DNA of 46,224 nt, taken from positions 1-46,224 of the IMG/VR virus record IMGVR_UViG_3300027631_000039, one strand, 5' to 3'. The notes beneath the pieces were generated by a model, which worked only from the letters and a program-made list of their open reading frames with translations, ran no database searches and was not told the DNA's origin. Below are positions 1 to 46,224 of the stretch, in pieces (the stretch's first letter is position 1; every line of letters begins with the position of its first letter). Made by a program: the position numbers and the translations under genes. Source of the DNA: a virus.

Positions 1-237
1 TGCCAAGTTTTCATTTACAATACCATCAGACGCTGCAAAGAACGCTAATATATTTTTAAGGAAAAATCTTTCATTATCTGATAGGTTTTCCCAATCTCTA
101 ATATCGTTAGATAAATCCACTTCTTCTGCCGTCCAAAAAGCTGCTTGATGTTGTTTGTAAAATTCCCATATATCATTATGTTCGATTGGGAAGATAACGA
201 ATCTATCGTTATTCGGTTGTAATATTTTTTCTGCCAT
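1..237 (-). CDS. nrdB: Ribonucleotide reductase class I small (R2/beta) subunit, N-terminal part, cut by left window edge
   Basis: The 79 visible residues begin with ATG at 237 and run open to base 1. They contain [27 protein letters not shown] and [14 protein letters not shown], the conserved N-terminal blocks of class I R2. The WTAEE/D region carries the first metal-ligand acid in the family. The enzyme houses the di-metal cofactor and radical that the large subunit uses to reduce ribonucleotides to dNTPs in the cytoplasm. The wording is closer to the eukaryotic/Bacteroidota type of R2 than to E. coli NrdB, by recollection only. The start codon lies one base after the gp41 helicase stop codon, so it is probably co-transcribed with replication genes. 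The C-terminal three quarters is outside the window, so activity cannot be judged. Confidence 0.9.
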
Positions 238-238
238 A

Positions 239-1624
239 TTAATTATTTTGTTGTTGGTTTTTTTCTTTTCTCTTATCTAACAAATCTTTTATTCTTTGTC
301 TATTTCTTTCTTCGGTTTGTTCTTCTAAACCTAAGAATGTTACTGAACTCTCAGTATCAATCTCTAACATACCATTATCAAATTTACAATTCTCAAATAC
401 AACCCCATCATCACCAATACGTGATTTAGTAATTGCTATGGTCGCTAATTTCATTTCTTTTTGTTGTAGAGATTTAGCAACGGAAATGATTACGTGCCCA
501 ACCTGAGCCTTTTTAATAGAACCACCCATTTGGTCGGTTGTTACAACATCCGAAGATATTGAACTTCTATTACCTTGAGTTGCTGTCCACCCTACCAAGT
601 CAAGTTCGTGACACATAGATTCAAAACCTCTCATCACAGACCCTTCAGATTTCCATTCATCCCCCAAGTTTTTATCAGGAACCACACAATCAATGTAGTC
701 CAATAATACCATATCAACCTTGATTCCTTCCGAAATCATTTTTCTGATTTGATTCTTAATCTGCATCATTGTTACAGTATCAGATGGAAGTTTTTTAAGT
801 ATCAATTCGTTAGGCATTTTTTCCTTAATTTCTTGAACTTTAATCATTACTTCATCTTTTCTTAAAGACAAATCATCCGGATGGATTTTTGTCCATAATG
901 TAATGTGTTTACGTTGAATAATCTTTGGGTTATCCTCAAAGAATATTTGTAACACGTTGTATCCCAAATTAAATGCGTGATTCGCAATTTTTGTAAGTAA
1001 TGTTGATTTACCTACACCTGTTGGGGCTAATACCACACCGATTTCACCTTTAGCAAGGCCACCTTTTAAGAGTCTATCTATCCCCGGAATACCCATCGGT
1101 ATTGGGTGACGATAATCTTCGTTTAGAACATCATCTAAGTTACTAAAAACACTTTCCGTCCCCTTATCGTGTTCTCCTACTTGTAATGCTTTACTAACCA
1201 TCTCTTCTAATGTGTCATAACTCTCAAATTCACCAGTGTCGATGATTTTTTGAGCTTTAACCATTACTTTCTGTAACTCCTGTTGTTTACAGAACTTCAT
1301 TGATTTTTCTTGTACAAATTCAGCTCCTTCAAGCGTAGACTCCTTAACTTTTGTAAGGGTATCAATAATGATTTTAGCCGCTAGAGGTTGTTGTATCTCA
1401 GATTTTGTAATTTGTTCTAATGTGTCAAAGGTTGGTGTGTGTTCGTATTTTGTATAATACTCTTTAATCATTTGAATGATTAACTTAAAATATTTATTCT
1501 CAAAATAACTTGTTTCAATCACATCTATAATTGACCGTGAAAAGTCTTTGTCGATAATGATTTGGTTTAATAATTGTATCTGAAAGGTACTACCTAGATA
1601 CTCGAAATTTTTGTTTGACGCCAT
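239..1624 (-). CDS. 41: Replicative DNA helicase, DnaB/T4 gp41-like
   Basis: A 461-aa RecA-fold hexameric helicase close in length to T4 gp41 (475 aa). The C-terminal motor begins near residue 178 ([13 protein letters not shown]). Walker A is APTGVGKST at 200-208, the catalytic-type Glu lies in FFED near 230, and Walker B is MVLLDYID at 305-312. The first ~150 residues are the helical N-terminal domain that in this family contacts primase. It should unwind DNA 5'-3' at the fork with the gp43 polymerase and gp32 encoded in this window. A TATTTATTAT element lies 20 bp upstream of the ATG, and nrdB follows after one base. No primase (gp61) gene is visible here. Confidence 0.93.
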
Positions 1625-1644
1625 ATATTTTTTCTTTTAGTGTA

Positions 1645-1654
1645 ATAATAAATA
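1645..1654 (-). promoter_or_regulatory. TATTTAT promoter-like element upstream of gp41 helicase
   Basis: On the minus strand this reads TATTTATTAT, 20 bp before the helicase ATG and just inside the 3' end-proximal spacer of the preceding gene. It is the same element found in front of many virion genes in the window, though here it precedes a replication gene and the downstream A-run is weaker. Confidence 0.5.
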
Positions 1655-2107
1655 CTACACACTTAGGGTAACATCTATATATTTTTTTGTTAAATTTTTA
1701 GATGAAAAGATGTCAGTTAAGTTCATCAATAGGTTTTTTAGGTGTGGGCGTACATCTACAGTATATCTTATCTTTGGAGGGTACACTTTAGCGTCCACCT
1801 GTCTATGACAAATTGTCACATCATTTTGTTTGATGAAGATGTTAAAGTACTCCGGACCATCTGTATAAGACGTTTCCAAAATAGCTGGATTGTTAACGAT
1901 TTCGTACATATTATCCGTCATATACGTTACGGTTTTCAATGATAATTGTGTTTGAATATCGTCTTTAAATTCACGAAGTAATTCATAAAGTTCTAATGAG
2001 TTTTTTCCCTCATTGTTGAACTCTCTCACGTTAAAAAATCTCTGTACAATGATGTTATCATTTACCATCATTAAGAATTCTAATTTTACCGATTCTTGGT
2101 CTTTCAT
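1655..2107 (-). CDS. Conserved-looking hypothetical protein in replication operon
   Basis: A 150-aa protein I do not recognise. It has no membrane segment, Cys motif or nucleotide-binding signature. The predicted make-up is alternating strands and helices, with a basic, aromatic C-terminal half (KVYPPKIRY, then a helix ending NLTKKYI). It begins 8 bp after the RNase H stop codon and sits directly before gp41, so it is almost certainly co-transcribed with the replication genes. Helicase-loader (gp59-like) or another fork-accessory role would fit the position but has no sequence support here. Confidence 0.7.
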   Translation of the reverse strand: MKDQESVKLEFLMMVNDNIIVQRFFNVREFNNEGKNSLELYELLREFKDDIQTQLSLKTVTYMTDNMYEIVNNPAILETSYTDGPEYFNIFIKQNDVTICHRQVDAKVYPPKIRYTVDVRPHLKNLLMNLTDIFSSKNLTKKYIDVTLSV

Positions 2108-2115
2108 AGTTTTAA

Positions 2116-3120
2116 TTAATTGTTTTTATAATTTCTTTTTTCTTTTCTTGTTAGTTTCATAAAGGGTCTAACAAAATTAACCCACGCATCATCCCCCTTT
2201 GGTAGATACTTAAAAAACCCGTCTTCCATCATCATCTTAATAAGACCTCTATGACCCCTTCCATCAGGGTCTAAAGTTTCTCTATAATACAATTCAACAA
2301 GTTCTTTAGCGTCATCACTAATTAGCGGATTTGACAAATTTATGATTTTTTCGTTAATAACAAAATATTCATCACCATAAACACCACTTTTAGTTTTACC
2401 GGATAATAAATTTTGTAGTGTCTTATTATCCTTGTTCTCCTTTAGAAGAATTTCCGCCTTTTCTAAAATATCGGTAAATGAAACCGGCTTTTCAAGTAGC
2501 TCAGGAAAAAACTTAATAAGTGTCTTCTCCCCCAACCCATATATCCCATCAATATTATCCGATTTGTCACCCGATAATATCTTATAAGTTTTAATGTTTT
2601 CGTGAGGAAATTCGTAAAAATCACATTTGATTTTACTTCCTAAATGATAAGTTTGTTTGTTTCTTGGATAATATACCGACACCTTATCGGAAATAAGTTG
2701 AGTAAGGTCTTTATCACCCGAATAGATGGTCTTTTGTTCGTTCTCCGAGATTTGGCAGTAGTAAGCTATCAAATCATCCGCTTCGTTATTATCTACGTTG
2801 ATTTGTCTTATATAACAGTCCTCTAAGTATTGTTTGATTCTCTCTTTCTGCTCAGTGAAAGAATCTAACTTATACTCGTTGTCTCTGTCTCTACGTTGTT
2901 CTTTATATTGGGGATAAATAAGTTTTCGAGCTGAAGAGTTATCATCACCGTCCCACATAACAACAACCTTATCAAAGTCTTGTTCGTCTATGAAACGTCT
3001 AATAGTATTCACAAAGTGCCATAAGGCACCTATGTGTTTTCCATTGTGATAATAATCTTTAACCCCGTGGAATCCAATCTTTACTAAATTGTTTCCGTCA
3101 ACCAAAAGTGTTTTAGTCAC
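2116..3120 (-). CDS. rnh: 5'-3' exonuclease / RNase H of the FEN-1 family (T4 rnh-like)
   Basis: A 334-aa flap/5' nuclease (T4 RNase H is 305 aa). Acidic metal ligands appear in the family order: D8 in LLVDGNN, D57 in VMWDGDD, E113/D115/D116 in NEADDLIAY, D136/D138 in SGDKDL, and D185/D188 in GDKSDNIDG. A helix-hairpin-helix follows (GIYGLGEKT, 192-200). In T4 the enzyme removes RNA primers and flaps from lagging-strand fragments, helped by gp32. It lies 17 bp downstream of the HNH gene. The normal partner is probably uvsX, from which the HNH insertion separates it. Confidence 0.92.
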   Translation of the reverse strand: MTKTLLVDGNNLVKIGFHGVKDYYHNGKHIGALWHFVNTIRRFIDEQDFDKVVVMWDGDDNSSARKLIYPQYKEQRRDRDNEYKLDSFTEQKERIKQYLEDCYIRQINVDNNEADDLIAYYCQISENEQKTIYSGDKDLTQLISDKVSVYYPRNKQTYHLGSKIKCDFYEFPHENIKTYKILSGDKSDNIDGIYGLGEKTLIKFFPELLEKPVSFTDILEKAEILLKENKDNKTLQNLLSGKTKSGVYGDEYFVINEKIINLSNPLISDDAKELVELYYRETLDPDGRGHRGLIKMMMEDGFFKYLPKGDDAWVNFVRPFMKLTRKEKRNYKNN

Positions 3121-3137
3121 TTATTTTTTTGTATTCG

Positions 3138-3800
3138 TTACTGTAAAATTTTGTTACTCTTTTTCAAATTATCCTCAACCCATAATGGTTGAAGATTTTC
3201 ATAATGACACAACTTATAAAGTTCGTCTTCTGTTTTTGCCGATGATAATGGAATAATGTGGTCAATATGCCACTCACTCCTGTTATCCCAAGTCATACCA
3301 TCAGTAAATTGGGTTTCTAAATGTTCTTTTAAAAATTGCGGGGAACAACCTACAATGTCAAAAGTTTTATTTTTTTTGGTTATGTTAAGAATTTTTAAAT
3401 ACTTCCACAGTCTACATCTCAATCTATTAGTTAAATTAAAAACAGGGTCACTATCTCTTCTCTCTTTTCTTTGTTCTTGTTTTCTTGGTTTATAATTTTC
3501 ACGATATTGTTTTCTTTTTTCCGGATTTTTATCTAACCAATTTTTTTTTAACTCTTTAACTTTATCCGGATTTTCTTCTCTCCATTTCTTGTGACGATTA
3601 TAAACCCATTCAGGATTTTTTTTAGTCCAATTTCTAGTTAATTCTAAAACTTTTTCAGGATTATTTTTACGGTAATTAACACTTCTTTTATTATTACATT
3701 CTTTACAAGAATATAATAACCCATCTTTCGATGATTTTGAATTACCAAATTCACAAACTTTTTTTTCTCCCTTACATTTAGAACAAACTTTAGTTTCCAT
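3138..3800 (-). CDS. Free-standing HNH endonuclease with N-terminal zinc finger
   Basis: A 220-aa HNH-family endonuclease. An N-terminal zinc-binding pair CxxC...CxxC (C6, C9, C32, C35) is followed by about four 15-residue basic helical repeats each containing NPEK/NPDK (46-100), probably contacting DNA. The C-terminal HNH core is WHIDHIIPL (H178, D180, H181) with N202 and N211. Such genes behave as homing endonucleases or selfish elements in T4-like phages. It starts 2 bp after the uvsX stop, splitting uvsX from RNase H, and no sign of an intron or of damage to either neighbour is seen. Cleavage site and mobility are unknown. Confidence 0.9.
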   Translation of the reverse strand: METKVCSKCKGEKKVCEFGNSKSSKDGLLYSCKECNNKRSVNYRKNNPEKVLELTRNWTKKNPEWVYNRHKKWREENPDKVKELKKNWLDKNPEKRKQYRENYKPRKQEQRKERRDSDPVFNLTNRLRCRLWKYLKILNITKKNKTFDIVGCSPQFLKEHLETQFTDGMTWDNRSEWHIDHIIPLSSAKTEDELYKLCHYENLQPLWVEDNLKKSNKILQ

Positions 3801-3802
3801 TT

Positions 3803-4801
3803 TTATTCTTTTTCCTCTTTCAAATCAAAATCACCATCAGTTCCAATTATTTCTTTCCAATAGTCAGCATATTCTTTTTTATATTTTTCAATATTTGATT
3901 TCTCTTCAGTAGAATCTTTACCAGCCAAAAATCCGTGTGGGGTTACAATAATCTTACCATCTTCATAACCCAATCCGTTAATGTGGTTTTTTAAGACTGA
4001 AACTTTACTTCTAATGGCAAATTTGATACTTCTTTTATCTTTGGTGGCGGTTATCTTATTTGTTCCCGCACCTTTTTGATTACCAAATAAAAATACTAAC
4101 GAAGAATTTAACCAAATAGCGTTTCCTCCTTTGGCCATAATCTTAGGTTGACCAAATGGATTATCCGGTAACTCCACCCAAGGCTGATTCACGATAATTA
4201 AAGTATTTTCATATTTTGAATCTGACCTTCTACTACCTGATATTCTTTGATTAATACCCATACCAATTTTATCTGATAACGCTCCGGCCGTGTGTTGCTT
4301 CCCACCTTTTCCGTCAAAAGTCATTTTGCAGGGAACACTACCTACACTATCCCACATTATACATAAACTGTAATCTAACTCTCCTTTTTCTTGAGCGTCA
4401 AGTAATGAATTTATATAATCAGTAATTTGTTCAATATATTCAAAATTATTATTAAATATGAAAAATCCATCCCAATCTAATTCTCCGGTTTCTTCATCAA
4501 CAACTTCTTCACATTCAAACCCCATTAATTTGGCGTGCTCGAACGACCATTTCTGTTCAGTAATAATGAAGACCGGTAAAATACCTTTTTTCTGAGCATC
4601 AACGGCAGTTTTTACCAAAGCCGTTGTTTTTCCTGTGTCTGAATGACCCAAGAACATATTTAAATGCCCTATAGCCGGACCAGGTAATCCAACAGCATCC
4701 AAAAAGTCAGGACCTAAGTCAAAAAAACTTTGTGGTTTGTATTTCGCTGATGTTGAGAATTTGTCCTTGATGGACTTAAAATCGTGTTTTTTAATTGCCA
4801 T
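3803..4801 (-). CDS. uvsX: UvsX/RecA-like recombinase
   Basis: A 332-aa RecA-fold recombinase, shorter than T4 UvsX (391 aa). Walker A is GHSDTGKTT at 52-60 after the tract FLDAVGLPGPAIGHLNMFLG. A Walker B-like strand (LCIMWDSVGSV) lies near residue 150, and the L2-like region SKYENTLIIVNQPW follows. The tail (DGDFDLKEEKE) is acidic. It should form filaments on gp32-coated single strands and drive strand invasion for recombination-dependent replication. It is the second gene of the gp32 operon, separated from gp32 by 94 bp that can fold into a long hairpin. Confidence 0.92.
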   Translation of the reverse strand: MAIKKHDFKSIKDKFSTSAKYKPQSFFDLGPDFLDAVGLPGPAIGHLNMFLGHSDTGKTTALVKTAVDAQKKGILPVFIITEQKWSFEHAKLMGFECEEVVDEETGELDWDGFFIFNNNFEYIEQITDYINSLLDAQEKGELDYSLCIMWDSVGSVPCKMTFDGKGGKQHTAGALSDKIGMGINQRISGSRRSDSKYENTLIIVNQPWVELPDNPFGQPKIMAKGGNAIWLNSSLVFLFGNQKGAGTNKITATKDKRSIKFAIRSKVSVLKNHINGLGYEDGKIIVTPHGFLAGKDSTEEKSNIEKYKKEYADYWKEIIGTDGDFDLKEEKE

Positions 4802-4833
4802 ATGTATATGTTAATTTAATTTTTTTAGTTTGT

Positions 4834-4884
4834 TTAGACAAGTTGGACACCAAGTATGACCTAGTGTCCAAGTTATATGTCTAA
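4834..4884 (-). promoter_or_regulatory. Two-part RNA hairpin between gp32 and uvsX
   Basis: The outer stem TTAGACA (4834-4840) pairs with TGTCTAA (4878-4884). The inner stem TTGGACAC (4843-4850) pairs perfectly with GTGTCCAA (4864-4871) around a 13-base loop. On the transcript it is followed by an A-rich, not U-rich, stretch, so it does not look like an intrinsic terminator. It may set the gp32:uvsX ratio as a processing, stability or translational element. Confidence 0.6.
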
Positions 4885-4895
4885 GTTTTGTTTGA

Positions 4896-5750
4896 TTAGA
4901 ATGGCATATCTGAATCCTCATCGTCATTCGCTTGTGGGTCAATCGGAGCCGATGGTTTAGAACCACCAAATGAAGTTTCACTTTCATCAGAGTTACCATA
5001 ATCGTAACCACCTTTGTCAGTGTTCCATTTTGGAGTTTCACCTCTTGCAATAGCTTCTAAGTACTCAACCGGTTTTTTAGAGTAAACATCACTCCAAGTT
5101 AATTCATCGTTAACCCAACTTTCAGCAAGTTTTGTGTCTTCGTGAATTGGAGCGGCATCATCATACATAACTGTTTGAATTACCGTGTAAACCGCTCCTT
5201 TTGGAGTTTTAGCTTTAGTTAATTCAAGGATAAGGTCTCTTCCCTTTTCAGGGTCAGCAATATCACCTTTGTTTCTGTAGATAGGGATAATTTTGTCATA
5301 AATACCCTCATTTTTGTAGTTAGATTTGAATCTCCAAAATTTAACACCATCTTCTTCGTTATCTCTATCGATAACTTTAACAATGTAGAATTTACGTGAT
5401 AAGTAAGACGATGACAATTTTTTGTCATTTTCATTACCTGTCGAACGAAGTTCTTCGTAAACCTCAGTTAAAGGTGAACGTTCATTGTCATTTTTTCCCG
5501 GGTCATAAAATTTTTGGAATTTTCCATCAACTTGAATCTCGTGGTACCAAACCTCTTTAAATGGTGAAGTACCATCTGTAGTTGGTAAGATTCTTAATCT
5601 TCTTTGGCCTTGAGTTTCCTTATCTGAAAGGATAGCCGCGAAGTATTTTTTCATTCTTTCTTCTTGTGTAAATTTTGAGGTAGAAGAAGTACTACCTTGT
5701 TTTGCTTTCTCGTATTGAGCCAAAACTGCGTCTAATGAATTTGTCGCCAT
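4896..5750 (-). CDS. 32: Single-stranded DNA-binding protein, T4 gp32-like
   Basis: A 284-aa protein (T4 gp32 is 301 aa). It begins with a basic helical N-terminus (the cooperativity region in the family) that includes ERMKKYFAA. The core carries gp32-like features: LRILPTTDGTSPFKEVWYHE, KFYDPGKN, then KFYIVKVIDRDNEEDGVKFWRF. The tail is flexible and acidic, ending DDEDSDMPF. There is no cysteine in the whole protein, so the zinc site of T4 gp32 is absent. The terminal acidic-PF tip resembles bacterial SSB tails, which recruit partner proteins. It is the first gene of the replication operon, with a strong two-box promoter 27 bp upstream of the ATG. Confidence 0.9.
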   Translation of the reverse strand: MATNSLDAVLAQYEKAKQGSTSSTSKFTQEERMKKYFAAILSDKETQGQRRLRILPTTDGTSPFKEVWYHEIQVDGKFQKFYDPGKNDNERSPLTEVYEELRSTGNENDKKLSSSYLSRKFYIVKVIDRDNEEDGVKFWRFKSNYKNEGIYDKIIPIYRNKGDIADPEKGRDLILELTKAKTPKGAVYTVIQTVMYDDAAPIHEDTKLAESWVNDELTWSDVYSKKPVEYLEAIARGETPKWNTDKGGYDYGNSDESETSFGGSKPSAPIDPQANDDEDSDMPF

Positions 5751-5776
5751 AGTGTTTAAAATATTTAAAGGTTTAT

Positions 5777-5809
5777 AAAAGTATAAGTGTCAGCCGTGTG
5801 TTTGTCAAA
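5777..5809 (-). promoter_or_regulatory. Strong host-like promoter of the gp32 operon
   Basis: On the minus strand TTTGACA (5803-5809) is followed after 17 bp from TTGACA by TATACT (5780-5785), extending to TATACTTTT. This fits sigma-70 spacing and also the Bacteroidota TTTG / TAnnTTTG pattern (20 bp between TTTG and TATAC). It lies between the terminator at 5819-5846 and the gp32 ATG, and is unlike the TATTTAT elements of the tail genes, so it is probably an early promoter. Confidence 0.7.
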
Positions 5810-5818
5810 TTGTTTTGT

Positions 5819-5846
5819 AAAAAAAAAAGACGGTCCTAAGACCGTC
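5819..5846 (-). terminator. Intrinsic terminator ending the tail-gene block
   Basis: A 7-bp perfect stem GACGGTC (5829-5835) / GACCGTC (5840-5846) with a 4-base loop is followed on the minus strand by ten T residues (5819-5828). It lies 4 bp past the stop codon of the 222-aa gene and insulates the gp32 promoter from tail transcription. Confidence 0.9.
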
Positions 5847-5850
5847 ATAT

Positions 5851-6519
5851 CTATCTTAGTTGTTGAAATGAATTTGGTTGTGTTTCATCACCAAAATTTC
5901 TAAATGTTTTTTGTATTTCATTAGGTGAATAATCTTCAACATCGTTCTGAGTTAAAACATATTCATTTTTTCCCGATTTTTCCATATCATCTTCTTTATC
6001 TTCAAAAAAATCAGATAATTTTTGATTAAATGGCCCTGAGTCTAAACTCCTTAATTCTAATTTTTCTTGAGGAGTTTTTTCTCTGTATTTTTCAATTTTT
6101 TGTTCTAAATCATTTAATTTAGTCATAATACCATCCATTTCACCAAGTTTACTTTCTAAACCGTCTAAATGTTTGAATAAGTTATCAAAATACTCTTCTT
6201 GTTTTTGTTCAACTTTTTTCTGAGAATTTACCAAATCGGTAATATCCATTTCTTCAGTACCACCAACTTTACCTTCGTCACCTAATTTTTCAACATCAGG
6301 GTCGTTTGCCAAATCCACAGGTTGTGGACCTGCGGGTGCTGCCGGAGCAGGTGCCGCAACATTTGGGTCAACAGGAGCCGGAGCTCCACCCGCTGGTGGT
6401 AAGGCGTTTGGGTCTTCACCCGGAGGTGGAGGTAATGTAGCGTCTTGTTCTACAATATAATTATTAATTGAATTATATCTAGCAATTTCTTCTAAAATTC
6501 TATTGTCTATTTTTTTCAT
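5851..6519 (-). CDS. Pro/Ala-rich coiled-coil hypothetical, probable virion or assembly protein
   Basis: A 222-aa protein of unknown function. It has a short helical N-terminus (1-24, ending YIVE), then a Pro/Ala/Gly-rich stretch (about 28-70, with PPPPGEDP and APAPAAPAG). A heptad-like coiled coil follows at roughly 95-150 (NSQKKVEQKQEEYFDNLFKH then GLESKLGEMDGIMTKLNDLE), and the C-terminus is charged. The Pro/Ala tract is more GC-rich than its surroundings because of its Ala and Pro codons. It is the last gene before the terminator and starts one base after the preceding stop. The N-terminus could be a T4-type cleavable capsid-targeting peptide (IVE followed by Q), which is conjecture. Confidence 0.7.
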   Translation of the reverse strand: MKKIDNRILEEIARYNSINNYIVEQDATLPPPPGEDPNALPPAGGAPAPVDPNVAAPAPAAPAGPQPVDLANDPDVEKLGDEGKVGGTEEMDITDLVNSQKKVEQKQEEYFDNLFKHLDGLESKLGEMDGIMTKLNDLEQKIEKYREKTPQEKLELRSLDSGPFNQKLSDFFEDKEDDMEKSGKNEYVLTQNDVEDYSPNEIQKTFRNFGDETQPNSFQQLR

Positions 6520-6520
6520 T

Positions 6521-6745
6521 TTATCCGTTTAATAATTGTTTTACACCAGTTGTTGTTTCAACTTGTATTTTTCTATTTTGACTCATTGTATTGTCAACTC
6601 TTTCTATTAGACCATCTTTCATTCTAATTGTATAACAATCTCCTGAATCCAAATCACACACTTGTTTTGAACCGTTACCCATATCTTTTTCAGTAGTACG
6701 GGTTTTTTTACCTAAGTAATTCTCTAATAATGATTTTGTATCCAT
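6521..6745 (-). CDS. Small hypothetical protein
   Basis: A 74-aa protein with no recognised family. It is hydrophilic, with a short beta-rich middle (KQVCDLDSGDCYTIRMKDG) containing two cysteines. A clear TATTTATATATAA element sits 8 bp before its ATG, and it ends one base before the 222-aa coiled-coil gene, so the two form a small unit at the end of the tail block. The length and regular promoter spacing support it being a real gene. Confidence 0.6.
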   Translation of the reverse strand: MDTKSLLENYLGKKTRTTEKDMGNGSKQVCDLDSGDCYTIRMKDGLIERVDNTMSQNRKIQVETTTGVKQLLNG

Positions 6746-6753
6746 AATCTTTT

Positions 6754-6766
6754 TTATATATAAATA
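6754..6766 (-). promoter_or_regulatory. TATTTAT late-promoter-like element
   Basis: Minus-strand TATTTATATATAA, 8 bp from the ATG of the 74-aa gene. One of the best matches to the recurring TATTTATnATAAA element. Confidence 0.6.
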
Positions 6767-6784
6767 TCTGTTTATTTGTAAATG

Positions 6785-9700
6785 TTACTGAGTAAATGGT
6801 ACACTACGTATTTCAAACTTATCCCAATTCTGTGGTTTGTACGGATAATACTCCTGAACCATTGTATATACACCAGACGCTTTACCATTAACTGTACAAG
6901 TTAAAGCCCCTGAACCACCTGAACAACCATAACCAATTGATTGATTATTAGCATCTAAAAATGTTGTTGAACCTAACTTATCAAAGGTAAAATTAGGGTC
7001 TTCAATTTTTAACACAATATATTTACCGTTAGTTTGTTGGATATTACGATAACTATAATCATTACCTTGTAAACTATCAAAGGTACCTAAATTAACTATC
7101 TTAAGATATGATGGTGGTTGTGGGACATTTGCCGGTGGTGGTACCGCCGAAACATTACCGGTAACCGGATTAATAATATTAATAGCTTCCTGTACTCTAC
7201 TTTCAATATTTGTAATATCAGTAGGATTCATTGTTGTGTATTCATCTTCATTTTTAGGAATACCATTATCTGAATATAATATTAAAAATTTAGCAATATC
7301 TTTAGCATCAATAGTTTTAATCATACTAACTCTTTTTGAATATCTTTCAATTAAAAAATTAATATGGTCATTAACACTATTAAAGATGGCATACGCTGTC
7401 TGAGATTTACCATCAGGTGAATTACTTGAATCACAATAATACTTAGTCATAAAATATTTATCCCCTGTTGCTCCCCAATATGGATTTAAATTAACACCAC
7501 TATAATTATGACCAACCGTTTGAAGATTCAGAAACCCATTTGATGAGCTTAAATACATTTTAGCAAAAACTGCGTATCTAATTTTGTTATCAGTATTTGT
7601 TGATATTATTGAAATAACATCCGAATAATTAACAGTCGTTGCTGAAGGTTTTTCAAGAGTATACTTATCATAATTACTAATTGGTTTACACGTTTGTGTA
7701 CTATCACTTTTAGTCCCAACAGGCTTAGTTAAATTTTTAACCTTATCTTCTGTCTGTTTTTTAATGTTTGTATTACTAGTTGTCCCTGTTGATGAAGCTT
7801 TTGCCTTATCAGCCTTTTCTTGAGCGACTTTATCAATAATTGTCTTTAATAATGTTGTTTTAAGAGATTGTAAATAATTTTCAACTTTAGGTAATGATGC
7901 CGTTGGTTGTCTAATACCTTCAATAACTGTTTCAAAATGACCAGGATTTATTGTATGATTAACACTTGTAATCATATACGGACCACTAAACATTGGTACA
8001 TTTCTTAAGTTAAAGTACATTGTTGGTTGTATTATTGCGTTCCCCATCATAGTAATGGTACAAGAATAACTTCTATTTTTGTATACGTTATATAATGAAG
8101 TACTTTGTGTTGAACCTCCTCTATTCCCGGACTGATTCGCCATTTGGTTAATAACTTCCAAAGATTCTGCGGTTGATTTACCGGGATTTTGGGACACATT
8201 AAACCCTTGAAATATTGATTGATTTTGAGGTCCAATATCCACATTAAATCCGACCACTTTGTTTGATTTATCCCAATCTTTTTTTCCAATTTGGTTTTCC
8301 AATAATGGGTTATCACTAGCGCGTCTTAAATCAAACGCATCATTTCTAAAACGATAATCAACGTTATTTTTTAAATCTAATTGTTCACTTGGTTTACCAC
8401 CATAAAAACAAACCATTTTTGCGGAAGAGTTTCTATAATCAACATTTAAAAAAGTCCCAAACATTGTGTTTGCAAATTCTAAAGTCCCTTCAGGATTTGG
8501 TTTAGCGTTTTTAACCGCGTCTTGTACATTATAGAAATTAATATATGATGGAATATTCATAACAACAAAATTATTCTCAACCAATATTGTTTGAATATAA
8601 GTTAACATATTTGATTTAACATTAATATCTGTTAACCTATCTTTTAGTTTAATAACATCAACTAATATTTTATCCCCCACATCACGACTTGCTCTATCCA
8701 ATAATAAGATATCTTCAAATAATGTTTTTGTTTTAAAATCGTTTCCGGCAATCCACTTATCGTTTGTCGCTTTAAATGACTCCCATAATTCCACTTTACT
8801 TTGTGGACTATCTAACACACTTGTTGTTTTTTGTTGAGGAGTATCATTAACATTAGGTAACTCTTTTTGGAGTTTAATCATTAAATTATCTAAAATCTTT
8901 TTGTTGAACGCATCTATACCATTTAAATAATCATTAATTAATATAATGAATTTATCATAATTCAATGTTGGGTCTTTTAATTTTTGAGTAGCGTAGACTT
9001 TAATTATTGGATATAAATTAGTTATACTTTCAACAGTAAACGCAACATTACAATCAATAAAGAAATCGGTTATATATGAACCACTATCTTTATATGTTAA
9101 TTCAGGTATGTCAGAAAATCCAACATATGTTCTCAAAGCATTCCAAGCACTTGGATATGTTGTTTGTGACAAAGCTAAGGTTGTTTGACTTGGTAAACCA
9201 TTCGGTGTATTAGGTGTATAATAGTCCCACGTAAAAGGTGACGTTATATTGTGTTTTGAAAATGTATAAAACAACCTTTTGTCAAACCCTCCCGGATTAC
9301 CATACTTAAACACAATATCATAATTTAAAAATTGTGTAATAAGATTTGACAAATTAGTTAATTGTCTTGATTGAATATCGATAACAGTACCGTCACTTCC
9401 TAATCCATTAACCGTAGGTACAACCATCATACTTGTCATTAATTTTTGGAAATTACTAAATGACTTATCTGTTTCCGTATCCACCTCAGAATCATCTTCA
9501 TCAAAAGTATATATTGATTTAGAAAATTCTAAAAATTTAGTTTCAAACTTGTCTAATATGTTTTTTTCAAAAACCGAAAACATTTCACTAATATTTGTGT
9601 AATCATCACTAACACCATTAAATGAATAATTTTGTTGAGCACTTTGACCTGAAAATACTTGTTTTAAATATTGACTAGGGGTTGGTTTAACCAATTTAGT

Positions 9701-12700
9701 ATTGTCAAAATAACCATAGTTCGGTGCCGACCAAAATAACCTAACAGAACCATTATACATAGACGTATTACCGGTAACCTCAATTTTAAGACTACCATCA
9801 GGATTAAAACACTCATTAAATGTTTGGTTAAATAATGAACCTTGAGAAGGCATCACATATGACGATATTTTATCCGGTGTCTTAACTGATACTGACCAGG
9901 GAATTACTTTAATAAACCTAGTATTACCGGTAGCAACACCATTTGAACCATTAATAACACTATCAACAACATTATTTAATGTCACACCTTTATTAAACCC
10001 ATTTTGTATGTCCGCATTAGTAAACCCTGAATAAACTTCAAATCCTTGATAAAAGACATTGAAGTCATTTATTAATTTTGGATAGAAACCTGTATTAATT
10101 GTTGTTGTGTTTGCTGAAAAATTTGCAGAAAATAATGGAAAACTTGTATCTACAGTATTTTGTAACACAACACTAGTCACACCTGTTTGACCAGGAATTG
10201 TGAATGTGTATGTTTTAGTTGGGTTAGAACTAACTGGGTCATAATTTATATTAGCATCAAAATTTTTCCAAGAGTTGTCTAAAATATCAACACCATTATT
10301 AACATATGTTTTATAACGATACCAAATAGACCCCATCTTCAATATCCAAGCGTAAGGCATTTTATGGACAGCACCAAATTTCTTTAATGTTGCAAAAAGG
10401 TAATCTAAATCTTTTTTAGTACCACCTTCATATGTTTTCGATTTTTCACGTAAAGTCGTTAATGGTAAACTATTTAAAAACAAATATGCTGACGACACAT
10501 AAGGGTATTGGTCGCTATTTTTAAATTTACTAACCCCCTCTTGAATTGAGTTAATAAAATAAGGCGTGTTAAACATTGATGTTGTTTGATAAGTACTAAC
10601 CCCACCACTATAATTATGGTATACAATATCACCCTCTGTTGGTAATTGAACATCATAAGTTCTTGTACTATAGAAATTACTTAAATTAGTTTTATCAACC
10701 ACCGGAGCAACAATTGTTTTATAAACAAAATTTGTTATTGGTCTATTCACATCGACTGATTGAGTGTCTGTGAAATTTGAAATAATTTTTTTATTTAAAT
10801 TATATGTTAACCCTTTGGTTGTATTAAACGCCAATTTATAGTCTAAACTACCACCATTAGCCAATCCACCCTGAATCCATTTTGTATTTGTAAAAGGATA
10901 GGTGTCTTCTAAATCAACATCATTAGATGTTGTTGAATTAGTTATATATTGAGTAACTAAACCTTCGTTATTTAAGGAAACTAATGGTTGAGATAAACTA
11001 TCTGTTAAGATATCCGAATTAACAAATTCAAATCCGGCATTCTCAACAATGTTTTTAATATACCCTGTATTGAAAATACCTCGTATGTAGTTTTGCCAAC
11101 TCTCACCAATTCCTTCATTTGAAATTTGTTTTAAAACACTTTCAAAATTTGTTCCATTAAACCCATACTCTTTTAATTTTTTAATTAAAAATGGATTATC
11201 CGTACCTAAACTATTTTTAATATTAATTGTTTCACCGTCCGCGATTATATTCGTGATATTATTTGTGTCACCCACATTATTGGTCGCTCTACTTAATCTT
11301 GAATAATGTGAACTAAAATAAACTCTTTCATATATTTCATAGAAAAATTTAACATCTTCTTTATTATTAAAGACCGCATTACTAATCGGAAATTCGATAG
11401 CATTTAATGAAACTCTCTTAGGTTCCGTCAAACTATTTGATGTTGGTGCCACCGGAGATGGTGGACTTTCTCTCTGTACAAAGGCTCTTAAAAATTCTTC
11501 AACAAATTCTATTTCCGGCCAAACATCATTTAAAAACCCTTTAGTTTCCCCAATAATATCATTATCACCAGGATATCTTAATTCATATTTTTCTTGACCA
11601 TTTTCTCCTGTTGTTTCTTTAATAACTTGAGGCCAAGGATAAACAGGTTGATTTACATCATCCCCTGAATTTTTATTATCGGCACTTGCTCCCGCAATTT
11701 GTTTATTAAAGATAACATTCTTTCTAATTTTGTTATCTCTCTGTTCCCAAGCTTTTGTATGAACATCATCCATTAAACGTAAGAAAGCCTCACCATTGGC
11801 AAAAACAACCGCAAGTACGTTTCTAATTGTTGGGACAAACCCGATTCCATTATCTTTACTCTGTAATAATTCAGACAACGCAATGGTTAATTTTTCTTGA
11901 ATCTCTTCTCTTTTTGTTTTTAAATCTTTCCCTATTTTATCAATTAAGTCCACAAATTTACCCGTACCTTCAAAAATAAAATAATCATAATTGACTTGTG
12001 TTTTACCATCGGTATTTGTTATATCTAAACTATTAAAAATGTTATTTTTAATTAAATCTGATTTAAAATTACTAATATCTAAATCTGTTGGTTGACTTGA
12101 TTTTTTTTGTGCTTTATATGATTCAACAAAGTCAATATCATTTCCTTGAACTTGTTTTGTGAATACTTTATATTCAATAGCACTTGGTATACTACAAGCG
12201 GTTTCCTTACCACTAATAGTATACTTACCCTTTGTCCCACAAGTTTTATTACCAGCTAATAAAGCGTTATATTTATCAATTAACCCTTTAAGTTTGGTTA
12301 TAGCATCACTTCTTTTTTGAGGTGTATTAATTTCCGCCTTAAATGTGTAAACTCTCGAACCACCCGTTTTTAAAATGAAAAAATTCTCAGTATCCATATA
12401 GGTATTAAACCAAGATTGTGGTGTATAATAAAACACATTACCTTGATAATCCTGTAAATTACTATTATATGTGTCTAAATCCGTTAATGGGTCCAAATTT
12501 TGTTTAGTGAATGAATCAAGAATATTTTTAATAAAATTTTCAATTCTTTCTTTCATTTGCATCAAAGTAATCTCCGGAAAATCATCAGGTATCATACCTT
12601 TTGATTTATATTCACTATACAATTCTCTAATTTTTTGATATCCTCTTTCAACAACTAAATCTTCAACTTTTGATTTTGAACCACCACCTTTAGTTGTTTG

Positions 12701-13477
12701 AATTTTTAATCTTGATTGGTACATATGTGGTGTCGCCATTAATGCTCCCATAGTAACTTCAGTCAAAACTGTATATTTGTAGGTATAAAAAGTTAAATCT
12801 ACATTGAAATTCCCATCGGCAGCGTTATATGTTGTTGTAAAGTTTTGTAACATTAACCCCAATCTAACTGCTTTACCATAGTAACCTTTAATTGTTAAAT
12901 AAAACAACGGATATGGTAAATTAAAGAAGGCGGCATATGGTGAGTTATCCCCACCTTCAAATAAGGCTCTTCCTTTAATATCAACTAATCTCATAGAGAT
13001 TGTTGGTAAAAAATCTAACCCTTGACGAATACTAATTGAGACAATACCTAATAACCCATTATCAACAGAACCCGCCTTACCATTTGAGTTCATTGTTTGA
13101 GTTATATAATAATCATCACTATTATTTGGATTTTGTATTGAGTTTAGTTTTGGTTGATTAACACCGTTACCTTTAATAGTGTCTTTACCTGTTAATTCAT
13201 CAGTATATGAATTATCTAACTTACCTTTATTACCAGGATTTAAAAAATTAATCTTGGCAATAGAAACTGTTCTAATTGAGTCATTATTTGCGGTACCAAT
13301 AGCCAACTTAGTTCTTGGTAATAAATTACACTCTAAGTTTGCATACATCACCAAATCTTCTTGACGAACATATCTTTCTTTTACATTATTATCAGCATCA
13401 ACAACCTTATTTGGGTCTACAATTGTTATATTATTGTAATCGAATTCTACTAATATATTTTCTGACCTATCTACCAT
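6785..13477 (-). CDS. Giant baseplate hub protein with C-terminal peptidoglycan-hydrolase-like region
   Basis: A 2230-aa protein. The N-terminal part (about 140-240, with GLLGIVSISIRQGLDFLPTI and PYPLFYLTIKGYYGKAVRLG) resembles tail-tube/hub barrels. Near 1800-1866 there is the hub-type segment with NVPMFSGPYMITSVNHTIN and FETVIEGIRQP, seen in gp27/gpD/VgrG-like hubs. A Lys/Ala-rich linker follows at about 1880-1930. Residues about 1940-2040 (RYAVFAKMYLSSSNGF, GVNLNPYWGATG, TAYAIFNSVNDHINFLIERY) look like a glucosaminidase/lysozyme-type fold, although the expected catalytic Glu is not obvious. The long middle is beta-rich and unrecognised. It probably replaces T4 gp27 plus gp5: the hub at the tube tip that breaches the cell wall. 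It overlaps gp53 by 11 bp. Confidence 0.75.
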   Translation of the reverse strand: MVDRSENILVEFDYNNITIVDPNKVVDADNNVKERYVRQEDLVMYANLECNLLPRTKLAIGTANNDSIRTVSIAKINFLNPGNKGKLDNSYTDELTGKDTIKGNGVNQPKLNSIQNPNNSDDYYITQTMNSNGKAGSVDNGLLGIVSISIRQGLDFLPTISMRLVDIKGRALFEGGDNSPYAAFFNLPYPLFYLTIKGYYGKAVRLGLMLQNFTTTYNAADGNFNVDLTFYTYKYTVLTEVTMGALMATPHMYQSRLKIQTTKGGGSKSKVEDLVVERGYQKIRELYSEYKSKGMIPDDFPEITLMQMKERIENFIKNILDSFTKQNLDPLTDLDTYNSNLQDYQGNVFYYTPQSWFNTYMDTENFFILKTGGSRVYTFKAEINTPQKRSDAITKLKGLIDKYNALLAGNKTCGTKGKYTISGKETACSIPSAIEYKVFTKQVQGNDIDFVESYKAQKKSSQPTDLDISNFKSDLIKNNIFNSLDITNTDGKTQVNYDYFIFEGTGKFVDLIDKIGKDLKTKREEIQEKLTIALSELLQSKDNGIGFVPTIRNVLAVVFANGEAFLRLMDDVHTKAWEQRDNKIRKNVIFNKQIAGASADNKNSGDDVNQPVYPWPQVIKETTGENGQEKYELRYPGDNDIIGETKGFLNDVWPEIEFVEEFLRAFVQRESPPSPVAPTSNSLTEPKRVSLNAIEFPISNAVFNNKEDVKFFYEIYERVYFSSHYSRLSRATNNVGDTNNITNIIADGETINIKNSLGTDNPFLIKKLKEYGFNGTNFESVLKQISNEGIGESWQNYIRGIFNTGYIKNIVENAGFEFVNSDILTDSLSQPLVSLNNEGLVTQYITNSTTSNDVDLEDTYPFTNTKWIQGGLANGGSLDYKLAFNTTKGLTYNLNKKIISNFTDTQSVDVNRPITNFVYKTIVAPVVDKTNLSNFYSTRTYDVQLPTEGDIVYHNYSGGVSTYQTTSMFNTPYFINSIQEGVSKFKNSDQYPYVSSAYLFLNSLPLTTLREKSKTYEGGTKKDLDYLFATLKKFGAVHKMPYAWILKMGSIWYRYKTYVNNGVDILDNSWKNFDANINYDPVSSNPTKTYTFTIPGQTGVTSVVLQNTVDTSFPLFSANFSANTTTINTGFYPKLINDFNVFYQGFEVYSGFTNADIQNGFNKGVTLNNVVDSVINGSNGVATGNTRFIKVIPWSVSVKTPDKISSYVMPSQGSLFNQTFNECFNPDGSLKIEVTGNTSMYNGSVRLFWSAPNYGYFDNTKLVKPTPSQYLKQVFSGQSAQQNYSFNGVSDDYTNISEMFSVFEKNILDKFETKFLEFSKSIYTFDEDDSEVDTETDKSFSNFQKLMTSMMVVPTVNGLGSDGTVIDIQSRQLTNLSNLITQFLNYDIVFKYGNPGGFDKRLFYTFSKHNITSPFTWDYYTPNTPNGLPSQTTLALSQTTYPSAWNALRTYVGFSDIPELTYKDSGSYITDFFIDCNVAFTVESITNLYPIIKVYATQKLKDPTLNYDKFIILINDYLNGIDAFNKKILDNLMIKLQKELPNVNDTPQQKTTSVLDSPQSKVELWESFKATNDKWIAGNDFKTKTLFEDILLLDRASRDVGDKILVDVIKLKDRLTDINVKSNMLTYIQTILVENNFVVMNIPSYINFYNVQDAVKNAKPNPEGTLEFANTMFGTFLNVDYRNSSAKMVCFYGGKPSEQLDLKNNVDYRFRNDAFDLRRASDNPLLENQIGKKDWDKSNKVVGFNVDIGPQNQSIFQGFNVSQNPGKSTAESLEVINQMANQSGNRGGSTQSTSLYNVYKNRSYSCTITMMGNAIIQPTMYFNLRNVPMFSGPYMITSVNHTINPGHFETVIEGIRQPTASLPKVENYLQSLKTTLLKTIIDKVAQEKADKAKASSTGTTSNTNIKKQTEDKVKNLTKPVGTKSDSTQTCKPISNYDKYTLEKPSATTVNYSDVISIISTNTDNKIRYAVFAKMYLSSSNGFLNLQTVGHNYSGVNLNPYWGATGDKYFMTKYYCDSSNSPDGKSQTAYAIFNSVNDHINFLIERYSKRVSMIKTIDAKDIAKFLILYSDNGIPKNEDEYTTMNPTDITNIESRVQEAINIINPVTGNVSAVPPPANVPQPPSYLKIVNLGTFDSLQGNDYSYRNIQQTNGKYIVLKIEDPNFTFDKLGSTTFLDANNQSIGYGCSGGSGALTCTVNGKASGVYTMVQEYYPYKPQNWDKFEIRSVPFTQ

Positions 13478-13793
13478 AATAAAAGAAGTGATTATCTAAT
13501 TCATTTTTATAATCTTGTAGAGAAGCTACTAAAGGAAATGGAATAGTCAAGATAGCACCATCAGGAATAGACCATTCTTCACACCCATATACCGTATTTG
13601 CAGCAAGTATTAACCACCCAAATGTAGGTGAGTTATAGTATTGTTGTGAGATTTTATCCATTCGAGATTGTCCTAATTTATAGATATATCTTTTATCTGT
13701 TGATTTACTTGGCAATGGAACGTGGGGAACAATAGTTTGACTCCCATTTAATAAAAATTCGTTATACCTGTTGTAATTTTGTCTTCCCGCCAT
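13467..13793 (-). CDS. 53: Baseplate wedge protein, T4 gp53-like (LysM-type fold)
   Basis: A 108-aa protein matching the layout of gp53. It has RYNEFLLNG and IVPHVPLP near the N-terminus, then RMDKISQQYYNSPTFGWLIL and AANTVYGCEEW, and the LysM-like closing strand IPDGAILTIPFPL. In T4 gp53 joins neighbouring wedges around the hub when the baseplate closes. T4 gp53 is about 196 aa, so this is the core only. Its stop overlaps the start of the hub gene and it begins 2 bp after the 1658-aa baseplate gene, so these three are translationally coupled. Confidence 0.8.
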   Translation of the reverse strand: MAGRQNYNRYNEFLLNGSQTIVPHVPLPSKSTDKRYIYKLGQSRMDKISQQYYNSPTFGWLILAANTVYGCEEWSIPDGAILTIPFPLVASLQDYKNELDNHFFYYGR

Positions 13794-13795
13794 TT

Positions 13796-16700
13796 TTAAT
13801 TAAATTGTGTTTTATCTGTCCAAATAGTTTTATCACCATTGTTATTACCTTTATATAATAATTGTAAATCAGCACTTTGTTTTGCAATTGTTGTTGAGTT
13901 CGGTGTTGTCGTATATGTAAATTTACGTGATTTTCCTTTATTGTAAGCACTAGTATTAAGATATGTTACATACTCAGCATTTTTCTTAATACTAACATAT
14001 CGTTTTGATTCCGCCTTTAATTCATTATCAACCCTATCTTTAAATGTGTCACATATTTTATCAAATTGTTTTGTTAAACTACTTGGTGAAGTTATTTTAG
14101 ATAACTCACCTGATATAATAGTTGTTTTAAAACTTTGAAGTTTATTTTTATTATTAAAAATTTGAGCCATAACCATAAAGAAACTTTTATCACTTAAGTT
14201 AGTTTCATCAAATGATGTTGAACTTGGTGTAAAACTTCCCGGTTTATCATATGTTTTTCCTGGTATAATACCTTGTGCTGGATTACTAATGAAATCACCA
14301 TATTTCATTAATCTAGCACCAACTAATTGAAAATCTCTCCATAATTCTTCATAAGTATTTGATGGTGGACCATCACTTGCTTTATCAACCTCAGATGTAC
14401 CTGAAAGACTATATATTTTAGGACCTAAATTATCAATAATAAGACCATCTGTTAATGTTGTTACTAAATTAACTTTTCTAAACACTTGAACCATTGTTTG
14501 TTCTTGTTGAGTAATATTATTACCGATTTGAGTAATACCATTACTAAAATCGTTTTTATAATCATTAACATATTTTTTTAAATTGTCTTTAACACGTTTG
14601 ATAACTGTTTCATCATTATATTGTAATGCTTTTAACCCAACTATTAATATGTTTGTACCGCTATCAATATCCGCAATCACACTATTAAATAATTCATCAA
14701 CACTTGGTTGGAACGATTGTTTACCAAAAATAGTAACTTTTTGAGGTTGGTTTGGTATTGTAAAATCTCCATTAATATATTGTCTTGTTTTACACATTAA
14801 TTGCCAAATTCCATCGTTATAAGATTTTGTTGTGCTTTCCGCTTGATTAACAATGTTAGTGTAATACTCTTTAGTAACTTCCAATAATTTATCCATTATT
14901 GATTTATAGTTAATGTCACCAGTATCACCATCAGCGTTTGGTACTGTTGTCATAATATCACCAATAGTTGTTCCCGCGTCATTTGTTTGTTGATTATTAA
15001 CATCGTTCGAACTAACCGTTGGTTGAGTACCAACAATTGACTGTACCATTTGAGCATCTAATGCACTTGTATCTTCTGTCGCTGTTGCTCTATCATCATA
15101 TATTTCAGTATTTGCATAATAATTGAACGATAATGCGTTTTGTAACTCTTCAACCGGTTTTGCAAGACCCATACCACCAATCATATCAAAAGCCATTGTT
15201 ACTTTAGCCAACATTGGTTGAACACCGATTCCTTCAGGATTCATATCTAAAAGTAATGGTTCATAACTAAAACTAACCGTACTTGGAATAATTTTAGTAT
15301 TATAAAAATCACCAATTCTTAGAACTAACACAGGAGGTGCACCAAATGCGGTATTTGAGGCGTCATTGTATTTTGGTTTACCATCTGTACCAATAACAGG
15401 AATTGTTTCACCAGGTCTAACACATTGGTTTAAGAACGTTAAACGGGCGTTTAATCCCTCAGGTGTCATAGAGTGAAAAGCTGGATTAAAATATTTAACT
15501 TTATCCTGTATTGAATCATAAACCATTGGTGAATTCTCCTTAATTGCTTCAAAATAATCACACTCAGATAACATTTGTCTAATAATTTTTTTAGTAATAC
15601 CTTCCTTAATTTTTTGTTGTATAGTAACAATTGGTTCAACAGGTGGTGTTGTAGCCCCTGTTGTTGGTGGAACAACTCTAGGTGGGTCCGGTACCGGTGT
15701 TGGTGTTGGAGACGGTGTTACTTTAATGTTTTGAATTTTAACACGTCTACAAGCCATTGCGTTTACTGAGAAAACTTGAGCAACTTTATTAGTTGCTTGA
15801 TTAGGAGTAATTTGAGCATTAATGTCATTAGTACAATTAACTTGGGCACCTAAACCCAATGGACTAACAGGTATAGAAATTGTTTCACCCGCAGCAACAG
15901 TGTTTATTGTTAATGATTTATCATCAATATATTTTGCTAATGTGTCCGCACCAACAGGAAATGTCTTTAAAAAATTAATAACCGAATCATATCGTCTTTT
16001 AGATAAATCCTCATTATAACTTTTTGATGCCGGAGCAGATGCTGAGGCAATCATATCAATAACAATTGACCCTTTTTTATTTTTTAGAATATTAAGAGCA
16101 TCCGTAAAGAAGTTTTTCTCCCCCTGTGTAATAAATTTAAAATTTTCAATTATTACATTTTTAAAAAATTCTGTTGTATTTTTACTACTTGACCCCGCAT
16201 TAAACACCCCATCAGCCATTGCTTGATATCTACCAATATTCATATTATCAACATAAGTGTTGTAATCACTAAGATACGCACTACTTGCCGTAGTCGAACC
16301 TTTTTTAGGTGGGCCAGGAATATCATTATCAAAATAAAACGCAAATTCTTTATATCTATTTTGGAAATCCGCAATTGTTGTATCCGGATTTGTTTGTGGT
16401 GTTTCTTTATTATTAATAGTGTTATCATCCCCTTTTTCAGCAACAACAGCCTTAACTTGACTCTCATTTACTTTTGGGTTTGTTAATATTTTTTGATAAG
16501 TATATAAATCCTTAATCGGAATTGTGTTAAATTTTTGAGCTAATTTATAAATATCGTATTTCACACAACCAGCAAAAAATGAATCCATTATTGAATTAAT
16601 TCTATCTTTTTTCTGACCTTTTAATTGTTTTTCAACAATCGTATTCATAATAGAAGGGTGGTCAACAATAATCTTCCAACTTAACGTACCACTTCTTCTA

Positions 16701-18772
16701 GTGTCTTTATATGTGAAAATAGGTTCGGGTCTACCTAAAAATGATGTTGGATTCCAACTTGCGGTGCTACTATCAGTAAAAGAAAGTTCATATGGTGGAA
16801 ACCACATAACTCTACCCCCGTTTGGCCCTTTTTCACAAACAGGCAATTCATCATAAGTAAAACCAGGCTTACTTGATGTTCTCCAAGCCAAATTTTCAAT
16901 TGAGAACATATATTTTTTTGCATAACCGCCTTGACCACTACCCAATAAATCAAACGATTCGTCTTTATCCGGAACAATATTTGTTGAACCCGGATTTCTC
17001 ATCGGAGCAATATTAAGGTTATACGTATTATCTAAGACAGAATTTGTAAATCTTCTTCCTGATGTTGTTATACCTTCAGTTTTTTGTAAATCCGCGTAAG
17101 TATAATACGGAGTATCCTTCGCAAACACTCGACAATACTCAATACCGGCTTCCCCACCGGTTGTTTGGTCTGTGTAAGAAACAACTTGTGAACCTTTAGT
17201 CATTTCTTTATAACCATCGTGGAATACCTTACTAACTTGGTTAATCGCATTTCCAACGTGTTTTAGTCTTGTTATACCTTGAACATTATCGGCAGAATTT
17301 ACTAATCTTTGAGTTTCATCTAAAATTGAGGTTTTTTTAAACTCAATATTTGTTGATTCATCTTGAGTATAATCACTACTAATTAAATTGAATCCTGTGT
17401 CTATAGAACCTTTTCCGCCACCTGGTGTTGCGTGATACCCCGCAGCCCCTTTATATTTTGGTGATGTCCAAACAAATTCACCATCTAAACTACCACCATC
17501 GCTTGACGATTTAGCGGCTAAACCAAAATTAAGTAAATCAGAATTTCCCTCAAATAAAATACCTAATTCTGAAGGTCCATATACAGGAGCTTCCGTTTGT
17601 TGACCAAAAGCGTTTACCGGAACTTGATTTGCTGGTGAAGTTATTGATGATGGTTCAGCCGTTTTACTACCAACATAATAACCACCCGCTAAAGTTCCAT
17701 TACTATTTAATACCGCATCAAATATTGCTTGACCAATACCTAATAACCCACCGTATTGACCATTATACGCTGGTTGATATCTGTTATATTCAAGGTTATT
17801 GAATAATGCCGACCTTTGTCCATTCCCCGTATTAACTAAGAATATTTCAGAAGGATTTCTTTTTTTATTTAATATCGGTGATAATAAACCCCCCGTTAAT
17901 TGATTCGCAACATTTAACGCATTTGAAGTTTGAGGTGTTTGACCATTTTTTGTGTTATCGTCAAAATAATCCCCCGGAATTAATGAAACCGGCCAATACG
18001 CACCAGCTAACTTAGTTACTAAATCAACCACCCCAACAATAGGGTTTTCAGGTACTGTAATTGTCCAATCTTTATATATTAAAGGTTGTTGTCCCGAAAT
18101 AAGTAAACTCGCTTCAAAAGGGTCTTGTAATGATTGTAAATTAACCATCCCAACCGTATTAATCTGAATTTCTCGATTAATTCTGTATTGGAACGATTCT
18201 TTTAATTTTTGACTTGCCAACCTAGCCATATAAGAATCCTGAGATAATGAACCATTGTCTCCTGTTGGATTGTCATTTAATAAAATACTATATGGTGAGT
18301 AAGTTGAAGGTACAAAATTTGAATTGTAAGGTATGTGTAATGGGGAACCTAAAGTACCGTCATTGGTTATATCAACCATATCATTGTAACCCCCAACAGG
18401 CCCAAAATAATTACTTACATAGGCACTATCAATAAAAAATTCATTTACTAAATCTAACGCTGTATCATCCGGACTATATTCTCCCTGATTTGAATTTACC
18501 GGTAACGGTACTCCATTATAATCTAAAGTAGTGTTGTACCCACCATTTGGCCCAAATTGGTTTAATGGATATAATTGTGCAGCAAAAGGGTCGTTACCTA
18601 TTAAATCATTTGGAGAGTCAATCACATTAAATGAACTTAACACAACCTCTGTATCTAAATCTGACGATGGGGGTGTATATACACCTGTAACACCATATGG
18701 AGTTAAATTTTTACTTAATAAAGTATTTCTAAACGATGATGTAGACGCAAATGATAATGGACTATTTGGCAT
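13796..18772 (-). CDS. Large baseplate/tail-tube-initiator-like protein with internal OmpA-like domain
   Basis: A 1658-aa protein. Around 640-710 it has the pattern MWFPPYELSF...FLGRPEPIFTYKDTRRSGTL, reminiscent of gp48/gp54-type tube initiator proteins. At about 899-960 there is an OmpA-like segment (GSIVIDMIASASAP then LSKRRYDSVINFLKTF), the peptidoglycan-binding fold. At about 1040-1065 there is a Pro/Thr linker. At about 1146-1225 a contractile-tail tube-protein-like stretch occurs (PVLVLRIGDFYNTKIIPSTV, then LAKVTMAFDMIGGMGLAKPV). The first ~600 residues are Gly/Asn/Pro-rich and unrecognised. It is likely a baseplate component between tape measure and gp53, possibly a fusion of several T4-sized functions. 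A TATTTAT element lies 10 bp upstream of its ATG. Confidence 0.7.
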   Translation of the reverse strand: MPNSPLSFASTSSFRNTLLSKNLTPYGVTGVYTPPSSDLDTEVVLSSFNVIDSPNDLIGNDPFAAQLYPLNQFGPNGGYNTTLDYNGVPLPVNSNQGEYSPDDTALDLVNEFFIDSAYVSNYFGPVGGYNDMVDITNDGTLGSPLHIPYNSNFVPSTYSPYSILLNDNPTGDNGSLSQDSYMARLASQKLKESFQYRINREIQINTVGMVNLQSLQDPFEASLLISGQQPLIYKDWTITVPENPIVGVVDLVTKLAGAYWPVSLIPGDYFDDNTKNGQTPQTSNALNVANQLTGGLLSPILNKKRNPSEIFLVNTGNGQRSALFNNLEYNRYQPAYNGQYGGLLGIGQAIFDAVLNSNGTLAGGYYVGSKTAEPSSITSPANQVPVNAFGQQTEAPVYGPSELGILFEGNSDLLNFGLAAKSSSDGGSLDGEFVWTSPKYKGAAGYHATPGGGKGSIDTGFNLISSDYTQDESTNIEFKKTSILDETQRLVNSADNVQGITRLKHVGNAINQVSKVFHDGYKEMTKGSQVVSYTDQTTGGEAGIEYCRVFAKDTPYYTYADLQKTEGITTSGRRFTNSVLDNTYNLNIAPMRNPGSTNIVPDKDESFDLLGSGQGGYAKKYMFSIENLAWRTSSKPGFTYDELPVCEKGPNGGRVMWFPPYELSFTDSSTASWNPTSFLGRPEPIFTYKDTRRSGTLSWKIIVDHPSIMNTIVEKQLKGQKKDRINSIMDSFFAGCVKYDIYKLAQKFNTIPIKDLYTYQKILTNPKVNESQVKAVVAEKGDDNTINNKETPQTNPDTTIADFQNRYKEFAFYFDNDIPGPPKKGSTTASSAYLSDYNTYVDNMNIGRYQAMADGVFNAGSSSKNTTEFFKNVIIENFKFITQGEKNFFTDALNILKNKKGSIVIDMIASASAPASKSYNEDLSKRRYDSVINFLKTFPVGADTLAKYIDDKSLTINTVAAGETISIPVSPLGLGAQVNCTNDINAQITPNQATNKVAQVFSVNAMACRRVKIQNIKVTPSPTPTPVPDPPRVVPPTTGATTPPVEPIVTIQQKIKEGITKKIIRQMLSECDYFEAIKENSPMVYDSIQDKVKYFNPAFHSMTPEGLNARLTFLNQCVRPGETIPVIGTDGKPKYNDASNTAFGAPPVLVLRIGDFYNTKIIPSTVSFSYEPLLLDMNPEGIGVQPMLAKVTMAFDMIGGMGLAKPVEELQNALSFNYYANTEIYDDRATATEDTSALDAQMVQSIVGTQPTVSSNDVNNQQTNDAGTTIGDIMTTVPNADGDTGDINYKSIMDKLLEVTKEYYTNIVNQAESTTKSYNDGIWQLMCKTRQYINGDFTIPNQPQKVTIFGKQSFQPSVDELFNSVIADIDSGTNILIVGLKALQYNDETVIKRVKDNLKKYVNDYKNDFSNGITQIGNNITQQEQTMVQVFRKVNLVTTLTDGLIIDNLGPKIYSLSGTSEVDKASDGPPSNTYEELWRDFQLVGARLMKYGDFISNPAQGIIPGKTYDKPGSFTPSSTSFDETNLSDKSFFMVMAQIFNNKNKLQSFKTTIISGELSKITSPSSLTKQFDKICDTFKDRVDNELKAESKRYVSIKKNAEYVTYLNTSAYNKGKSRKFTYTTTPNSTTIAKQSADLQLLYKGNNNGDKTIWTDKTQFN

Positions 18773-18782
18773 ATTTTATTCT

Positions 18783-18795
18783 TTTATAATAAATA
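18783..18795 (-). promoter_or_regulatory. TATTTAT late-promoter-like element
   Basis: Minus-strand TATTTATTATAAA, 10 bp upstream of the ATG of the 1658-aa baseplate gene, within the 32-bp gap after the tape-measure gene start region. Confidence 0.6.
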
Positions 18796-18804
18796 GATTC
18801 TCAC

Positions 18805-20682
18805 CTATTTTTTAAAATTATTGTTCATTATTTTTTGAGGACTAGATTCTGGTGAATTTTTATTTAGTTCCATTGTAACAGTTTTTGTTAAGGATTCCTT
18901 AATACCTGTTTTATTTAATACTTCCATAAATTGATGTTCAGTTATATTATCACCTTTAACATCAACACTAAAGTTCATTTGAACTACGATAGGTTCTGAA
19001 CTACCTTGACCACCACTTGATTTACCTCCATATAAGTCAGTACCACCAACCAATTTTAATTCGTCTTGTTTGTGTGTTTCAATTATAAAATTATCAACTT
19101 TAAGTTTTTGCGACCCGGTTGCGGTTGTTGATTTAGCGGCCGCACTACTAACACCTAAAGATTTCCCTAATGTTCCTATACTATTATTTAGTAATTGAAT
19201 AATTCCATTTTGAGATTTACCTAAATTATCGGTAGCAACTTTAGCATTACCCATCGCCTCTGTCCAAGTACTTCCAAAAGCTGTTTTAGTGTTTTCACTA
19301 ATTTTAGAGAAAGACTCTGTAACATCCGCCATTGTTCCCGTTCCTTTTGCAAATTTATTTAAAACATCAAAAGCAATATCTGTTGTTTCATCCAAACCTT
19401 GACCAATTTTTTTAGACGTAACACCTTTTGCCACTGTTCCTAACCCTTCAACTATTTCTCTTGGTGCTTCAGTAATCGCTTTACCACCTCTACTTCCCGC
19501 AATGGCTGCCGGTAGTCTTTTTGACATAGATTCTAAAATCTTCTCAATTCTTTCTGAACTATTTAATTGACCTTTAGCCAAGTCCTCCATACTTTTTGGT
19601 TTTGACGCCTCAACTAACGCTTCTAAATCTGTTGAATTTAATTCAGATACCGCCTTTTCTTGAGCTTTACCATCTTTATCAGTAAAATTAACAACATATT
19701 GACCACCCTTCATTTCCGCCATATTGGCAATCATAGTCTTTTGTTCGTCAGTTGCCGCAGGGAATTTAATCTTCTTCATCTTATCATCCAAATCAGCACT
19801 TGCTAACGCCATTTTAGATAATTGACCCAATGGTAAACCCATCTCTTTTTCAATCTCTCTCATTTGACGTTTAGCCCCCGGCATAATTTCAAAACCGGTT
19901 CCGTCTTTTTTCAATTGGACAAATTGTTGAGACATTTTTGACATCTGATTTTGTAATTCACCAGGGTCATTTTGTGCCAAGTCCATCAATCTTAACGGGT
20001 CCAATAAATCACTTTGAGCAACACCTAATCGTTGCATTGACGCCGCCATATTAATAGCCCCTTCAGGGTCAAAAACTTTTTCAGCAAAAGCCAACGAGTC
20101 TTTCATATCAATTCTTAAACTTGTTGCTTGAGCCGCCATTTTTGCCAATCCTTGAACTCCCCCTTCAAAATTATATTTGTTAAGAGCGTCCATATTTTGT
20201 AACACTTGTCCTGAAACCGCACTTGCGTTAACTCCTGACGCTCTCGCAATATTAACAACATCCCCCATTTGTTTGGTTGCATCATACACAGAAATACCAA
20301 CATCTTTAAATGATTTAGTAATGGTTCCCGCGTCTTGACCGGAAGCCTTCATTGTTGCATACATATCCTTAAAAGCATCTGTGGATAATACCAAATTTTT
20401 ACCTAATGTAGTCGAAACACTTTGTTGAATATCTACAATAGTTTGAAAATTTCCCCCTAATTCAGTTACATCGGGTATTGCGTTTGCAAGGTTTTGTCTA
20501 ATAGCAGCAACCGCCTCTCTACTAGCACCAAACGTACCTAATACTTTAGCCGCACCATCATCAACTTGCTTTAACGTATCTAGAATAACAGCAGGGTTAA
20601 AATTATCGGTAAATGCTTTACCTAATTCTTTCCCCATTTTTCCCGCCATATCACCTATTCCACCGGTTTCTTCTCCTGCCAT
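18805..20682 (-). CDS. Tape measure protein (T4 gp29-like role)
   Basis: A 625-aa, mostly helical, Ala/Met/Lys-rich protein, near T4 gp29 in length (590 aa). Long amphipathic helices dominate from 1 to about 500 (for example ASVGQVLQNM-type repeats near 150 and LQNQMSKMSQQFVQLKKDG near 250). A Gly/Ser-rich segment lies near 540 (GGKSSGGQGSSEP), with a compact beta-alpha end. Its place between the tube/chaperone genes and baseplate genes is where contractile phages keep the tape measure. It would fill the tube lumen and set tail length; by rule of thumb this predicts a tail similar to T4's. A TATTTAT element precedes it. Confidence 0.8.
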   Translation of the reverse strand: MAGEETGGIGDMAGKMGKELGKAFTDNFNPAVILDTLKQVDDGAAKVLGTFGASREAVAAIRQNLANAIPDVTELGGNFQTIVDIQQSVSTTLGKNLVLSTDAFKDMYATMKASGQDAGTITKSFKDVGISVYDATKQMGDVVNIARASGVNASAVSGQVLQNMDALNKYNFEGGVQGLAKMAAQATSLRIDMKDSLAFAEKVFDPEGAINMAASMQRLGVAQSDLLDPLRLMDLAQNDPGELQNQMSKMSQQFVQLKKDGTGFEIMPGAKRQMREIEKEMGLPLGQLSKMALASADLDDKMKKIKFPAATDEQKTMIANMAEMKGGQYVVNFTDKDGKAQEKAVSELNSTDLEALVEASKPKSMEDLAKGQLNSSERIEKILESMSKRLPAAIAGSRGGKAITEAPREIVEGLGTVAKGVTSKKIGQGLDETTDIAFDVLNKFAKGTGTMADVTESFSKISENTKTAFGSTWTEAMGNAKVATDNLGKSQNGIIQLLNNSIGTLGKSLGVSSAAAKSTTATGSQKLKVDNFIIETHKQDELKLVGGTDLYGGKSSGGQGSSEPIVVQMNFSVDVKGDNITEHQFMEVLNKTGIKESLTKTVTMELNKNSPESSPQKIMNNNFKK

Positions 20683-20694
20683 AACAAATGTGTT

Positions 20695-20707
20695 TTATAC
20701 ATAAATA
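20695..20707 (-). promoter_or_regulatory. TATTTAT late-promoter-like element for tape measure
   Basis: Minus-strand TATTTATGTATAA, 12 bp before the tape-measure ATG, in the 45-bp gap after the hub-chaperone extension ORF. Confidence 0.6.
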
Positions 20708-20727
20708 CACCAAAGAGTAGTTTTAAA

Positions 20728-20913
20728 TTACGTCTTTGGTGTATTATCTTCAATTATCCTATCTATAAGGTATTTTCTAACATATGTCGGAATTTGAAAG
20801 AATTCAGTATATGAAGTTCTAATAAATTTCGCCATAAAGTAATATTCTTCAATCAGAAGTTGTCTGTGATTAGAAGAAAGGCCGAAAAAACTCCACCCCA
20901 AACGATATCTCAA
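20728..20913 (-). CDS. Overlapping +1-frame extension of the hub chaperone (gp51-like), probably made by frameshift
   Basis: An open frame of 61 codons that overlaps the 3' end of the gp26-like gene by 44 bp in the +1 frame. The only start at its head is TTG at 20913; the first ATG inside (MAKFIRTSYTEFF) would give 35 aa. The sequence reads as real protein: HRQLLIEEYYFMAKFIRTSY then IPTYVRKYLIDRI. This Y-x-hydrophobic...MP/IPxYxRRYLI-like pattern is typical of tail/hub assembly chaperone extensions in other phages. No good independent start supports it, so expression as a fusion to the upstream gene is the more likely route. The next gene downstream is the tape measure, the usual client of such chaperones. 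Confidence 0.65.
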   Translation of the reverse strand: MRYRLGWSFFGLSSNHRQLLIEEYYFMAKFIRTSYTEFFQIPTYVRKYLIDRIIEDNTPKT

Positions 20914-21625
20914 ATGATATCTTTTCTCCTGATGGGGCGATTGCGGCTCTCGTTAATTCTAACGATGGTTGGTTATCTCTAATAAATTTACGGATATATT
21001 TTGAATCCATAATTGGTAGAGTACTTACAAATAATGCAATATTTGATTTATCGGAATCACCATTAAATTCCACAATATGTTTCATCAATCTAAGTGTAAC
21101 TATTGGTGCTGTTCTACCAACAGGGTAAGTATCAACTATTGAACTTATTTCCAAAGTATCTGAATATGTTAACGGTCTTAATTTAACAGTAACACCTGAT
21201 TTTGGTAATTTTGTTGTAAATAACCCATTTTCATCCGGTTTAACTTCAGTTTTTCTAATATCTAATTCATCCAAAATAACCGAATGTGAAAAAGGTTTTT
21301 TTGTTTGAGGGTCGGTTAAACTTACAGTATATTCAGGTCCAAAAGATGTGTTTCTTAAGAATAATAAAATTGCTTCAACATCCCCGTCAATTAACTCTTC
21401 CGGTCTTAGGTCGTGTTCATACATTTTATTTCTAAGTAATGACATAATAATGTTATCATTAGTTCCTTGACCCGACATTAACGAGTTTTCATCTGTTGCT
21501 GTTAAATAACCTACTTTTATTGATTTCTTTTTTGATTTATAAAAAATCCCACCTGAAGGTAATTGTACAACATCGTGTGGTAAGTTGAAATTTTCGGTTC
21601 CAGCATTTACAATATCTTGTTCCAT
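20870..21625 (-). CDS. 26: Baseplate hub assembly protein, T4 gp26-like
   Basis: A 251-aa protein resembling the T4_baseplate (gp26) family. Features are a start rich in NLPHDVVQLPSGGIFY, the segment TATDENSLMSGQGTNDNII, VKLRPLTYSDTLEISSIVDT in the middle, and the C-terminal IMDSKYIRKFIRDNQPSLEL. Family members act in assembling the baseplate hub or as tail chaperones. The reading frame ends in GVEFFRPFF immediately after a T6 run, where a +1 shift would continue into the overlapping 51-codon frame to give a product of about 298 aa. A TATTTATAATAA element lies 12 bp upstream of the ATG, with a second copy farther up overlapping the tube-gene terminator. Confidence 0.75.
   Translation of the reverse strand: MEQDIVNAGTENFNLPHDVVQLPSGGIFYKSKKKSIKVGYLTATDENSLMSGQGTNDNIIMSLLRNKMYEHDLRPEELIDGDVEAILLFLRNTSFGPEYTVSLTDPQTKKPFSHSVILDELDIRKTEVKPDENGLFTTKLPKSGVTVKLRPLTYSDTLEISSIVDTYPVGRTAPIVTLRLMKHIVEFNGDSDKSNIALFVSTLPIMDSKYIRKFIRDNQPSLELTRAAIAPSGEKISFEISFGVEFFRPFF
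20882..20893 (-). other. Candidate +1 ribosomal frameshift site (TTT-TTT-CGG)
   Basis: In the gp26-like frame the codons are GAG TTT TTT CGG (20893 down to 20882), ending four codons later at TAA. Slipping one base forward on TTTC places a Phe tRNA on TTC and continues GGC CTT TCT in the overlapping frame. Phe tRNA pairs better with TTC than TTT, and CGG should be a slow codon in such an A+T-rich genome; both favour +1 movement. Confidence 0.5.
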
Positions 21626-21637
21626 ATAATTTTGTTT

Positions 21638-21649
21638 TTATTATAAATA
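21638..21649 (-). promoter_or_regulatory. TATTTAT late-promoter-like element for gp26-like gene
   Basis: Minus-strand TATTTATAATAA, 12 bp upstream of the gp26-like ATG, followed by an A-rich leader without Shine-Dalgarno. Confidence 0.6.
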
Positions 21650-21674
21650 ATAGTTAGTTAAAAATTTATATAAA

Positions 21675-21686
21675 GTATTATAAATA
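21675..21686 (-). promoter_or_regulatory. Second, upstream TATTTAT element fused to the tube terminator
   Basis: Minus-strand TATTTATAATAC begins in the U-tract of the terminator at 21686-21709, 37 bp upstream of the other copy. It would let transcription restart immediately after tube mRNA ends. Confidence 0.45.
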
Positions 21687-21709
21687 AAAAATCCCACTAA
21701 TGTGGGATT
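21686..21709 (-). terminator. Intrinsic terminator after tail tube gene
   Basis: An 8-bp perfect stem AATCCCAC (21690-21697) / GTGGGATT (21702-21709) with a 4-base loop. It is followed on the minus strand by a run of T residues. It lies about 20 bp past the tube stop codon. Confidence 0.85.
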
Positions 21710-21730
21710 AATTTTGTTTTTATTACAATG

Positions 21731-22219
21731 TTAGTAAACTAATATACATCTATCCATACGTAAAGTTGTAGATATAGTCGCTAAAGCATCTGTACCATAA
21801 GCCAACGAATCAAAGTTAACATCAGATAAGAAAGTTCCTTCTAATATCCATTTTTCTACAACAACACCTGTTGGGTCTAACATTTCAAGGTCAACATTCT
21901 TTTTATATCCCGCTGCGTACCCCATACGTCCTGTTACAGACTCCGCACATAAACGAACCCACTCCATAAGAGCTTGAGACGCTGAAGGACCAATTGGGTC
22001 TCTGAATTTAACCGGGATAGTACTCCAAGTAAAACGTCCTGCAACATATGTCTCAGTATTTAAGAAAGGTATCGCCACCGGAGCTATCGTTATGTGTGGT
22101 CTAGCAGCCGATTCTACGAACCATTCGTTAATCCCTAAAGAAGAAGGGAATCGTACAATAAACCTATTTTGTCTTTTTGGTTCATACGGTATGGGCATTT
22201 TCATTAATAAATCAGCCAT
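21731..22219 (-). CDS. 19: Tail tube protein, T4 gp19-like
   Basis: A 162-aa protein, almost exactly the T4 gp19 length (163 aa), with the family pattern. The N-terminus has KRQNRFIVRFPSSLGINEW. The middle has ARPHITIAPVAIPFLNTETY, VAGRFTWSTIPVKFRDPIGP and SASQALMEWVRLCAES. The C-terminus has VEKWILEGTFLSDVNFDSLA. It polymerises into the rigid inner tube inside the sheath. It is isolated as its own unit: a TATTTAT element about 37 bp upstream of the ATG and a strong terminator 20 bp downstream fit the high copy number of the product. Confidence 0.93.
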   Translation of the reverse strand: MADLLMKMPIPYEPKRQNRFIVRFPSSLGINEWFVESAARPHITIAPVAIPFLNTETYVAGRFTWSTIPVKFRDPIGPSASQALMEWVRLCAESVTGRMGYAAGYKKNVDLEMLDPTGVVVEKWILEGTFLSDVNFDSLAYGTDALATISTTLRMDRCILVY

Positions 22220-22256
22220 TGTCTATTTGTTTTTTAATTTTTATTTTTTATCTTGT

Positions 22257-22268
22257 TTATTATAAATA
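22257..22268 (-). promoter_or_regulatory. TATTTAT late-promoter-like element for tail tube
   Basis: Minus-strand TATTTATAATAA, 37 bp upstream of the tube ATG, leaving a long A-rich, Shine-Dalgarno-free leader similar to that of the sheath gene. Confidence 0.6.
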
Positions 22269-22330
22269 TAACCTATTTAATTTTTATCACTTGACTTTTA
22301 AAATTAAAATATTTATCATTCTAGAAATCC

Positions 22331-22384
22331 TAGTTTTTATATTAATATTTATTTTATAGTTTTTATTTATTAAATAGTTTTTAT
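22331..22384. repeat. Three copies of a TAGTTTTTAT decamer in A+T-only spacer
   Basis: TAGTTTTTAT occurs at 22331-22340, 22357-22366 and 22375-22384 within the 178-bp non-coding spacer between the HAD gene and the tube gene. The spacer is almost entirely A and T and holds no open frame I would call a gene. It could be a protein-binding or transcript-end region; simple base composition may also account for the copies. Confidence 0.4.
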
Positions 22385-22397
22385 TATAATAATTATT

Positions 22398-23216
22398 TTA
22401 ATATTCTTTTTTTATTCCTCCAGCCGTTGAATACGTTTTAATAATATTCTCTGGGTCTTGCTCAAAATGTTTTTTCACAACATCCACATTTTTTAAGTCG
22501 TCATCTGAAAAACCTATCTTAGGGACAAAATAATTATTTATTTTATTTTTTAAATAAGCGTGTTTTTGTATATATTGTGACATATCCTTAACATATTTAA
22601 CAAACTCATTTAACGCTTTAATTTTACCTTCCTCCGGATTAGTCGCAGAACCTTCACCATAAGTTACTGGATAAAACTTACATAAATCCAAATATTCTCT
22701 AATCATCTCTCTTTTAGATATATTGTCCTCGTCAGCTAAATCTCTGTATTTTTCTAAATTTTTAACTAATTCATTTGAATCTATACCATTATAATTAGAT
22801 ATAATATAATTATAACAAGCCTCTTTTAAAACTGATGGTGTGTGCCCTCTTGCCGTAACAATTGAAAATATTGAACCATTATTGATTGCTTCAACAAAAT
22901 CATTCCAAGCGGGACCTGGTTTAGCAGTCATAGCATCAATAATAAATTGTTTGTCCCCCTGAACACCAAAATAAAAAAATGGTTCATCTGAAAAACTAAC
23001 AATTTTGTGACCATCAAATTCAAAAGGTTCTTTACCAATTTCTTCTCTATATGTTGCAAAATCTTCTGTCGACATTCCTACAGTATCCCCTTCTTCGTCT
23101 TTTAACAATATTTTAGTTGGCATTGAGACAATATTGTCATCCCAATCAAATGCGTAATATTTTTCATCCGGTGCTCCAAATTCATCAATACCTTCGACTA
23201 TCTTATTTTTTAACAT
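22398..23216 (-). CDS. HAD-superfamily hydrolase/phosphatase-like protein
   Basis: A 272-aa protein with HAD motifs. Motif I is YAFDWDDNIV (D24, D26), motif II is SIFSIVTARGHTP (T120), a basic motif III candidate is EEGKIKALNEF (K197/K199), and an acidic motif IV is GFSDDDLKNV (D237-D239). The insert between motifs I and II (about 30-110) is larger than minimal. Related phosphatase folds occur in T4 polynucleotide kinase, but no kinase P-loop is present here. It sits between the tail tube and sheath genes, an unexpected place for an enzyme. A substrate cannot be inferred; end-healing of nucleic acid or a virion-associated phosphatase are both possible. Confidence 0.75.
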   Translation of the reverse strand: MLKNKIVEGIDEFGAPDEKYYAFDWDDNIVSMPTKILLKDEEGDTVGMSTEDFATYREEIGKEPFEFDGHKIVSFSDEPFFYFGVQGDKQFIIDAMTAKPGPAWNDFVEAINNGSIFSIVTARGHTPSVLKEACYNYIISNYNGIDSNELVKNLEKYRDLADEDNISKREMIREYLDLCKFYPVTYGEGSATNPEEGKIKALNEFVKYVKDMSQYIQKHAYLKNKINNYFVPKIGFSDDDLKNVDVVKKHFEQDPENIIKTYSTAGGIKKEY

Positions 23217-23234
23217 ACATTTAAATTAAGGCTT

Positions 23235-23267
23235 AATTATGACCCACTATTACAATGGGTCATAATT
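23235..23267. terminator. Hairpin between sheath and HAD genes
   Basis: A 12-bp perfect stem AATTATGACCCA (23235-23246) / TGGGTCATAATT (23256-23267) with a 9-base loop lies directly past the sheath stop codon. The T-rich tract is on the plus-strand side (ATTTTTATTATT). In the minus direction the stem is followed by AATTAAGCC rather than a U-run, so termination of sheath transcripts may be partial. The hairpin could also protect the 3' end of the abundant sheath mRNA. Confidence 0.6.
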
Positions 23268-23274
23268 TTTATTA

Positions 23275-26200
23275 TTATATATTCTCGAAAGAAGCTCCGG
23301 TTGGAGTAATATAGAACGTAATGTCTATAAATTCTAACGATTTGGTTGGTTTGATATAAATCTTACCTGTCAACTGATTTCTATCTAAGTCAGCAGTATC
23401 AGAAGAAACTGTTACTCGGAAATCATATAAACCTCTGTCTCTTCTAATCGCATCCAAGATAGGGTTAACCGCATTTAAGAAGTCTTGTCTTACTTTTTGG
23501 TCGTTTTGCTCAAACAATAATCTTACAGATACCGCTGAAATCAATTTACGAGCTTGAAGTAATAATCTTCTAACATTTATTCTATCAAGTGCTGATTGAG
23601 CCACTTGTAGAGTTTTATTACCCCAAATAACTGTTCCAACATCAGAGAAAGTAGCAATTGGATTAATACGTCCTTGATAAAGTACGTCTCTATCTTCTTG
23701 AGTAAGTTTCTTTCTCGCTTTAACTGCGTTTACAATACCTCTTGTGTAACCTGCCGCTGCGAACCAAGGGAACGCAATGTTATCTGTTAACGCTAAGTTT
23801 TTAACAACCTCACCTGTTGGTGGTAAATAGATTTGTGTATTATTTACACTATCTCTTACTAAAATCCAAGGGTAATATGTTGCGGTGTAGTTAGAATCAA
23901 TATTAACTAAATTATCAACAGCTTCTTGTGGATAAATTAAATCCGTTGGATTAGTTGTTGACGGTACAAACATTTTATAATCAGGTGTTGTACAAATATA
24001 TAACGAATCCGCTCTATTAAATTCAATCATATCAATTGCGCTCTCAACTAAGTCACCGTGATTAACAGCATCAATACCCGGTGTTACAAATAAATTAATA
24101 TTTACAGCCTCAGGGTTTGAGAACGTTTGTTGACCTAATAAGTATGCGTAATAATCTGAATTACCAAAATCTTGACTATTATCTCCAACTGTAATTTGTT
24201 TAAACGCACCCCAACCTGTTGCTGAAGGGTATCTAAAATCAGGACAGAAACCTTTTAAGAATTGAGGTTTACCAATTTTGAAACTATCTGTATTAGTTCT
24301 TGATTCTCTATAGATATCCCAACCATCAAAACCACCTTGTACTAATAATGAGAATTTACGTGCGTAAATAAAATAGTATGGGTTTGCAGTACTTTCAGGG
24401 TCTTTAACAAATGGTGCTGAACCAACAAAGAATTCAGGTTTACCTGTTCCCGGATAAATGATTGATGCCGCATTTATATCCATATGGAAACCTCTTGTTT
24501 GAACATTCCATTGAGCGTAATCACTTTCTTTACATAAATCTAATGGAAGTTGTTTTCCTTTATAGCTAAAGAAGTCAACATCGTAACCTGCACCGTATCC
24601 TGTAGAAATACCTAAATAAGTTCTACGAACATTATCACCAGGACTTGATTGTGTTACATTACCACCTGAAGCATTACCAAATGGTGGGTCAAACACTACC
24701 TCACCAGGAAAGTCATATTTAGTTTTATAAATAGGGAATGGTGATTGAGATGTACCGTATTGTCTAAATTTGAATCCTTGGAATCCACAAGGAAGTGCGT
24801 CTGTCGGAGCATCTTCATTCATTTCTACCATTATATATTTAGAGTTTAATGTATACTCCCCATCAACTGTACCAATTTTCACACCAATAAATGAATTACT
24901 ATTTGGGTCCATTGAGCAATTTGTAAATTTTTCAATAACAATTGGATTAGCATCACTATCAAAGAAATCTCTAACCAATACGTCAAATGTTTGGTTAGAA
25001 AATGACATATTAACTAAAGATATTTTAACTTGAGTATTTGCGTCATCACCGTCGGAAATTGTTGTAAATCTAAATAAATTGAAAACTTTACTACCTCTTA
25101 ACTCAGAAACAACCCACGGAGATACCGGTGTTTGATATTTTTCTAAATAAAATGCGATAGAAGACGAATCGTTATTATCATTACTCGCTCTAGGTAACGC
25201 GGTTAAATCACAATTTAATCCTTTAATAAAACCTTTGTTATATGCGTAGTTTAATAATGATTGGAAGTGTTCTTCAACAAATAATGGAACTGTTGTTCTT
25301 GGTTTACCAAAATTAGATATTCCAAAAACTTTACTAATGTTTTTTGAATCTGATTCACTAAGAGATGTTTCAAAAAAGAAAGTATTTCCATTTTTATCCG
25401 TAACATTAATACCAAATTCTGAATATGGGTTAGTTTTAACAGTTGAATAGTTCCCTGAACAATTTAATGTTACGTCAGTTAAACCACTCACTTCGTAAGT
25501 TGGACCATCAGATGATGTACTATAAGTAGATAAACCTCTTGAACGTAAAGTTGTGATAACTACGTCATCAAAGTCTGTATAAGATGTTCCCGTGTAAACA
25601 TAAATTTTTCCGGTAACATTACCAGAAAAACAAGTTTTAATGTTACCAATAGATTGAGAACCGGTGTGTCCTGTTGTTGCAGGGTTACAAACGTCTATTT
25701 CAATCATACAAACATTCCACAATGTAGAAACAGTTAAATCTTCCGAAACTAATTGATATTCTAAACAACCTGTTGCTGAAAAATCATTAGATGTTACACC
25801 ACTTACTTGGTCAACACAATTAATAACGACACTACTTGTACAAGCACTGAAATCGGCAATAATATTTGTTAGGTCGGTTCCTTGAGGTAAATAAACATTA
25901 ATTGTTTGTGTATTATAATTAATATTCGCTGAATATCCACTAACACTAAAACTATTAAAACTAGCACAATTAGATGATGTACTTGTTTGAACTAAATTAT
26001 CAATAACACTATAGAATGAACTACCACTGTAATTAAAATTACCATTATTATCAAACATTGAGTAATACCAAACATCTGTATCAGGTGACGTGTAATCACA
26101 AACACTTGAATCAACACTATTAATGTTAAATACATTTGTAACACCAGTATAACCACTTAATAATAATAAATCAGAATAGTCTGTTCCTAAAATTGCACCA

Positions 26201-26850
26201 TAAACGTTAATTGACGTTGCCGATGTAGATAATGTTGTTGATGATAAAATTACATTGTAAATTTGTTGTTTAACATCGGTAGAAATAGTTGATGTTGTTC
26301 CATCAAAATTACTATACGAAGATGTAAATTTATCTGATATAATTGAATCGTCACCAGTTATTGCACCAAACACTATTGAATCTATACTATTATCACACCC
26401 TGAAAAAGGAATGTTATAGGTATATTCTAAAAATGCGTCACAATCTTGTTGACAATCAATTGTTACAAAACTTGTACAATAAAAATCTACTGTTGTTTTA
26501 TCAACGTTCGCTACCGTTTTTATAGACCAAGATGGTCCTGCGTCATATCCTGATAATCCCAATACTCTTGTTACAAACAATTGATTAGATTGTTGTAAAT
26601 AAGATTTTGCGATATACGAAGCTTCATACTTCGGGATTTGTGTATTTATAAACTTTTCAGGAGAAGTACCTCCGAAATAAGTTGAGAATTCATCAAAGTT
26701 ACGTATAAAGATAGGTTCAAATGCCGGACCTTTTAGGGTCTCACCAACGATACCTAATGTGGTTACACCCACACTCTGTGCTACGAAACTCAAATCAACT
26801 TCGGATGTATATACCCCAGGAGATACGAATACTTTACTGTTTGTTGCCAT
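23275..26850 (-). CDS. 18: Contractile tail sheath protein, T4 gp18-like, with a very large insertion
   Basis: A 1191-aa protein, nearly twice T4 gp18 (659 aa). The N-terminus is classic sheath (VFVSPGVYTSEVDLSFVAQS then LGIVGETLKGPAFEPIFIRN). The C-terminal core has PEAVNINLFVTPGIDAVNHG, the handshake-type end with QLTGKIYIKPTKSLEFIDI, and FYITPTGASFEN at the close. Roughly residues 120-520 form a Ser/Thr/Cys-rich beta insertion, with repeated short Cys pairs (IDCQQDCDAF, INCVDQV), absent from T4. This should decorate the outside of the sheath. The protein contracts to drive the tube into the cell. A TATTTAT element and a 26-bp A-rich leader precede it. Confidence 0.93.
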   Translation of the reverse strand: MATNSKVFVSPGVYTSEVDLSFVAQSVGVTTLGIVGETLKGPAFEPIFIRNFDEFSTYFGGTSPEKFINTQIPKYEASYIAKSYLQQSNQLFVTRVLGLSGYDAGPSWSIKTVANVDKTTVDFYCTSFVTIDCQQDCDAFLEYTYNIPFSGCDNSIDSIVFGAITGDDSIISDKFTSSYSNFDGTTSTISTDVKQQIYNVILSSTTLSTSATSINVYGAILGTDYSDLLLLSGYTGVTNVFNINSVDSSVCDYTSPDTDVWYYSMFDNNGNFNYSGSSFYSVIDNLVQTSTSSNCASFNSFSVSGYSANINYNTQTINVYLPQGTDLTNIIADFSACTSSVVINCVDQVSGVTSNDFSATGCLEYQLVSEDLTVSTLWNVCMIEIDVCNPATTGHTGSQSIGNIKTCFSGNVTGKIYVYTGTSYTDFDDVVITTLRSRGLSTYSTSSDGPTYEVSGLTDVTLNCSGNYSTVKTNPYSEFGINVTDKNGNTFFFETSLSESDSKNISKVFGISNFGKPRTTVPLFVEEHFQSLLNYAYNKGFIKGLNCDLTALPRASNDNNDSSSIAFYLEKYQTPVSPWVVSELRGSKVFNLFRFTTISDGDDANTQVKISLVNMSFSNQTFDVLVRDFFDSDANPIVIEKFTNCSMDPNSNSFIGVKIGTVDGEYTLNSKYIMVEMNEDAPTDALPCGFQGFKFRQYGTSQSPFPIYKTKYDFPGEVVFDPPFGNASGGNVTQSSPGDNVRRTYLGISTGYGAGYDVDFFSYKGKQLPLDLCKESDYAQWNVQTRGFHMDINAASIIYPGTGKPEFFVGSAPFVKDPESTANPYYFIYARKFSLLVQGGFDGWDIYRESRTNTDSFKIGKPQFLKGFCPDFRYPSATGWGAFKQITVGDNSQDFGNSDYYAYLLGQQTFSNPEAVNINLFVTPGIDAVNHGDLVESAIDMIEFNRADSLYICTTPDYKMFVPSTTNPTDLIYPQEAVDNLVNIDSNYTATYYPWILVRDSVNNTQIYLPPTGEVVKNLALTDNIAFPWFAAAGYTRGIVNAVKARKKLTQEDRDVLYQGRINPIATFSDVGTVIWGNKTLQVAQSALDRINVRRLLLQARKLISAVSVRLLFEQNDQKVRQDFLNAVNPILDAIRRDRGLYDFRVTVSSDTADLDRNQLTGKIYIKPTKSLEFIDITFYITPTGASFENI

Positions 26851-26876
26851 TAGTTTGTTTTGTTTATTAATTTATT

Positions 26877-26889
26877 TTATATATAAATA
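26877..26889 (-). promoter_or_regulatory. TATTTAT late-promoter-like element for tail sheath
   Basis: Minus-strand TATTTATATATAA, 26 bp upstream of the sheath ATG. It is followed by an A/C-rich leader (AATAAACAAAACAAACTA) without Shine-Dalgarno. Confidence 0.65.
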
Positions 26890-26925
26890 TTAAAAAAAAA
26901 TCAAAATACTTTACTTCGTAGCAAC

Positions 26926-26937
26926 TATTTATATTTT
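26926..26937 (+). promoter_or_regulatory. Divergent plus-strand TATTTAT element
   Basis: TATTTATATTTT, 31 bp upstream of the ribbon-helix-helix ATG and about 36 bp from the divergent sheath element. The arrangement is a bidirectional promoter region. Confidence 0.45.
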
Positions 26938-26968
26938 AGGTAGATTATTTTCTGCCTTTTTTCTACTT

Positions 26969-27133
26969 ATGGATAAAGACATCAAAAAGATTAAAAATTT
27001 AAAGATATCGGTGGAGACACACGAGATTCTTAAAACCTACTGTGAAAAGAGGGGTATTAAAATGTATCGGTTCTTGGAAAGACTAATTATTGAGAAATGT
27101 AAGACAAAGAAAGATGTCTATGGTGAGGATTAA
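26969..27133 (+). CDS. Small ribbon-helix-helix (Arc/CopG-type) DNA-binding protein
   Basis: A 54-aa protein read on the strand opposite to the tail genes, with ATG at 26969 and TAA at 27131. A basic lead (MDKDIKKIKN) is followed by one strand (LKISVE) and two helices (THEILKTYCEKRG and KMYRFLERLIIEKCK). This is the strand-helix-helix layout of dimeric CopG/Arc-type repressors. Such proteins bind operators as dimers through the paired strand. It overlaps the end of the gp15-like gene by 4 bp, stop to stop, and shares its upstream region with the sheath promoter, so that promoter is its obvious possible target. Coding status rests on pattern only. Confidence 0.65.
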   Translation: MDKDIKKIKNLKISVETHEILKTYCEKRGIKMYRFLERLIIEKCKTKKDVYGED

Positions 27134-28167
27134 AGTAATAAATCTAATAATTGGATAGTACTTTCTTTACTGTTATCGTTTTTAACAACATCAATTCTTA
27201 ACACATCATTTGTGTTGATTTGTATTAACGTTAAATCAGTCCCGTAATAGTCTTCGTTAATATACACATCAAAACTATCTATATTAGTTGAATTACCAAC
27301 TCTTATATCAACTGTGTAATTTATTTTTTGACTTAACGTGTCGTTTCCTATGACAAACAATACATCTGTTTGAAAACTTTTACTTTCTTCATTATTTTTT
27401 CTTCCCCTTTTAGGGTTATTAGGGTCAAACTCAACTGAGGTTAATACTCGAGTTATTGCTGGAGCAACTTCAAACTCATCCTCGTCTATTAAAAATCCTA
27501 ACATAGTAAACTCATATGTTTGAATATAATATTTTCGTTTTTCAACATCAAACACTGATTCATCGGTAATACCTCCCATAACAATAGGAATATAATGACC
27601 TTTAATTACCGCATATGCTTGTTTGGATGCGAATTTTTCTAAAATGATTTGGTTAAGTTTATTTAACTCTCTCATTCTATTACAAATAATCTTAACCGAA
27701 TAAGTAATATCTACCGGAACCGGTTGTGGTATTGTATAAATATCCGTACCATTTCTCTGACCATCCCAAGTTGGCACTTGTGCATAAAAATATTGTTTTC
27801 TATTAGGAATGTTGTATACAAGAGCCGGATTACTACCATATTTTACTTCAGGAGTTCTAACAACAGTTATAAATGGGGGTTCAGTATTTTTATCTATATT
27901 TTGAAAATTCCAAGTTTCGGTAAATTGAACCCAATTCTGTGTTGTCACTAAAATATCAACGGTCGGGATTGTTTTACCTTCAATAACAACTTTTAAGTCG
28001 TCTTTAACAAAATCTAAAAAACCTCTATCTAAGTCGGCGTGCAATAAAGATTTTGGAAGATATGTTCCGTCTTTATTGATTTTATCCAAAAGTTCGCGTC
28101 TTCTTGGTAAAAGAGTTTTGGACTCCGTTAGTGGTATATTTTTTTTTATTTTACTTGGTAAACCCAT
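27130..28167 (-). CDS. 15: Tail terminator / sheath-stabilising protein, T4 gp15-like
   Basis: A 345-aa protein whose centre matches the gp15 pattern. It has VPVDITYSVKIICNRMRELN then LNQIILEKFASKQAYAVIKG, followed by GGITDESVFDVEKRKYYIQT and YEFTMLGFLIDEDE, comparable with the same strand-helix order in T4 gp15 (272 aa). Basic residues dominate the first 40 positions, and there is an extra beta domain after about 255. In T4 gp15 caps the finished tube and sheath and joins to the neck. Its position next to the sheath gene supports this. A TATTTATAACAAAA element lies 12 bp before the ATG inside the preceding gene's end. Confidence 0.65.
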   Translation of the reverse strand: MGLPSKIKKNIPLTESKTLLPRRRELLDKINKDGTYLPKSLLHADLDRGFLDFVKDDLKVVIEGKTIPTVDILVTTQNWVQFTETWNFQNIDKNTEPPFITVVRTPEVKYGSNPALVYNIPNRKQYFYAQVPTWDGQRNGTDIYTIPQPVPVDITYSVKIICNRMRELNKLNQIILEKFASKQAYAVIKGHYIPIVMGGITDESVFDVEKRKYYIQTYEFTMLGFLIDEDEFEVAPAITRVLTSVEFDPNNPKRGRKNNEESKSFQTDVLFVIGNDTLSQKINYTVDIRVGNSTNIDSFDVYINEDYYGTDLTLIQINTNDVLRIDVVKNDNSKESTIQLLDLLL

Positions 28168-28168
28168 T

Positions 28169-28615
28169 TTATTGTTTTGTTATAAATATTTTGTTTCTTG
28201 AATTTATCATTTGTACCACACTTGCTTGGTATATTGGTTTTTCAGTATCTTTCATAACAAATGAATTATACTTATATGGGTTATAAGTCACAATATTGTT
28301 ATTAGGTTCACTTGGTATATCTTTACAAGGATAACTACAATAATCAACTAAATAACCAATAACAAATGAATGAACATTTTTTCTTTTGTCTTGTAATACT
28401 TTGTCTCTACCACCTTGCCTAACTCTAAATTCAACATCAACTAATTTAACATAGTCAGCGTGAGTAATAACTCTACCATCACGACTTACTGAAAATGTGT
28501 GTTTATGTAAATTATAATAAACCATAACTCTATCACCTATATGATTTTTTTCTTCATCATTGGTAATAGTTTCTAATAACTTTTTATATTGATTCTCTTT
28601 AATTATAATTTTCAT
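28169..28615 (-). CDS. Hypothetical protein with MKIIIKEN N-terminus
   Basis: A 148-aa protein of unknown function. It starts MKIIIKENQYKKLLE, a short strand-then-helix leader closely resembling that of the next upstream gene (MKVVITENKL), although the rest is unrelated. The body is beta-rich, with GDRVMVYYNLHKHTFSVSRD and a Cys pair (YCSYPC). It overlaps the end of the 140-aa gene by 17 bp, which points to coupled translation. Leaders of this kind may be targeting peptides removed by a prohead protease (LLE followed by T), but no direct evidence is available. Confidence 0.65.
   Translation of the reverse strand: MKIIIKENQYKKLLETITNDEEKNHIGDRVMVYYNLHKHTFSVSRDGRVITHADYVKLVDVEFRVRQGGRDKVLQDKRKNVHSFVIGYLVDYCSYPCKDIPSEPNNNIVTYNPYKYNSFVMKDTEKPIYQASVVQMINSRNKIFITKQ
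28180..28188 (-). promoter_or_regulatory. TATTTAT late-promoter-like element for gp15-like gene
   Basis: Minus-strand TATTTATAA, 12 bp upstream of the gp15-like ATG, overlapping the last codons of the 148-aa gene. Confidence 0.5.
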
Positions 28616-29021
28616 AATTGTAATATGTTGATAATGTTTTAACCGGTAAATTAAAATTATCTTGGAACCATTTTTTCATTGGTTCGTGCCAATGGTTATC
28701 AAACATAGTGTCTAAGTGTCTTCCATACTCACTCAAAACTTCTAAAATTGGTGTTTTGTCTCTAAAAGGTTTATGTGAAGAATCATTTTTATCGTAGAAG
28801 TCAACATCAAAATAATGAAAAACAGAATCAGAATCTTCTTCACCTTCCCAATCTCCATTAAAAAAAATTAAAAAGTTTTTGTTTTCTTTATAATCAACTA
28901 AATCACCATCTTCACCGTCATCCATACCATAAACCCAATCCATATTATTTGGGTTAAAGGTTTCATCAATATAGTTATAGATTGAATTAGTTAATTTATT
29001 TTCTGTTATTACTACTTTCAT
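28599..29021 (-). CDS. Acidic hypothetical protein with MKVVITEN N-terminus
   Basis: A 140-aa, strongly acidic and aromatic protein (GMDDGEDGDLVDYKEN, NGDWEGEEDSDS, FHYFDVDFYDKND). No family is recognised. Its leader MKVVITENKL parallels the leader of the downstream 148-aa protein and contains the (I/L)xE site IDE at 18-20. Heavy negative charge is reminiscent of DNA-mimic or internal head proteins, without further support. Its ATG shares a base with the preceding stop codon at 29021, and it overlaps the next gene by 17 bp, so all three genes form one translational unit. Confidence 0.6.
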   Translation of the reverse strand: MKVVITENKLTNSIYNYIDETFNPNNMDWVYGMDDGEDGDLVDYKENKNFLIFFNGDWEGEEDSDSVFHYFDVDFYDKNDSSHKPFRDKTPILEVLSEYGRHLDTMFDNHWHEPMKKWFQDNFNLPVKTLSTYYNYENYN

Positions 29022-29533
29022 TATAGACCTCTAAATTCGTTATTTGTAACCGGTGACGCCATAATTGTTCTATAGAATGGTTTGTAACCCCCAATTGTAT
29101 GTTTGTTATCAGAAGTTACCCTTCCATCATTGTTAACCGTATAATATCTTACCTTATCTTCCGTTTCGTAGTATCCAATGTAATCACCATAATTAATTTC
29201 CACTTCCAATTCATCTAAATCTCGTTGATATACAGATACTTTCATATTACCCGGTTCCATTTGGTCTATTTTAGAATTACCTAAATATTTGTTCTCAGGT
29301 GCTAAAATTTGAACATATCCTTTAAACTCAACCGGAGGTAAAAACTTAATACCGTCAGATACGGTCTCACCATAAACATCATCTGTTTTGGTTTTGTATC
29401 TATCAACACGATATAGAACTAATGTAAAGTTCATATCCCCGTGTAACCACTCACTTCCAAAATCTTGTTCTAATTTAAAATCCTCCGCTCCGAAGAACTT
29501 ACCTATTCTTGTAATTGGTACTTTATTATTCAT
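29021..29533 (-). CDS. Possible neck protein, T4 gp14-like
   Basis: A 170-aa beta-rich protein. The segment GDYIGYYETEDKVRYYTVNN followed by HTIGGYKPFYRTIMASPV resembles the T4 gp14 stretch around its 'GDLIYFP...YDPFYQ' motif. The earlier FNIxx-like VQILAPENKYLG also lies in the expected order. T4 gp14 is 256 aa, so similarity covers the core only. Neck proteins gate the head-tail channel. It is first in a minus-strand unit leading to the gp15-like gene, consistent with neck function. Its ATG is only 18 bp from the divergent helicase ATG. Confidence 0.45.
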   Translation of the reverse strand: MNNKVPITRIGKFFGAEDFKLEQDFGSEWLHGDMNFTLVLYRVDRYKTKTDDVYGETVSDGIKFLPPVEFKGYVQILAPENKYLGNSKIDQMEPGNMKVSVYQRDLDELEVEINYGDYIGYYETEDKVRYYTVNNDGRVTSDNKHTIGGYKPFYRTIMASPVTNNEFRGL

Positions 29534-29551
29534 ATTGATAAATATTATAAA

Positions 29552-31357
29552 ATGTGTTATATTTCTATTAAAAGATTAAATTTGGAAAACAACACATCTG
29601 AAAATTCTAATTTAACAATAGAACAACGAGCAATATCTCTCCTTGAAACTTATCAGGGTGCGAATAACTATATCCTAAAATTAAAACATCAAAAGGAAAC
29701 TAACAAAAGATTTTTTCCTACAAGAGCTCAATGTGATTACATTATAAATTATTACGAAGTTACACCTAAGGTAGCCAAACGATGGGTTGATTTAGACCCC
29801 TACTTTGCCAAAAAAATTGCCGACGAAAAATTATTACTTAAAATCCCCGAACAGGTATGGGTGGAAAAGCTATTAGTTGAGAAAGAAAAATCCTACCACG
29901 TTTGGGGTAAAGTTTTAGAGAATGAAACTATCCACGAGTTTTGGCTACCAAAAGGTGCTTTGATTAAAACACATACAATTAAGAATATTGTTGTGGATTA
30001 CTCAAAATACTCTAATCGTCCACCATTAGAACATCAAAAAGAGGCGATTGAAAAACTTGCCGGTTCTAAAAGGTTTATTCTTGCCGATGATATGGGTCTT
30101 GGTAAAACCACAGCAACCATTATTGCCGCTTTAGAGACGGGCGCAAAGAAAATATTAATTGTTTGTCCGGCATCTCTTAAAATTAACTGGCAAAGAGAAA
30201 TTGAAAATTATACCGATAGAAGTGTTTATATCTCCGAAGGTAAGAATTTCTCAATAGAACACGATTTTGTTATTGTAAATTACGACATTCTTAAAAACTT
30301 TTACGATTTAAAAGGTAAAACAGAATCTTTAATCACACAAGGGAATTTTGATTTAATCATCTTGGATGAAGCCCATTATGTAAGTAACGGACAAGCTGCA
30401 AGAACCAAACTTGTTAATAGTTTCTCTAAAAAATGTGAAAGAGTTTGGTTATTGACCGGGACACCGATGACCAACCGACCGATGAACTATTTCAACTTAT
30501 TATCAATTATTGAGAGCCCGGTAGCACAAAATTGGATGGCTTACGCTATTAGATACTGTCAAGGTTATCAATTCACAGCGGGAACTCGTAAAATATGGAA
30601 TGTGACCGGGGCATCCAATTTGGAAGAATTAAGAGATAGAACATCAAGACAAGTTTTACGTAGGTTGAAAACGGAAGTGTTAGATTTACCTGAGAAAATT
30701 ATTACACCGGTTTATTTAAGATTAAAGTCAAAACTTTATGAAGGATTGATGGGTGAATACTATGATTGGTATAATAAGAACCCTGATGAATCAACATCTC
30801 TAACGGTTCAGTTCAGTAAATTAATGAAAGTTCGTCAGGTGATTGCCGAAGAAAAAATTAAAGATACCATAGAATTGGCTGAAAATATTTTGGAACAAGA
30901 CAAAAAAGTTATTATCTTTACCAACTTTACTGAAACATTAAACAGAATTGCCGACCATTTTGGAAAACAAGCGGTTAGATTAGATGGTTCAACATCAAAA
31001 CCTCAACGACAATATGCTGTTGACCAATTTCAGGATAATGAAAAGATTAAAGTCTTTGTTGGTAACGTAAAAGCTGCCGGAGTAGGTATCACATTAACCG
31101 CAGCCGAAGCCGTAATCATCAACGACCTATCATTTGTTCCGGGTGATTTAGCACAAGCAGAAGATAGAGCATACAGATACGGACAAAAAAATTCAGTATC
31201 GGTTTACTATCCAATATTTGATAACTCAATTGAAGGAATCATTTATGATATGGTAAATCAAAAGAAACAAAATATTGGAACCGTAATGGGGGATGATTTA
31301 GAAGATAAAGGAGATTTTATCTCAAACATTATGAATAAGATAAACAATCGAGGTTAA
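29552..31357 (+). CDS. SNF2-family (SWI2/SNF2, SMARCAL1-like) DNA helicase/translocase
   Basis: A 601-aa superfamily 2 ATPase. Motif I is ADDMGLGKTT (178-187), motif II DEAH (272-275), motif III LLTGTPMTN (301-308), motif V GVGITLTAAEAVI, and motif VI QAEDRAYRYGQ, the SNF2 signature end. A ~150-residue N-terminal domain precedes the motor. It translocates on double-stranded DNA and could remodel forks or strip proteins, a job done by UvsW in T4. The first ATG (29552) lies 18 bp from the divergent neck gene; an in-frame TTG at 29582 is an alternative start. It begins the plus-strand block. Confidence 0.9.
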   Translation: MCYISIKRLNLENNTSENSNLTIEQRAISLLETYQGANNYILKLKHQKETNKRFFPTRAQCDYIINYYEVTPKVAKRWVDLDPYFAKKIADEKLLLKIPEQVWVEKLLVEKEKSYHVWGKVLENETIHEFWLPKGALIKTHTIKNIVVDYSKYSNRPPLEHQKEAIEKLAGSKRFILADDMGLGKTTATIIAALETGAKKILIVCPASLKINWQREIENYTDRSVYISEGKNFSIEHDFVIVNYDILKNFYDLKGKTESLITQGNFDLIILDEAHYVSNGQAARTKLVNSFSKKCERVWLLTGTPMTNRPMNYFNLLSIIESPVAQNWMAYAIRYCQGYQFTAGTRKIWNVTGASNLEELRDRTSRQVLRRLKTEVLDLPEKIITPVYLRLKSKLYEGLMGEYYDWYNKNPDESTSLTVQFSKLMKVRQVIAEEKIKDTIELAENILEQDKKVIIFTNFTETLNRIADHFGKQAVRLDGSTSKPQRQYAVDQFQDNEKIKVFVGNVKAAGVGITLTAAEAVIINDLSFVPGDLAQAEDRAYRYGQKNSVSVYYPIFDNSIEGIIYDMVNQKKQNIGTVMGDDLEDKGDFISNIMNKINNRG

Positions 31358-31371
31358 TTTGGTTGTTTAGA

Positions 31372-31383
31372 TATTTATCATAA
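31372..31383 (+). promoter_or_regulatory. TATTTAT promoter-like element before nuclease gene
   Basis: Plus-strand TATTTATCATAA, 13 bp upstream of the ATG at 31397, in the 39-bp gap after the helicase gene, followed by A/C-rich leader. Confidence 0.55.
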
Positions 31384-31396
31384 TAAACAAGCCTAT

Positions 31397-32281
31397 ATGA
31401 AAAATACAGAAAACAAAGCTAATCTTATAATTGAAGAGATTAACAAAAATGAAACGGATAGAAAAATAACATTAGTGTTATCAGAATCCAAAGCCGAAAA
31501 ATGTTCAACGTCTAAAGTTGAAGAAATAAGACAAATCTTTAATACAAACCCAAAAATTAAAGATTTGTTTAAATTCGCAATCAATAGAATTTTAAGAGAC
31601 GTTTTTCCTGACAATTACTATAATAGAGGTGCGTATGCTGAAGGTGAAATGTCCGGAATATATAACTTAGAACAAGAAGGACGTTCAGTAATTAACAAAC
31701 TAAATACAAATTACAGTTGTTTTTGTGTGTTACTTAGGGATGTTAATAAAGTTTTAGTTTCACAAAGACAACAACCAATTTCATTTCAAAATATAACTCC
31801 GACTGAACAAATTAATCAAGTTAAACAATTTGTTAATATAATTGACCAATATAAAACAAGAATATTTAACACGGAATCATCAACATTTCAATCACTTATG
31901 ATGGTTTTAGGTCAAACCCACAATTGGGGTCAAAAACGTGAAGACACAACAGTTGAAATCCTTAAAAAACAATTTGGTCAAGATAATGTTAATGCTGTTG
32001 GAAAACTTGGAAGTAGAGAAGATATGATTGATGGAATTGATTGTGAGATAATTGTTGATGGTGTAACTAAAACCGCACAAATTAAACCGTTTAATGCTAT
32101 CAGTGAAGAACATCACTATATAATTGTGTTAGGTTCCGGTAATGTTAAAAAATACAAAACAGACTGGTTAATTTTCTCCAAAAATAATAAAGAAATATTA
32201 ATCTTTGATAATGTTGATACCACAATTGTTAATGGTAATTTTGTTTTCCCAGAAAAAAGTTTAATTTATACTCTTAGATGA
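31397..32281 (+). CDS. Putative PD-(D/E)XK-fold nuclease, otherwise unknown
   Basis: A 294-aa protein not assigned to a named family. The C-terminal third looks like a restriction-endonuclease-type core: a helix with E187 (DTTVEILKKQFG), then DMIDGIDCEIIVDG (D212/D215), a beta hairpin, and AQIKPF (Q228, K230). The D...QxK arrangement is the variant seen in Mrr-type enzymes. Closing strands are YIIVLGSG and TDWLIFSK. The first 160 residues are helical and charged and may bind DNA or a partner. It lies between the SNF2 helicase and a neck-like gene, with its own TATTTAT element. Roles in host DNA degradation, repair or packaging are all open. Confidence 0.55.
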   Translation: MKNTENKANLIIEEINKNETDRKITLVLSESKAEKCSTSKVEEIRQIFNTNPKIKDLFKFAINRILRDVFPDNYYNRGAYAEGEMSGIYNLEQEGRSVINKLNTNYSCFCVLLRDVNKVLVSQRQQPISFQNITPTEQINQVKQFVNIIDQYKTRIFNTESSTFQSLMMVLGQTHNWGQKREDTTVEILKKQFGQDNVNAVGKLGSREDMIDGIDCEIIVDGVTKTAQIKPFNAISEEHHYIIVLGSGNVKKYKTDWLIFSKNNKEILIFDNVDTTIVNGNFVFPEKSLIYTLR

Positions 32282-32291
32282 TATTTATATA
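32282..32291 (+). promoter_or_regulatory. TATTTAT late-promoter-like element before neck-like gene
   Basis: Plus-strand TATTTATATA immediately after the TGA of the nuclease gene, 15 bp before the ATG at 32307. It is followed by GAAACACAAATC, an A-rich leader without Shine-Dalgarno. Confidence 0.6.
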
Positions 32292-32306
32292 GAAACACAA
32301 ATCTAT

Positions 32307-33428
32307 ATGGCAGTTATCGCAGAACCGGAAAGAACCAAACTATATACAAGAATTAAACACCTTTTAGGTGCACCCCTTCGTTCAATTGAAATTGAAGATG
32401 AAATGATGGATAGTCTATTAGAATTATCTATTAGTGACTATTCACAGTATATTCAGGATTGGTTAATTGAATCCCAATGGACTTCATTGGCGAACTTAAA
32501 TTTAGACACTCAATCTTTATCTCGAGCATTTATAACTAAAAGTTTAGATTATGAAACTCGATACACTTATGCGTATTCCAAAATTGTTGGATTACAAGCC
32601 GGTGGTGATTGGGAAATTAAAAAAGATTTTGTACAATTAGAACATAATCAACAAATTTATGAAATTCCTGCGGGAAGAGAAATAAATGAAGTTTTATGGT
32701 ATTCTCCAGCTAACCTTAATAATTTGTTATTTGACCCCTGGTCTTTTGGGGCGTTAGGTGCAGGTGGTATTGGGGGTGCGGGTGGTAGTGCTCAAATGGG
32801 GATGACAGGGTCATTCTTTATGGCACCGGCTTTTGATATGTTATTAAGAATGCAAGAAATTAATATTCAAAGACGAATAATCGCCGGAGATATGACATAT
32901 AAAATCACCGCTTTACCTGAAGGAAAAAAAGCATTACATTTAATGCAAACACCGGGTGGTAAATTTGATTTTGGAAACTCAAATTTAATGAGAGGTAAAG
33001 TGTGGTATTGGTATTACGATGTTGGACCTGCTGATAGAGATAAATGTTTAAAAGACAATCCGGACATTATTAAATTACCATCGGATGTCCCATTTGAAGA
33101 AATTGATTGGGTTGATTTAAATAATCCTGCTCAAGTATGGATTCGTCGTTGGTTTACCGCTTATGTTAAAGAAACTCTATCAAGAGTTAGAGGTAAATTT
33201 AGTGGTAATGTTAAAACACCAGATAGTGAGTTAACGATGGATTACCAATCATTAGCGACAGAAGCTAAAGATGAAAAAACAAAATTGATTGAAGAATTAA
33301 TTGGTACTGAAGGAAGATTGACAAGGTTAAAACCTGAAAAAGTTATGGAACGAGAGGCACAAATTGCTGAGAATCTTAACAAACAATTAAAGTTTAGAGC
33401 AATGCCAAGACAAATATACGTAATTTAA
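32307..33428 (+). CDS. Putative neck / head-tail connector protein (gp13-like position)
   Basis: A 373-aa virion-type protein. The N-terminal helical region (TRIKHLLGAPLRSIEIEDEM, then LLELSISDYSQYIQDWLIES) resembles connector/neck proteins of T4-like and other large Bacteroidota phages, known to me by pattern only. A Gly/Ala/Met-rich loop lies at about 148-172 (GALGAGGIGGAGGSAQMGMT), followed by beta structure (KALHLMQTPGGKFDFG, VWYWYYDVGP) and a charged C-terminal helix. In T4 gp13 forms the neck ring with gp14. A gp14-like gene lies 3 kb away on the other strand. It starts 25 bp after the nuclease gene with its own promoter-like element. Confidence 0.6.
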   Translation: MAVIAEPERTKLYTRIKHLLGAPLRSIEIEDEMMDSLLELSISDYSQYIQDWLIESQWTSLANLNLDTQSLSRAFITKSLDYETRYTYAYSKIVGLQAGGDWEIKKDFVQLEHNQQIYEIPAGREINEVLWYSPANLNNLLFDPWSFGALGAGGIGGAGGSAQMGMTGSFFMAPAFDMLLRMQEINIQRRIIAGDMTYKITALPEGKKALHLMQTPGGKFDFGNSNLMRGKVWYWYYDVGPADRDKCLKDNPDIIKLPSDVPFEEIDWVDLNNPAQVWIRRWFTAYVKETLSRVRGKFSGNVKTPDSELTMDYQSLATEAKDEKTKLIEELIGTEGRLTRLKPEKVMEREAQIAENLNKQLKFRAMPRQIYVI

Positions 33429-33433
33429 TTTAT

Positions 33434-33778
33434 ATGACATTTATAACAAGAAAAAAAATTGGGAATATTTTATATGGGTCAATGTCCAACTTAAATACCT
33501 CTAACCCTATTCAAATAGTTACAACACCTGAATATAGAACAAACGGTGAAGAATTTATTTTGGTTAAAGAGGTTCCTAATAGTAAAATTATTTTAGACCA
33601 AAGTAACACGGAACACATTGTAATTAAAGCTTTAACAAAAGTTTTAATTGTGCCGTTTATGGGTCTCATCGATGAACAATACGATGAAATACTAATAGAC
33701 AAAGGTGCGGCTGTTGAGTTCTTTCGTGTTGACGGGAATTGGTACATTCTGAGTTCAGATGGTTTAAAATTAGAATAA
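33434..33778 (+). CDS. Small beta-rich hypothetical, likely virion protein
   Basis: A 114-aa protein with alternating beta strands (EEFILVKEVPNSKIILDQ, HIVIKALTKVLIVPFMGLID, AAVEFFRVDGNWYILSS) and no recognised family. The pattern looks like a small beta-barrel or spike-cap fold. It follows the neck-like gene by 5 bp and is the last gene before a bidirectional terminator, so it belongs to the same late transcript. A decoration, neck-whisker or head-completion role would fit the location but cannot be shown. Confidence 0.65.
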   Translation: MTFITRKKIGNILYGSMSNLNTSNPIQIVTTPEYRTNGEEFILVKEVPNSKIILDQSNTEHIVIKALTKVLIVPFMGLIDEQYDEILIDKGAAVEFFRVDGNWYILSSDGLKLE

Positions 33779-33780
33779 AA

Positions 33781-33804
33781 AAAGGTGTCAAATATGACAC
33801 CTTT
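33781..33804. terminator. Bidirectional intrinsic terminator between convergent genes
   Basis: A 10-bp perfect stem AAAGGTGTCA (33781-33790) / TGACACCTTT (33795-33804) with a 4-base loop, T-rich tracts on both sides (TTTTCTGTTTTT plus; A-run on the other). It lies between the 114-aa plus gene and the minus DNA polymerase gene. Confidence 0.9.
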
Positions 33805-33811
33805 TCTGTTT

Positions 33812-36601
33812 TTAATTAATATGTTCTTCCCAACCCGGTTCGGCTAAGTCATAAATGTATTCTGAACTAACACCAACTCTATCCCAAAACTTTAATTCCA
33901 AATCTGTTATTGTTAATAAATCCTCAATTGTGTCTTGGTCAGCTTCTTTATTTGGAATACCACCAATTAACTCACATTGAGTTTTAGTAAAAAACCCTCT
34001 ATCTTCAGGGTTAGCAATTAACAAACTTTCTCTTAACTCTTTGTTAAACACAATTAATAATGGTTCAACTTTCTTATTAAATGTTGAGATTGCTCTTGCA
34101 ATATTGTAATCACCTGTTAAGTCAGGATTATTTTCAATTTCAGTTTGGTCTAACATATAACAATTTAATTGTATTGTTGAGGTAGACTTATCTTCAGGTT
34201 CTACACCATTTACCGAAGTGAACAAATCTAACGCTTTTTTAGTATAATTGTTTTTAGTTATTTTTTGTACATCCCCGTGTGACGCTTTCAATCCATTATT
34301 AACATAACTAATTACATCACCCAACGATACCTTTAAATTGTGTTTTATAGCCAATTCCATATGAGCCATTCTACTCATTAACGAACCCGCCTTTGTTTTC
34401 ATTTCACATCTTTTTTTATAATCCTCAACCGACAACTTAACTCTTGCTCTTTGAGCGATTTGTTTCAGTGGTATTTGTTGGTCGTATATTCTTTGGTGAT
34501 ATTCAAAATACCATTCAATAAATTCTTGACCTTTTCCTTCCAATAATAACTTTACTCCTTTATCTAAAAAGACCTCAATGTATAATGGTAATTTTTTAGA
34601 CTTAATTGAATTTCCGGTTAATTTAATCTTACCGTTAGATTCCATCGTGGCGTAATTCTTTCTACTTAAATTAATACAAGAATCCCAAGTTCCATCACAA
34701 TCTAACCCCATTTCACCTTTCATAAACAAATCATTGTATTCTGCGGTGTCGGCGTAATATCCTCTATATTCTTGACCCTCTTTAACTAACCAATTCAATC
34801 CTTTTCCAATGTAAACTCTATCATCAACACCACCTTCAGGTAAACTAAAGTTGACACCATCCGTATCAAGTACCAAAGGAGTATATCCTCTTTTAACAAA
34901 GTATTTTACCATCTGACGGAGATATTGTCTTCCGGTACAAGTAATTCTTTCCCCACTATTCATTTCCCCCCACTCATAAACGTGTGGTGCAGATAATCCA
35001 CCAAACATCGAGTTAATGAAGATTTTTAATGGTAATTGTTTTCTATCGTATGAAAGTGATTTTTTAGAATCTGTTGATTTGTATTCGGTCGCTAAATTTT
35101 TATACATAATACGAGCATTACGGAAGTAAGTTAACATTCCTTTCATTCCACCCATTACATCACACTCGGGGAACACGTCGTGTACCAACTGAATAGACGG
35201 GTATAGAGACGAGTAGTCAAGTTTAAGTACATTGGTGGAGTAACCCACCTTAAGTAGTCTTGAAAGTCCTCCTACGAAGTCAGTCTTAGATTCTTTTTGA
35301 GGTATTGCCAAGTTGTTCTTATATGACCAAGCCAACATAATCATTCTCCATAGAGTTGCGGTCCCCATAGTGGAAACTCTTTCATATGTTGTTGGTACCA
35401 TAGATGCTAATAGAAACGTTCCTTGATTGAATTCATCATCCACCGTTAACGTTTCCTCTAAGTCATCGTCAAGATATCTCTCCACAATATTATCTCCGGT
35501 TACCTTTAGGTATTTTCCCGGAAACCTTGTGTCTAAGTTGTTGAAGTCCGGATTGTCGGCTCTCTTATATTTTCCGTTTTCAACATTTAACCAATACTCC
35601 TCTTTTTTGGCATACATTGGACCAATCTCTAAGTGGTCAATGTAAACTCGGTCGGGAGCTTCGGCTTTAATGTATTGAGTAATGTATTTAAGCCCTGCGG
35701 ATTTAATACTTGAATTGATTGCTTGCGCTCTACGAACTGAGTGGATAATATCAATAATATTATAACCCCACAGTTGAGTTTGTGAGAATCTTTCCACCTC
35801 ATTAGCAAGTTTTAACATACCATCTTTTTGAGAGATAGGTCTTGATGGATTTAGTGATTTAGATATTTTTTTGATATCTAAATTAAGAGATTTACATCTC
35901 TCAAATATCCAAAACCAGTCAAAGTTTGCCGAATTGTATCCACCAATGATTGATGGTTTAAGTTCGTCAATAATATTGAAGAACTCAACTAATCCTCTTC
36001 GTTCTTGGTCTTCGTCAGCACATTCAATAACTTTTTGATATCCTTTATTGGTTTTGACTCCAATCATAAATATACGACCATCCTTTGGTTCCAAAGAGGT
36101 CGTCTCCAAGTCAAATCCGAGTCGGGTGATGTCGTTGTATTCCTCATATCCTTTGAATAATCTTTTCTCTCTTGAGATAAGGAACTGCTCAACCGGTGGA
36201 AGTACCGTTAGTTTTCCTTTTGTTTTTTCGCCCCACGGGTCAACACCACCATCTCTAAAGAATTGGATGAGTGAACGATAACCCTTCATTGATTTAACCA
36301 TAAACTTAAGACCTTTCTCTAATCTTTCATTACCTTTGGTGTCTAACTTATCAATGATGATTCCGTGTTTTTTCATCGCCTCTTTTTGTTGGTCTTTAGA
36401 TTTTGAATAAAAATTCAAATCTCTAAGGTCTCCAACCCAAGCAAATGCCGTAAATGTATCTTTTTTGATTATCTTTCCCTGACCAGGGATTTCTTTGATT
36501 TTGTAGATTGCGTCGGTGACGTAATCATACTCGATAGCAACTATGTGCTCTTCGGGGTCATTCCCTTCAAGGAATGCCTTAATTTCTTCTTGTGTTACCA
36601 T
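33812..36601 (-). CDS. 43: Family B DNA polymerase, T4 gp43-like
   Basis: A 929-aa polymerase (T4 gp43 is 898 aa). The 3'-5' exonuclease ExoI motif is GFDLETTSL (D164, E166), and an ExoII-like NSANFDWFW lies at 223-231. Motif A is DYSSLYPSI (462-470), motif B KQLPLKIFINSMFGG (521-535), and motif C VLDTDGVNF (577-585). Both active sites look intact. It synthesises both strands at the fork with gp41 and gp32. It is a single-gene unit: a two-box promoter sits about 60 bp upstream and a bidirectional terminator closes it. A small leader hairpin could serve for autoregulation as T4 gp43 does, which is speculation. Confidence 0.95.
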   Translation of the reverse strand: MVTQEEIKAFLEGNDPEEHIVAIEYDYVTDAIYKIKEIPGQGKIIKKDTFTAFAWVGDLRDLNFYSKSKDQQKEAMKKHGIIIDKLDTKGNERLEKGLKFMVKSMKGYRSLIQFFRDGGVDPWGEKTKGKLTVLPPVEQFLISREKRLFKGYEEYNDITRLGFDLETTSLEPKDGRIFMIGVKTNKGYQKVIECADEDQERRGLVEFFNIIDELKPSIIGGYNSANFDWFWIFERCKSLNLDIKKISKSLNPSRPISQKDGMLKLANEVERFSQTQLWGYNIIDIIHSVRRAQAINSSIKSAGLKYITQYIKAEAPDRVYIDHLEIGPMYAKKEEYWLNVENGKYKRADNPDFNNLDTRFPGKYLKVTGDNIVERYLDDDLEETLTVDDEFNQGTFLLASMVPTTYERVSTMGTATLWRMIMLAWSYKNNLAIPQKESKTDFVGGLSRLLKVGYSTNVLKLDYSSLYPSIQLVHDVFPECDVMGGMKGMLTYFRNARIMYKNLATEYKSTDSKKSLSYDRKQLPLKIFINSMFGGLSAPHVYEWGEMNSGERITCTGRQYLRQMVKYFVKRGYTPLVLDTDGVNFSLPEGGVDDRVYIGKGLNWLVKEGQEYRGYYADTAEYNDLFMKGEMGLDCDGTWDSCINLSRKNYATMESNGKIKLTGNSIKSKKLPLYIEVFLDKGVKLLLEGKGQEFIEWYFEYHQRIYDQQIPLKQIAQRARVKLSVEDYKKRCEMKTKAGSLMSRMAHMELAIKHNLKVSLGDVISYVNNGLKASHGDVQKITKNNYTKKALDLFTSVNGVEPEDKSTSTIQLNCYMLDQTEIENNPDLTGDYNIARAISTFNKKVEPLLIVFNKELRESLLIANPEDRGFFTKTQCELIGGIPNKEADQDTIEDLLTITDLELKFWDRVGVSSEYIYDLAEPGWEEHIN

Positions 36602-36660
36602 AAATATATTTTATTAGAATGACATATTAGCTCCGACATAAGTCAGGTTTGTCTTGTTTC

Positions 36661-36693
36661 TATAAATATATTGGAAATCTTTGAGTAAGTCAA
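36661..36693 (-). promoter_or_regulatory. Promoter of the DNA polymerase gene (host-like boxes overlapping TATTTATA)
   Basis: On the minus strand TTGACT (36688-36693) is separated by 17 bp from TATATT (36665-36670), which runs into TATTTATA (36661-36668). It can be read as a host-type two-box promoter (TTTG...TATATTT) or as a phage TATTTAT element, perhaps both. Confidence 0.6.
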
Positions 36694-36699
36694 ATGTAT

Positions 36700-36729
36700 A
36701 AAAAAAAAACCCTCCTTTTTGGGGGAGGG
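36700..36729 (-). terminator. Intrinsic terminator ending the surface-protein block
   Basis: The stem CCCTCC (36710-36715) / GGAGGG (36724-36729) has an 8-base loop and is followed on the minus strand by ten T residues (36700-36709). It lies 7 bp past the stop of the 728-aa gene. Confidence 0.9.
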
Positions 36730-36736
36730 AAGTTTA

Positions 36737-38923
36737 TTATATAAAATAACTTTGGTTAATATAAACAAGGGTGTTGGTGTTTAAATTATATTCATAAATT
36801 AAAGGACCTGTTCCTCCATTAGGGAATATTACTTCAATTGTTAAGTTATTATATGGGGTTATCCCGGTTCTATACCAATATGCAAATTTCTTGTAACGAA
36901 TAATACCAGATACAGGTCCAATATTTTGATATGTTGATAAGTCACAAGTTTGTGCCGATAATGAAGGTATTGGTGAGTATGTGTTTCCTGTCATCGGTAT
37001 AGTGTCATTTGTTAAATCAGTTAATTGTAAAGAACTCTGTGGACTCGCAGAACTTGCCCCCTGTGTCTCATATGTCATACGAATATACGCATTAAATGGA
37101 TTTAATCTTTTTGCACTAATATTACTAGTAAAATTAAATTGATTTAATGCTGATGTTGAATAATTATTAATACCATTAACAAGAGCTTCAATTAGATAAT
37201 TACAATTTAAATCACAATTTGGGTATGATAATCCGATTGTCATTAACGGCATTGTAACATTCATCCAATAAACACTATTTGTAATTCCTGTTGTTACAAC
37301 ACTAGATGTGTGTATTTCATAAATTGCGGAATTACTAATGTCAGAAGCACACGTTCTATTCAAATCATTAAATGGTATAATTGGGACTGTTAAAGTAAAA
37401 TATCGATAGTAATTTAAATTAGTGTTGTCAGAAGGAGTCCCTAATCCAGCATTTACAATATTTAAATATGATTGATAATATACGGACAAATCAGATAAAT
37501 CACTAAAAGTCATATATATATTACCCGGTCCTCCGACAGTAGCGTTTGTTTTTTGAAATGTTGAGATACCACCAGGTATACTACTACAACCTGTATCGTT
37601 GTATACAACAGTAGCCTGGCTACAATACGTCGCACCTGTTGAGTTTACCGCTCTAATAAATATAGTACCATCAGGTGATGCAATAGCTCCATTAATTCCA
37701 TTACTCACGGGAACAACACCTGAATAATTCACTAAATATTTATACACATCACTGTTTAATAATTGAGATGATGTACAACCCGACAAATAGAATTGAGTAT
37801 CATATTGATTACACGATAATGGTGTTGTGTTAATAGTTGATTCAATAATTTTATAATATGATAACGAATCCACACAAGTTGAACAATCAAAAGTGTTTAA
37901 ACATTTAAAATATAAAGCCCAATTTGTTCTACTTATTGTTGGGTTTGGTGTTACTTCTATTGTTAAAAAATCATTCTCACTTCTTAAAAAATTACTAATA
38001 TTTGTTATTTTTTTAAACATTGACCCACTATATACTTGAATTATTTTTGGTGTAACAGAAACATCTGTGGTTGTATATTCAAAACCTATTTGATAATACT
38101 CTAAAACAATTGGTGTTGAATAATTATCCCCGTTAAACGTTATTTTAATTGTGTCATTAACAGTGTATGGTTGAAATTGCCAAGCAAAATAATTTGAATT
38201 TATATCTAAATCAAATCCCATAGATAATGATTCAGGTGGTGAGTTATTTGCCGAGGTACTTGAGAAAAAATAATTATTATACTCAGGATAATAATATACA
38301 GGTTCTTCTCTATTACCTGAACAAGTTGATGGAAATACTTCAACTGTTTGATTTCCCAAACAATTAATGTTTGCCTGAACAAATCCAGTTCCACCTGTTA
38401 TTGAATAATTAATACCGTTAATTCGTATTTGTCTAATCATTGGTATATAATATCCCGGAGCAGACGGTCTTGTAAATGGGTGTGTTTGTTGATAAGGGAT
38501 ATTATTAAACGCTGTGCCAAAACCTGAGGTAAACGCAATTGTTGTATTATTCTCGGGTCCATACCAATCAATAATATAATCAGTTATATTTGCACCAACA
38601 GAACTAGTTAAAAGACCTGCAACAATTTGACTAATTGTTGTTGATGAAAAACCGGTTAACTGAATACCAAATAAATCACATAAGTTATTATTAGAAATTG
38701 GAAGGTTATAACAACAATGAGACACAATATCCTGAAATTTAATTTGTGTGGTTCCGTCAGGTATATTAGTCAAAATATATGGACAATTTGATGTTAATAC
38801 AGAGAGAGATATATTTGTTTGAAATGGCACCGAGTAGCTATCCGAGTTAGAATAAATATCTACACTACTACCTAATGGTAATGTACCTATATTAGTTAAA
38901 CAAATTGATGATGAAAATGGCAT
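36737..38923 (-). CDS. Cys-containing beta-rich surface protein, unknown
   Basis: A 728-aa Ser/Thr/Asn/Tyr-rich protein with no recognised family. It lacks a signal peptide and membrane helix. Short Cys clusters (HCCYNL, FDCSTCVDS, GCTSSQ, NCDLNCNY) and repeated Ig-like strand patterns resemble both the sheath insertion and the modular proteins upstream in the same block. It is the last gene of the surface module, 25 bp after the protease gene, and ends at a strong terminator. A tail-fibre, baseplate-appendage or head-decoration role is likely from composition and context; receptor binding is possible. No TATTTAT element is apparent, so it is probably read through from upstream. Confidence 0.65.
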   Translation of the reverse strand: MPFSSSICLTNIGTLPLGSSVDIYSNSDSYSVPFQTNISLSVLTSNCPYILTNIPDGTTQIKFQDIVSHCCYNLPISNNNLCDLFGIQLTGFSSTTISQIVAGLLTSSVGANITDYIIDWYGPENNTTIAFTSGFGTAFNNIPYQQTHPFTRPSAPGYYIPMIRQIRINGINYSITGGTGFVQANINCLGNQTVEVFPSTCSGNREEPVYYYPEYNNYFFSSTSANNSPPESLSMGFDLDINSNYFAWQFQPYTVNDTIKITFNGDNYSTPIVLEYYQIGFEYTTTDVSVTPKIIQVYSGSMFKKITNISNFLRSENDFLTIEVTPNPTISRTNWALYFKCLNTFDCSTCVDSLSYYKIIESTINTTPLSCNQYDTQFYLSGCTSSQLLNSDVYKYLVNYSGVVPVSNGINGAIASPDGTIFIRAVNSTGATYCSQATVVYNDTGCSSIPGGISTFQKTNATVGGPGNIYMTFSDLSDLSVYYQSYLNIVNAGLGTPSDNTNLNYYRYFTLTVPIIPFNDLNRTCASDISNSAIYEIHTSSVVTTGITNSVYWMNVTMPLMTIGLSYPNCDLNCNYLIEALVNGINNYSTSALNQFNFTSNISAKRLNPFNAYIRMTYETQGASSASPQSSLQLTDLTNDTIPMTGNTYSPIPSLSAQTCDLSTYQNIGPVSGIIRYKKFAYWYRTGITPYNNLTIEVIFPNGGTGPLIYEYNLNTNTLVYINQSYFI

Positions 38924-38948
38924 AAATTATTTTGTTTGTTTTGTTTAT

Positions 38949-40208
38949 TTAGTTTAAATAAGGTGATAAACCTACTTGCCAATATGTTTTACCATCGACA
39001 ATAATTGTCTTATTAGGACTACCTCCAGAGGTTATTACTTTTTCAATAGTTGTTACAGTATTTTTAGGGGTTCCGTCCCAAGATTCAATACCTAATTCAA
39101 AGGCAACATTATCTATTCTACAAGCATAACCAAATTGACCAATTTGTGTTGTCGAACCGGGAACTTGGGATGACCCGGCAAAGTTTAATCCAATTATTTT
39201 AAAAACACCATCAAAATCTGCAATAAGAACTGAACCTGAATCTCCTTTATAAATTGGAAAATTACAGGTTTCACTTAATCTTGTAAAAACAATTAAATCA
39301 TTAAATGAAACTACTCTAGGAACACCCTGTAAAGGATATGACCCCACATCTTGAGTTGCACCTAAAAGTTTTATTTTTAAACCACAATCTCCGGATTTTA
39401 CACCTGACGTTCTACCACTACTTAAAATTGTTCTTGGGGTGACTAATAAACTATTAATTTCTGCAGTTGTTGCAAACGGCATTGCCTGACTGTAATTAAT
39501 ACCTAATTGAGTAAAAGACGTTGTATTACTAACGGTGTTAGCACATAATGAAACTAATGCACCGTCCACAGTATTTAACTCAGGTTGATTTTTTAGAGGA
39601 ACATAACGAATTACTTCACCAATTTGGTTACCTACAACAGGCGTTGATATTTCACCATTTTGATATGCGATTGATTTATATTCATTTACAATAGGACCTG
39701 TTAAATTTCTTTCGCTAGTATAAGACGCATCCTGAATAACAACGTGATTGTTTGTTAAACCCACAAGTTTTTGACTTGAACTATCAACAACAATCAAACC
39801 TAATGTTCCAACAGAACCTAACAAACGTTGTGATGTCAGAGATATTCCACCAACTAATGGTCTTAAAGTATTTCTATTAGGAGGGTTAACACTACCTAAA
39901 GGTGACCAAGTATAACAACTTGGGTTAATTAATGGATTATTACAAACAACAGAATCAACCATTGGAACAACTTTCTCAATTTCAAGAACATCTGTTCTAT
40001 AGATTGTTCCACTAATTTCAACAAATTCCGGTAAACGTTCATCAAGAGGTATTTCGTTTAATGGTTTCTTTTTTGGAACCGTAAAAACAATTGACATATT
40101 AGATGTCTCAAGACCCTGAACTGTTTTATAACCATATGCTACACCAACATAATCAGGTGTGTTTTGGTATAATTCGTTTAATTTATTTTTTATCTCTTGT
40201 GTAAACAT
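38949..40208 (-). CDS. Trypsin-like serine protease
   Basis: A 419-aa chymotrypsin-fold protease. The catalytic triad is visible in order: H155 in VGLTNNHVV, D215 in LNTVDGALVSL and S324 in IYKGDSGSVLI. The oxyanion Gly and closing strands (FKIIGLNFAGSS) follow. A ~100-residue N-terminal domain (GVAYGYKTVQG, SIVFTVPKKKPLNEIP, TDVLEIEKV) resembles that of Nal1-like bacterial serine proteases, a comparison from memory. There is no signal peptide, so it either acts in the infected cell or is built into the virion. It lies among surface-protein genes, 25 bp before the 728-aa gene and 18 bp after the modular adhesin. Processing of the neighbours or degradation of a host surface protein are the obvious options. 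Confidence 0.85.
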   Translation of the reverse strand: MFTQEIKNKLNELYQNTPDYVGVAYGYKTVQGLETSNMSIVFTVPKKKPLNEIPLDERLPEFVEISGTIYRTDVLEIEKVVPMVDSVVCNNPLINPSCYTWSPLGSVNPPNRNTLRPLVGGISLTSQRLLGSVGTLGLIVVDSSSQKLVGLTNNHVVIQDASYTSERNLTGPIVNEYKSIAYQNGEISTPVVGNQIGEVIRYVPLKNQPELNTVDGALVSLCANTVSNTTSFTQLGINYSQAMPFATTAEINSLLVTPRTILSSGRTSGVKSGDCGLKIKLLGATQDVGSYPLQGVPRVVSFNDLIVFTRLSETCNFPIYKGDSGSVLIADFDGVFKIIGLNFAGSSQVPGSTTQIGQFGYACRIDNVAFELGIESWDGTPKNTVTTIEKVITSGGSPNKTIIVDGKTYWQVGLSPYLN

Positions 40209-40226
40209 AATTAATTGTTTTTTATA

Positions 40227-42122
40227 TTATTCAATATGAACCCATATTGTGTAAATTGTATTATCCGGTGTCCTTGTTGGTGTAGGTGTTGGTGTTCTTG
40301 TTGGTCTTGGTGATGGGTAAATCACAGGGTTTGATATTATATAAGTATATCCTGAAACATTACAGTCAATACATATTTGACCACTTGGCGATGGTGTTAT
40401 TGTTGGTGTAAGTGTTGGCGTTGAAGTATTTGTAGGTGTCATTGTAACTGTCATTGTGTTTGTAGGTGTCATTGTAACTGTCATTGTATTTGTTGTTGTT
40501 TGAGTAGGAGTAAGTGTTGGTGTTGAGGTTAGAGTTGGGGTTACAGTACTTGTTATGGTTGGTGTTGGTGTTGGAGTCGGACAAACTATAGAGTATTTAA
40601 CATTACAACTAGTACAATTACCTTCATTTGTTAAAATGGTGGTTGCTGAATATTGAATAGAAACATTTGTTTCTGATATAAAAGTTGTACATCCGGTGTA
40701 TCCGTTTGTTACTACATAGTACGTTTGTCCAATTGTTAATCCACCAGGTAAAGAACCAACTTTAAATTTAATATTACTATCACAACAATCTTGGAAATAA
40801 CCAACAATTGGAGGTAATGGTGATGATGTAACAGTAGGTGTAGGAGTTGTTGTAGGGGTTTTAGTTACTGTTGGTGTTGGAGTTGAAGTTACTGTTGAAG
40901 TTATTGTTGCCGTTACTGTCGATGTTACTGTCGCTGTTGGAGTTTTTGTTTGTGTAAGTGTTTGAGTCGGTGTTAATGTGTTAGTTGGAGTTATGGTTGG
41001 TGTTACGGTAGATGTTGGTGTAGGTGTAGGTGTTGGACAAGTGATTAATCTTATACTAAAGTAAGTGTCTGTAGATAAACAAGTACAACCTGACGTAGGA
41101 GGTAGAGTTGAAATCCATTGAGTGTAATCACCCACAGGATATTCAGAGTTGATAAATAATTTAGAACATTGTTCATTTGTATTAGTATTTTTAACAACCC
41201 AACAAACTTGAATATTATCCCAATATAATATAAAAGGGTTACCATCAATTATTCCGGTCCAATATTTTTTACCATTAATCAATTCATTTCCTTGAGTTGG
41301 AACTGTGTAAGTTCCACAACCAGATTCGTTAGTTATTTGTAAACAATAATTTGTTGCGGGTGTTTGAGTCGGTGTTTGAGTTGGGGTGGGTGTAGGTGTT
41401 GGTTGGATACATTCACCATTCACAGTATACCTACCTGTACCGGATATTATCACAACACTATTACACTCTGCACAAACAGTTAGAGTATCCTCTGTTCCTG
41501 AATCAGACCTATATAACAATACATTTACTGGTATTTGGTCTCCACAAGGAATATAACTAAATTCAGTATAACCACCTCTACCTGAACCACCATATAACGT
41601 ATAACTTTGACATCCTTTACAACTAGTTGGTGTAAGTGTAGGTTTTGGGTCAGGATTACAAGGATAATTAATTAAACATTCGTCACAACCTTTATCATAT
41701 GATACACCTGACCAAGTAAAACTTGGAATACTACCTTTTGGGGCAAATCCTGTAATTGTCATACATAGTTTACTAGTTGTTAAAATAGTTGAACCAATCG
41801 TAAATGTTGACGGTAGTATTATTACCCCTGTTTGTCTACCACAACAAGACAATACATTGTATGCCAAATTCCTTATTTTAGGTGTTGGTGTTGGTGTTGG
41901 TGTAGATGTTACTGACGGTGTCGGACAAGGTATCGATAAGTCACAATATTTATCATATTTTATTATATAGATTTGATATGTCCCGTAATAATAAGGATTA
42001 TCATAATAGTATGGTAAAGTAACTTGACCAATAAAAATACTTCCACCCGAACAAGGTAAAAAAGTAATATTAGCTAATTCTCCGTTATAATTTCCTGTAG
42101 TTATTTCTAAAAATGTTCCCAT
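40227..42122 (-). CDS. Modular surface protein: Cys-rich modules joined by Thr-Pro linkers
   Basis: A 631-aa protein built of short beta domains separated by Thr-Pro repeats. Linkers lie at 66-81, 240-256, 362-435, 514-580 and 603-619. A CC...CxxC...C module is seen at 93-155 (LSCCGRQTG...GCDECL) and again at 446-514 (DCCDSNIKF...NCTSCN), each ending in Cys and Pro before a linker. The middle (170-360) holds other Cys-bearing domains (CKGCQ, CAECN, SGCTC). No signal peptide is present. Stalk-like linkers and repeated small domains suggest an extended fibre or adhesin on the virion. It follows the larger modular gene by 23 bp and precedes the protease gene by 18 bp. Confidence 0.75.
   Translation of the reverse strand: MGTFLEITTGNYNGELANITFLPCSGGSIFIGQVTLPYYYDNPYYYGTYQIYIIKYDKYCDLSIPCPTPSVTSTPTPTPTPKIRNLAYNVLSCCGRQTGVIILPSTFTIGSTILTTSKLCMTITGFAPKGSIPSFTWSGVSYDKGCDECLINYPCNPDPKPTLTPTSCKGCQSYTLYGGSGRGGYTEFSYIPCGDQIPVNVLLYRSDSGTEDTLTVCAECNSVVIISGTGRYTVNGECIQPTPTPTPTQTPTQTPATNYCLQITNESGCGTYTVPTQGNELINGKKYWTGIIDGNPFILYWDNIQVCWVVKNTNTNEQCSKLFINSEYPVGDYTQWISTLPPTSGCTCLSTDTYFSIRLITCPTPTPTPTSTVTPTITPTNTLTPTQTLTQTKTPTATVTSTVTATITSTVTSTPTPTVTKTPTTTPTPTVTSSPLPPIVGYFQDCCDSNIKFKVGSLPGGLTIGQTYYVVTNGYTGCTTFISETNVSIQYSATTILTNEGNCTSCNVKYSIVCPTPTPTPTITSTVTPTLTSTPTLTPTQTTTNTMTVTMTPTNTMTVTMTPTNTSTPTLTPTITPSPSGQICIDCNVSGYTYIISNPVIYPSPRPTRTPTPTPTRTPDNTIYTIWVHIE
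40431..40487. repeat. Tandem 30-bp repeat in a Thr-Pro linker
   Basis: Two copies of TGTAGGTGTCATTGTAACTG TCATTGT at 40431-40457 and 40461-40487 (period 30 bp) encode consecutive TMTVTMTPTN units. Their near identity suggests recent duplication by slippage or recombination. Confidence 0.8.
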
Positions 42123-42145
42123 ATTGTTTTATTATTGGTTATAGA

Positions 42146-45100
42146 TTAAGTTGGAAAAGTAAACCCTGTTGACACATTGTTTAGATTATTATCATTTGCA
42201 CAAGTACCTGCCGTTGTTAATGCGTCCCACTCTGAGTTTGTAAAATTATTTAGATTATTTAATCCGTGATACGGTATTATATCTCCGTTTCTAAATTTAG
42301 TTTCAGACAAATTATCAGCTAACCATTCTTGTGTACCAATACATATTGTTCTATAAATTTTACCATCGTTCCCAACATATGTCCCTGTTTGACCATTAAC
42401 TAATGTTGTAGTTATTTTTTTTAATCTTAAACAATATCCATCTTTTTTAAAGTACGTAACACTACTCTCACAGACAAATTGTTGAACGTAAGTTGTTACC
42501 ACAGCGAAATATGCTGAATTTGCAAATGGGTTATCTCTTGTCCATAAAGCACCAGTCGCCCCTAATTGTGCAAATCCAGTCGTTCTTCCCGCACCTCCTT
42601 TACCATTAAACCCAACTTCATTAGTTGCACCCACATTTGGACTAATCCAATAAGTTAATCCGGTCTCTTTTAATTTACCACCAACTACATTAAAAACATA
42701 ATTTCCTGATGCCCCTAAATAATCCGCCAAAATTTGATAATCAGATAGTGTTGGTACCACCCATCCACTTGCCGAAATATTTCTTGGGTCTACCGCCGCA
42801 TACCAATTATACAACAACCCATAATTGACAGGATATATTGACACTGGTTGTGTTGTTAAGCAAATAGCCAAATTAACTCCATTTAATACTCCAAGACCTG
42901 CAATAGTTATTTGGGTATATGGTGTATTGGATTTAACTTGGATTAATGCCGCGCCCGGCACACTATTAACCATAGTTAATGATACTGTATTTCCACTTGC
43001 AGTAGTTGAACAAGATGTCCCACAAATAGAAAGTGTTGGATTACCTACATTAGTTCCAAAAGTGTATGTTTCTATCGCTCCTTGCTGTGTATTAACACCA
43101 CCTCCATCAATTAAAAATTTAATATTATTAACCGGTTGATTAAAATTTAAAGTATACGTAAATAATCCAGGATTATAACCTACCAATATTGTGTTTAAAG
43201 GTCTACCGTATGCGGTGCAATTTACCGCAATTGCGGTTGATGGGTTTTGAAGTAAAGTTGGTCCACTATATGTTGTGGTAACTGTCAGACTGTCAACTGT
43301 TAAACTACCAATACCATTATTAGGTAATACGTATATATTACAAGAAGAACAAGTCTCAGTTATTGTGTTAAATGTCACATTACAACAACTTGGCACTTGT
43401 GATGCACCTGCCACACCGTTACCTATATTATTTACTTGAGTAACTGTATATGGGAATGTTGTACTAATTTGTTTAAGATTTATACCGCTAAAAATATAAA
43501 TACCACCATTTATTATTGCTAGCCCAAAAGCGTATGGTGCGGTGTTTGTAATATTTTGGTCAAACTCTAATACCCACGCATTATTTGTAAAGGCATATTG
43601 TGAAATAAAATATTCAATAGGGGTGGGTGAAGTCCTGATTGTTGTAACTATAATTTTATTGTTTGTCGTGTATACAAAGTCACCCGAAACCAATCTTCCT
43701 GATGGTAACGCAAATAAATTTTCAACAGTTGTTGTGTTGTCATTATTTAACGTAATTTTAATTACAGTAGGGACACCATTAACTTGTCTTGACGATATTA
43801 AAGTAGTGTCGTTAATTGCACATAAACCAGTTCCTAATGTATAATTAATATTAATTGTTCGATTAAAAGTGGACGAAAATGGATTTAATGTAATGTTAAA
43901 TTCGTAAATATGAGTGTCGTCATATTTCCATAATTTATTTGTAGTGTGAGCAACATCCTCAGAAGCACCACTAGGTGACTGTCCTAAATTTAATAAAGTA
44001 GAAACATTAGTGTCACTATTATATGAGTAAAAAAGACCATCAATAGATTCATATATTACAGAACATTCAGGTACCACAATTGCTCCGAGTGTCGGAGTTG
44101 GTGTTTGAGTTGGTGTAGGTGTTTTAGTTTGAGTTAATGTTGGTGTTTGAGTTGGTGTTTGAGTGTTAGTTTGAGTTAATGTTGGTGTTTGAGTTGGTGT
44201 TACTGTTTTAGTTGGTGTAGGTGTCTTAGTTTGTGTAATAGTCGGAGTTACAGTTAATCCATTAGTTCTTGTTGGTGTAGGTGTCTTAGTAGATGTTATA
44301 GTCGGTGTTGGCGTCTTAGTTTGTGTAATCGTCGGAGTTTGAGTTGGTGTTTTAGTTGGTGTCACAGTAGGTGTTGTCGTTGGAGTTGATGTTGGTGTAG
44401 GACTTAATAATACAGTATCAAATTCAAAATCACACGACAATGATGTAACCGTTGGTGTTGGCGTAGTAGTTTGAGTTGGTGTTGGTGTTGGAGTAAGACA
44501 AACTGTGTCAGTATTGTTAAAACAACCCTCACAATTTTTTTGTAAGATTACACCAATATATGAATATACTAATCTTGGTCTATCTTGAGGAACAATTACT
44601 GTAGCACAACCATTAAAACCTGAACTTTGAACATAGTATGTCCCATCATATGATGACCCAAATGATGGCATTCCTGATAACATAAAAATATTTGAACTAT
44701 TACAACAATCAACAAAAGACACTGAAACCGGAGGTAATGGAGTCCCTGTTGGAGTTGGAGTATTAGTTCGTGTTGGTGTTGGAGTTCTAGTGACCGGTAT
44801 AACATTATACGTTATTGTGTTTGAAATAAATGGTGGACAATCATTACTAATCTGTTGAATATAAAAATATATTGTTGGAGGTAATGTACCAGGTATTGTA
44901 ATACTTCTTGGAGATGAACAATCACCCGTACTACTATTCCAATTAACATTATCCGCTGACCAATTAACAATAATTGTTTCACAAGGACTAATAGTTGTAA
45001 AATATAATAAAAATGTATTACCACTACTATTTAATACTGTTTGTAAAATTGGTGCTTGACAATTTTTTGTTTGTGTTAGTGTTGGAGTTGGTGTTATTAA

Positions 45101-46224
45101 ACAAGGGTTTTGTGTTTCTGTGGGTGTAGGTGTCGGAGTTTCTTTAATCACATTACAGGGATATTTCGAAAGACAGTATCTACAATTTTCATAATATGAT
45201 TGTCCATAAGATATTGTGTTACTCTCACTACAAGCGGCATCATTTGCAATAACAATACCTATTTTTTGAATAGTATAACATATTCCATCACTACCTAAAA
45301 CACTATTACCTATCTGAATATCAATGTATGCTGGTATAAGATTCATACACATTTCCTTATTATCACAACAACTTGTAACAAATGCTGAAAAATATTTTAA
45401 ATTACCTGGGCCTAATGGCCCTATTGGGTCTCTTGGGTCAATTTCAATTGGACCTCTTGGACCTATTGGGTCTCTTGGATTTATTGGGTCAATACGAACA
45501 GGTCCCCCAATAACAGGAACGTTATCATATTGTGACGGACCGTTATCTGTTATTATTACATCAGAAAATAATGTATATAAATTTAATCTATTAGAATCTT
45601 CATCAATAATAAGTTCAGTTATACCCTCTTTACTACCTGTAAATATTGAAACCGAAGAATCAACAATTATTGGGTCGCCTGTGGTAACACCTAAAACATT
45701 TTTAAACGTAACTGTAATATCCGTATCTACCGGAAATCTTGATGTTGCGTAATATACCGCGATTATGGAGCCAGAGTAATATTGTGGAACAATGGTAATT
45801 GTATTTTCATTTGGATTTTCAACAATATTTGGATTACCACAACAAGGGAAAGTTGATGTGTAACAAGTATTATATGTTAAATCATCCGCAATAAAAGATT
45901 CTTGAACATATATGTATAGTTTTTCTCTGATTGGTAATATGACATTACCATCAAATGTTTTAACTAAAAATTGACCCTCATATCTACCCTCAATACTTGT
46001 GTCTTGTTTGGTAAATTGATAGTAAATATAATATTCAGGTTCCGCATTTGGGTCATCAAATATTTTCTCAACGAATCCTGCTGGTCTTGAAGTTATCTTA
46101 GGTATCCCTGTTTCAGAATTAACCATAGAAAAGAATATGGTGGAAGTTTCCAATAATTCCATAAAATTATTGTAATCACTTCTACCATCTTTTACTACCT
46201 GTAATTTTAATAGGGGTAAGGTTG
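42146..46224 (-). CDS. Giant modular adhesin-like protein with C-terminal split FISUMP domain; 5' end beyond window
   Basis: At least 1358 residues. An ATG lies at 46162, but the frame stays open through 46224 and the upstream residues (LPLLKLQVVKDGRSDYNN) look coding, so the true start is probably outside. From that ATG: beta domains to about 200; a collagen-like GP segment (220-253); Cys modules at 264-336 and 484-556; a long Thr-Pro linker (556-693); a beta-propeller-like region (700-920); a further domain to 1105; then Fib_succ_major sequence. The latter has YGLLYNWYAAV...GWVVPT...GGKLKETG...GATNEVGF at 1112-1250, followed by the N-terminal half of the same family (GKIYRTICIGTQEWLADNL, 1266-1285), that is in reversed order. 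It is likely the receptor-binding fibre. Confidence 0.8.
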   Translation of the reverse strand, partial: TLPLLKLQVVKDGRSDYNNFMELLETSTIFFSMVNSETGIPKITSRPAGFVEKIFDDPNAEPEYYIYYQFTKQDTSIEGRYEGQFLVKTFDGNVILPIREKLYIYVQESFIADDLTYNTCYTSTFPCCGNPNIVENPNENTITIVPQYYSGSIIAVYYATSRFPVDTDITVTFKNVLGVTTGDPIIVDSSVSIFTGSKEGITELIIDEDSNRLNLYTLFSDVIITDNGPSQYDNVPVIGGPVRIDPINPRDPIGPRGPIEIDPRDPIGPLGPGNLKYFSAFVTSCCDNKEMCMNLIPAYIDIQIGNSVLGSDGICYTIQKIGIVIANDAACSESNTISYGQSYYENCRYCLSKYPCNVIKETPTPTPTETQNPCLITPTPTLTQTKNCQAPILQTVLNSSGNTFLLYFTTISPCETIIVNWSADNVNWNSSTGDCSSPRSITIPGTLPPTIYFYIQQISNDCPPFISNTITYNVIPVTRTPTPTRTNTPTPTGTPLPPVSVSFVDCCNSSNIFMLSGMPSFGSSYDGTYYVQSSGFNGCATVIVPQDRPRLVYSYIGVILQKNCEGCFNNTDTVCLTPTPTPTQTTTPTPTVTSLSCDFEFDTVLLSPTPTSTPTTTPTVTPTKTPTQTPTITQTKTPTPTITSTKTPTPTRTNGLTVTPTITQTKTPTPTKTVTPTQTPTLTQTNTQTPTQTPTLTQTKTPTPTQTPTPTLGAIVVPECSVIYESIDGLFYSYNSDTNVSTLLNLGQSPSGASEDVAHTTNKLWKYDDTHIYEFNITLNPFSSTFNRTININYTLGTGLCAINDTTLISSRQVNGVPTVIKITLNNDNTTTVENLFALPSGRLVSGDFVYTTNNKIIVTTIRTSPTPIEYFISQYAFTNNAWVLEFDQNITNTAPYAFGLAIINGGIYIFSGINLKQISTTFPYTVTQVNNIGNGVAGASQVPSCCNVTFNTITETCSSCNIYVLPNNGIGSLTVDSLTVTTTYSGPTLLQNPSTAIAVNCTAYGRPLNTILVGYNPGLFTYTLNFNQPVNNIKFLIDGGGVNTQQGAIETYTFGTNVGNPTLSICGTSCSTTASGNTVSLTMVNSVPGAALIQVKSNTPYTQITIAGLGVLNGVNLAICLTTQPVSIYPVNYGLLYNWYAAVDPRNISASGWVVPTLSDYQILADYLGASGNYVFNVVGGKLKETGLTYWISPNVGATNEVGFNGKGGAGRTTGFAQLGATGALWTRDNPFANSAYFAVVTTYVQQFVCESSVTYFKKDGYCLRLKKITTTLVNGQTGTYVGNDGKIYRTICIGTQEWLADNLSETKFRNGDIIPYHGLNNLNNFTNSEWDALTTAGTCANDNNLNNVSTGFTFPT
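44084..44497. repeat. Long Thr-Pro-encoding low-complexity tract
   Basis: About 410 bp coding for residues 556-693 is made of short, irregular repeats of GTTGGTGT-type units (TPT, TQTPT, TITQTKTPTP three times). It is a likely hot spot for repeat-number change. Confidence 0.75.
45420..45478. repeat. 42-bp-period repeat in a collagen-like segment
   Basis: CCTATTGGGTCTCTTGG occurs at 45420-45436 and 45462-45478. It encodes the repeated PRDPIGP block in a short Gly-Pro-rich stretch of the giant adhesin-like protein. Confidence 0.7.

Follow-up and report, generated by a model that had tools for sequence, protein, structure and literature searches.

Frameshifting in phage tail assembly chaperones (TACs) is textbook knowledge. 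In phage lambda (G/GT), and in the general TAC-N/TAC-NC scheme, one gene between the tube or major tail gene and the tape measure gene gives a short form and, through a frameshift, a long form with a small C-terminal domain (Levin 1993 and Xu 2004, cited in PMC5009743). Lambda-type TACs mostly shift by -1, and the TAC of the archaeal myovirus HSTV-2 was reported to shift very likely by +1 (PMC5009743). A 2016 review names T4 as the exception to TAC frameshifting. Later work accounts for T4 with two separate genes: T4 gp26 and gp51 have already been published as TACs, a short and a long form from paralogous genes (Vladimirov, Gautam and Davidson, Virology 2022, according to PMC10885494 and PMC12846349), and polyT -1 signals in T4-like phages are attributed to the same work in PMC12846349. 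For cyanophages, Sullivan et al. (2010; PMC3037559) noted a gp51 that has about 20% of the length of other gp51 proteins and matches the C-terminus.

We analysed a 46,224-nucleotide stretch of viral DNA (IMG/VR record IMGVR_UViG_3300027631_000039, hereafter the window), in which one minus-strand gene resembles the lambda G/GT and TAC-N/TAC-NC genes in position and in its small C-terminal domain from a second frame (Table 1). Judged from its sequence and its relatives, this gene very probably encodes a TAC of a T4-type contractile phage and would give two proteins from one message through a +1 frameshift. The first-pass annotation had described a 251-aa frame ending shortly past GAG TTT TTT CGG, with a +1 frame that runs on for 51 protein-like codons. 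Both statements are borne out: a frame of 251 codons begins at the ATG, and the stop lies four codons on from CGG (GGG GTG GAG TTT TTT CGG CCT TTC TTC TAA). Skipping one base would fuse the two parts into a protein of 298 aa, with the junction VEFFGLSS in the translation of the joined frames. No ATG was found when we searched the +1 frame upstream of the junction, as annotated, but a TTG that the annotation had passed over lies in this frame six codons upstream. CGG had been called a rare codon and is one (0/3908 codons in five neighbouring genes); what is conserved, however, is CGN and not CGG.

Table 1. Positions of the gp26-like gene, its putative slip site and its neighbours in the window
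Feature	Position	Strand	Basis or remark
Tail sheath gene, 1191 aa	23275-26850	-	
Gene between sheath and tube genes	22398-23216	-	
Tail tube gene, upstream neighbour	21731..22219	-	phrog_4542, E 1.1e-24
Short form (G / TAC-N), gp26-like ORF, 251 aa plus TAA	20870..21625	-	PF12322, phrog_150, relatives
ATG of the short form	21625	-	
TAA of the short form	20872-20870	-	
TTG in the +1 frame	20901-20899	-	
GGGGT, possible SD-like stimulator	20895..20899	-	
T6 run	20890-20885	-	next base C = 20884
Putative slip tetranucleotide TTT-C	20884..20887	-	P-site UUU would re-pair to UUC
Zero-frame A-site codon CGG	20882..20884	-	CGN in relatives, TGG in clade B
+1-frame extension (T domain), 51 residues, GLSSNHRQ...NTPKT	20731..20883	-	open in close relatives
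Stop of the +1 frame	20728-20730	-	
625-aa ORF directly downstream, presumed tape measure protein	18805..20682	-	position, length
Gene for a 1658-aa protein past the presumed tape measure	13796-18772	-	

The short form matched PF12322 (T4_baseplate) with an E value of 3.2e-9 (37.2 bits, above the cut-off of 24.5) and phrog_150 with 3.5e-14, the family to which T4 gp26 belongs. Searches of NCBIfam, and of the PDB by sequence, gave no match for the window protein; Foldseek with the predicted structure found nothing significant in the PDB, and a structure search of BFVD returned the T4_baseplate family itself. In a second-look structural alignment, 3fgx (Z 8.0, 88 aligned, 4.2 A), the HK97 TAC 2ob9 (Z 5.3) and YqbN 3klu (Z 5.0) were among the top rows. 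We take 3fgx and 3klu to be TACs as well, and such a concentration of TACs in the top rows is suggestive, Z values of 5 to 8 being weak singly. The annotation had spoken of a gp26-like hub protein; gp26-like it is, but tail assembly chaperone is the better name.

The genomic position agrees. The gene sits between the tail tube gene and the presumed tape measure gene, that is, in the TAC position. We assigned the tape measure from its place in the window and from Flavobacterium phage immuto, where the equivalent slot is annotated as tail tape measure protein; Pfam and PHROG profile searches gave no convincing match for the 625-aa ORF. As in the long forms of TACs, an N-terminal domain common to both products would be followed by a C-terminal domain that is encoded close to the 3' end in a different frame, as read from sequence and conservation. 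A T4-type TAC is the best interpretation of the protein, with gp26 alone as the short form and gp26 plus a gp51-type tail as the long form. Several neighbours showed features of their own. The gene between the sheath and tube genes encodes a DWDDNIV motif resembling HAD phosphatases and gave no Pfam or convincing PHROG match, recognised sheath domains occupy only the C-terminal 285 residues of the tail sheath protein, and the 1658-aa protein has a weak OmpA-like stretch (E 0.07, below the cut-off).

We then looked at close relatives of the gene (clade A). Scanning IMG/VR with patterns from the protein body, none of them over the slip site, yielded 80 loci with 57-100% identity. The junction is intact in 76 sequences, counting that of the window; every one of them has TTTTTTCG and an open +1 frame. 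Changes were counted in 32 representatives chosen at less than 95% DNA identity. In these, the stretch TTT GGG GTN GAN TTT TTT CGN CCT TTC changes only in codons 244-245 and in the third base of CGN. Codons 246-247 show zero parsimony changes, compared with a mean of 5.8 third-base changes in 59 upstream degenerate codons that are invariant in amino acid, only two of which have none. The first two bases of CGN are likewise unchanged, while its third base changed nine times on the tree, so that the first +1 residue is G, A, D or V. Each of the four possible CGN codons is used by some relative, and the usual arginine codon of the clade is AGA.

Two further observations concern the rest of the gene. 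Upstream of the site, in-frame TTT-C is depleted (6 of 284 TTT codons, versus 11.1% of all codons followed by C). The pN/pS values beyond the zero-frame TAA are 0.50 for the +1 frame and 1.01 and 1.46 for the other two; the region is under purifying selection solely in the +1 frame. Taken together, the invariant site, the depletion of TTT-C and the pN/pS value have the character of a slip site in use and of a +1 frame that is translated. The annotation had proposed aligning homologues for the slippery run and both frames, and had named loss of the run or a separate ATG-started second gene as evidence to the contrary. In the relatives the slip site is kept, the +1 frame is open and there is no such second gene. 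A scan of genome contigs with the clade A profile returned no relative.

Two additional scans, whose patterns likewise avoided the slip site, added two other deep clades (B and C) and raised the number of non-redundant loci to 134. The extension is in the +1 frame in 130 of the 134, and 126 of these 130 have UUU then a pyrimidine, or CUU-U. The site reads TTT TTT TGG in Mel-JY01 (Microcystis) and RM378, TTT TTT CAC in SP-15 (Bacillus), TTC TTT CGT in SagM-GXN1, TTC TTT CCC in QdP_Psa3, TTT CTT TGG in Flavobacterium immuto and AAC TTT CTA in the uncultured LR756508. The fourth base is always C or U, and tRNA-Phe (anticodon GAA) needs just such a base if it is to re-pair from UUU to UUY. The slip codons of the other clades fit the same step. 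Since the layout recurs in every intact close relative and in most distant ones, it is not due to chance. The annotations of immuto, SP-15, Mel-JY01 and the cyanophages give the extension a small gene of its own, named hypothetical or gp51, and these entries can now be corrected. Four SP-15-type relatives (L193, L196, L198 and L202) apparently slip at CCC-A (AAT CCC AGT). The extension is in the -1 frame at L137 and L206-L208 (clades B and C); L137, a clade B locus, has AAT TTC TTC TGG CCT in the region of the gp26 stop.

From the comparative evidence we infer the following course of events. Most ribosomes would stay in the zero frame as far as the TAA and so produce the short form of 251 aa (G / TAC-N). 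A minority would pause with peptidyl-tRNA-Phe on the second UUU and a slow CGN (or UGG) in the A site, re-pair one base forward from UUU to UUY and go on in the +1 frame. If the two products work like G and GT of lambda, the short one would coat the tape measure protein, and tube subunits would be recruited by the long one. The window gene differs from the mostly -1 lambda-type TACs, and from the classical X_XXY_YYZ signal, in having its extension in the +1 frame, the direction reported as very likely for the TAC of HSTV-2, a virus of a different lineage. CUU-U, as found in immuto, is also the slip sequence of bacterial prfB; unlike prfB, the site described here has the sense codon CGN and not a stop in the A site, and the functions are not shared. 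UUU then CGN is the slip site of influenza A PA-X, which again has no function in common with the window gene.

Possible stimulators were considered next. In clade A, GGGGT may act as an SD-like element: GGG at codon 243 is present in 32/32 representatives with zero changes, and the predicted duplex with the anti-SD has a mean of -6.1 kcal/mol, compared with -1.8 kcal/mol for the rest of the gene. The element is 7 nt away from the P-site codon, whereas the prfB spacing is about 3 nt, and in clades B and C the pairing is nearer the background level. GGGGT is limited to clade A, and no stimulator is common to clades A, B and C. An SD geometry of the prfB type is not conserved. For a 3' stem-loop, the sequence from the window by itself folds at a z of -2.1, but the hairpin is not kept across clade A. 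A small hairpin across the clade A slip site (GGGG with CCT) was dropped, since a slipping ribosome would already have opened it and the other clades do not keep the GGGG. The region has no clearly conserved RNA structure, and an Rfam search gave no match. Evident SD sequences are absent before the starts of the gp26-like gene and the next gene, which would fit translation of the Bacteroidota type; Bacteroidia nevertheless commonly carry prfB frameshift sites (PMC8710568).

Four other explanations of the layout were weighed. The one that survives best, although we consider it very improbable, takes the +1 ORF as a separate gene started at the TTG inside the first gene. The +1-frame TTG is present in 32/32 clade A representatives, TTTGGGG is invariant beyond what the zero frame needs, and Mel-JY01 is annotated with a start at an equivalent TTG; judged on clade A alone, a separate start would be conceivable. 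However, at least 43 non-redundant loci of the other clades, RM378 among them, have the junction and the T domain but no ATG, GTG or TTG between the upstream +1 stop and the tenth codon beyond the slip, and this speaks against an independent second gene. In addition, the SD signal before the TTG is not above background (-2.9 versus -2.0 kcal/mol, sd 2.3), and a separate start leaves unexplained why UUU-pyrimidine is kept where the preceding +1 residue changes (TTC TTT C).

No more credible, and rated slightly lower still, is transcriptional slippage on the T6 run, by which an mRNA one base shorter would join the two ORFs. Runs of T6 or T7 do occur at most clade A and B loci, but 13 non-redundant loci with only T3 (CTTTGG, TTCTTTCG, AACTTTCTA and similar) keep the +1 layout; this count leaves out the clade B loci L124, L127, L134 and L135, to which an upstream TTT-C was assigned, and the -1 locus L206. 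The same 13 loci disfavour a -2 shift as in phage Mu, which would lead into the same frame as +1 and to which we give equally little credence. UUUUUU permits -2 re-pairing in clades A and B, and in one cyanophage, S-SCSM1, the +1/-2 frame encodes the T domain at a T_TTT_TTC site; TTC TTT C, CTT T and AAC TTT C, however, permit +1 but not -2 re-pairing, and a pyrimidine at the fourth base is predicted by +1 only. There is a negligible chance that the gene is decayed or that the layout stems from a mistake in sequencing or assembly, given that isolates and independent assemblies share it at 130 of 134 non-redundant loci. The comparative evidence best supports a +1 shift on TTT-C that joins the gp26-like and gp51-like parts, as the first-pass annotation had suggested.

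What the shift would add to the protein was addressed by structure prediction and profile comparison. AlphaFold2, run on an alignment of 71 unshifted rows, gave a mean pLDDT of 78.8. The +1-frame residues 251-298 are modelled as three helices, for which block pLDDT is 80-96, and the linker 220-249 is unreliable. The extension is thus confidently predicted to be a three-helix domain. On its own it found no match in named phages by tblastn, and direct profile comparison with the T4 gp51 tail (phrog_634) was not significant. Profiles nevertheless connect stepwise from clade A to clade B (97% probability), from clade B to the cyanophages (87%) and from the cyanophages to the C-terminus of T4 gp51 (95%). 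The earlier label of a gp51-like extension is therefore retained as an indirect link through this chain of sequence profiles, and not as a direct match.

In T4 the same two products appear to be arranged differently. T4 gp26 and gp51 both cover nearly all of the PF12322 profile, and gp51 has about 45 extra residues as a tail; T4 therefore makes its short and long form from two paralogous genes, as do its near relatives, where the window has one gene of the same family plus a probable frameshift. Cyanophage-type loci are orthologous and carry the T domain in the same place, but in the -1 frame: it follows T_TTT_TTC in 79 of 79 loci, 74 of which have no start codon before the gp26 stop. Cyanophage gp51 (L092 and L213-L292), a separate small gene in the S-RIM8 annotation, is in nearly all cases the -1 continuation of gp26.

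We think it rather probable that one orthologous family has kept a two-product chaperone while switching the route to it: by +1 at UUU-pyrimidine (the window clade, immuto, Mel-JY01, SP-15 and many uncultured phages), by -1 at U_UUU_UUC (cyanophages) and by duplication (T4). The +1 site, UUU then CGN or UGG with neither a stop nor a shared stimulator, would then be a sense-codon motif widespread in bacterial viruses. Neither a +1 version in the T4-like branch nor a change of direction within one family was found in the open-access literature consulted. What appears to be new, on the sequences compared here, is that a T4-type chaperone would shift by +1 and that this arrangement is deeply conserved. 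The evidence from this locus points to frameshifting in a large branch related to T4; the shift would go forward, the rarer direction, and its simple site obeys a clear codon-anticodon rule (UUU then pyrimidine). The family offers a natural series (+1, -1, duplicated) for studying how shift direction evolves.

Two single loci may be added. In S-SCSM1 (L091, 4610-4880), the +1/-2 position of the T domain at T_TTT_TTC, against -1 in 79 relatives, reflects either a sequencing error or a true change. In the 595 kb uncultured phage LR756511 (L090), a gp26-like gene has GGT TTT TTC, with the extension in the -1 frame.
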